Origin: an uncultured Bacillota bacterium | GTDB taxonomy: Bacteria; Bacillota; Clostridia; Christensenellales; Borkfalkiaceae | NCBI GenBank assembly: GCA_949290895.1 | Contig: CASETU010000050.1 | Span: forward strand, 1-34,186 | Length of the DNA stretch: 34,186 nucleotides | Direction of reading: 5' to 3' | Shown: piece by piece, positions 1-34,186 of the stretch | Numbering within the stretch: position 1 is the stretch's first letter | Layout of the letters: every line of letters begins with the position of its first letter | The notes under the pieces: generated by a model | Database searches by the model: none | What the model saw: the letters and a program-made list of their open reading frames with translations, nothing else | What the model was told of the DNA's origin: nothing | Translations under genes and position numbers: made by a program

Positions 1-65
1 ATTAGTATAGCGGCCTTTTAAACGATTTCGAAGTGTTTTATCGAAAATTCTCCTATAAATAATAA

Positions 66-374
66 ATGTCTCAGGCATCCAAAGGATATTATGAAGGTAT
101 ATCCGAAATTTTTAAGCGTGTTTTTGTGGGAAAGGAAAAACTGATTGCGGCCGTCGATGCGTTATTGAATGCAGAAAGTTCCGTTATCAATTATCGGTAT
201 GTACAATCTGAAGGGGCTGAAGAGGATATTTCCATTGCGAAAGACGAACTCGATGCAAACATGAATGCTTTGAACGAAGCTCTTACGGCTTTAGACGCGG
301 AAGAATTGGCTTTATATAATTCATATTTTGAAGAAATCGTCACATATTATCAAGATGCGTATACGGCGATTTAA
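66..374 (+). CDS. small hypothetical acidic helical protein (102 aa)
   Basis: I do not recognise this family. The 102-residue product is acidic, contains no Cys or Trp, has no signal peptide or membrane segment, and looks largely alpha-helical with Ala/Glu/Leu-rich stretches (residues about 25-100) that could form a helical bundle or short coiled coil. Two in-frame stops (60-65) lie directly before the ATG, so it is not the tail of a longer ORF in this frame. No Shine-Dalgarno sequence is visible. A TATAAA (54-59) ends 6 nt before the ATG, the geometry of the putative leaderless genes in this window, but no good -35 is seen. A strong terminator follows at 397-434, which supports a real transcription unit ending here. 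Confidence 0.5.
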   Translation: MSQASKGYYEGISEIFKRVFVGKEKLIAAVDALLNAESSVINYRYVQSEGAEEDISIAKDELDANMNALNEALTALDAEELALYNSYFEEIVTYYQDAYTAI

Positions 375-396
375 GTAGTGAAAAATTGTTAAAATC

Positions 397-434
397 GACA
401 ATCCGAGTGGCTCATCTGAATTGCTCGGATTGTC
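397..434 (+). terminator. intrinsic terminator after the 66-374 gene
   Basis: A perfect 11-bp inverted repeat (397-407 with 424-434) encloses a 16-nt loop. It lies 23 nt after the stop codon. The T-tract behind it is weak. Confidence 0.6.
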
Positions 435-464
435 ATATTTGCAAACGTTCTTTTGCAATATGCG

Positions 465-493
465 TTGACAATTTTTGCATGGAATGATAAACT
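465..493 (+). promoter_or_regulatory. sigma-A-type promoter of a short plus-strand unit
   Basis: TTGACA (465-470), a 17-nt spacer and TAAACT (488-493) form a plausible vegetative promoter. Transcription would start near 500 and meet the terminator at 547-592 about 90 nt later. Confidence 0.5.
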
Positions 494-499
494 GAAAAT

Positions 500-592
500 A
501 ATTTAATCAATGCGCGGTATCGCGCGGAGAGGAATATGTTGTATTGTTATAAAAGAGAAACGGGAGCCCATGCTCCCGTTTCTCTTTTATAA
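500..592 (+). ncRNA. candidate small RNA between promoter 465-493 and terminator 547-592
   Basis: The promoter-to-terminator interval is only about 93 nt. It holds a perfect 5-bp GC hairpin with a GTAT loop (512-525), then a GGAGAGG followed by a tiny 18-codon reading frame (536-592) that runs into the terminator stem. The spacing of only 3 nt between GGAGAGG and ATG, and the overlap with the hairpin, make translation doubtful. The 3' end is the same hairpin that terminates mutY from the other strand. It could be a small RNA or just a non-functional short transcript. Confidence 0.35.
547..592. terminator. bidirectional terminator shared with mutY
   Basis: A perfect 21-bp stem (547-567 with 572-592) has a 4-nt CCAT loop. 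The mutY stop codon (587-589 on the minus strand) lies inside the right arm. A/T-rich outer arms give a U-tract in both directions. Confidence 0.85.
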
Positions 593-1600
593 GATTTCCA
601 TACACCATCGGAATGCCGACGGCAATGCGATTTTTTCTCCGATTTCCGAGGGGAAGAAGTATTCAAGTTGCGGCAGTAAAGTGTCTGTCTTTACGAGATA
701 TGCCGTCATCAGCCACTCGATATGCGTAAAAACGTGTTTGTGTGTTTTCGGAGGACTGATTGTAAATTGCGTTATGCCGATTTCGGCGAGGTATTTTTTT
801 GCGTCTTTGGTGGAAAGTTTTCTTTCTTCATTCGGGAATTGCCACATATCCTTTAATACGCCTGTAGTTCGCTTACACAGCCCGATACCATGCGGTGTCG
901 AAAAGATAAACACGGTCATTTGCGTGCGTTTTCTGGGGCTTTTTTCGGGCGGAACGGGAAGCGCGTCGCTTCGCGTTGAACATAAGTCGAAAAGCGGACA
1001 GGTCAGACATTTCGGAGAGCGCGGCGTGCATACGGTTGCGCCGAGTTCCATCAGGCTTTGCGTAAAATCACCGCAGCGTTCTTTCGGATAAAACTTAGCA
1101 AGTTCATTATGGAAAACGGTTTTTAAAAGGCTTTGAGGCCGTTCGTCGGAAAAAATGCGGGAAAGCACGCGTATTACGTTACCGTCGACCGCGGGAGACG
1201 GGCGGGAAAAAGCTATGGAGGCGATTGCGCCTGCGGTATATATTCCGATTCCGCTCAGTTTGTAAAGTTCTTCCGCAGTATCGGGAAAACTTCCTCGCGT
1301 GACGATTTCTTTTGCGGCTTTTTGCATGTTTTTTACGCGGGAATAATAGCCCAGGCCTTCCCATAACTTGTACAGCTTGTCTTGTGGGCAGTCGGCAAGG
1401 TCTTTTACCGTCGGGAGTTCTTTTATAAACCGCAGATAATATTCTTTTGCCGCCTCCACGCGCGTTTGCTGCAGCATGATTTCCGATACCCAAACGCGGT
1501 AGGGGTCGCAGTTTTCTCTCCATGGCAGGTCGCGTTTTTCACTATCGTACCATGGGAGCAATTTAAGGGGAAGCTGGCGGTAAATGTTTTCTCTTTGCAT
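587..1600 (-). CDS. mutY: adenine DNA glycosylase MutY
   Basis: This base-excision enzyme removes adenine mispaired with 8-oxoguanine. The 337-residue product has the family order: catalytic Glu in VSEIMLQQT (E40), helix-hairpin-helix LSGIGIYTAG (about 115-124), catalytic Asp in AVDGNVIRVL (D139), the iron-sulfur motif C-x6-C-x2-C-x5-C (C191, C198, C201, C207), and a C-terminal NUDIX-like domain that reads the 8-oxoG strand. I start it at the ATG at 1600. A further in-frame ATG exists at 1648, but the extra residues are not MutY-like and a TATAAT (1607-1612, minus strand) sits 6 nt before the 1600 ATG. No Shine-Dalgarno is present, so the message is probably leaderless. It is divergent from the aroK-like gene. 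Confidence 0.95.
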   Translation of the reverse strand: MQRENIYRQLPLKLLPWYDSEKRDLPWRENCDPYRVWVSEIMLQQTRVEAAKEYYLRFIKELPTVKDLADCPQDKLYKLWEGLGYYSRVKNMQKAAKEIVTRGSFPDTAEELYKLSGIGIYTAGAIASIAFSRPSPAVDGNVIRVLSRIFSDERPQSLLKTVFHNELAKFYPKERCGDFTQSLMELGATVCTPRSPKCLTCPLFDLCSTRSDALPVPPEKSPRKRTQMTVFIFSTPHGIGLCKRTTGVLKDMWQFPNEERKLSTKDAKKYLAEIGITQFTISPPKTHKHVFTHIEWLMTAYLVKTDTLLPQLEYFFPSEIGEKIALPSAFRWCMEIL

Positions 1601-1606
1601 AGAAAA

Positions 1607-1635
1607 ATTATAGCACCAAAAGATAAAACGCGCAA
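1607..1635 (-). promoter_or_regulatory. mutY promoter, predicted leaderless
   Basis: Read on the minus strand, TATAAT occupies 1612-1607 and exactly 6 nt separate it from the ATG at 1600, so the start site should coincide with the start codon. The -35 at 17-nt spacing is only TTGCGC (1635-1630), matching the first three consensus bases. Confidence 0.5.
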
Positions 1636-1641
1636 ATAAAA

Positions 1642-1671
1642 TTGACAAAAACGTTTTAAAGGGCGTATACT
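1642..1671 (+). promoter_or_regulatory. promoter of the aroK-like gene, predicted leaderless
   Basis: TTGACA (1642-1647), an 18-nt spacer and TATACT (1666-1671) lie so close that 6 nt remain before the ATG at 1678. No ribosome binding site can fit. It overlaps the far end of the divergent mutY promoter region. Confidence 0.65.
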
Positions 1672-1677
1672 CAAATT

Positions 1678-2199
1678 ATGATTCAGGGCGATAAAGACAA
1701 TATAATTCTTATAGGCATGCCGACTGCGGGAAAGAGCACGGCAGGAGTATTGCTGGCAAAAACCATCGGCTATGGTTTTATTGACAGCGATTTATTGATT
1801 CAAAGCGAAGAAAAGGCCCTGCTTTGCGACATCATTGCAGAAAAAGGCGTGGAGAAATTTATTCGCATAGAGGGCGCGGTAAACGAAAAGCTGTGGGCGA
1901 AACGCTGCGTGATAGCGACGGGCGGGAGCGTTGTTTATTCCGATTTGGCGATGAAACATCTTCGGGAGATCGGAAAAACCGTTTATCTGAAACTGAGCTT
2001 TGACGAAATCAGCAGAAGGCTAAAAAATGTGGTTCGTCGCGGCGTAGTTATGAAGAAAAGAGGTGAAACGCTTTCAGAGCTTTATGAAGAACGCGCGCCG
2101 CTTTATGAGAAGTATGCCGATTTAATCATCGATTGCGACGGGCTCGATACCGAACGAACGGTGCGCGCTATCGCCGACGCGCTTGGTTTTTCGTTATAA
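1678..2199 (+). CDS. shikimate kinase family protein
   Basis: This is a 173-residue P-loop small-molecule kinase of the shikimate kinase fold. The nucleotide-binding loop GMPTAGKS is at 13-20, the acidic DSD at 36-38 corresponds to the substrate/metal Asp, ATGGS (80-84) corresponds to the glycine-rich shikimate-binding loop, and R139 in LYEERAPLYEKYA matches the conserved C-terminal Arg. The usual FRxxE segment reads FIRIE (61-65), so the substrate-binding Arg position is not conserved in register. No other aromatic-pathway gene is nearby. The enzyme could be a diverged AroK or a paralogue acting on another small hydroxylated substrate. Its stop is followed directly by a terminator shared with the XRE gene. 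Confidence 0.75.
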   Translation: MIQGDKDNIILIGMPTAGKSTAGVLLAKTIGYGFIDSDLLIQSEEKALLCDIIAEKGVEKFIRIEGAVNEKLWAKRCVIATGGSVVYSDLAMKHLREIGKTVYLKLSFDEISRRLKNVVRRGVVMKKRGETLSELYEERAPLYEKYADLIIDCDGLDTERTVRAIADALGFSL

Positions 2200-2231
2200 A
2201 AATCCTGCAAAAGCAGAGCTTTGCAGGATTT
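2200..2231. terminator. bidirectional terminator between aroK-like and XRE genes
   Basis: A 12-bp perfect stem (2200-2211 with 2220-2231) with an 8-nt loop lies between the two convergent stop codons. A/T-rich arm ends serve both directions. Confidence 0.75.
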
Positions 2232-2442
2232 AAAATTCGGAAAGACCTAATATATAGTCGGATTTGACGTCGAGCAATTTGCAAAGCTCCGCCAAAGTAT
2301 CGAGCGCCGGAAACACGTCTTTTGTCATGTATTTAGATATGGTCTGAGGTGAGACGTGGATCGCCTCGGCGATTTCCTTTTGGCTTAACGAACTGTTTTT
2401 TATGGTTTCTCGTAATCTCGATTGTATATCTTTTAAGTCCAA
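2230..2442 (-). CDS. XRE/Cro-C1 family helix-turn-helix regulator (70 aa)
   Basis: The 70-residue product is essentially one HTH_3 domain: the helix-turn-helix spans about residues 18-42 (SQKEIAEAIHVSPQTISKYM), and LDTLAELCKLLDVKSDYILG is the characteristic closing segment. It should be a DNA-binding dimer with no sensor domain. The start is TTG at 2442, chosen because GGAGG lies 7 nt upstream (minus strand) and no ATG fits. Upstream DNA contains a divergent plus-strand promoter, a TATCG-N9-CGATA palindrome and two copies of ATCGCATA 30 bp apart, so autoregulation and control of the divergent transcript are plausible but inferred. Confidence 0.85.
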   Translation of the reverse strand: MDLKDIQSRLRETIKNSSLSQKEIAEAIHVSPQTISKYMTKDVFPALDTLAELCKLLDVKSDYILGLSEF

Positions 2443-2477
2443 ATTGACACCTCCGAAATATTTTTTAATAAAAAAAT

Positions 2478-2516
2478 TATCGCATAATGTACGATATTTT
2501 ATTTGACAATCGCATA
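2478..2516. promoter_or_regulatory. candidate operators of the XRE regulator
   Basis: TATCG (2478-2482) and CGATA (2492-2496) form an inverted repeat with a 9-nt centre. ATCGCATA occurs at 2479-2486 and again at 2509-2516, a 30-bp offset of about three helical turns. The second copy lies just inside the plus-strand promoter spacer. The assignment to the adjacent regulator is inferred. Confidence 0.4.
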
Positions 2517-2532
2517 TTAGGTGATTTATAAT
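2503..2532 (+). promoter_or_regulatory. strong vegetative promoter divergent from the XRE gene
   Basis: Both hexamers are perfect: TTGACA (2503-2508) and TATAAT (2527-2532), with an 18-nt spacer. No gene with a ribosome binding site follows before the terminator at 2605-2644. Confidence 0.7.
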
Positions 2533-2538
2533 ATATTT

Positions 2539-2644
2539 GTAGAAAAATAATGTATTATTATTTTGTATTTCATTTAGCTTATCATTAAACCAAATTCTTT
2601 ACCTAAAAAGCAAGCGCGGCAATATTTTGCCGCGCTTGCTTTTT
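2539..2644 (+). ncRNA. candidate small RNA divergent from the XRE gene
   Basis: A consensus promoter (2503-2532) is followed about 70 nt downstream by an 18-bp terminator. The roughly 105-nt transcript has only a 12-codon frame without a ribosome binding site. Its body is A/U-rich with the GC-rich terminator hairpin as 3' end, like many trans-acting or antisense RNAs. It stops right at the end of the convergent SIMPL gene. I recognise no known RNA family. Confidence 0.4.
2605..2644. terminator. bidirectional terminator (SIMPL gene / candidate small RNA)
   Basis: An 18-bp perfect stem (2605-2622 with 2627-2644) has a 4-nt TATT loop, A5 on the left arm and T5 on the right, so it works as a terminator in both directions. 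The SIMPL stop codon begins at its edge. Confidence 0.9.
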
Positions 2645-3264
2645 CAGTATTGAAAAACGGCTTGTACATGCGCTTCTATGCAAATTTTGGTATCGCTGTT
2701 TCCGTTTGTGCAGGAAATCGGGTAGGCGCCGAATTCCGTTAATTCTATCAGTTTCAGTTTTCCGTCTATAGCGGCGGCTTTTTCTTTTACCTTTTTGACG
2801 GCGTTTTTAAGGGCCTCGATCTTCAATTCTTCCTCTCGGCTGCTCGAATAGGTTATGGCGCAGATTTTATTTGCGCCGGCCTTTGTGAGCGCGGCAATCA
2901 TGTTTTGCGCTTCGCTGAGATTTTTGGAACTGCAACACAACTGTCGCGTTATGTTGTAACCGATTTTATCGTATGCAGGATACGCCGAATAATATTCTTC
3001 TTTTACGGTTCCGTAAGAAACAAAGCTTTTTTCGATGCTCTGTGTTGCAGTGTCGTTTGCTTTCATGCCTTCTTCTAAGGTCAGGGCATAAGTGTCTATG
3101 CCTGCAAGAATTGTGACTGTGTCAGCGTCGGCAGTGACGGTTCCCGCCGCGCTGAAAATATACTTTTCGGAAACAACCTCCGCGGAAGCGGATTTAAGAG
3201 CCGTATTTAATGGCGCGAGCAGCGCTGCCGATACGGCGAGCAACAACATAATTTTTTTAAACAT
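2644..3264 (-). CDS. secreted SIMPL (DUF541) domain protein
   Basis: The 206-residue product begins with a classical signal peptide (KK, then LLLAVSAALLAPL, probable cleavage after SASA near residue 28). The mature part fits the SIMPL/DUF541 fold: it opens with a beta strand followed by GTVTADADTVTILAGI, has a middle segment with YNITRQL, and an amphipathic ALKNAVKKVKEKAAAI helix (about 152-168) before the last strands. Members are extracytoplasmic proteins of poorly defined function, linked in some species to outer-surface stress or oligomeric assemblies. GGGAGG lies 5 nt before the ATG. It is followed by a strong bidirectional terminator and is monocistronic. Confidence 0.8.
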   Translation of the reverse strand: MFKKIMLLLAVSAALLAPLNTALKSASAEVVSEKYIFSAAGTVTADADTVTILAGIDTYALTLEEGMKANDTATQSIEKSFVSYGTVKEEYYSAYPAYDKIGYNITRQLCCSSKNLSEAQNMIAALTKAGANKICAITYSSSREEELKIEALKNAVKKVKEKAAAIDGKLKLIELTEFGAYPISCTNGNSDTKICIEAHVQAVFQY

Positions 3265-3364
3265 GTTTGCCTCCCTGAGTTTGCGTTATTACGCTTATAA
3301 AGCTATCTTGCCGCGCTTTCGGAAAATTATGTAAAAAATTTTTAAGATTGCTGTATTAAAGTTC

Positions 3365-3402
3365 TTGACAAATGTATATACTGTTAATATAATATATATA
3401 CA
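3365..3402 (+). promoter_or_regulatory. consensus promoter with overlapping operator of the GntR-ABC operon
   Basis: TTGACA (3365-3370), 17 nt and TATAAT (3388-3393) form a perfect consensus promoter. A perfect 8-bp inverted repeat TGTATATA (3373-3380) / TATATACA (3395-3402) with a 14-nt centre brackets the -10 element, a position suited to repression. The adjacent GntR/YtrA-type regulator is the obvious candidate ligand. The promoter strength implies tight repression in the uninduced state. Confidence 0.75.
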
Positions 3403-3426
3403 CTTTGCAAAACTTCAAGGAGAAAT

Positions 3427-3798
3427 ATGAATATTTTTATCGGAAATTCCGACGGTAAACCGATATACGAGCAAATCTATTTGCAAATCAAAAATGCGAT
3501 AGCAAAAGGAGAGCTGAAAGAAGGCGATGCGCTGCCGTCCATTCGCGCGCTGGCAAAAGATCTCAGGATAAGCGTGATCACGACAAAGCGCGCCTTTGAC
3601 GATTTGGAAAAGGACGGTTTTATCGTTTCTCTGCAAGGCAAGGGCAGCTTTGTCGCGCCCGTTAACAGGGAGATTTTTAAAGAAGAATTGTTAAAGCGTT
3701 TGGAAAGCAGTCTTGTCGAGGCGATAAACGTAGCTTGCGAGCTGAATATGACCGACGAAGAGGTGTTCGCGGTATATAAATTGCTGAAAGAGGAGTGA
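3427..3798 (+). CDS. GntR family regulator, YtrA subfamily
   Basis: The 123-residue product has an N-terminal winged helix (about 10-75: PIYEQIYLQIKNAIAKGEL, LPSIRALAKDLRISVITTKRAFDDLE, GFIVSLQGKGSFVA) and only a short helical tail (about 80-123) instead of a ligand-binding domain. That architecture defines the YtrA subfamily, whose members repress their own ABC transporter operons and respond to cell-envelope-active compounds or exported peptides. AAGGAG lies 4 nt before the ATG. It is the first gene of an operon with an ATPase 2 nt downstream and a permease overlapping that, the standard layout for this subfamily. Confidence 0.9.
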   Translation: MNIFIGNSDGKPIYEQIYLQIKNAIAKGELKEGDALPSIRALAKDLRISVITTKRAFDDLEKDGFIVSLQGKGSFVAPVNREIFKEELLKRLESSLVEAINVACELNMTDEEVFAVYKLLKEE

Positions 3799-3800
3799 AA

Positions 3801-4646
3801 ATGGACAGCGTTAAAATTCAAAAACTCAACAAATCATATCAAAACTTTGCTTTGCAGAATATAAGTTTTAACGTTCCCGAAGGCACTGTTGTGGGTGTGA
3901 TCGGGGAAAACGGCGCAGGGAAGAGCACCACGTTGAATTGCATTTTGGGTACTGTTAAACCGGATTCTGGTGTTCTCGAAGTTTTTTCAAAAAGTGTATC
4001 ACAATTAAGCGAAACGGAGCGCAATCACATCGGTGCGGTGATCGGGGAAAACGGATTGCCATCAAATCTGAACGTAAAGCAGGTCGGAAAAATGATGAAA
4101 AGCGTTTTTTCGGAATGGAACGAAGGCGTTTTTGAAAAGTATGTGACTAAATTCGCGCTGCCCGCGGCACAGCCGATCAAGACGCTTTCGCGGGGAATTA
4201 AACAAAAACTGATGATTGCCGTCGCGCTCTCGCATAATGCAAATCTGCTCGTGTTGGACGAGCCGACTTCAGGGCTCGACCCGGTTGCCAGAGATGAAAT
4301 AATTGATGTTTTTTATGATTTCATGCAATCGGAAAATCATGCGATGATATTGTCTTCGCACATTTTGAGCGACCTTGAAAAAATATGCGATTATATCCTT
4401 TTTATCCATAAAGGAAAACAGATATTTTTTGAGGAAAAAGACGCTCTTTACGAAAAATACGGGATATTGAAATGCGGTGTGGAGGACTTTGAAAAAGTAC
4501 CCAAAAACGCGGTAGTCGGTTTTAACCGCACGCAATACGGAGTAAGCGCGCTTGTCGAGAAAGAACAAATAAGTTCAAAATATCCTCTTGAACGTGCGGA
4601 AATAGACGATATCATGCTTTACTTTTTGAGAGGCGAGAAATTATGA
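3801..4646 (+). CDS. ABC transporter ATP-binding protein (YtrB-like)
   Basis: This 281-residue ATPase has Walker A GENGAGKST (about 36-44), a Q-loop region around IGENGLP, a divergent signature LSRGIKQKL in place of LSGGQ, Walker B LLVLDEP with the D-loop SGLD, and the switch His in LSSHILSDLEK. The signature form and length fit the ABC-2 exporter class seen with YtrA regulators. I start at the ATG at 3801, 5 nt after AGGAG; the GTG 6 nt upstream overlaps that ribosome binding site. The last codons overlap the permease start by 4 nt (ATGA), implying translational coupling and a two-component transporter. Confidence 0.92.
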   Translation: MDSVKIQKLNKSYQNFALQNISFNVPEGTVVGVIGENGAGKSTTLNCILGTVKPDSGVLEVFSKSVSQLSETERNHIGAVIGENGLPSNLNVKQVGKMMKSVFSEWNEGVFEKYVTKFALPAAQPIKTLSRGIKQKLMIAVALSHNANLLVLDEPTSGLDPVARDEIIDVFYDFMQSENHAMILSSHILSDLEKICDYILFIHKGKQIFFEEKDALYEKYGILKCGVEDFEKVPKNAVVGFNRTQYGVSALVEKEQISSKYPLERAEIDDIMLYFLRGEKL

Positions 4647-5251
4647 AAGGATTATTGTATAAAGATTTTTTAAATATAAAGTCACAGCTCATATACTATG
4701 CCGCCGCGGTTTTAGTTTTTATTGCCGTTTCTTATTTTCAAAAAAATATTTATTTTTTCTGCGGCTTTATGTTGTTTGTTTCGTTGGGTGCATTGATGTC
4801 GGCAATGACTTACGATCAGCAGGACGGCTGGAGTAAATTTGCCGTCGCCTCGGGCGTTCCCAAAGCGAAGCTTGTCGGTGAAAAATATTTATTATCGTTG
4901 TTGCTTACTGTCCCCGTCATGTTGTTGGGCGTTGCCTCGTCGTGCTTTTTGAAAAACAAGGGGGAAGGAGTTTGCGCCGTGATGACTTACGGCATGCTCG
5001 CGTTTATTATGACTGCTTTCATTATTCCGTTGTTTTTTAAATACGGTTCGGAAATGGCGCGCGTATTTTTTATAGGGGGCTTTTTGGTAGCCGTGATGTT
5101 ATTTGCCGCCACTATGGGGCTTGCGGATAAATTCGGGGCGGAAAACTTTTATTTGCTGTCGGTGACGATTTCCGCTTTTTGCGCCGCTATTGCCTTTACA
5201 GTATCATATTTTACGTCTTTGAAAATATTCAAAAACAAGGATTTCGTTTAA
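4643..5251 (+). CDS. ABC-2 type permease of the YtrA-controlled transporter
   Basis: The 202-residue integral membrane protein shows six hydrophobic segments (about 15-33, 36-52, 85-103, 112-130, 139-157 and 170-192), matching a half-size ABC-2 permease. The region between segments 2 and 3 carries SAMTYDQQDGWSKFAVASGVPKAKLVGEKY, which resembles the cytoplasmic coupling helix of this family. It starts inside the ATPase gene. No strong terminator follows, so some readthrough into the cat-like gene 175 nt downstream is possible. The substrate is unknown; relatives export peptides or protect against envelope-active antibiotics. Confidence 0.8.
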   Translation: MKGLLYKDFLNIKSQLIYYAAAVLVFIAVSYFQKNIYFFCGFMLFVSLGALMSAMTYDQQDGWSKFAVASGVPKAKLVGEKYLLSLLLTVPVMLLGVASSCFLKNKGEGVCAVMTYGMLAFIMTAFIIPLFFKYGSEMARVFFIGGFLVAVMLFAATMGLADKFGAENFYLLSVTISAFCAAIAFTVSYFTSLKIFKNKDFV

Positions 5252-5304
5252 AAGATTTTGACAATCAAAAAAATTAGTGATTTTCTAATGATAATTTTAT
5301 AAAT

Positions 5305-5323
5305 TATGTTTAACATAAACATA
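5305..5323. promoter_or_regulatory. palindrome upstream of the cat-like gene
   Basis: A perfect 8-bp inverted repeat, TATGTTTA (5305-5312) and TAAACATA (5316-5323), has a 3-nt centre and looks like an operator for a dimeric regulator. A second short inverted repeat, TCGCG/CGCGA (5352-5366), lies downstream. The only partial -10 I find is TATACT (5396-5401), without a good -35. The region 5252-5426 holds no gene. Confidence 0.4.
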
Positions 5324-5426
5324 GAATCTTTGCCAAAATCGTTAGTAAATGTCGCGGTTTTCGCGAGCAGAATATATCTCTGTATTTTTTGAATATATAC
5401 TTTGTAATTTTAAGGAGAAAAACAAT

Positions 5427-6047
5427 ATGTTTCATGTCATCGATGTCGACTCGTGGAAGAGAAAAGAATGGTTCTTGCATTACACAAAAGAAGTGCCTTG
5501 CACTTATTCATCTACGTCCGATTTGGATATAACGAACATTAAAAAGAAAAATTACGGGATCTATCCGTCTATATTGTTTGCGCTGTCCAAAACGGTTTCT
5601 GAAATGGAGCAATTTAGAATGGGACTGAACGCGGAAGGAAAATTCGGTTATTACGATATGTTGTCGCCGTCATACACGATATTTAATGAAACCTCAAAGA
5701 CTTTTACTGTTACATGGACGCAGTATGACGGAAATTTTTCCGCATTTTGCGAGCGCTATAAAAGGGACTCGAGTGCGGCAAAGTCTCGCGATAAATTTTT
5801 AGCCAAGCCGCCGAGAGAGGATTGTTTTTCCGTTTCGATGGATCCGTGGACACGATTTACGGGATTTAATCTGAATTTAAAAAACGATTATTCTTATTTT
5901 TTGCCGATATTTACTGCCGGGCGATACGAGCGTGTCGGCGAAAGATTTATCATGCCGCTTTCGGTGCAAGTGCATCATGCGGTTTGTGACGGATATCATG
6001 TGGGAATGTTTTTAAAATCGCTGCAGAAAAATCTGGATCAATTATGA
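5427..6047 (+). CDS. chloramphenicol acetyltransferase-like protein (type A CAT)
   Basis: CAT enzymes transfer acetyl from acetyl-CoA to the 3-hydroxyl of chloramphenicol and work as trimers. The 206-residue product has the opening FHVIDVDSWKRKEWFLHY, the segment FTGFNLN (144-150), and the catalytic HHAVCDGYH with H184 and D188. It most resembles the pC194-type staphylococcal enzymes. The residue before FTGF is Arg (WTRF) where that enzyme has Ser (WTSF). The ATG at 5427 is preceded by AAGGAG at 9 nt spacing; a longer in-frame ATG at 5349 has no ribosome binding site. It lies behind the GntR-ABC operon with no transfer genes, so it may be chromosomal. Activity on chloramphenicol is not proven; other CAT-fold acyl acceptors are possible. 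Confidence 0.88.
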   Translation: MFHVIDVDSWKRKEWFLHYTKEVPCTYSSTSDLDITNIKKKNYGIYPSILFALSKTVSEMEQFRMGLNAEGKFGYYDMLSPSYTIFNETSKTFTVTWTQYDGNFSAFCERYKRDSSAAKSRDKFLAKPPREDCFSVSMDPWTRFTGFNLNLKNDYSYFLPIFTAGRYERVGERFIMPLSVQVHHAVCDGYHVGMFLKSLQKNLDQL

Positions 6048-6180
6048 GGTTTGTGCTTAAAAATAATGCTTATGTTTAGCCGCAGTTAAGTGCCGCATAT
6101 TATTTGAAGTCGAGATATAATTGTTCGCTCTAAATTTTAAATCCGTTTTATCTATGTATTAAAGTTGATTATCTCTTTAT

Positions 6181-6216
6181 ATAAAAGGCCTCCGAAAAAA
6201 TTCGGAAGCCTTTTAT
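6181..6216. terminator. bidirectional terminator between cat-like and HAD genes
   Basis: A 16-bp stem (6181-6196 with 6201-6216) with one C/A mismatch and an AAAA loop, A/T-rich at both ends. It ends the cat-like unit on the plus strand and the three-gene minus-strand operon. Nothing else is recognisable in 6048-6270. Confidence 0.8.
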
Positions 6217-6270
6217 CGTTGATTTAAAATTGATTTTTTATTACCATCAATGAATGTCGTTTTTTGCGAT

Positions 6271-6915
6271 TTATAAAAGTATTTTAGATAACGTTTCCAC
6301 GTCTTTTGCCAAAAGCTTTGCACCGTTTTGCAGGAGCTGTTCAGCGGAATTGAAACCGTATAAAACGGCGATACAGTCGATGCCTGCCTTCTGTGCCCCG
6401 ATGACGTCGTACGAAGTGTCTCCGATCAAGACTGCGGAATCGGGGGATATGTTGCATTCCGAAAGAAGTTTTTTCAAAAGGTCTGCTTTTTCGGATAGGC
6501 TGTTATCTTTAGACGCTCCGACCAAGCGGTCGAAGTATTTCGCAATCCCGAGTTTTTCAATGATGTAAAGTGAAGCTTTTTCTTCTTTTGTGGTGGCAAT
6601 GTAAAGTCTTTTGCCCGATTCTTTCAGTTGTTTTAATAAACTTTTCACGCCGTCGTATAAAACGTTCAGTTCTTTACCCGTGACGTCGAAGTATTGCTGA
6701 TAAACGTAACGCGCGTTTATCGCTTGTGCCTCGTCAAAGCCGCAATAGCGGCAAAACGATTCCACGAGCGGCGGGCCGATAAATTTCAGCAAAGTCTCGT
6801 ATGGCGGTGTTTTTACGCCGAGGTGTTCAAAAGTCTGCTTAAGGGTGGTTAAAATGCTGTTTTCGGAATTGCTGAGAGTGCCGTCAAGGTCGAATATGAT
6901 GTTTTGATAATTCAT
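6271..6915 (-). CDS. HAD family phosphatase, phosphoglycolate phosphatase-like
   Basis: The 214-residue protein has HAD motif I DLDGTL (D9, D11; nucleophile and acid/base), motif II in IATTKEE, a motif III Lys region around KADLLKKLL, and motif IV GDTSYDV. A helical cap (about 15-90) between motifs I and II places it with the PGP/Gph-like subfamily (C1 cap). It dephosphorylates some small phosphoester; the sequence does not show which. The ATG overlaps the stop of the upstream LtaS-like gene by 4 nt with no good ribosome binding site, so it is probably translationally coupled and last in the operon. Confidence 0.88.
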   Translation of the reverse strand: MNYQNIIFDLDGTLSNSENSILTTLKQTFEHLGVKTPPYETLLKFIGPPLVESFCRYCGFDEAQAINARYVYQQYFDVTGKELNVLYDGVKSLLKQLKESGKRLYIATTKEEKASLYIIEKLGIAKYFDRLVGASKDNSLSEKADLLKKLLSECNISPDSAVLIGDTSYDVIGAQKAGIDCIAVLYGFNSAEQLLQNGAKLLAKDVETLSKILL

Positions 6916-8936
6916 GAATTGATTTCTTGCAGCCTTTGTACAAACAGTTCGGCTTTTTCTCCTTTCAGATAATCGTTGTAATATATTCTGTTAATATGAG
7001 AAATTTTATTCAGCAAAACGCTCGCTGTTTCTTCGACTTGAGCCAAATACGTTTCGTCGACGCTCTTATCCTGCCAGATAACGTTGTTTAAGTTGTAAAA
7101 ATACATTTTATCGGTTATAAATACATCGTATGCCCTGGAATAAAGCACGGAGGTTTTTTCGGAAAATATGCTGGTTCCGTAAAGCATGTTATCAAAGTAT
7201 TTAATGCCGAGCAAATCGTATATCGTAGGCACGATGTCCGCGGTGCACGTGAATTTTTCGATAATCCTTTCGGAAAGGGGCGTATCCGTTAATTTGTTGC
7301 CTACGCGAATCATCAACGGGACGCGGAAAAGGTCTGTGTAATTGCGCGTAGTGTCGGTATCGGTCAAGTCCTTAATATAATCGGAAAGCTCGTAATAGTA
7401 GGCATTGTGGTCTCCGAAAAGAACGATGACTGTATTTTCGATGAGGGGAACGCCTTTATCGTCGGTTGTGTTTTTCAGATAATCGAATATTTCGCCCAGC
7501 GCTTTGTCCAGCTCCATTGCCGCCGCAACATAATTGCGGAAAGCATATTTGTTGTCGTAATCTTTATCGTTTTCGTCCGGCATGGGGCAGGTACCGTATT
7601 CGTCTAAAATGGCGTAATATTCTTTCAGGTTTTCGCGCTCTGCGTATTGCCCGTGCATGGTGATTGTGGAAATATGCGTATCGAAACGGCGATCGGACGG
7701 AAACATCAGTTCTTTGCAAAGCTCGATCATATCGGAATCGAGGTTTCTTTCTCCCGATTCGGTATAATCTTTATAGTTGCCGCTTATACTTTCGGAATAA
7801 GCGATCATTTCTTCGTTTGCGTAAAATTTGTCTACCTTGACAGAGTTAAGATAATAATCGTGTCGGTTGTAAAAATCGCTTAAGCCGTTATGGAAATAGC
7901 CTGATTCCGCTCCTGTAAGCGCTTTGAGCACCTGCGGGGAGGAAAAGGGAATGGAATTTTCGGGAAAAGTATAATTTACGTAAGCATCTGTCGGATAACA
8001 GCCCAACAAAGACAGGTTTTCCGAAATATCGGTCTTTTCTCTGGAATGGAAATTGTCGGCAACGTAACTTGTGTCGTAAAGTTCATAAAGGTTCGGGAAT
8101 AATTTTCTCAGCGTTTCCTCGTCGGCTTTTAAGCCGTTGGGGTATCTTTCCGTATCGCTTATGAATGCAAACCATTCTAAGCTTTCCGCTAATATCGTTA
8201 CTGTGTTCATGCCGGAAGCTTCGCCGAATTTTTCCGTTTCTTCCGTTACCGTGCCGAAAATGTAATCTTCAAGTTCTTTTGTGTCGCCTAATTCTACGTT
8301 GTTGAAAAACAGACCTTTATAAAGTTGCGTTACGAAATTCCCCAGAATGCCTTGTTTTGTATAGGAATTTTCCGTGTTTTCGTAAAGTTTATAAGACATA
8401 TCGTCGGATTTGTTGCGCCCGACAAAGTAAGCAAGCGTTCCCTGCGCGGCAAAAATAACGCAAAGGAGAATGCTGATGACCACGGTGGAGGAAACTTTTT
8501 TTTGTAAAAGCGGCGCTCTGTCTTTTTCGTAACTTCCGAGGACGATATAAAGTCCGATGACGAAACAGGAAACGAACAGAAATGCAAAATTCGGGCTGGT
8601 CGCTTCTATGGTGCCCATGCCGTCCTTTGCGAGATTGAACATTTCGAAGTCGAATATCGTGCCGGAGGTAAGTGTATACATTAAAATAAACGTCAAATCG
8701 ATTAAAGCATGGGCTATCATGAAAGCCGCGGAAAGCCAAAATCTTGTTTTTTGATCGGGGATAAGGCAGAGGATTGCCGTTGCAAGCGCAATCAAAGTCA
8801 GAAATATTCCCGGTCTGCTGATTTTCAGTTCGTTCGACACGAGAAAAGTCGCGAAAAACTCCAGCAAAATCGATATGATAACGTAAAGAAAAATAAATAC
8901 GTTGTTTCTCAAAAACGATGTGATTTTTTCTGTCAT
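6912..8936 (-). CDS. LtaS-type membrane sulfatase-fold phosphoglycerol transferase
   Basis: The 674-residue protein has five N-terminal membrane helices (about 10-34, 42-60, 67-90, 116-136 and 149-172) and a large extracellular alkaline-phosphatase/sulfatase domain. Residues that match LtaS: E251 in LAES, the catalytic Thr T302 in SREKTDISEN, STITMHGQY, and the metal-binding FGDHN (D509, H510). LtaS enzymes transfer glycerol phosphate from phosphatidylglycerol to growing lipoteichoic acid; some relatives are primases or modify other glycans. I start at the ATG at 8936, 7 nt after AGGTG; a GTG three codons upstream overlaps that site. It follows a membrane-protein gene and precedes a HAD phosphatase in one operon. 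Confidence 0.88.
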   Translation of the reverse strand: MTEKITSFLRNNVFIFLYVIISILLEFFATFLVSNELKISRPGIFLTLIALATAILCLIPDQKTRFWLSAAFMIAHALIDLTFILMYTLTSGTIFDFEMFNLAKDGMGTIEATSPNFAFLFVSCFVIGLYIVLGSYEKDRAPLLQKKVSSTVVISILLCVIFAAQGTLAYFVGRNKSDDMSYKLYENTENSYTKQGILGNFVTQLYKGLFFNNVELGDTKELEDYIFGTVTEETEKFGEASGMNTVTILAESLEWFAFISDTERYPNGLKADEETLRKLFPNLYELYDTSYVADNFHSREKTDISENLSLLGCYPTDAYVNYTFPENSIPFSSPQVLKALTGAESGYFHNGLSDFYNRHDYYLNSVKVDKFYANEEMIAYSESISGNYKDYTESGERNLDSDMIELCKELMFPSDRRFDTHISTITMHGQYAERENLKEYYAILDEYGTCPMPDENDKDYDNKYAFRNYVAAAMELDKALGEIFDYLKNTTDDKGVPLIENTVIVLFGDHNAYYYELSDYIKDLTDTDTTRNYTDLFRVPLMIRVGNKLTDTPLSERIIEKFTCTADIVPTIYDLLGIKYFDNMLYGTSIFSEKTSVLYSRAYDVFITDKMYFYNLNNVIWQDKSVDETYLAQVEETASVLLNKISHINRIYYNDYLKGEKAELFVQRLQEINS

Positions 8937-8945
8937 AAATAACAC

Positions 8946-9629
8946 CTATAATATGATAACGAGCAAAGCGGTAATAAGAGTCAAAATCAATCTTTTTTCA
9001 CTTAAAACATAAACTATCCCGTAAAAAAGATAGAATATCCAGTATGCGTAAATCAGTATAACGTCTGCCGCGATAAAAAGTTCTGCTACGCCGCAAGTTG
9101 CAAAAAAGAGCAATCCGCCCAAAGGAATGCGTTGTATGTATTTTGCGGGAATGACCGTTTCGAAAAAATTCTGCAATAAAGCGATTGTCAAAACCGCGCA
9201 AAGACTGCGGAAAAGAAAAGGCAGATATTCTTTTGAAAGCGTTGCGATGACTTTTTCCGAAGTGGAACTGGTTCCGACTTCCGCGATTACGGGAAGGTCG
9301 AATCCGATTGCCCAGCAAGAAAAGAAGATCGCCGCAAACGTCAAAACGAAAATCATCAGTGCGTATTTAGGGTGTAAACGCTTTTGCTTTTTTGAAAACA
9401 GCGATAAATTTGCATATTTTTTTGCCGAGAAACATACGGCAAAGAATGCTGCTATATAAACGGCGCATTTTATGAGAAAAACTGCCAAATATGCAAGTTC
9501 GCCGAAAGCTGGGGAAAATGCGTTGTAAAGACAGTCGTTTAGCAATTCCGGAAAGTACGTCGCAAAAATCAAAATGCTTGCGAGCATCAAAATAATAAGA
9601 GGGCGATTTTTTTCGTAAGTTTGTTTCAT
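8946..9629 (-). CDS. multi-pass membrane protein of unknown function
   Basis: I do not recognise a family. The 227-residue product has about six hydrophobic segments (about 9-26, 42-68, 88-108, 135-155, 168-187 and 190-226) and a basic loop KKYANLSLFSKKQKRLH near residues 69-85. No clear catalytic motif is visible. GGGAG precedes the ATG by about 6 nt. Its TAG stop lies within the ribosome binding region of the LtaS-like gene, so the two are translationally linked and it may assist or flank the LtaS-like enzyme at the membrane. Confidence 0.75.
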   Translation of the reverse strand: MKQTYEKNRPLIILMLASILIFATYFPELLNDCLYNAFSPAFGELAYLAVFLIKCAVYIAAFFAVCFSAKKYANLSLFSKKQKRLHPKYALMIFVLTFAAIFFSCWAIGFDLPVIAEVGTSSTSEKVIATLSKEYLPFLFRSLCAVLTIALLQNFFETVIPAKYIQRIPLGGLLFFATCGVAELFIAADVILIYAYWIFYLFYGIVYVLSEKRLILTLITALLVIIL

Positions 9630-9800
9630 TTGAACTCCCGTATAAAGTTTGGGGTTTCCGCAGACGTGTGATTTTGCGGGTAATAAAAAGTGTTCTTTCG
9701 TTTTGTGCTAATATATTTTATAATGATTTATGAAAATAATCAAATGATTTTGCGGATTTTTTGAAGTTGATAGCTTAAATCGAATGATTTTTCTGCAAAA

Positions 9801-9861
9801 TTACCATAAATTCTCTAAATTGCAAATTTACGGTAAATGTTTTGTTTTTGTAAACAAAACA
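9801..9861. repeat. two adjacent inverted repeats in the nptA upstream region
   Basis: The first repeat has 12-bp arms with one mismatch (9801-9812 and 9825-9836, TTACC...GGTAA). The second has perfect 10-bp arms (9838-9847 and 9852-9861) around a TTGT loop. They follow each other directly. They could be operators or weak terminator-like hairpins. The 9630-9990 gap otherwise contains the Pho-like repeats, the phosphate-operon promoter and AT-rich DNA with no gene. Confidence 0.5.
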
Positions 9862-9902
9862 CCGAATATATTGATACATAATTTAGAAGAAAGCGGTTAA
9901 TA

Positions 9903-9963
9903 TTACATTTTTATTACATTTGCGGGGTGAATAAACTTGAATAAATTTTACAATTATATTACA
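9903..9963 (+). promoter_or_regulatory. Pho-box-like direct repeats
   Basis: TTACA occurs at 9903-9907 and 9914-9918, and again at 9948-9952 and 9959-9963. Within each pair the offset is exactly 11 bp, the periodicity of PhoP boxes (TTAACA-like repeats) in Bacillus. The first pair is upstream of the -35 and the second lies between -35 and -10. The downstream genes encode a phosphate cotransporter and a two-component system, which makes PhoP binding likely but unproven. Confidence 0.55.
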
Positions 9964-9965
9964 AT
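9937..9965 (+). promoter_or_regulatory. promoter of the phosphate operon
   Basis: TTGAAT (9937-9942), 17 nt and TACAAT (9960-9965) form a moderate promoter. Transcription would start near 9972, about 19 nt before the ATG. The imperfect -35 fits an activator-dependent promoter. Confidence 0.5.
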
Positions 9966-9990
9966 GTAAGAAAAATAAAAGGAAAAATTT

Positions 9991-11628
9991 ATGGATTATC
10001 TGGCGGCGTTATTAGCTTTATTGGGCGGGCTCGGCGCATTTTTGATGGGCGTTGCGGCATTGTCGGACAACACGGAAAAGCTTGCAAACAGCAAAATCAA
10101 GGACCTGTTCAACAAAACTTCTAAAAACAAACTGGTCGGCGTGGGGATAGGGACGGTCACCACGGCAATCGTGCAAAGTTCGGGTATCACCACCGTTATG
10201 ATCGTCGGTTTGGTCAATGCGGGGATCATGTCTCTTTTTCAGGCGACTACGATGATCATGGGGGCGAACATAGGTACGACCATCACCGCACAGCTCGCTT
10301 CTTTAAGTCAGTTCGACTTTATGATGTTTGCTTTGCCGCTCGCTTTTATCGGCATGATGATTTACATGATCGCCAAAAAGGAAAAATACAAGACCGTCGG
10401 ATATATGCTTGCGGGCTTGGGACTGATTTTCGTTGGACTTGATTTCATGAGCGCCGCGATCAATCCCATCAAGAGCAATCCCGAAGTCAAGGAACTTTTT
10501 ACCGCGATTAAAAATCCTTTTTTATTGTTGTTTATCGGCTTTGCGCTGACGGCTTTGACGCAAAGCAGTTCTGTTGTTACTTCCATTTTGATCGTCCTTG
10601 CGACCGACGGGTTGATCGTCGGCGGGGGCGGGAATTCCGTTTTGTACGTCATTCTCGGTACGAATATCGGCTCCTGCGTGACGGCGCTTATTTCTTCTAT
10701 CGGTACGAATAAAAATGCTCGCCGAGCAAGTTTGATACACTTGATGTTCAATACGTTCGGTTCGGTGATATTTTTCATATTTTTCACCTGCTGGCCCGGA
10801 TTTATGGACGCTACGTTCGTCCGCTGGTTCAGCGGTGCGCCCGGAACGCAGATAGCTATGTTCCATACGGCGTTTAACGTGATTTGTACGATTTTGTTCC
10901 TTCCGTTTACCGCTTTGTTTGTCAAACTTTCGCAACTCATCATAAGGGATAAAAAGGAAGAAGCCGAAGCGGAAAGCGAAAAGATACTTGACGAACGTAT
11001 GTTGCCTACTCCGGGCGTCGCTTTGGATGCTACGGGGAAAAGCGTTTTGCACCTTCTGGATATGTCGATGGAGTCTTTGCAAATCGCGTTCGACGGTTTC
11101 AAAGATAAAGATGAAAGCGCGGCAAAGCGCGTGGAAGAAAATAACGAACGCGTGATGGAGCTCAGCCGTTATATCACGAACTATCTTATTAAAGTCTCTT
11201 CGCAGAACATCGGTATCAACGAAGAAAAGCTGATTTCCGCCATGCACAACAACGTAGGGGATATCGTGCGTATCAGCGAACTTGCGGAAAACGTGACAAA
11301 GTACACCCGTAGGACGGTGAAAGATAATTTGGGATTTTCGTCTTACGTCAATTCAAAACTTGAAGAAATGCTTGAAAATATCAAAGAACTTTCTTCCCTG
11401 ACGAAGAAATTCGTTACGGAAAAACAGTTTACGCTTATCAAAGATATTGACGAAGCGGAAGATAAAATCGACGCTATGCGCAAAAAGCTGCTGAACGACC
11501 ATATCGCGCGCCTCAACAGCGGGGAGTGCAAGCCCGAAAGCAGCAGCGTCTTTATCAATCTCGTATGTAATTTGGAGAGGGTTGGCGACCACGTGAACTA
11601 TATCGCTCATACCTACGTGGATTTATAA
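9991..11628 (+). CDS. Na/Pi cotransporter family protein with C-terminal PhoU domain
   Basis: The 545-residue protein joins two inverted NptA-type repeats, each with the diagnostic QSS motif (QSSGITT at 62-68 and QSSSVVTS at 191-198), to a cytoplasmic helical PhoU-like domain (about 345-545). It moves inorganic phosphate across the membrane with sodium; the PhoU part probably couples transport to phosphate signalling. GANIGTT (91-97) and GTNIGS (about 223-228) are the matching repeat signatures. AAGGA precedes the ATG. The response regulator starts 1 nt after its stop, so transporter and two-component system are made together. The Pho-like repeats upstream suggest phosphate-starvation control. 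Confidence 0.92.
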   Translation: MDYLAALLALLGGLGAFLMGVAALSDNTEKLANSKIKDLFNKTSKNKLVGVGIGTVTTAIVQSSGITTVMIVGLVNAGIMSLFQATTMIMGANIGTTITAQLASLSQFDFMMFALPLAFIGMMIYMIAKKEKYKTVGYMLAGLGLIFVGLDFMSAAINPIKSNPEVKELFTAIKNPFLLLFIGFALTALTQSSSVVTSILIVLATDGLIVGGGGNSVLYVILGTNIGSCVTALISSIGTNKNARRASLIHLMFNTFGSVIFFIFFTCWPGFMDATFVRWFSGAPGTQIAMFHTAFNVICTILFLPFTALFVKLSQLIIRDKKEEAEAESEKILDERMLPTPGVALDATGKSVLHLLDMSMESLQIAFDGFKDKDESAAKRVEENNERVMELSRYITNYLIKVSSQNIGINEEKLISAMHNNVGDIVRISELAENVTKYTRRTVKDNLGFSSYVNSKLEEMLENIKELSSLTKKFVTEKQFTLIKDIDEAEDKIDAMRKKLLNDHIARLNSGECKPESSSVFINLVCNLERVGDHVNYIAHTYVDL

Positions 11629-11629
11629 T

Positions 11630-12289
11630 ATGGAAAAACTCGTATATTTGCTGGAAGATGACGAAAGTATCCGCGAGCTCGTGCGCTGCACGTTCGATAT
11701 GAACGGCATAGCCTTAAAAACTTTCGGAACGGTAAGAGAGTTTAAGGAGGCGTTTGGTCAGCGGCAGCCCGGGGTGGCGCTGCTCGACATCATGCTCGGC
11801 GACGGAGACGGCATAACCGTTCTTAAAAAAATCAAAGAGCAAAACCCCAACGTGATCTGTATCATGCTGAGCGCTTTGGGAAAGGAAACGGATAAGGTTA
11901 AATGCTTGAATCTCGGCGCCGACGACTATGTGACTAAACCCTTCGGTATTCTTGAGTTGACGGCGCGCGTAAAAGTTGCGCTTCGTCGGTTGGATGGTCG
12001 GGAAACGGTCATGCTTCGCGGCGATTTGTGCATGAATACCGGTACTATGGCGGTCACGTTGCGCGGCGAAAAGCTGGAACTGAACAGAAAGGAATTCAAG
12101 CTTTTGAAATTCTTTATGGAAAATGAAGGAAAGGTTTTGTCCCGCGACGAAATCCTGCAGGAAGTGTGGGGATTTGAAGAACTGGAAACCAGAACGCTGG
12201 ACAATCACGTCGCGCGTCTGAGAAAACTCGGTATCGATTATATACAGACCATTTTCGGCGTCGGTTATAAATTTGCCGTTTCGGAGTGA
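11630..12289 (+). CDS. OmpR/PhoB family response regulator
   Basis: The 219-residue protein has a receiver domain with acidic pocket E9/D10/D11, phosphoacceptor D53 in LLDIML, S81 and K103 in TKPFG, then a winged-helix DNA-binding domain (about 125-219: LNRKEFKLLKFFMENEGKVLSRDEI, TLDNHVARLRKLG, TIFGVGYKF). It probably acts as a PhoP-type activator under control of the downstream kinase. The ATG follows the transporter stop with 1 nt between and no strong ribosome binding site, so translation is likely coupled. Phosphate as the signal is inferred from the neighbours. Confidence 0.92.
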   Translation: MEKLVYLLEDDESIRELVRCTFDMNGIALKTFGTVREFKEAFGQRQPGVALLDIMLGDGDGITVLKKIKEQNPNVICIMLSALGKETDKVKCLNLGADDYVTKPFGILELTARVKVALRRLDGRETVMLRGDLCMNTGTMAVTLRGEKLELNRKEFKLLKFFMENEGKVLSRDEILQEVWGFEELETRTLDNHVARLRKLGIDYIQTIFGVGYKFAVSE

Positions 12290-12293
12290 TAAA

Positions 12294-13649
12294 ATGAGAA
12301 TCAGGATCATGCTTTTTACGGTGCTCATCGCCGTTGCGGGGCTGATTTTGTTCGCGTTGTCTTCATCTGGTATTTATAACGAATACGGAACACAGGAGAG
12401 TATCCACGTCCTCGAAGTTTATTCCCGCATGTATGAGGCGGGCGGGGAAACCACGCAGGAAGCCGCCGAAGCATTGAGCGAAAAACTCGGCGTTCGCGTA
12501 ACGTTTATTTCCGAAGAGGGAATGGTGATTTCGGACAGCGAGATAGCTTCGCTTGCAGGTCAATATCACGGCGACAGACCCGAATTCGTCGATGCGCAGA
12601 AAAACGGTACCGGTTACGACATGCGAAAAAGCGACAGTGCTGGGCATAATACCATATATTATTGCACGAAAGTCGGAGACGTTTATCTTCGTTTGGGATT
12701 GGACGAGTTGGCGTCGGGCGGATTGTTCATGAAAATACTTCCGACACTGTTATGGCTCGTCGCTATGGAAACATTGCTGTGCATGCTGTGCGCTTATCTA
12801 TCCACTTCGTTTATCTTAAAACCCATCAAGGATTGCGTGAAAAAAGCCGCATTGAACGAAAAGATAGAGACCAAGTATCCCGAGCTGGAGCCCATTGCCG
12901 AAATGATGAATAAGATGAACGCCGACATCGCGGAAAAAATCAGCGAGATCAATGCGGAAAAGGAGCAAGTCATCAAGGCGACGGCGTCCAAAAACGATTT
13001 TATCGCAAACATAACGCACGAAATGAACACGCCGCTGACATCGATACGCGGATTTGCGGAACTTTTGCAAAACGATTTGCCCGAAGAGCAGAAAAAGCGC
13101 GCGCTCGATACAATCGTAAAGCAAAGCGAGCGTCTTTCCAACCTTGTTGCGTGCGTCATCAATTATAATCAGCTGGATAACGACGATTTGCCGCCTTATG
13201 AAGTGAATCTTTCCAAAATCGTAAAAGAAACGGCGGACATTTTAAAACCCGATATGGAAAAGCGTAACCTAACGCTTTCGCTGGAAGTGGAAGAGGATGT
13301 TATCGTAATCAGTCGGCATGAGCGGATCATAGAAGTGGTCGGCAACCTTTTGAGAAATGCGATAAAGTACAATAAAGATAACGGGATTATTATCGTAGTT
13401 GTTTCGGGGGGCGATGTTCCGAAACTCATTGTTCGCGATACGGGGATTGGCGTTTCGGAAGAAAATAAAGAGAAAATTTTTGACAGGTTTTTCACCGTGG
13501 ATAAATCGCATGGCGGTAAGCACGGGGGATTCGGTTTAGGTCTTGCTACCGTAAAAAAGATATGCCGCATTTCCGGCTGGAAACTTTCCTGCGATAGCAA
13601 ACTGAACGTCGGAACGGCGTTTACTATAGAGTTTTGCAAAAAAAATTAA
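12294..13649 (+). CDS. sensor histidine kinase (PhoR-like)
   Basis: The 451-residue kinase has a membrane helix at about 5-24, an extracytoplasmic region (25-150), a second helix (about 151-175), a short linker, and a HisKA/HATPase core: phosphorylated H242 in NITHEMNTPL, N-box NLLRNAIKYN, G1 DTGIGVSEEN, F-box IFDRFF and G2 GFGLGLATV. No cytoplasmic PAS domain is seen. The ATG at 12294 follows GGAGTGA; an upstream in-frame ATG at 12273 lies inside the regulator gene and is not preferred. It is the last gene of the phosphate operon and is followed by a hairpin terminator. Confidence 0.92.
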   Translation: MRIRIMLFTVLIAVAGLILFALSSSGIYNEYGTQESIHVLEVYSRMYEAGGETTQEAAEALSEKLGVRVTFISEEGMVISDSEIASLAGQYHGDRPEFVDAQKNGTGYDMRKSDSAGHNTIYYCTKVGDVYLRLGLDELASGGLFMKILPTLLWLVAMETLLCMLCAYLSTSFILKPIKDCVKKAALNEKIETKYPELEPIAEMMNKMNADIAEKISEINAEKEQVIKATASKNDFIANITHEMNTPLTSIRGFAELLQNDLPEEQKKRALDTIVKQSERLSNLVACVINYNQLDNDDLPPYEVNLSKIVKETADILKPDMEKRNLTLSLEVEEDVIVISRHERIIEVVGNLLRNAIKYNKDNGIIIVVVSGGDVPKLIVRDTGIGVSEENKEKIFDRFFTVDKSHGGKHGGFGLGLATVKKICRISGWKLSCDSKLNVGTAFTIEFCKKN

Positions 13650-13662
13650 AACGAATGAAAAG

Positions 13663-13689
13663 ACGGCGCGGCAGATTCTGCCGCGCCGT
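13663..13689. terminator. terminator between kinase and HAD genes
   Basis: A perfect 11-bp GC-rich stem (13663-13673 with 13679-13689) with a 5-nt loop lies between two convergent genes. The T-rich side is better on the minus strand, so it probably serves the HAD gene best. Confidence 0.75.
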
Positions 13690-13704
13690 AAAACATTTTA
13701 TCGA

Positions 13705-14463
13705 TCATAATATATTTTCGGCTATTAAAAAACGGATTGTTTCGGCAACTCCCGTGCGGGAAGTCGAACTGACGAGATTAGCCTGTTTTTTCAATTCTTC
13801 GGGCGCGTGCGCCATCACGACGGATATGCGCGCTGCGCGGAGCATGTCGCTGTCGTTGAAAGAATCTCCGAATGCCGCCGTGTGCATTTTGTCTATCGCA
13901 AAGTGATTTTCAATGGTCTGCATGATAGACGCCTTGCTGCAACCTTTTAAAAAAGCTTCCGTATAGTTTGGAAACTGCGTGAACGATAAGCCTTCCAAAT
14001 TGCCGAAGTCGCTTAAAACGCGGTCAAAAGTGACTTTTGTGACCTGCAGGGAGGGAAAGAGCTTTATCAACTCGTCTTTTGAAAAATTCGGTGACTTCCA
14101 GCGATCGGTACAAAAAGCGTGAAAGCCTTGAACGCTTTCTATGGCGCAGCCGCAACCGTGAGACTCGCAATAATCGAGAATGCTTTTATAAACGGGAAAC
14201 GGCATCGTTTGGTTTTTTAGAATGATTCCGTTCGCCTCCGCATAGGCGCCGCCGCAACAAAATCCCGTAAAGACGGGCAACGATAAAATGCTTTGCGGCA
14301 GATTGCCTCGCGACCTTCCTGTGTTGATAAAAAGTTTGTGCCCTCGGCTTTTTGCCTGTAAAAGTGCGTCGACGTTTTCGTTAGGTATCGAGCCGTCAAA
14401 TAAGAGCGTGCCGTCAATATCGAAAAAGAGCGCAAAAGTTTCGGGCGGAGTGATGTTTTGCAT
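13705..14463 (-). CDS. Cof-type HAD family sugar/nucleotide phosphatase
   Basis: The 252-residue protein has motif I DIDGTLL, motif II FINTGRS, a Lys region in the C-terminal third, and motif IV GDSFNDSDML. The large insertion between motifs II and III is a C2 cap, which places it in the Cof/YidA group that dephosphorylates sugar phosphates, flavin or other small phosphates. I start at the ATG at 14463. Residues that an upstream in-frame ATG would add are not HAD-like, and a promoter TTGACA-N17-TACAAT ends 6 nt before 14463 with no ribosome binding site, so the message is probably leaderless. Confidence 0.88.
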   Translation of the reverse strand: MQNITPPETFALFFDIDGTLLFDGSIPNENVDALLQAKSRGHKLFINTGRSRGNLPQSILSLPVFTGFCCGGAYAEANGIILKNQTMPFPVYKSILDYCESHGCGCAIESVQGFHAFCTDRWKSPNFSKDELIKLFPSLQVTKVTFDRVLSDFGNLEGLSFTQFPNYTEAFLKGCSKASIMQTIENHFAIDKMHTAAFGDSFNDSDMLRAARISVVMAHAPEELKKQANLVSSTSRTGVAETIRFLIAENIL

Positions 14464-14469
14464 GATTAT

Positions 14470-14498
14470 ATTGTACGGAATCTGCCGTAAAATGTCAA
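14470..14498 (-). promoter_or_regulatory. promoter of the Cof-type HAD gene, predicted leaderless
   Basis: On the minus strand TTGACA is at 14498-14493 and TACAAT at 14475-14470, with a 17-nt spacer. Six nucleotides remain before the ATG at 14463. Confidence 0.7.
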
Positions 14499-14556
14499 CG
14501 AAAACAGTGTTGTACGTGGATTTATGACGAGAGAAAAAGGGATTGATAAATAAAAC

Positions 14557-14585
14557 TTTACAAACCTTTACAAAAATGCTATAAT
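14557..14585 (+). promoter_or_regulatory. promoter of the 14611-18735 operon
   Basis: TTTACA (14557-14562), 17 nt and TATAAT (14580-14585). TTTACA is repeated 10 bp further on (14567-14572). Transcription would start near 14592, immediately before the GGAGGAG ribosome binding site. Confidence 0.65.
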
Positions 14586-14610
14586 CGTAAAAAAGGAGGA
14601 GTAAATCGTT

Positions 14611-15105
14611 ATGAAGATTAGTAAAAAACAATTTGCGTACGCAATCGCCACTCTTGCGGTGTTTGTGCTGGCGCTGGTTCTAACTATTTTAGAGTGGAGC
14701 AAAGTGTTTATAGTATGCTCGCACCCGATATTCATGTTTTTCCTCGTTGTATCCGCGGGACTCGGTATACTTGCTACCGTGCGCGCCTTTCTGGATAAAT
14801 CTCCGTTTTTCTTTTTTCTGGGGGCGATATTGTTTATGTATTTAACATCTTATTGTCTTGCGGATTTTGCGCACATGGTTTGGTGGCTGATCGTCATCGT
14901 TGCGGTGGTCGTTGCCATGCTTTTCTTTGTGCTCAGCTTTATTTTTGCGGGGAACAGGACGGAAAATATCGCCTTAAATAAATCTCCCGACTATAAAAAT
15001 TACGAACAGCGCCGTTTGGAACGCGACGCAAAAGAAAAGGCGGAAGAGGAAAGTTACGTTCCGCCTGAAATCAAATCTTTCAAAGACGATAATAATCAAA
15101 AATAA
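14611..15105 (+). CDS. four-helix membrane protein with charged tail, unknown function
   Basis: No family is recognised. The 164-residue product has about four membrane helices (about 9-28, 36-60, 64-86 and 89-114) and a hydrophilic C-terminal tail (115-164) rich in Glu, Lys and Arg, including YEQRRLERDAKEKAEEE, likely cytoplasmic. GGAGGAG lies 9 nt before the ATG. It is the first gene of a run leading to pncB; a hairpin without a T-run lies in the 53-nt gap, so readthrough is likely. Confidence 0.75.
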   Translation: MKISKKQFAYAIATLAVFVLALVLTILEWSKVFIVCSHPIFMFFLVVSAGLGILATVRAFLDKSPFFFFLGAILFMYLTSYCLADFAHMVWWLIVIVAVVVAMLFFVLSFIFAGNRTENIALNKSPDYKNYEQRRLERDAKEKAEEESYVPPEIKSFKDDNNQK

Positions 15106-15119
15106 ATTTTCTATAAATT

Positions 15120-15141
15120 CCGCCTGCTTTGCGTCGGGCGG
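15120..15141 (+). other. intergenic hairpin before pncB
   Basis: A 7-bp stem (15120-15126 with 15135-15141, one G-U pair) with an 8-nt loop but no T-run. It may be an RNA processing or stabilising element rather than a terminator. Confidence 0.35.
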
Positions 15142-15158
15142 TAAAAGAGGTAAAATCT

Positions 15159-16616
15159 ATGAGTAGAAATCTGACTTTGCTTACCGATCTTTATCAGCTC
15201 ACGATGATGAACGGTTACCTCAAGCAGAAAAGGCAAAACGAAATCGCGGTGTTCGATCTTTTCTTTCGCCAGAACGGAATGATCACGTATTCTCTCGCCG
15301 TCGGGCTCGAGCAGGCGATCGACTACATCAACAACATCCGTTTCGGTTCCGAAGAGCTTTCCTATCTGACCGATCTCGGCTTGTTCGACGAAGAATTTAT
15401 CGATTATCTGAAGACTTTCCGTTTTTCGGGAGACGTTTATGCGGTGCCCGAAGGAACGGTGGTTTTTCCTGGTGAACCCATTTTAACTGTCAAGGCGCCC
15501 ATTATGGAAGCGCAGCTGGTGGAAACGGCTTTGCTCAACATCATCAATCATCAAACGCTCATCGCGTCTAAGTCTGCGAAAATCAATTACGCGGCTAAGG
15601 GCGATGCGGTGATGGAATTCGGTTTGCGCCGCGCGCAGGGACCCGACGCGGGCATTTACGGCGCGCGTGCGGCGGTCATCGGCGGCTGTGCGTCCACCTC
15701 CAACGTTTTGGCAGGCAAAATGTTCGATATTCCCGTTTCGGGCACGCACGCTCACAGCTGGGTGATGAATTTCCCCGACGAACTGACGGCGTTCAGAAAT
15801 TATGCGGAGGCGTATCCCGATAACGTGCTGCTTTTGGTCGACACGTACGATACTTTGAAAAGCGGCGTTCCGAACGCCATTCGTTGTTTTGACGAAATCG
15901 TGCAAAAAGGCATAAAGCCGAAGGGAATCAGGCTGGATTCGGGCGATTTGGCTTATTTAAGCAAGCAGGCTCGCAAAATGCTTGACGACGCGGGATATGA
16001 TTACGTGAAGATATGCGCTTCGGGTGATTTAGACGAGCGTTCCATTTCCTCGTTGAAAAGCCAGGGCGCGGCGATCGACACGTGGGGCGTCGGTACCAGG
16101 CTCATTACAAGCGAGGATATGCCCGCGCTGGGCGGGGTATACAAGATGTCCGCCGTCATCGAAAACGGCGTGGAAATCCCCAAAATAAAGCTTTCGGATA
16201 ACTTTGCAAAAATCACGAACCCCGGGTTCAAAAACGTATATCGAATTTACGATAAATACACGGGCAAAGCGGAGGCGGACCTCATATACCTCCGTTCCGA
16301 AGAGGAGTACGACGATACCGAACCGCTTACCATCACGCACCCGACGGAGCGGTGGAAAACGACGACATTTAAAGATTACACTTTGAAAAGCCTGCTTGTT
16401 CCCGTCATATTGAACGGGGAACAGGTTTACGAAATGCCGTCGCTAAAGGAAATAAAGGAATATGCGAAAGGCGAACTCGAAACATTTTGGGACGAATATA
16501 AGCGTTTAGACAGTCCGCATATTTACAAGGTGGACCTTTCCGATGCGCTTTATGAGCTAAAAAATTCCATGTTGGCGTCGATAAGAAATAAGGGAAAAGA
16601 GAGTGAAAATCAATAA
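15159..16616 (+). CDS. pncB: nicotinate phosphoribosyltransferase
   Basis: PncB makes nicotinate mononucleotide from nicotinate and PRPP, using ATP, in NAD salvage. The 485-residue protein opens with LLTDLYQLTMMNGY, carries FGLRRAQGPDAG and the conserved SGTHAHSWV segment with the His that is phosphorylated, and RLDSGDL in the PRPP/active-site region; a C-terminal domain of about 130 residues follows. I take the ATG at 15159, behind AGAGG, rather than the in-frame ATG ten codons upstream. The next gene starts 14 nt before its stop. Confidence 0.95.
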   Translation: MSRNLTLLTDLYQLTMMNGYLKQKRQNEIAVFDLFFRQNGMITYSLAVGLEQAIDYINNIRFGSEELSYLTDLGLFDEEFIDYLKTFRFSGDVYAVPEGTVVFPGEPILTVKAPIMEAQLVETALLNIINHQTLIASKSAKINYAAKGDAVMEFGLRRAQGPDAGIYGARAAVIGGCASTSNVLAGKMFDIPVSGTHAHSWVMNFPDELTAFRNYAEAYPDNVLLLVDTYDTLKSGVPNAIRCFDEIVQKGIKPKGIRLDSGDLAYLSKQARKMLDDAGYDYVKICASGDLDERSISSLKSQGAAIDTWGVGTRLITSEDMPALGGVYKMSAVIENGVEIPKIKLSDNFAKITNPGFKNVYRIYDKYTGKAEADLIYLRSEEEYDDTEPLTITHPTERWKTTTFKDYTLKSLLVPVILNGEQVYEMPSLKEIKEYAKGELETFWDEYKRLDSPHIYKVDLSDALYELKNSMLASIRNKGKESENQ

Positions 16617-17193
16617 AATTAAGTACAATAAAGAAGAAGTGCTTGATTTGATGGACGAACAAAAAAACGATTACGAGATCATTATCGGGGAACAAAAGAG
16701 CGTGATACAGCGGCTCAAAGCCGATATCAGGAAACTTTCCGCCGAGCTCGAATCGTATAAAAATCGGGAGAATCTCATCATGCTGACGCTCCGCTCTTCC
16801 GAAGAAAAGGCAGAGGAAATCCGTCGGCAAAGCGAGCTCGAATACGCGGCGGAACTGCGCCGTATGTCGGAACTCAAAGCGCGTTGGAACGGATTGTTTG
16901 CAGGGATAGAGAAGAAATTTCCGCATCATTTTGCAGTACGCAAAAGCGAAACGCTTTTGAAACGAATTGACGAAATTTTGGGCGGGAATGGTACAGCAAA
17001 AGAAAAATTCAACGGACTTTCAGACGCGCTCAAAGGGTATTCCGCACCGTTCGACCCGAAAGAAAAAGTCGAAAGGTATCTCGATGGCGTAGAAGAGGAA
17101 ACCGCTTGCACGATCGATTTGAACGAAGTGCTCAATCCCGGAGAACTTGACTTGGAGGAATTATGCAAAGAAATGGGACTCATGGAAAAATAA
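16603..17193 (+). CDS. DivIVA-like coiled-coil protein
   Basis: The 196-residue product has a long coiled coil (about 15-90: DEQKNDYEIIIGEQKSVI, LKADIRKLSAELESYK, ENLIMLTLRSSEEKAEEI), which resembles the DivIVA family's C-terminal coil, then a hydrophilic helical part ending in an acidic LDLEELCKEMGLMEK. No membrane segment is present. DivIVA relatives mark cell poles and septa, but the N-terminal membrane-binding motif of true DivIVA is not obvious here. The start is GTG at 16603, overlapping pncB by 14 nt, with an AGGG-type ribosome binding site. The 3' end overlaps lspA by 31 nt. Confidence 0.7.
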   Translation: MKINKIKYNKEEVLDLMDEQKNDYEIIIGEQKSVIQRLKADIRKLSAELESYKNRENLIMLTLRSSEEKAEEIRRQSELEYAAELRRMSELKARWNGLFAGIEKKFPHHFAVRKSETLLKRIDEILGGNGTAKEKFNGLSDALKGYSAPFDPKEKVERYLDGVEEETACTIDLNEVLNPGELDLEELCKEMGLMEK

Positions 17194-17828
17194 TTCACGT
17201 TATCTTTCCGCTCGTATTGCTTTTTTTGATTATTATCATCGATCAGCTGACGAAATGTTATTTTCATCAATACGACCTTGAAGGCGGTGAAAGGATTACC
17301 GTCATAAAAGATTTCTTGTTCTGGGACGTTTCTTATAATACCGGCGCTGCATTTAGCTTTTTAAGCGAAACCGAATGGGGACAGGTATTATTCAAAGTTC
17401 TTACGGTCATCGCATTGATAGCGATTTATGTTTATTATCTTTATATAAAAGATAAATACGTATTTTTAAAATACGGCTTGATTATACTGACGGCGGGGAT
17501 TATCGGAAATTTCATCGACAGGCTTGCGTTCAGTAAAGTTGTCGATTTTATCAGCGTAAAACTATGGTACGGATATTTTCCTACGTTCAATATAGCGGAT
17601 AGCGCCATCACCGTCGGCGTCATTATGTTTATCGTGCACTTCCTGTTTCTCGATGTCGATTGCCTTATCTGTTCCAAAAAGAAGAGAGAGGAAAGAAAAG
17701 CCAGGTTGGGCATAATAGATTCTCAAACTGAAAAAGAAAGCGTTGCCGAAGATAATGCGGGAAAAAACGCGGAAGAGAAGGTTAATTTTTCCGAAAGCGA
17801 TAACGGAGCGGAAAAAGATGGAAAATAA
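17163..17828 (+). CDS. lspA: lipoprotein signal peptidase (signal peptidase II)
   Basis: LspA cleaves the signal peptides of prolipoproteins in the membrane. The 221-residue protein has four membrane helices and the two catalytic Asp motifs, GNFIDRLAF and FNIADSAITVG, plus the conserved YNTGAAFSF segment. It carries an unusual charged tail of about 50 residues after the last helix (about 170-221, Glu/Lys/Asp-rich); most LspA proteins end near residue 165. The ATG lies 4 nt after GGAGG and inside the coiled-coil gene. The substrate-binding lipoprotein encoded at 28753-29745 is one likely client. Confidence 0.95.
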   Translation: MQRNGTHGKIIHVIFPLVLLFLIIIIDQLTKCYFHQYDLEGGERITVIKDFLFWDVSYNTGAAFSFLSETEWGQVLFKVLTVIALIAIYVYYLYIKDKYVFLKYGLIILTAGIIGNFIDRLAFSKVVDFISVKLWYGYFPTFNIADSAITVGVIMFIVHFLFLDVDCLICSKKKREERKARLGIIDSQTEKESVAEDNAGKNAEEKVNFSESDNGAEKDGK

Positions 17829-18735
17829 ATTTACCGTAGAAGAAAATTTTGCGGGTGAACGTGCGGACGTGTTTTTGACTTCAAAGACGGGATTTTCGCG
17901 TTCGCATATCAAAAAACTTTGCGATGAAGGCAAAGTTTTTTTATTCGGAAACCCTATCAAGAGCAACAAAATATTAAAATGCGGCGATGAGATTTTCTTT
18001 TCGGAAGAACCGCCTGAAACGCTAGATCTGACGCCGGAAAACATACCGCTCGATATCGTTTATCAGGACGCCGACATCGCGGTCATCAACAAGCCGCAGG
18101 GGCTAACCGTGCATGCGGGCAACGGCACAAACGGCGATACGTTAGTCAACGCGCTTTTGTATCATCTCGACAGCTTATCCGGCATCAACGGCGTGATAAG
18201 ACCGGGTATTGTCCATAGAATAGATAAAAATACTTCCGGGTTGCTCGTCGTGGCGAAAAACGACGCCGCGCACGTGTCGCTGGCAAAACAGATAGAGGAA
18301 AAGACCTGCAAGCGCATATACGTGGCGCTGCTGGAAGGCGTGCTCAAAGAGGACGAGGGAAGAATAGAAACTTATATAGGCAGAAGTGAAAAAGACAGAA
18401 CCAAGATGGCGGTCGCATCACATGGCAGAAAGGCGATTACCGATTTTAAGGTTCTTTGTCGCTATGAAAATTATACCCTCGCGGAATTTTCCTTGCAAAC
18501 GGGCAGGACGCACCAAATCCGCGTTCATGCGAAATATATCAATCATCCCGTGGTCGGGGATAAGGAATACGGCTATAAAAATCAGAAGTTTGCCTTGAAC
18601 GGGCAATTGCTGCACGCGAAAGAGCTTGTGCTTACGCACCCGCGCACGGGGGAAAGAATGTCTTTTACTGCGCCGTTGCCCGATTATTTTCTTCAAGTTC
18701 TGCAAAAACTGAAAAAAAATAAAAACCGCAAGTAA
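17818..18735 (+). CDS. RluD-type 23S rRNA pseudouridine synthase
   Basis: The 305-residue enzyme has an N-terminal S4 RNA-binding domain (about 1-70) and the RluA/RluD catalytic core with the Asp in HRIDKNTSGLLVVAK and the later GRTHQIRVHAKYINHPVVGD motif. Family members convert uridines in 23S rRNA helix 69 or other sites; the exact target cannot be read. It starts at 17818, 9 nt after GGAG, and overlaps lspA by 11 nt, a pairing seen widely in Bacillota. It ends in a palindromic terminator whose loop holds the stop codon. Confidence 0.9.
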   Translation: MENKFTVEENFAGERADVFLTSKTGFSRSHIKKLCDEGKVFLFGNPIKSNKILKCGDEIFFSEEPPETLDLTPENIPLDIVYQDADIAVINKPQGLTVHAGNGTNGDTLVNALLYHLDSLSGINGVIRPGIVHRIDKNTSGLLVVAKNDAAHVSLAKQIEEKTCKRIYVALLEGVLKEDEGRIETYIGRSEKDRTKMAVASHGRKAITDFKVLCRYENYTLAEFSLQTGRTHQIRVHAKYINHPVVGDKEYGYKNQKFALNGQLLHAKELVLTHPRTGERMSFTAPLPDYFLQVLQKLKKNKNRK

Positions 18736-18750
18736 TTACTTGCGGTTTTT
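18721..18750 (+). terminator. terminator of the pncB-lspA-rluD operon
   Basis: A perfect 30-bp palindrome, A5 on the left arm and T5 on the right. Its centre contains the rluD stop codon. Confidence 0.9.
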
Positions 18751-18782
18751 ATATAAATTACATAAAATAGAATCTTTTCGAA

Positions 18783-18817
18783 AAATGTAAGAAAATTACT
18801 GACGATTTTTTACATTT
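18783..18817 (-). terminator. weak AT-rich terminator at the end of upp
   Basis: An A/T-rich stem (18783-18794 with 18806-18817) overlaps the upp stop codon. On the minus strand it is followed by a short U-run. Its low GC content makes it a weak candidate. Confidence 0.4.
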
Positions 18818-19457
18818 ACTTCGTGCCGAATATCCTGTCGCCTGCATCGCCGAATGCGGTAACGATGTATCCTTTATCATTGAGCGGCGCGTCGGCATAA
18901 TGTGCTGCAAAAATCTTAACGTCGGGGTGTGCGGTCGCCACGCGCTTTAAGCCTTCGGGGGCGGCGATAAGCGATAAAAGCTTGATGCGCTTAAAACCGC
19001 GTTCCTTAATGAAAGAAATAGCTGCAGCGGCGCTGCCGCCCGTCGCGAGTGCGGGATCTACGACGATGACTTGCCCGTCGGTGCAATCTTTCGGCAGTTT
19101 GCAGTAATATTCGTGCGGCTGTAAAGTTTCTTCGTCGCGATAAAGTCCGATATGACCGATGCGCGCTTTTGGAAAAAGTGCGGTCAAACCGTCCACCATG
19201 CCGAGCCCCGCGCGCAAAATGGGCACGATGACGATTTTATCGTCGATGACGGGCGACTGAAAAGAGGACAGCGGCGCGTCTATCTGTACGTTTTTGGTTT
19301 TTAAATCGCGAAACGCTTCATAACCCATAAGCATAGCAAGTTCGCTTACGATTTCGCGGAATTCTTTGGTGTTGGTGTTTTTATCGCAAAGATGTGTTAT
19401 TTTATGCGCGATGAGCGGGTGGGAAAACAAAGTAACGTTTTTCATGTAATCTTCCAT
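18816..19457 (-). CDS. upp: uracil phosphoribosyltransferase
   Basis: Upp converts uracil and PRPP to UMP. The 213-residue protein shows [12 protein letters not shown], the PRPP loop [14 protein letters not shown] and the C-terminal uracil-binding [16 protein letters not shown] lies 7 nt before the ATG. It faces pyrR divergently, 129 bp apart, and uraA and a TudS-like gene follow, so this is a uracil salvage neighbourhood. Length matches the family. Confidence 0.96.
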
Positions 19458-19486
19458 AGTAAAACTTCCTTGAGTTATTTCTTATT

Positions 19487-19515
19487 AGTGTACTATAAAA
19501 AAGATAAAATTTCAA
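19487..19515 (-). promoter_or_regulatory. upp promoter
   Basis: On the minus strand TTGAAA (19515-19510), 17 nt and TACACT (19492-19487) precede the ATG by a leader of about 22 nt. Confidence 0.5.
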
Positions 19516-19538
19516 GTTAATTTTCGGAAAATATAAAA

Positions 19539-19568
19539 TTGACAAATATGTTTTATGTGTGCTAAAAT
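19539..19568 (+). promoter_or_regulatory. pyrR promoter
   Basis: TTGACA (19539-19544), 18 nt and TAAAAT (19563-19568). The leader would be only about 12 nt, too short for a PyrR attenuator. Confidence 0.6.
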
Positions 19569-19586
19569 TTACATACGGAGTTAATT

Positions 19587-20117
19587 ATGAAATTAAAAGC
19601 AAAAATTTTGGACGAACAGGCTATCAAACGGGCACTTGCGCGTATTTCCTATGAAATCGTCGAGCATTGCAAATCGGTTGAAAATCTTCTGCTTGTCGGC
19701 ATAAGGACGCGTGGCGTACCGCTTGCAGGTGCGATTGCCGAAAATATCGGCGGTTTAATCGGGGATAAAGTCGATTTTATAGAACTCGACCCGACTGCAT
19801 TTCGCGATGACGTTGAAAACGACGGTGTGGGCGAAAGCGGATTGAAAAAAGGTGTAACGCTGGGGAAAGATGTTATTCTTGTAGACGACGTGTTGTTTAC
19901 GGGGCGTACGGTGCGTGCGGCAATTGAGGCTGTGTTTGACTGCGGCAGGGCAAACAGTATACGCCTTGCTGTCCTTGTAGATCGCGGACACAGGGAATTG
20001 CCCATAAAAGCGGATTTCGTCGGTAAAAACGTTCCGACTTCCCGCCGCGAGGAAGTTGTTGTGCATGTAGGTTCTGTGGACGGTGAATTCGGCGTTTATA
20101 TTTACGAAAAAGAATAA
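19587..20117 (+). CDS. pyrR: PyrR bifunctional pyrimidine regulator / uracil phosphoribosyltransferase
   Basis: PyrR binds pyr mRNA leaders when UMP is plentiful and has weak uracil phosphoribosyltransferase activity. The 176-residue protein carries the PRPP motif VILVDDVLFTGRT (96-108), GIRTRG near the start, and VDRGHRELPI, all typical of PyrR rather than Upp. CGGAG precedes the ATG. It is monocistronic: a strong terminator follows and no pyr biosynthesis genes are in the window, so its regulatory targets lie elsewhere or include the uraA leader. Confidence 0.95.
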   Translation: MKLKAKILDEQAIKRALARISYEIVEHCKSVENLLLVGIRTRGVPLAGAIAENIGGLIGDKVDFIELDPTAFRDDVENDGVGESGLKKGVTLGKDVILVDDVLFTGRTVRAAIEAVFDCGRANSIRLAVLVDRGHRELPIKADFVGKNVPTSRREEVVVHVGSVDGEFGVYIYEKE

Positions 20118-20150
20118 CTTAAAATAGCAGAATATTTTTTGAATATATGT

Positions 20151-20177
20151 AAAAAGCCCGTTAAAAACGGGCTTTTT
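20151..20177. terminator. bidirectional terminator between pyrR and uraA
   Basis: A perfect 12-bp stem (20151-20162 with 20166-20177), 3-nt loop, A5/T5 ends. It serves both convergent genes. Confidence 0.9.
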
Positions 20178-20190
20178 GTTTAGTTGATGT

Positions 20191-21717
20191 TTATTTGTTT
20201 GTCTCACTTTCCGCTGGTTGATTTTCGGAAAAAGACGTCGTGTTTTCATCGATGGTGGAGATGTTTGCCGACAAACCGTCTTTAGAGGTGTCGTCACGAT
20301 CTTTCCTGCCGATATTCACGATTAGGTTGGTCAGGATACCGACGATGAGCGCGGTCGCGATAGACGTGATGGAGAGGAGCGCTTCGCCCGTCGTTTTGTT
20401 CGTGCCGAAATTGAGTACCAGTGCGCCGATTCCGCAGACGAGAATGGAACTTACGACAAAGAGGTTTTTGTTGTCGCCGAGGTCGACTTCTTTGAGCATC
20501 TGCAAGCCGCTGACGGCGATAAAGCCGTAAAGCGCTACGCACGCGCCGCCCATAACGCATTTGGGAATGGACTCGATGACCGCCACGAATGGGGTGAAGA
20601 AGGAGAGGAGCATACAGCCGATCGCCGCGCAGATAATGGTGATGATAGATGCGTTTTTTGTGATTGCCACGCAGCCGATCGATTCGCCGTACGTTGTGTT
20701 CGCGCAACCGCCGAAGATCGCGCCGACGATGGAGCCGAGTCCGTCGCCGAGGAGCGTTCTCGACAAACCGGGGTCTTTGATGAGGTCTCTTTCGATGATT
20801 GTGCTAAGGTTTTTATGGTCGGCAATATGCTGAGCGAGTTCCACGATGCCGATGGGCGCGAAAAGTAACGCAAGATTGCCTATCGCCACGCCGTTGATGG
20901 GTTCATATTCCCCGCCGTGCTGAATGCCCATTAGGAAAGTGAAGTCAGGCAGAGCGAAGAAGCTTTCAAAGGTGATTTTACCGAAGGCGTTTTTGAAAGG
21001 GGTGAAATCCAAAAGCTGCATATATTTTACATCCAAAGCCTGTCCGATTAACGTTAAGATCAGGGCGAGCGCATATCCCGCGCCGATACCGATGATGAAG
21101 GGGATAAGTTTTAAGGTTTTCGAGCCCTTGACGGAAGTGAGAACGATGACGAAGAAGGAGACGAGACCGCAGAAGATGGAGAGCAAGTTGTAATCATCGA
21201 CCATCAGATAATAAGAATTATTATAGATGTCTTTAAATTCTTCGACGTGTTGCATTGTGTTGCTCATGAGCCATTGTGTTGCAGTACCCGACAAGCTGAG
21301 CCCGATGATTGCGACGATCGGCCCGATGATGACTGCAGGCAAAAGCTTGTTGAGCCAGTTTGTTCCGACGAAGCGAATGACGAGGGATATAATGAGGTAA
21401 ACTCCTCCGGCAAACGCGACGCCGATGATCAGCCCCCAGTAACCGTAGTTTTGAGCAGCCGCCGCACCCATTGCGCCGAGGAATGTGAAGGAACTTCCCA
21501 AGAAGACGGGGCTTCTTCTTTTTGTACATAAGATGTAGACGAGTGTGCCGATGCCCGCACCGAAAAGCGCTGCTGCGGGGTCCATCGTAAGACCTTGCGA
21601 AGAGATGATGATGGGGACGAGAAGCGTTGCCGCCATGATAGCGATCATCTGCTGGAACGCGAATACGATGATTTTCCCGAATGTGGGCTTGTCGCTGACG
21701 CCGTAAATGAGTTTCAT
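20191..21717 (-). CDS. uraA: uracil/xanthine permease (NCS2 family)
   Basis: The 508-residue protein has the UraA/NAT membrane layout with more than ten hydrophobic segments, an early FAFQQMIAIMAATLLVP block, and the helix-10 substrate region around FGGCANTTYGESIGCVAITK. Placement beside upp and pyrR favours uracil over xanthine. A hydrophilic tail of about 40 residues follows the last helix. I start at the ATG at 21717, behind AAGGAG at 10 nt spacing. An in-frame extension of 27 codons runs through the leader terminator and is rejected. The long leader suggests transcription attenuation. Confidence 0.9.
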   Translation of the reverse strand: MKLIYGVSDKPTFGKIIVFAFQQMIAIMAATLLVPIIISSQGLTMDPAAALFGAGIGTLVYILCTKRRSPVFLGSSFTFLGAMGAAAAQNYGYWGLIIGVAFAGGVYLIISLVIRFVGTNWLNKLLPAVIIGPIVAIIGLSLSGTATQWLMSNTMQHVEEFKDIYNNSYYLMVDDYNLLSIFCGLVSFFVIVLTSVKGSKTLKLIPFIIGIGAGYALALILTLIGQALDVKYMQLLDFTPFKNAFGKITFESFFALPDFTFLMGIQHGGEYEPINGVAIGNLALLFAPIGIVELAQHIADHKNLSTIIERDLIKDPGLSRTLLGDGLGSIVGAIFGGCANTTYGESIGCVAITKNASIITIICAAIGCMLLSFFTPFVAVIESIPKCVMGGACVALYGFIAVSGLQMLKEVDLGDNKNLFVVSSILVCGIGALVLNFGTNKTTGEALLSITSIATALIVGILTNLIVNIGRKDRDDTSKDGLSANISTIDENTTSFSENQPAESETNK

Positions 21718-21885
21718 TTGTGCATATCTCCTTAAATAATTTTTAACAGAATAAAAGCCCTGCTCTACGAAAATAAAGCAAGGCTGCAAGCACAGCATAA
21801 AAGCGCTTAAAAAACGCCGTCGTCCGTAAAAAATATTGCGAGTATCTTGCCGGTATCTCCGTACCGCATTAAAGATATTCCATTT
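21718..21885 (-). promoter_or_regulatory. uraA leader, candidate cis-regulatory RNA of unknown type
   Basis: The leader of about 168 nt can fold a proximal helix AATAT/ATATT enclosing a GGTA/TACC hairpin, then ends in the intrinsic terminator at 21757-21784. A GCAAG in the upstream part can pair with CTTGC around the terminator's 5' arm, a possible antiterminator. I find no canonical PyrR-binding loop and no purine riboswitch core. PyrR remains the nearest plausible regulator. Confidence 0.45.
21757..21784 (-). terminator. terminator hairpin inside the uraA leader (attenuator)
   Basis: On the minus strand an 8-bp stem with one G-U pair (21784-21777 with 21764-21757) and a 12-nt loop is followed by a U-rich run (21756-21750), about 35 nt upstream of the uraA ATG. 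It lies within the transcribed leader, so it should act as an attenuator. Confidence 0.6.
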
Positions 21886-21891
21886 GCATGA

Positions 21892-21920
21892 ATTGTATCA
21901 CATCTTAAAAATAAAGTCAA
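21892..21920 (-). promoter_or_regulatory. uraA promoter
   Basis: On the minus strand TTGACT (21920-21915), 17 nt and TACAAT (21897-21892). Its -35 lies 18 bp from the -35 of the divergent TudS-like gene. Confidence 0.7.
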
Positions 21921-21937
21921 AACTTTCGCACAAATTC

Positions 21938-21966
21938 TTGAAAAAAAATTGAATGTAACGTATAAT
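21938..21966 (+). promoter_or_regulatory. promoter of the TudS-like gene
   Basis: TTGAAA (21938-21943), 17 nt and TATAAT (21961-21966). Divergent and closely spaced to the uraA promoter, so both could share a regulator. Confidence 0.7.
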
Positions 21967-21986
21967 ATCCTTAAAGGAGAAGAAAG

Positions 21987-22403
21987 ATGAAAATACTTGT
22001 AAGCGCATGTTTGTTAGGCGAAAACTGCCGATATAAAGGCGACAACTGCAAAAACGAAAAGGTAGTCGCGTTGAAGGAAGGAAACGAACTTATTGCCGTT
22101 TGTCCCGAAGTTCTCGGCGGGCTTTCCACTCCGCGTGCGCCTGCTGAACGGGTGAAAGAAAAGGTTTTGGCAAACAACGGCAAAGACGTTACCGAAAACT
22201 ATAAAAAAGGCGCGGAAATCGCTTTGGAAATCGCAAAAGAAAACCATATAGATTATTGTATATTTAAAAGCAAAAGTCCGTCTTGCGGTTGCGGTATGAT
22301 TTACGACGGAACTTTCAGCGGAAAAACGGTTTGCGGAAACGGCGTAACGACAGAACTTTTCATAAAGAACGGTTATCGGGTAGTCGACGAAAATTCGATA
22401 TAA
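21987..22403 (+). CDS. DUF523 family protein, TudS (2-thiouracil desulfurase)-like
   Basis: The 138-residue protein has the DUF523 signature: SACLLGENCRYKG (C8, C14), CPEVLGG (C39) and KSPSCGCG (C100, C102). Characterised DUF523 members (TudS) hold a [4Fe-4S] cluster on three conserved Cys and strip sulfur from 2-thiouracil to give uracil. It is divergent from the uracil permease and close to upp and pyrR, which fits a role in salvaging thiolated uracil, for example from modified RNA. The function here is inferred from family and neighbours. AAGGAG lies 7 nt before the ATG. No clear terminator follows. Confidence 0.85.
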   Translation: MKILVSACLLGENCRYKGDNCKNEKVVALKEGNELIAVCPEVLGGLSTPRAPAERVKEKVLANNGKDVTENYKKGAEIALEIAKENHIDYCIFKSKSPSCGCGMIYDGTFSGKTVCGNGVTTELFIKNGYRVVDENSI

Positions 22404-22420
22404 TTTTACATGGAAAATCG

Positions 22421-22449
22421 TTGATATTCCGAAAAAAAAGTGATATAAT
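22421..22449 (+). promoter_or_regulatory. promoter of the 22480 membrane-protein gene
   Basis: TTGATA (22421-22426), 17 nt and TATAAT (22444-22449). Confidence 0.65.
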
Positions 22450-22479
22450 TTAATGGAAAAATTTCGGAGGTAGGAATTT

Positions 22480-22776
22480 ATGGCTAAACAAAGAACGGAA
22501 GCTGCCGCTAAAAGAAGCCTCGTAAAACTTTGCGCGTTTATCGCATTGTTTTTATCGGCTGCAATGTTCATTTTCGGCGGTTTATTTGCCGGGTCCAAAG
22601 CTGGTACAATTCTCGATTTGATTGCTAAAATTGCGTTGTTGATCGGTATTGCTTTTCCCGCTTATGACTATGCGCGCGGATTGAATCAAGCGTGGAGAGT
22701 AATTTACTGGATTGCTCTGGTAATTTATATCCTCGGCTGTACTTTCGGCGTGCTAAAAGGTTTCGGCGTTTTTTAA
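22480..22776 (+). CDS. small membrane protein (98 aa), unknown function
   Basis: Unrecognised family. The basic N-terminus (KQRTEAAAKRSLVK) is followed by three hydrophobic segments (about 16-38, 43-60 and 71-96). The loop PAYDYARGLNQAWR may face the cytoplasm. GGAGG lies 9 nt before the ATG, it has its own promoter, and a strong terminator follows, so it is an independent gene. Confidence 0.75.
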   Translation: MAKQRTEAAAKRSLVKLCAFIALFLSAAMFIFGGLFAGSKAGTILDLIAKIALLIGIAFPAYDYARGLNQAWRVIYWIALVIYILGCTFGVLKGFGVF

Positions 22777-22789
22777 AAAATTTCAAAAG

Positions 22790-22818
22790 AAAAAGGCAAG
22801 CATTTCGCTTGCCTTTTT
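22790..22818. terminator. bidirectional terminator between two small membrane-protein genes
   Basis: A perfect 12-bp stem (22790-22801 with 22807-22818), 5-nt loop, A5/T6 flanks. Confidence 0.9.
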
Positions 22819-22842
22819 TGTTTATAAAATAATCGATATGTG

Positions 22843-23241
22843 CTAAAACACTATAAACAATACGATGATTGCTACAACCATGGCGATGAAGGAAACAGAG
22901 GAGATGACGAGGGATGTGACGTTTTTTCCGCGTTCTTCCGCTTTGGAAATGTAAATTGCCGAAATAACGATCGTTGCGACTTGCGCTACAAACCCTTGCA
23001 AAAAACAGATGATTGCGATGAAGCCGCAAAGCACAAGACCGAAAATGGCAAAAAGCCATACGATAAAGCCGTGTTCGGACATGATTTCGCCGTTATTCGC
23101 GCCGAGTTTATATGCAAAATAAGCAAACATACAAGCCAGCGCCATTACGAAAATGTGCAGTATCGAATAAAAAATTCGCTTCGAACCTTTGCAATCGCCG
23201 ATTTTGACAATGTGGTGTATAAATCTAAATAATTCTTTCAA
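22843..23241 (-). CDS. small four-helix membrane protein (132 aa), unknown function
   Basis: Unrecognised family. Four hydrophobic segments (about 24-45, 57-76, 78-98 and 109-132) with a short basic stretch KAEERGKN (about 100-107) between the last two. The start is TTG at 23241, chosen because AAGGGGG sits 7 nt upstream (minus strand); the first downstream ATG would remove the first helix. It converges with the preceding membrane-protein gene. No function is claimed. Confidence 0.7.
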   Translation of the reverse strand: MKELFRFIHHIVKIGDCKGSKRIFYSILHIFVMALACMFAYFAYKLGANNGEIMSEHGFIVWLFAIFGLVLCGFIAIICFLQGFVAQVATIVISAIYISKAEERGKNVTSLVISSVSFIAMVVAIIVLFIVF

Positions 23242-23404
23242 TAAAAATCCCCCTTAAAATTATTGATTTTTAGATTATTATATAACAAAAGCAAGAAAAA
23301 GTCAATCTGTTTTTTTATTTGCGTTTCCGCGCGCATAACCACGGCACGCGCTGCGCGATAAAATGAAGTTTTTCATAAACATTGCGTCCCTGCTTTGATT
23401 GCGC

Positions 23405-23433
23405 TTGCCTTTTTTTAATATATTTGATAAAAT
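23405..23433 (+). promoter_or_regulatory. candidate der promoter
   Basis: TTGCCT (23405-23410), 17 nt and TAAAAT (23428-23433) with an AAGGGTG ribosome binding site downstream. The match is moderate. The rest of 23242-23463 holds an imperfect CGCGC/GCGCG hairpin and no gene. Confidence 0.4.
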
Positions 23434-23463
23434 AAATTTAAAGCAAAAAATCAAGGGTGTAAT

Positions 23464-24780
23464 ATGGCAAAACCGATTGTGGCGATCGTAGGAAGACCGA
23501 ATGTCGGAAAATCTACGTTTTTTAATAAAGTTTCGGGAAAGAAAATATCCATCGTAAAGGATATGCCCGGGGTGACGCGCGACAGATTGTATGTCGACGT
23601 GGAATGGTGCGGCAATTATTTCACGATGGTCGATACAGGCGGTCTGGAATTAAAGAGCGACGACGAAATGTGGCTTCACATCAAAAAGCAGGCGGAGACG
23701 GCGATAGAGACTGCGGACGTCATTATTTTCTTTACCGACGTAAAGAGCGGGTTGACGGGCGCGGACAGGGACGTAGCGCAAAAGCTTCGTGTATCGGGAA
23801 AACCCGTGGTGCTCGTTGTCAATAAAATGGATACTTACCGCCCCGAAGATTTATATGAATTTTACGAACTCGGACTCGGCGAACCTTTCGGCATTTCCGC
23901 CGAGCACATGACGGGTATCGGCGAGGTGCTGGAAGAAGTCGTTTCGCATTTTAAAGACAACGGCGAAAAGGACGAGCACGAATCCTTAAAAATAGCCGTA
24001 GTCGGCAGACCGAATGCGGGGAAGTCCAGCTTGTGCAATAAAATTTTGGGTTTCGAGCGAACCATCGTTTCCGATATTGCGGGTACGACGCGGGACGCCA
24101 TCGACACGCCCTTTACCTATAACGGAAAAAAATTCACCCTCATCGATACCGCGGGAATCCGCAAAAAGAAAAACGTGGAAGAGGACCTCGAATATTACAG
24201 CGTTCTGCGCGCTTTGGGTTCGATTCGCCGCGCGGACGTGTGCGTTATCGTCGTGGACGCGACGGAAGGGCTGACGGAACAGACCGTCAAGATTTGCGGT
24301 TATGTGCACGAACAAGGTAAACCCAGCGTCGTTTTGATGAACAAGTGGGACCTTGTGGAAAAAGACACGCACACCGTCAATAAATTCAACGACAAGCTGA
24401 AAGAAGATTTGAAGTTCATGGATTATTTCAAACCGCTTTATATTTCCGCAAAGACGGGACAGCGGGTGGAAAAGGTGCTTGAAGCGGTAGAATCGGTTTA
24501 CGAACATGCTTCTTTCCGCGTTTCCACAGGGCTTTTAAACGATTTGGTGCTGGACAGCGTGCGCATGAACGAACCGCCTTCGGTAAACGGCAAGCGGCTC
24601 AAAATCATGTATGCGACGCAAGCGGAAATTTGCCCGCCGACGTTTATCTTGTTTGTAAACGAGGCGGAGCTGATGCATTTTTCTTATAAAAGATATTTGG
24701 AAAATTGTATCCGCAAGGCGTTCGATTTTTCGGGAACGCCGATAAAAATCATCGTCAGAGAGCAGGGAAAAGATGAATAA
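23464..24780 (+). CDS. der: ribosome biogenesis GTPase Der (EngA)
   Basis: Der is a double GTPase needed for 50S assembly. The 438-residue protein has G-domain 1 (GRPNVGKST at 10-18, DMPGVTRD, DTGG, NKMD), G-domain 2 (GRPNAGKSS near 180, DIAGTTRD, DTAG, NKWD) and a C-terminal KH-like domain (about 350-438). All motifs and length match. It overlaps plsY by 8 nt, so the two are translated together. Confidence 0.97.
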   Translation: MAKPIVAIVGRPNVGKSTFFNKVSGKKISIVKDMPGVTRDRLYVDVEWCGNYFTMVDTGGLELKSDDEMWLHIKKQAETAIETADVIIFFTDVKSGLTGADRDVAQKLRVSGKPVVLVVNKMDTYRPEDLYEFYELGLGEPFGISAEHMTGIGEVLEEVVSHFKDNGEKDEHESLKIAVVGRPNAGKSSLCNKILGFERTIVSDIAGTTRDAIDTPFTYNGKKFTLIDTAGIRKKKNVEEDLEYYSVLRALGSIRRADVCVIVVDATEGLTEQTVKICGYVHEQGKPSVVLMNKWDLVEKDTHTVNKFNDKLKEDLKFMDYFKPLYISAKTGQRVEKVLEAVESVYEHASFRVSTGLLNDLVLDSVRMNEPPSVNGKRLKIMYATQAEICPPTFILFVNEAELMHFSYKRYLENCIRKAFDFSGTPIKIIVREQGKDE

Positions 24781-25555
24781 CTGGTGGATTTTGATCATTT
24801 TAGCGGTCGGTTCGTATCTTATCGGATGCTTTAACAACGCTATCATGATATCAAAGCTGAAAAAAAGCGATATACGACAGGTCGGCAGCGGCAACCCGGG
24901 CACGCTCAACATGAGCCGTAATTTCGGCTTGAAATTCGGTCTGCTCACGCTGTTTCTCGATATGCTCAAAGGTTTGATACCCGCCATTATCGGTTTTTTT
25001 GTACTCCGCGGCAGACAGCTTACAACCGTTGAATTCGATTTGGGTGACCTTGGGATTTATCTGTGCGGTTTTTTTGCGGTGCTCGGGCATATCTACCCGG
25101 TATTTTATAAGTTTAAAGGCGGGAAAGGTATCGCAACGACGATCGGCGTATTTTTGGCGTCTTCTATCCTTACGGGGTGGGAATGGTTCGTCGTCGAGCT
25201 GATGAGCCTTACCGCGGCGGTGCTGTTTATCTATTTCACCGAATACGGCGCAATGGGGTCGTTTATCGCAATTACGCCGCCTGCGGTCGGTGCGAGCATA
25301 AGGTTGTTTCTGTTGTACGGAATGGCGAGCGATATCGTTCCCTTCTACATCGCGGCGAATATGCTGATTTTCGGGATATGTTTCATAACGTGGTTTGCGC
25401 ACCGTAAAAACATCGAGCGCATGCTCGCGGGGGAAGAACATCCGACTTCCATTCGGGAAATGATCGTCAAAATGCGGGAGAAAAAAGCGGCGAAAAAAGC
25501 GGCGCAGATGCAGAAAATGCAGGAAAATATCGACGAAAACAAGTCGGAAAAATAA
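24773..25555 (+). CDS. plsY: acyl-phosphate:glycerol-3-phosphate acyltransferase PlsY
   Basis: PlsY acylates glycerol-3-phosphate with acyl-phosphate to begin phospholipid synthesis. The 260-residue membrane protein has the three family motifs: GSGNPGTLN (38-46; the usual form is GSGNxGxTN), GHIYPVFYKFKGGKG (about 103-117) and HRKNIERMLAGEE (about 211-223). A charged, coil-like tail (about 225-260, KKAAKKAAQMQKMQ) extends beyond the usual end. The start overlaps der. In relatives, gpsA, which makes its substrate, commonly follows; here spoIVA follows directly. Confidence 0.95.
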   Translation: MNNWWILIILAVGSYLIGCFNNAIMISKLKKSDIRQVGSGNPGTLNMSRNFGLKFGLLTLFLDMLKGLIPAIIGFFVLRGRQLTTVEFDLGDLGIYLCGFFAVLGHIYPVFYKFKGGKGIATTIGVFLASSILTGWEWFVVELMSLTAAVLFIYFTEYGAMGSFIAITPPAVGASIRLFLLYGMASDIVPFYIAANMLIFGICFITWFAHRKNIERMLAGEEHPTSIREMIVKMREKKAAKKAAQMQKMQENIDENKSEK

Positions 25556-25569
25556 AGTTGAAAAGTTTT

Positions 25570-25598
25570 TCATAATCGGATAAAGCCTCTCATATATT
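25570..25598 (+). promoter_or_regulatory. putative sigma-E promoter of spoIVA
   Basis: TCATAAT (25570-25576), 14 nt and CATATATT (25591-25598) match the Bacillus sigma-E consensus (KMATATT, CATACAHT) at 6 of 7 and 7 of 8 positions. spoIVA is a mother-cell sigma-E gene in Bacillus. Start of transcription would be near 25604. Confidence 0.55.
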
Positions 25599-25627
25599 AT
25601 TTGTGTAATGTATGGGAGGTTTTTTAT

Positions 25628-27106
25628 ATGGAAAAGTTTGATATCTATAAAGATATAGCCAAACGGACCGGCGGCGACATCTACATCGGCGTTGTAGGTC
25701 CTGTCAGAACGGGCAAGTCCACGTTCGTGACCAAGTTTATGGAAACGCTGGTTTTGCCCAATATTTCCAACAAAGTAAGTAAACAGATCGCTACGGACGA
25801 AATGCCGCAGTCGGCGGACGGAAAGACCATTATGACTACGGAACCGAAGTTTATTCCTGCCAGCGCGGTGAAAATTCAACTTAAAAACAAGGTTTCCGCA
25901 AAGGTTCGCCTTATCGATTGCGTCGGCTATCTTGTGGACGGAGCGATGGGGCATGAAGAAGGTCAAAAGCCTCGCCTCGTGAAAACGCCGTGGAGCAGTA
26001 AGGAAATGCCTTTTGAAAAAGCGGCGGAACTCGGCACGAAAAAAGTCATTGCCGAGCATTCGACCATCGGCGTCGTCGTCACGACCGACGGAAGTTTCGG
26101 CGAAATTCCCCGCACGAGCTACGTTGCGGCGGAAGAACGCGTCGTGAAAGAATTGAAAGAACTCAATAAACCGTTTGTCGTGGTTTTGAACGTCAAGGAT
26201 CCGTCTGCGGCGGATAGCGTCAGCTTAAAGAATTCCCTCGAGGGAAAATACGGCGTGCCTGTGCTTGCCGTCAATGCTACGAAGCTCACCATGGAGGACA
26301 TTACCGCCGTTTTAGAGCAGATATTGTACGAATTCCCGCTCCAGAGCGTGGATATCGCACTGCCGAAATGGATGAAGGCGTTGCCGTGCGACAATAAAAT
26401 CATTCGAGAAATCACCGAGAAGGTGAAAGAGGCTACGGCTGGCATGAGCAAAATGAAGGACTATGCGGGGCTGGGCGAAATGTTCGGCGACGAAGAAAAA
26501 CTGACCAATCCCGAAATCAGCGAAGTAAAGCTCGGCGAAGGCAAAGTCGTTTATTCCATCGCGGCGAAACCCGGACTTTTCTATGACGTGCTCAGCGAGG
26601 AATGCGGCGACGAAATCGAAGACGACTATCAGCTGATGAGCTATATCAAATCGCTCGCGGAAGCGAAACGGGAATACGGCAAGATAAAGGACGCGCTGAA
26701 AAGTGCGGAGGAAAGCGGCTACGGTATCGTTACGCCGACGGTCAGCGAGCTGTCCCTTTCGGAACCCGAACTCGTCAAGCGCGGCGGGAGTTACGGCGTA
26801 AAACTCAAGGCCACCGCACCCAGCCTGCATATCATGAAAGTGGACGTTTCTGCGGAGGTCAATCCCATCGTCGGAACGGAAAAACAAGGCGAAGAACTCG
26901 TTAATTATATGATGAAGGAATTCGAAAGTAATCCACAGGGGATTTGGGATACGAATATGTTTGGCAAATCCCTCTATGATTTAATGGAGGAAAGCCTTTC
27001 TGGCAAGATAAAGGCGATGCCGGAAGACGCGCGCAACAAGATGTGCAAAACGCTCGGCAAAATCGTCAACGAGGGCGACGGCGGCATTATCTGTATTCTT
27101 CTTTAA
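25628..27106 (+). CDS. spoIVA: stage IV sporulation protein A (spore coat morphogenetic ATPase)
   Basis: SpoIVA polymerises with ATP on the forespore outer membrane to form the coat basement layer. The product is 492 residues, the usual length, with Walker A GPVRTGKST (24-32), a conserved N-terminal ATPase (to about residue 240), and a C-terminal region ending in a hydrophobic GGIICILL. I start at the ATG at 25628 with GGGAGG 8 nt upstream. It has its own sigma-E-like promoter and a terminator, so it is a sporulation gene inserted after housekeeping der-plsY. It indicates a spore-forming or recently spore-forming lineage. Confidence 0.97.
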   Translation: MEKFDIYKDIAKRTGGDIYIGVVGPVRTGKSTFVTKFMETLVLPNISNKVSKQIATDEMPQSADGKTIMTTEPKFIPASAVKIQLKNKVSAKVRLIDCVGYLVDGAMGHEEGQKPRLVKTPWSSKEMPFEKAAELGTKKVIAEHSTIGVVVTTDGSFGEIPRTSYVAAEERVVKELKELNKPFVVVLNVKDPSAADSVSLKNSLEGKYGVPVLAVNATKLTMEDITAVLEQILYEFPLQSVDIALPKWMKALPCDNKIIREITEKVKEATAGMSKMKDYAGLGEMFGDEEKLTNPEISEVKLGEGKVVYSIAAKPGLFYDVLSEECGDEIEDDYQLMSYIKSLAEAKREYGKIKDALKSAEESGYGIVTPTVSELSLSEPELVKRGGSYGVKLKATAPSLHIMKVDVSAEVNPIVGTEKQGEELVNYMMKEFESNPQGIWDTNMFGKSLYDLMEESLSGKIKAMPEDARNKMCKTLGKIVNEGDGGIICILL

Positions 27107-27132
27107 TTCGATAATAAACCTCCCGAAAAAAT

Positions 27133-27160
27133 ACGCGCGGGGCAGAATTGCCTCGCGCGT
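27133..27160. terminator. bidirectional terminator between spoIVA and the ABC importer
   Basis: A 12-bp GC-rich stem (27133-27144 with 27149-27160, one G-U pair) and a 4-nt GAAT loop, A-run before and T-run after. Confidence 0.85.
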
Positions 27161-27174
27161 TTCGCATGTATTTT

Positions 27175-27984
27175 TTAATTTTTGATAAGCAGTTTTTCCA
27201 CTGCCGCCACGACGAGATACATCAGCGTTGCAAGCAGGCACAGCACTACGGTCGCCGCCATGACGAGGTCGAGTTTGAAAACTTGGCCGCCGTAGACGAT
27301 GAGATACCCGAGTCCCGCTTTGGATACCATGTATTCGCCCATTACCGAGCCGATCCACGCCATGCCGACGTCGATTTTCAGCGTGCTCACGAAAGTCTTC
27401 ATCGTGCCCGGTATGACCAGCTTCGTTAGGATTTGAAATTTAGTTGCGCCCATGGAACGCAGCAGCAGGATTTTGTCCTTGTCGGTGGCGAGAAAGCCGC
27501 TCAGCATGTTGATGATGGTCACGATGAGTCCGATGAGCACTGCCATCAGCACGATGGACTTGCTGCCGCTGCCGCACCATACGATGATGATGGGGCCTAA
27601 CGCGATTTTCGGCAGGGCGTTCAGTACGATGAGGTAGGGCTCAAAGACCCGTCGCAAAACGTCAGACCACCAAAGCAGCAGGGCGATGAGGGTGCCGAGC
27701 ACGACGGCGATGACAAAGCCGAGCACGGTTTCGTATAACGTAACGCCGATATGGTAGAAAAGGTTGTCGTTTTTCACTAAGTCCGCAATGGTGACGACGA
27801 TGCGTTTCGGGCTGCTCGTGATGAACACGTCGAACACGCCCGTGTCGGCGAGGATTTGCCACAGAAGTAAAACCGCGGCGAGAATACCGAGTCCGAGTGC
27901 CCAGACAAGCGCGGTCTTTTTGCGGAGTTTGCCGAGATATTTGATATGATCGGCGGAAAATTCTTTGGTCTTGTCTTTTTTCAT
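27175..27984 (-). CDS. ABC transporter permease, NitT/TauT family
   Basis: The 269-residue permease has about six membrane helices and the BPD_transp_1 EAA-type loop around SMGATKFQILTKLVIPGTM, typical of SsuC/TauC/ThiX-like importers. I start at the ATG at 27984 with AAGGAG 8 nt upstream; a TTG six codons earlier is not preferred. It overlaps the ATPase gene by 4 nt (ATGA) and is last in a three-gene operon with a terminator. It imports whatever the upstream lipoprotein binds. Confidence 0.9.
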   Translation of the reverse strand: MKKDKTKEFSADHIKYLGKLRKKTALVWALGLGILAAVLLLWQILADTGVFDVFITSSPKRIVVTIADLVKNDNLFYHIGVTLYETVLGFVIAVVLGTLIALLLWWSDVLRRVFEPYLIVLNALPKIALGPIIIVWCGSGSKSIVLMAVLIGLIVTIINMLSGFLATDKDKILLLRSMGATKFQILTKLVIPGTMKTFVSTLKIDVGMAWIGSVMGEYMVSKAGLGYLIVYGGQVFKLDLVMAATVVLCLLATLMYLVVAAVEKLLIKN

Positions 27985-28721
27985 TCGTTCAGCTCCTTCC
28001 AAAGTTTTTCAAACCACTTTCCGAATTCGGGGTGTTCTCTTCTTTCAAGAGGAGTGCGTCCGCCGAGTTCGATTTCGTGAATGTATTTCACGTAACAAGG
28101 GCGCTTGGAAAGCACGATTATCTTATCTGCCAAAGAGATGGCTTCCGAAATGTCGTGCGTAACTAAAATGGTCGATTTTTCCTCGTGTTTGATGATATTG
28201 TAAACGTCGTCGCAAACAGAAAGGCGCGTCTGGTAATCGAGCGCGGAGAACGGTTCGTCGAGCAGCAGGATATCTGGGTTGAGCGCGAGTGTTCTGATGA
28301 GCGCCGCTCTTTGCCTCATGCCGCCCGAAAGTTGGGAAGGATAATTCTTGCGAAATTCTCCCAGTCCGTATTTGTTTAGAAGTTCCAGCGCGTAGGCTTT
28401 GTGTTTCGCGTCGCACTGCTTTTTTATTTCCAGCGGGAGATAGATGTTTTTTTCTATCGTGCGCCAGGGAAAAAGCTGGTCTTTTTGAAGCATATAGCCG
28501 AATTGCGCGTTGGTTTTCGCTACGTAGATTTCTCCGTGTGTCGGTTTCATCAGTCCCGCGATCAGGGAAAGTATGGTGGTTTTGCCGCAACCCGACGGCC
28601 CTATCACGGAGATGAATTCTCCGTGTCCGAGCGTAAAAGACAGGTCTTTGACGGCTCTGACTTCGTCGGTTTTCGTCTGGTACGTCAATGCGACGTGTTT
28701 TAATTCCAACAGTTTTTCCAT
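27981..28721 (-). CDS. ABC transporter ATP-binding protein, NitT/TauT family
   Basis: The 246-residue ATPase has Walker A GPSGCGKTT, the Q-loop in MLQKDQLFPW, signature LSGGMRQR, Walker B ILLLDEPFSALD and the switch H in LVTHDISEA. The MLQKDxLFPW form is typical of SsuB/TauB/ThiZ-like importers. GGGAG lies 8 nt before the ATG. It is the middle gene between the substrate-binding lipoprotein and the permease. Confidence 0.94.
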   Translation of the reverse strand: MEKLLELKHVALTYQTKTDEVRAVKDLSFTLGHGEFISVIGPSGCGKTTILSLIAGLMKPTHGEIYVAKTNAQFGYMLQKDQLFPWRTIEKNIYLPLEIKKQCDAKHKAYALELLNKYGLGEFRKNYPSQLSGGMRQRAALIRTLALNPDILLLDEPFSALDYQTRLSVCDDVYNIIKHEEKSTILVTHDISEAISLADKIIVLSKRPCYVKYIHEIELGGRTPLERREHPEFGKWFEKLWKELNE

Positions 28722-28752
28722 AGTATTTCTCCCGTAAAGGCGGAACGCCGCG

Positions 28753-29745
28753 TTATTTGAAGATCGCTTCTGCGTAGGAGTTGTTTACGACTTTTTCAAA
28801 AGGTACTCTCTTATCGAGTTCGCCTGCGTTCTGCATGATGTCCTGTAAGCGGTCAAAACTGTCCTCGCTCATTGTCAGATCGTCCGTCCACGCGTCTATC
28901 GCCTTATAGCTCGTGACCGAAGTGGTCAGCGATTCCACGGAAGTGGAGGGGAACTGCCCGACGATGGCTTTTGCGATGTCTTCGTCGGTGGCGGTGTTCA
29001 TGAAGTCGTAAGCCTTTTTCAAGGCGCGCAAAAATGCGTTTATCGTGTCGAGGTTCTTTTCGATATAGCTTTGCTTTGCAACGAAAGAAGTGTAGGGGAC
29101 TTCTCCCGCGCCTTCGCCGACGCTCGCAACCACGTAGCCTTTGCCCGCTTTTTCGTACTCGGACGCAAGGGGCTCGAACATGGTGCAGTAATCGCCTGTT
29201 CCCGATTCGAAAGCCGCCGTCATCAAATCGAATTGCACGTCGGTGATGAGGGTGATGTCCTCGCCGTCATAAAGACCGTGTTGGTTGACTAAGTATTCAA
29301 AGGTCATCAAGGGAACGCCGCCGGGTCTTCCCGCCAGAACGCCTTTACCGGCTAAGTCTTCCCATTTGAAATCGGGTTCGTCCACGCGGGAAACGAGGAA
29401 AGAACCGTCTTTTTGGGTGAGTTGGCCGAACACGACGGGATAGTCAGTTTTGCCTTGATTGTATACGTACAAACTGCTTTCGGGGCCCATCAGACCGATT
29501 TGCGCGCTGTTGGAAAGCACCGCGGTCATCACCTTATCTGCGCCGCCGCCGTTAGTGAGTTTGATTTCCAAGCCTTCTTCCTCGAAGAAATCCTTTTCGA
29601 TCGCTACATACAGCGGTGCGTAGAACACGGAATGGGTAACTTCGTTGAGCTCTATTTTTTTCAGTCCGTTATCGTCTTTTTTGCATGCCGATAACGGCAG
29701 GGCAAACAAGGCGACAGCTAAAATTGCAACAATGATTTTTTTCAT
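28753..29745 (-). CDS. substrate-binding lipoprotein, NitT/TauT (NMT1/SsuA-like) family
   Basis: The 330-residue protein starts with KKIIVAILAVALFALPLSAC, a lipobox (LSAC) that LspA would cleave, followed by a periplasmic-binding-fold domain with VTHSVFYAPLYVAIEKDFF and GGADKVMTAVLSNSAQIGL. That opening is shared by binding proteins for sulfonates, nitrate, taurine and pyrimidine precursors of thiamine; I cannot pick the ligand. The ATG at 29745 follows GGAGA; an ATG 11 codons upstream would lie above the predicted transcription start. No TPP or other known riboswitch is seen. Confidence 0.9.
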   Translation of the reverse strand: MKKIIVAILAVALFALPLSACKKDDNGLKKIELNEVTHSVFYAPLYVAIEKDFFEEEGLEIKLTNGGGADKVMTAVLSNSAQIGLMGPESSLYVYNQGKTDYPVVFGQLTQKDGSFLVSRVDEPDFKWEDLAGKGVLAGRPGGVPLMTFEYLVNQHGLYDGEDITLITDVQFDLMTAAFESGTGDYCTMFEPLASEYEKAGKGYVVASVGEGAGEVPYTSFVAKQSYIEKNLDTINAFLRALKKAYDFMNTATDEDIAKAIVGQFPSTSVESLTTSVTSYKAIDAWTDDLTMSEDSFDRLQDIMQNAGELDKRVPFEKVVNNSYAEAIFK

Positions 29746-29776
29746 GTTCTGTCTCCGAAAAATTTTTGTATAGTTC

Positions 29777-29806
29777 ATTGTATGAAAACACGCCCGATTT
29801 TGATAA
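29777..29806 (-). promoter_or_regulatory. promoter of the ABC importer operon
   Basis: On the minus strand TTATCA (29806-29801), 18 nt and TACAAT (29782-29777), giving a leader of about 25 nt. Confidence 0.5.
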
Positions 29807-29823
29807 TCTGCTCTTAATTATAT

Positions 29824-29852
29824 TTGACATTCCAAATAAAGTTTATTATAAT
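29824..29852 (+). promoter_or_regulatory. valS promoter (perfect consensus)
   Basis: TTGACA (29824-29829), 17 nt and TATAAT (29847-29852), both perfect. The leader of about 48 nt leaves no room for a T-box. Confidence 0.8.
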
Positions 29853-29906
29853 AATTTCATACGCAATTTTTACTGAAAAGATTAAATCGGTTTTGGAGAA
29901 AACAGG

Positions 29907-32525
29907 ATGGAAAAAACGTACACTCCCGCAGATTTCGAGAAAAAGGTCTACGAAAACTGGCAGAAAAAAGGATATTTCAAAGCGTCGGTGGACCCGGAAA
30001 AACTTCCGTTCACCATCATGATGCCCCCTCCGAATATTACGGGGCAACTGCACATGGGACATGCGCTGGACGAGACGCTGCAGGACATTTTGACGCGTTT
30101 TAAGAGAATGCAGGGATATTCCGCGTTATGGCTTCCCGGAACGGACCACGCGTCTATCGCCACCGAAGTGAAGATCGTCGAGCAGCTTGCCGCAGAAGGT
30201 CTTACGAAAGAAAAGGTCGGGCGTGAGGAGTTTTTGCGCCGCGCTTGGGCGTGGAAGGAAAAATACGGCGGCAGGATTGTCGAGCAACTTAAATGTCTCG
30301 GTTCTTCCTGCGACTGGGACAGGTTGGCTTTCACCATGGACGAACGTTGTTCCAAAGCGGTGCGCGAAGTGTTTGTCAATCTTTACGAAAAGGGGTTGAT
30401 TTATCGCGGTGCGCGCATCATTAACTGGTGTCCCGACTGCAAGACCGCTCTTTCCGATGCGGAAGTGGAGTATACGGAGGAAGATTCCAACCTTTGGTAT
30501 ATCAAATATCCCGTGAAAGACAGCGACGAATTCGTCGTCGTTGCGACGTCGCGTCCCGAAACAATGCTCGGAGATACCGCGGTCGCCGTTAATCCGAAAG
30601 ATAAACGATATGCTGCGCTTGTCGGTAAAACGCTTGTTCTGCCGCTCGTCGGCAAGGAAATTCCCGTCGTTGCGGACAGCTATGTTGAACTCGATTTCGG
30701 TACGGGCGCGGTGAAGATCACCCCGGCGCACGATCCCAACGACTTTGAAGTGGGGCTTCGTCACGGGCTTGAAGTTATCAATGTGCTCGGCGCTGACGGT
30801 AAAATCAACGAAAACGGCGGAAAATTCTGCGGCATGAGTGCACTCGACGCGCGCAAGGCGATCGTAGAAGAATTGCAGAGTCTGGGGCTTTTGGTAAAGA
30901 TCGAAGCGCTTAAGCATAACGTCGGACATTGCTATCGCTGTCATAAAACGGTGGAACCGCTCGTTTCCAAGCAGTGGTTCGTCAAGATGAAGCCGCTTGC
31001 GGAACCCGCGGTGGACGTCGTCAAGAAAAAGAGTATTACCTTTACGCCGCAAAGATTTTCCAAAATATATTTCAACTGGATGGAAAATATCAAGGATTGG
31101 TGTATTTCGCGCCAGCTTTGGTGGGGACACCGCATTCCCGCGTTTTATTGCGAGGACTGCGGCGAAATGACCGTTTCCAAAGAAGATGTAACGGTCTGCC
31201 CGAAGTGCGGCAGCACGCATATCAAGCAGGACGAGGACGTGCTCGATACGTGGTTTTCCTCCGCGTTGTGGCCGTTTTCCACGCTTGGATATCCCGAAAA
31301 GACGCCAGAACTCAATTATTTTTATCCCACGGACGTGCTCGTCACGGCGTACGACATCATTTTCTTCTGGGTCGCCCGCATGATATTTTCGGGGCTGGAG
31401 CACATGCAGCGCATACCGTTCAAGAGCGTGTTCATTCACGGGATTGTGCGTGACGCGCAGGGCAGGAAGATGAGCAAATCGCTCGGGAACGGCATCGACC
31501 CGCTGGAAATTATCGATAAATATGGTGCGGATACGCTGCGCTTTTCCTTGGTAAACGGCATCGCTCCCGGCAGCGACATGCGCTTTTCCGAAGATAAGCT
31601 GGAAGGCTCGCGCAACTTTATGAATAAGATTTGGAACGCGTCGCGTTTCGTCATCATGAATGCGGAAGGCAAGGAAATTCGCGATATCAAGGATTGCAAG
31701 CTGACGCTTGCGGATAAGTGGATTTTGGCAAAACTCAACCGCGTGATACGCGAAGTTACGTTAAATCTCGATAAATACGAGATGGGCATAGCGTTGGCGA
31801 AACTCTACGATTTTGTTTGGAGCGACTTCTGCGACTGGTATATCGAATTGACAAAGCCCGTTTTGTACGGCGATGACGAATCGAAACGCACGCAGACGCT
31901 GAGCGTGCTGATTCACGTGCTTGGAGAAACGCTGAAACTGCTGCACCCGTTCGTGCCGTTCGTTACAGAGGAGATCTATCAGAATCTCCCGAGGCACGGG
32001 GAAAGCCTGATGATAGAAGAGTTCCCGCGTTACAACGCGAAGAATAATTATCCCAAACAAAAATCGGATATGGAAGCGGTGATGAATATCGTCAAATCCG
32101 TGAGAAATATCCGCGCGCAGGTCGGCGCCGTGCCGTCTAAAAAAGTCCGCCTTTACGTGAAGACGGACAAGAAAAAGCTGGTGAAAGACACTTCGCTTTA
32201 TATCGAAAAACTTGCGGGCGTGCAGGAGATCGTCTTTATCGAAAACAAGGCGGAACTTACGGAAAAGACCGTTTCTCAACTGCCCGAAGGCTTTGAGCTT
32301 TACATTCCGCTCGGCGAACTCGTGGACGCGGAAAAGGAAGTTGCACGCCTGAAAGGGGAGCTGGAAAAAGCGGAAAATGAAATCGTCAGGGCGAACGCGA
32401 AACTCGCAAACAACGGATTTTTGGAAAAAGCGCCGAAGTCGCTCGTCGACAAGGAGCGCGATAAACTCAATAAATTTATCGAACTGCGCAAAAAAATAAT
32501 GCGTGAAATCAAAGAGTTTGAATAA
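29907..32525 (+). CDS. valS: valyl-tRNA synthetase
   Basis: ValS charges tRNA-Val and edits mis-activated threonine. The 872-residue protein has the class I signature HMGH (49-52), zinc-type Cys clusters ([18 protein letters not shown], and CEDCG with CPKCGS), the editing domain between, KMSKS (521-525), the anticodon-binding domain, and a C-terminal coiled coil (about 800-872). Length matches bacterial ValRS. GGAG lies 8 nt before the ATG. It has a perfect promoter and ends in a palindromic terminator, so it is monocistronic. Confidence 0.98.
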
Positions 32526-32543
32526 ATTGAAAAAAGATAAAAG

Positions 32544-32573
32544 AAAAGCGCGGCGAAATTTCGCCGCGCTTTT
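32544..32573. terminator. bidirectional terminator between valS and the Sfp-type gene
   Basis: A perfect 30-bp palindrome with GCGCGGCG core arms and A4/T4 ends. Confidence 0.9.
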
Positions 32574-32582
32574 TGTATAAAT

Positions 32583-33101
32583 TCAATATTCGAATTTGCC
32601 GCAATCGATTACCTTGACTTCGGTGTCTTTGGAGGCTACGGAAATAATATAATCTTCGTATTTTATGGTTTTTGTGGTTACGCTCTGCATCTCTCCGTCG
32701 TAGATTATGTTGTCGCCGTCAATGACGATTTTTTTGAGTTCCGCTACGATGGAAGCGGCGTTATACTTTACGAAACTTTCCGCTTTTGTCCAAAGGGTGT
32801 AAAACTGCTCGTCTGTTTCGGGTACGCTGCCGAAGTACTTTTTGGCCAGCTTTTCGTGGTTTGCAGGGCGTATTTTTTCAATGTCTACGCCGAGCCTTCG
32901 CTTCCCGATGGCTACTACAACCATGTCACCGCTGTGGGAAATGTTGAAAAAATGCTCGCATTCCAAAAGGGCGAGCTTGCCGTAGGGGGAACGCACGAGT
33001 CCCGATTCGTCGGCTTTAATGCCGTAGTCCGTTTCAAATATCTTGAATAAAAAGTCATGAGAGCGGGATTTGTCGCATCTCGCAAGGTAGATAGTAATCA
33101 T
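32583..33101 (-). CDS. Sfp-type 4'-phosphopantetheinyl transferase
   Basis: This family moves phosphopantetheine from CoA to carrier proteins. The 172-residue protein has FNISHSGDMVVVAI (52-65), GVDIEKIRP with the metal-binding D73 and E75, and LWTKAESFVKY with E108 and K112, the usual Sfp order. It is shorter than Sfp (about 224 residues), and the residue before E108 is Ala where Sfp has Lys. The ATG at 33101 is chosen: TTGACT-N17-TACAAT ends 6 nt before it and no ribosome binding site is present. No carrier-protein or synthase genes are in the window, so the target could be the fatty-acid ACP or a distant cluster. Confidence 0.85.
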   Translation of the reverse strand: MITIYLARCDKSRSHDFLFKIFETDYGIKADESGLVRSPYGKLALLECEHFFNISHSGDMVVVAIGKRRLGVDIEKIRPANHEKLAKKYFGSVPETDEQFYTLWTKAESFVKYNAASIVAELKKIVIDGDNIIYDGEMQSVTTKTIKYEDYIISVASKDTEVKVIDCGKFEY

Positions 33102-33107
33102 ATTTTT

Positions 33108-33136
33108 ATTGTAAGGCAAATCGCCGAGAAAGTCAA
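33108..33136 (-). promoter_or_regulatory. promoter of the Sfp-type gene, predicted leaderless
   Basis: On the minus strand TTGACT (33136-33131), 17 nt and TACAAT (33113-33108); 6 nt remain before the ATG at 33101. Confidence 0.65.
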
Positions 33137-33172
33137 TAGTGAATTTTAAAATATTTATTTTTTTCTGCGAAA

Positions 33173-33201
33173 TTGACAAGCCGATTTTAATATGTTATTC
33201 T
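33173..33201 (+). promoter_or_regulatory. mscS promoter
   Basis: TTGACA (33173-33178), 17 nt and TATTCT (33196-33201), preceded by an extended -10 TG. Confidence 0.6.
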
Positions 33202-33223
33202 TATTAAATAGGAGGCGGCAAAA

Positions 33224-34042
33224 ATGGACTTCAATCAGATATTGCAGGAGATACTCAACTGGCTGAGCACCAGCGGTGTGAAATTAGTGTTGGGGATCAT
33301 TGCCTTTGTTATAGTTTGTAAAATAATCAACTCTCTTACAAAGCGCATTAAAAGGCGCATGGAAAAAAAGAACGTGGAAAAAACCGTCGTTTCGGTGACT
33401 TTTAAGGTTTCGCGGACGGTATTGAAGCTCATTGCCTTTATCGTTCTTCTCGGATTTTGGGGGATCGATACTTCGGGTATCGGTGCGCTCATCGCCTCGG
33501 CGGGCGTCGCGATAGGTCTTGCCATGCAGGGGTCTTTGTCCAACCTTGCCGGGGGGATACTCATCGTCGTCTTGCGTCCCTTTAAGCTCGGCGATTATAT
33601 CGCCGCGCAGGGCGAGGAGGGAACGGTGGAGGAAATTTCCATATTCTATACTTATCTGGTGTCGCCCGATAACAAAACCATTATGATACCGAACGGTTCG
33701 CTTTTGAACGGAAACATCACAAACTACAGCACAAAGAGTTTAAGAAGAGTGGACTTGCTTTATTCCATCAGCTATGATGAGGATTTTGAACGTGCGAAGA
33801 CGGCGATTTCGGAAGTGATTTCTGCAAATGATATGATTTTAAAAGACCCTGTTCCGCTTGTCCGCGTGAAAACGCACGGGGCGAGTTCCATTGATATTAT
33901 AACTCGCGTATGGGTGGAAAGCGGCGATTATTGGAGCGTTTATTTCCAAATGCAGGAAGACGTCAAAAAGCGTTTTGACGAAGAGGGCATTTCCATTCCG
34001 TATCCGCAGCTCGACGTTCACCTCGATAAAATTGAAAAATAA
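33224..34042 (+). CDS. MscS-family small-conductance mechanosensitive channel
   Basis: The 272-residue channel has three membrane helices (about 18-36, 62-80 and 85-115). The pore-lining third helix carries SAGVAIGLAMQGSLSNLAGG, followed by the beta domain RPFKLGDYIAAQGEEGTVEEI and PNGSLLNGNITNYS, and a C-terminal alpha/beta domain that forms the cytoplasmic cage. It opens under membrane tension during osmotic downshock. AGGAGG precedes the ATG. It is divergent from the Sfp-type gene and has its own promoter. Confidence 0.93.
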   Translation: MDFNQILQEILNWLSTSGVKLVLGIIAFVIVCKIINSLTKRIKRRMEKKNVEKTVVSVTFKVSRTVLKLIAFIVLLGFWGIDTSGIGALIASAGVAIGLAMQGSLSNLAGGILIVVLRPFKLGDYIAAQGEEGTVEEISIFYTYLVSPDNKTIMIPNGSLLNGNITNYSTKSLRRVDLLYSISYDEDFERAKTAISEVISANDMILKDPVPLVRVKTHGASSIDIITRVWVESGDYWSVYFQMQEDVKKRFDEEGISIPYPQLDVHLDKIEK

Positions 34043-34144
34043 TACAATTTTTATGTATATTTTCAGAATATGCATAAAAATGCTTGCTTTTTTGCATTGC
34101 GAATGATATAATTTATAAAAAAATATACGTGATTACAATTTACC

Positions 34145-34153
34145 TGTTATAAT
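34145..34153 (+). promoter_or_regulatory. extended -10 promoter pointing out of the window
   Basis: TG (34145-34146), one nucleotide, then a perfect TATAAT (34148-34153). No good -35 is seen. Transcription would start near 34160 and leave the window; the product is unknown. The rest of 34043-34186 is AT-rich with short weak hairpins and no gene. Confidence 0.45.
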
Positions 34154-34186
34154 TTGTGTGAAGAGCAGCGCCTCCGACATGTCGTC

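What the first reader, a model, noticed from the sequence alone, without database searches (positions are those of the whole stretch)
21718..21885. Unidentified attenuator leader before uraA
A TTGACT-N17-TACAAT promoter starts a leader of about 168 nt with possible helices and an intrinsic terminator just upstream of the ribosome binding site. I find neither a canonical PyrR-binding loop nor a purine riboswitch core. It may be a divergent PyrR site or a new pyrimidine-sensing RNA.
Basis: partly seen in the sequence, partly recalled or inferred. Interest (0 to 1): 0.55.

Follow-up and report, generated by a model that had tools for sequence, protein, structure and literature searches.

The report
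PyrR attenuator controlling a uracil transporter
The stretch before this uracil transporter gene carries a slightly altered form of a well-known RNA switch that most likely shuts the gene off when the cell has enough pyrimidine, and a standard RNA catalogue misses it because a few letters differ.

Summary
In detail: on the minus strand a TTGACT-N17-TACAAT promoter (21920-21892) starts a 168-nt leader with a 13-bp terminator (21785-21756) before the uraA ribosome site. A covariance model built without the window and without genus-mate G051 finds it at E 3.8e-7 in the window, the only credible hit in the held genome. The same loop precedes uraA, pyrR, pyrC and upp in relatives. It occurs in 42 of 151 family genomes, 41 of which encode PyrR. 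pyrR lies next to uraA in the window. Half-transcribed, the leader is predicted to refold into a 16-bp antiterminator joining the loop to the terminator's 5' arm and loop.

Best reading: PyrR-dependent transcription attenuation, in which UMP-loaded PyrR holds the loop so that the terminator forms. It departs from the published ARUCCAGAGAGGYU consensus at the top of the upper stem: A-U closes the loop instead of C-G. That probably explains why Rfam RF00515 misses it. No direct uracil riboswitch is needed. Binding and termination are inferred, not measured.

The parts
21892..21920 (-). promoter TTGACT-N17-TACAAT with TG before the -10
21718..21885 (-). 168-nt untranslated leader of uraA
   Evidence: transcription start inferred from the -10
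21843..21878 (-). PyrR binding loop (anti-antiterminator): lower stem UAUCUU/AAGAUA, internal loop UAAUG/GC, upper stem CGGUA/UACCG, hexaloop CGGAGA
   Evidence: R2 model built without this sequence, E 3.8e-7; covariation in relatives
21856..21861 (-). CNGNGA hexaloop (CGGAGA)
   Evidence: C, G, G and A in 29 of 29 aligned sequences (chosen with that motif)
21846..21863 (-). 5' side of the predicted antiterminator (UACGGAGAUA + GGCAAG): loop and 3' arm of the binding loop
   Evidence: prefixes of 118-124 nt; duplex -17.6 against -9.3 for shuffles
21766..21782 (-). 3' side of the predicted antiterminator (CUUGCU + UAUUUUCGUA): 5' arm and loop of the terminator
21756..21785 (-). intrinsic terminator, 13-bp stem, U-rich tail after it
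21728..21733 (-). ribosome binding site AAGGAG
   Evidence: read directly
20191..21717 (-). uraA, uracil/xanthine permease family (target gene)
   Evidence: PF00860 above its cut-off; NCBIfam uracil permease model matched below its curated cut-off
19587..20117 (+). pyrR, the presumed trans-acting regulator
   Evidence: NF003549 217.6 bits, cut-off 138; PDB PyrR chains, E to 1.4e-53
18816..19457 (-). upp, uracil phosphoribosyltransferase, same strand as uraA

Best explanation
The leader is a PyrR-dependent transcription attenuator. RNA polymerase first makes the binding loop. With low UMP, PyrR is off the RNA; once the 5' arm of the terminator is made, it pairs with the loop and 3' arm of the binding loop (16 bp antiterminator), and uraA is transcribed. 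With high UMP, UMP-PyrR holds the binding loop closed, the 5' arm is free to pair with its own 3' arm, and transcription stops before uraA. Uracil uptake is thus matched to pyrimidine supply. Shown here by computation: the loop, its covariation, the mutually exclusive pairings, the link with pyrR and pyrimidine genes. Inferred from B. subtilis: PyrR binding, UMP as effector, actual termination.
For: A model from 27 relatives' loops without the window or G051 hits 21878-21843 at E 3.8e-7 with filters off and gives the only credible hit in the 1.72 Mb held (86% complete; E 1.9e-5, next 2). At E <= 1 the same model lands on the RF00515 site in 14 of 15 RF00515-positive loci of the class (5 of 15 with a hit at E <= 0.01; the miss is L123). 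Covariation: 91% of cells paired against 37-49% when slid; 8 of 12 pairs with double changes (1 of 500 shuffles as high); covariation score reached by 0 of 500. Of 46 family hits, 30 came as loci; 28 of those 30, the window included, have a pyrimidine gene next: uraA 7, pyrR 16, pyrC 4, upp 1 (pyrR positions; NCBIfam check of three). 41 of 42 loop genomes encode PyrR against 43 of 109 others. Within the genus, G000 and G051 have both; G005, G023 and G038 show neither, although G005 and G023 keep uraA. In 28 leaders the loop-terminator duplex averages -14.4 against -8.1 for shuffles, 28 of 28 below their own shuffle mean, 22 at or below 0.05. In the window, P(loop) falls from 0.86 to 0.05 when the terminator 5' arm and loop are made (0.64 with those shuffled) and returns to 0.84 with the full terminator.
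Against: The top of the upper stem, which a review names as needed for PyrR binding (PMC7430163, passage read), does not carry the published ARUCC/GGYU letters. RF00515 does not match. One loop genome, G033 (81% complete), shows no PyrR. 43 of the 84 PyrR genomes have no R1 hit, though that search used strict filters. The number of pair types beyond the first is no better than shuffles (72 of 500 as high), and the picking regex required the lower-stem letters and four upper-stem pairs. The refolding test is not uniform: P(loop) falls by more than 0.3 in 17 of 28 and recovers in 15 of 28; two pyrR leaders (L012, L014) behave the other way; 2 of 30 leaders gave no terminator. A narrower duplex test (3' arm against 5' arm only) reached 0.05 in 11 of 28. 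No expression or binding data.
Confidence: 0.92

Rival explanations
1. A protein-independent riboswitch that binds uracil or UMP directly and controls the same terminator.
For: G005 and G023 keep a promoter, a leader hairpin and a terminator before uraA although no PyrR was found there.
Against: The motif tracks PyrR (41 of 42 genomes) and stands before pyrR itself in relatives. Its anatomy is that of the PyrR loop. The leaders of G005 and G023 have lost the hexaloop and the UCUUUAA arm, and their loop-terminator pairing is not clearly better than shuffles (0.10 and 0.17).
Confidence: 0.04
2. PyrR binds but acts on translation or mRNA stability rather than on termination.
For: PyrR sites that act on translation are recalled for mycobacteria (recalled, no call).
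Against: A strong terminator lies between loop and RBS, and the loop is predicted to pair with the terminator arm.
Confidence: 0.02
3. A constitutive promoter-terminator arrangement; the loop is a relic without function here.
For: The held genome shows only one loop; the contig with its pyrB (C92) carries none.
Against: The hexaloop and both stems are intact, in contrast to the PyrR-less genus-mates, and an intact pyrR frame lies next door.
Confidence: 0.02

Closest known systems
Rfam RF00515, PyrR binding site (B. subtilis pyr attenuators; members of the same class here, L111-L125)
   Same: Lower stem with CUUUAA on the 5' side and AAG on the 3' side, asymmetric internal loop, 5-6-bp upper stem, CNGNGA hexaloop, downstream terminator
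   Different: Upper stem letters: AGUC/GGCU or close, closed by C-G, in the RF00515 members read; GGUA/UACC closed by A-U here. Window not matched at E <= 10
S. [quoted passage not shown]
   Same: A PyrR element in front of a uracil transporter gene, with UMP-PyrR proposed to promote termination
   Different: Here the uraA site is the only credible one in the held genome; pyrR is convergent with uraA and no loop was found before it

Membership tests
PyrR binding loop (RF00515 kind) | CNGNGA hexaloop | tested here: met
   CGGAGA at 21861-21856
PyrR binding loop (RF00515 kind) | lower stem, purine-containing internal bulge, upper stem | tested here: met
   6 bp, UAAUG/GC, 5 bp
PyrR binding loop (RF00515 kind) | ARUC...GRYU letters at the top of the upper stem | tested here: not met
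   GGUA/UACC in the window; A-U closing pair in 27 of 29 model rows, G-C in 2
PyrR binding loop (RF00515 kind) | score above the Rfam gathering cut-off | tested here: not met
PyrR attenuator | antiterminator overlapping both loop and terminator | tested here: met
   predicted pairing
PyrR attenuator | pyrR encoded in the genome | tested here: met
   19587-20117
PyrR attenuator | UMP-dependent binding of PyrR and termination | not testable with these tools
   needs purified protein and in vitro transcription
purine riboswitch or another Rfam family | match to the covariance model | tested here: not met
   nothing near a gathering score

The most novel reading that the evidence does not exclude
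PyrR has two recognition codes: PyrR proteins of this organism's family and of Erysipelotrichaceae relatives read a loop closed by A-U (with A.G-closed and 5-nt CGAGA-loop versions), while another clade of the class reads the C-G-closed loop, and protein and RNA changed together. When PyrR was lost in two genus-mates the uraA leader kept its terminator but its loop turned into a different hairpin, perhaps for another regulator.
Probability: 0.2. Interest if true: 0.5.

Novelty: new variant of a known kind. Interest (0 to 1): 0.3.

Why it matters
PyrR sites in many uncultured Clostridia and Erysipelotrichaceae appear to escape the current Rfam cut-off; a model made here finds them. The natural swap of the closing base pair, which follows the PyrR tree in this sample, offers a way to find which PyrR residues read the loop; PyrR chains are in the PDB, and I recall no solved PyrR-RNA complex.

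Tried and rejected
Rfam scan with E up to 10 on the leader: nine weak unrelated matches, no PyrR. The first regex pass read minus-strand G loci on the wrong strand and was too strict; redone on both strands. MAFFT put gaps outside the internal loop, so I padded short rows with N as gap holders.

PyrR residues that separate A-U from C-G loops: position 40 separated the 35 and 9 proteins completely (K/R in 28 of 35 against Q/H in 9 of 9), but the ancestral PyrR chains in the PDB, which I recall as Bacillaceae, have K there while the consensus given for B. subtilis is C-G, so I dropped it as the determinant. The clean split on the tree (one change) is partly due to how the loci were collected: C-G loci came through RF00515, A-U loci through my own searches; 22 of 66 proteins had no loop assigned by the script and were left out of the count, and the A-U group includes 5-base loops.

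Further copies of the altered hairpin of G005/G023: a pattern with up to 2 mismatches over 398 family genomes matched in 37 (the backward control in 5 of the rows shown); only G005's own match lies before uraA by its coordinates, and the others were not examined. Papers: searches show no description of the A-U variant in their listings, and I read passages of four papers only. A review and two primary papers on PyrR that I asked for by id are not held, so absence from print is not shown.

Full report
WHAT IS THERE. The leader lies on the minus strand. A TTGACT-17-TACAAT promoter with TG before the -10 sits at 21920-21892. The transcript should start near 21885. A 13-bp terminator stem occupies 21785-21756, AAGGAG lies at 21733-21728, and uraA starts at ATG 21717. 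The 168-nt leader folds at -45.1 kcal/mol against -35.7 for shuffles, z -2.63. No Rfam family reaches its gathering score in the window. RF00515 (PyrR) is absent from the held genome at E <= 0.001, and the leader gives no PyrR match at E <= 10.

THE BINDING LOOP. At 21878-21843 the RNA reads AUAUCUUUAAUGCGGUACGGAGAUACCGGCAAGAUA. It folds as UAUCUU/AAGAUA below, UAAUG/GC unpaired, CGGUA/UACCG above, and CGGAGA in the loop. This is the anatomy of the PyrR binding loop as printed in the RF00515 consensus. [quoted passage not shown] The loop fits; the letters at the top of the upper stem do not.

IT IS NOT CHANCE. I collected uraA loci from 151 family genomes (matches in 99, 30 loci taken) and from genome contigs (80 loci kept of 102 relatives). 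A regex for the motif gave 32 sites, 30 after removing repeats, from which 29 distinct rows were aligned. These rows were picked with TTTA, CNGNGA and AAG in the regex and at least four contiguous upper-stem pairs, so those features are conserved by construction. On this alignment 91% of cells pair against 37-49% when slid. Eight of 12 pairs change on both sides, six of six in the upper stem; the covariation score is reached by 0 of 500 shuffles, the number of further pair types by 72 of 500. A model without the window and without G051 (R2, 27 rows) scores the window site 43.2 bits, E 3.8e-7 with filters off. In the held genome (86% complete) it is the only credible hit (E 1.9e-5, next 2). At E <= 1 the same model lands on the RF00515 site in 14 of 15 RF00515-positive loci of the class (a hit at E <= 0.01 in 5 of the 15), so I take the two motifs as one kind. 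Over the 80 contig loci, R1 hits 39 at E <= 0.01, 12 of them not in the training rows.

WHAT IT CONTROLS. R1 hits 42 of 151 family genomes at E <= 0.01, at 46 places. For 30 of these places loci were given. In 28 of the 30, the window included, a pyrimidine gene comes next: uraA 7, pyrR 16 (followed by uraA, pyrC or pyrB in most), pyrC 4, upp 1 (with pyrR positions). NCBIfam confirmed one PyrB and two PyrC; the other PyrB and PyrC calls are by eye on the same motifs. In two (L134, L154) the script found no open frame; L154 lies before a uraA fragment (G033). PyrR matches 113 of 151 genomes at E <= 0.001, 84 of them strongly; the other 29 are weak and look like other phosphoribosyltransferases. 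41 of 42 loop genomes have strong PyrR against 43 of 109 others, Fisher p 3e-12, not corrected for relatedness. Within the genus, G000 and G051 have PyrR and loop. G005, G023 and G038 show neither, and G005 and G023 keep uraA.

HOW IT WORKS. Folding growing transcripts of the window, the loop stands (P 0.79-0.87 from 46 to 112 nt) until the terminator's 5' arm and loop are made. At 118-124 nt it is replaced by a helix in which UACGGAGAUA pairs with UAUUUUCGUA and GGCAAG with CUUGCU. At 130 nt the terminator wins and the loop returns. In 28 of 30 leaders where a terminator was found, the duplex averages -14.4 against -8.1 for dinucleotide shuffles; 28 of 28 are below their shuffle mean and 22 are at or below 0.05. 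P(loop) falls by over 0.3 in 17 of 28 and recovers in 15 of 28; L012 and L014 go the other way. A narrower test reached 0.05 in only 11 of 28. This three-way exclusion is the B. subtilis scheme: UMP-PyrR stabilises the anti-antiterminator (PMC7430163; compare PMC6296669; passages read). I infer binding, the effector and termination.

HOW IT DIFFERS. Among distinct loops with the CUUUAA and AAG flanks in the fetched loci, 41 six-base loops close with A-U, 15 with C-G, 8 with A.G and 3 with G-C; there are 9 five-base CGAGA loops. All 15 C-G loops are in loci that RF00515 selected. On a PyrR tree of 66 proteins the two types need one change (35 A-U, 9 C-G, 22 unassigned). Residue 40 separates them but fails on ancestral PyrR chains, so no determinant is claimed.

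THE PyrR-LESS GENUS-MATES. In G005 and G023 uraA is followed directly by upp with no pyrR between them. The leader keeps promoter and terminator, but the hexaloop and UCUUUAA arm are gone and a GCGG...CCGC hairpin stands there. Its pairing with the terminator is not clearly better than shuffles (0.10 and 0.17). Two sequences cannot tell decay from re-use.

VERDICT. Most likely a PyrR attenuator of uraA with a variant binding loop that Rfam misses. The mechanism is known; the variant and its spread are the new part.

Noticed in passing
window 21987-22400 (+): A 2-thiouracil desulfurase (PF04463, E 2.5e-45) is divergent from uraA; the start of a similar gene faces uraA in G005 and G023 (read by eye). 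A thiouracil-to-uracil enzyme beside a uracil transporter.
   Followed up: partly
window 18816-21717: pyrR lies antisense between uraA and upp; in G005 and G023 uraA and upp are adjacent on one strand and pyrR is absent.
   Followed up: partly
L006, L057, L068, L069, L075, L076, L079, L085, L086, L095, L096, L173, L176: Binding loops with a five-base CGAGA loop in place of the CNGNGA hexaloop, 9 distinct sequences.
   Followed up: no
L007, L009, L044, L048, L062, L082, L083, L087, L099, L101, L105, L144: Hexaloops flanked by A and G, so that the closing pair would be A.G, 8 distinct sequences.
   Followed up: no
L185 (G005) and L032 (G023), before uraA: PyrR-less leaders with a terminator and a GCGG..CCGC hairpin in place of the binding loop.
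   Followed up: partly
G000:C92 (L183) about 7588-11624: The genome's own pyrB with neighbouring open frames that by eye look like pyrD, pyrF and pyrE has no binding loop found by R1 or R2; its regulation is unknown.
   Followed up: partly
L040:1609-1803 (-): 6S RNA (RF00013, 60.5 bits) about 1.7 kb upstream of the uraA leader in that relative.
   Followed up: no
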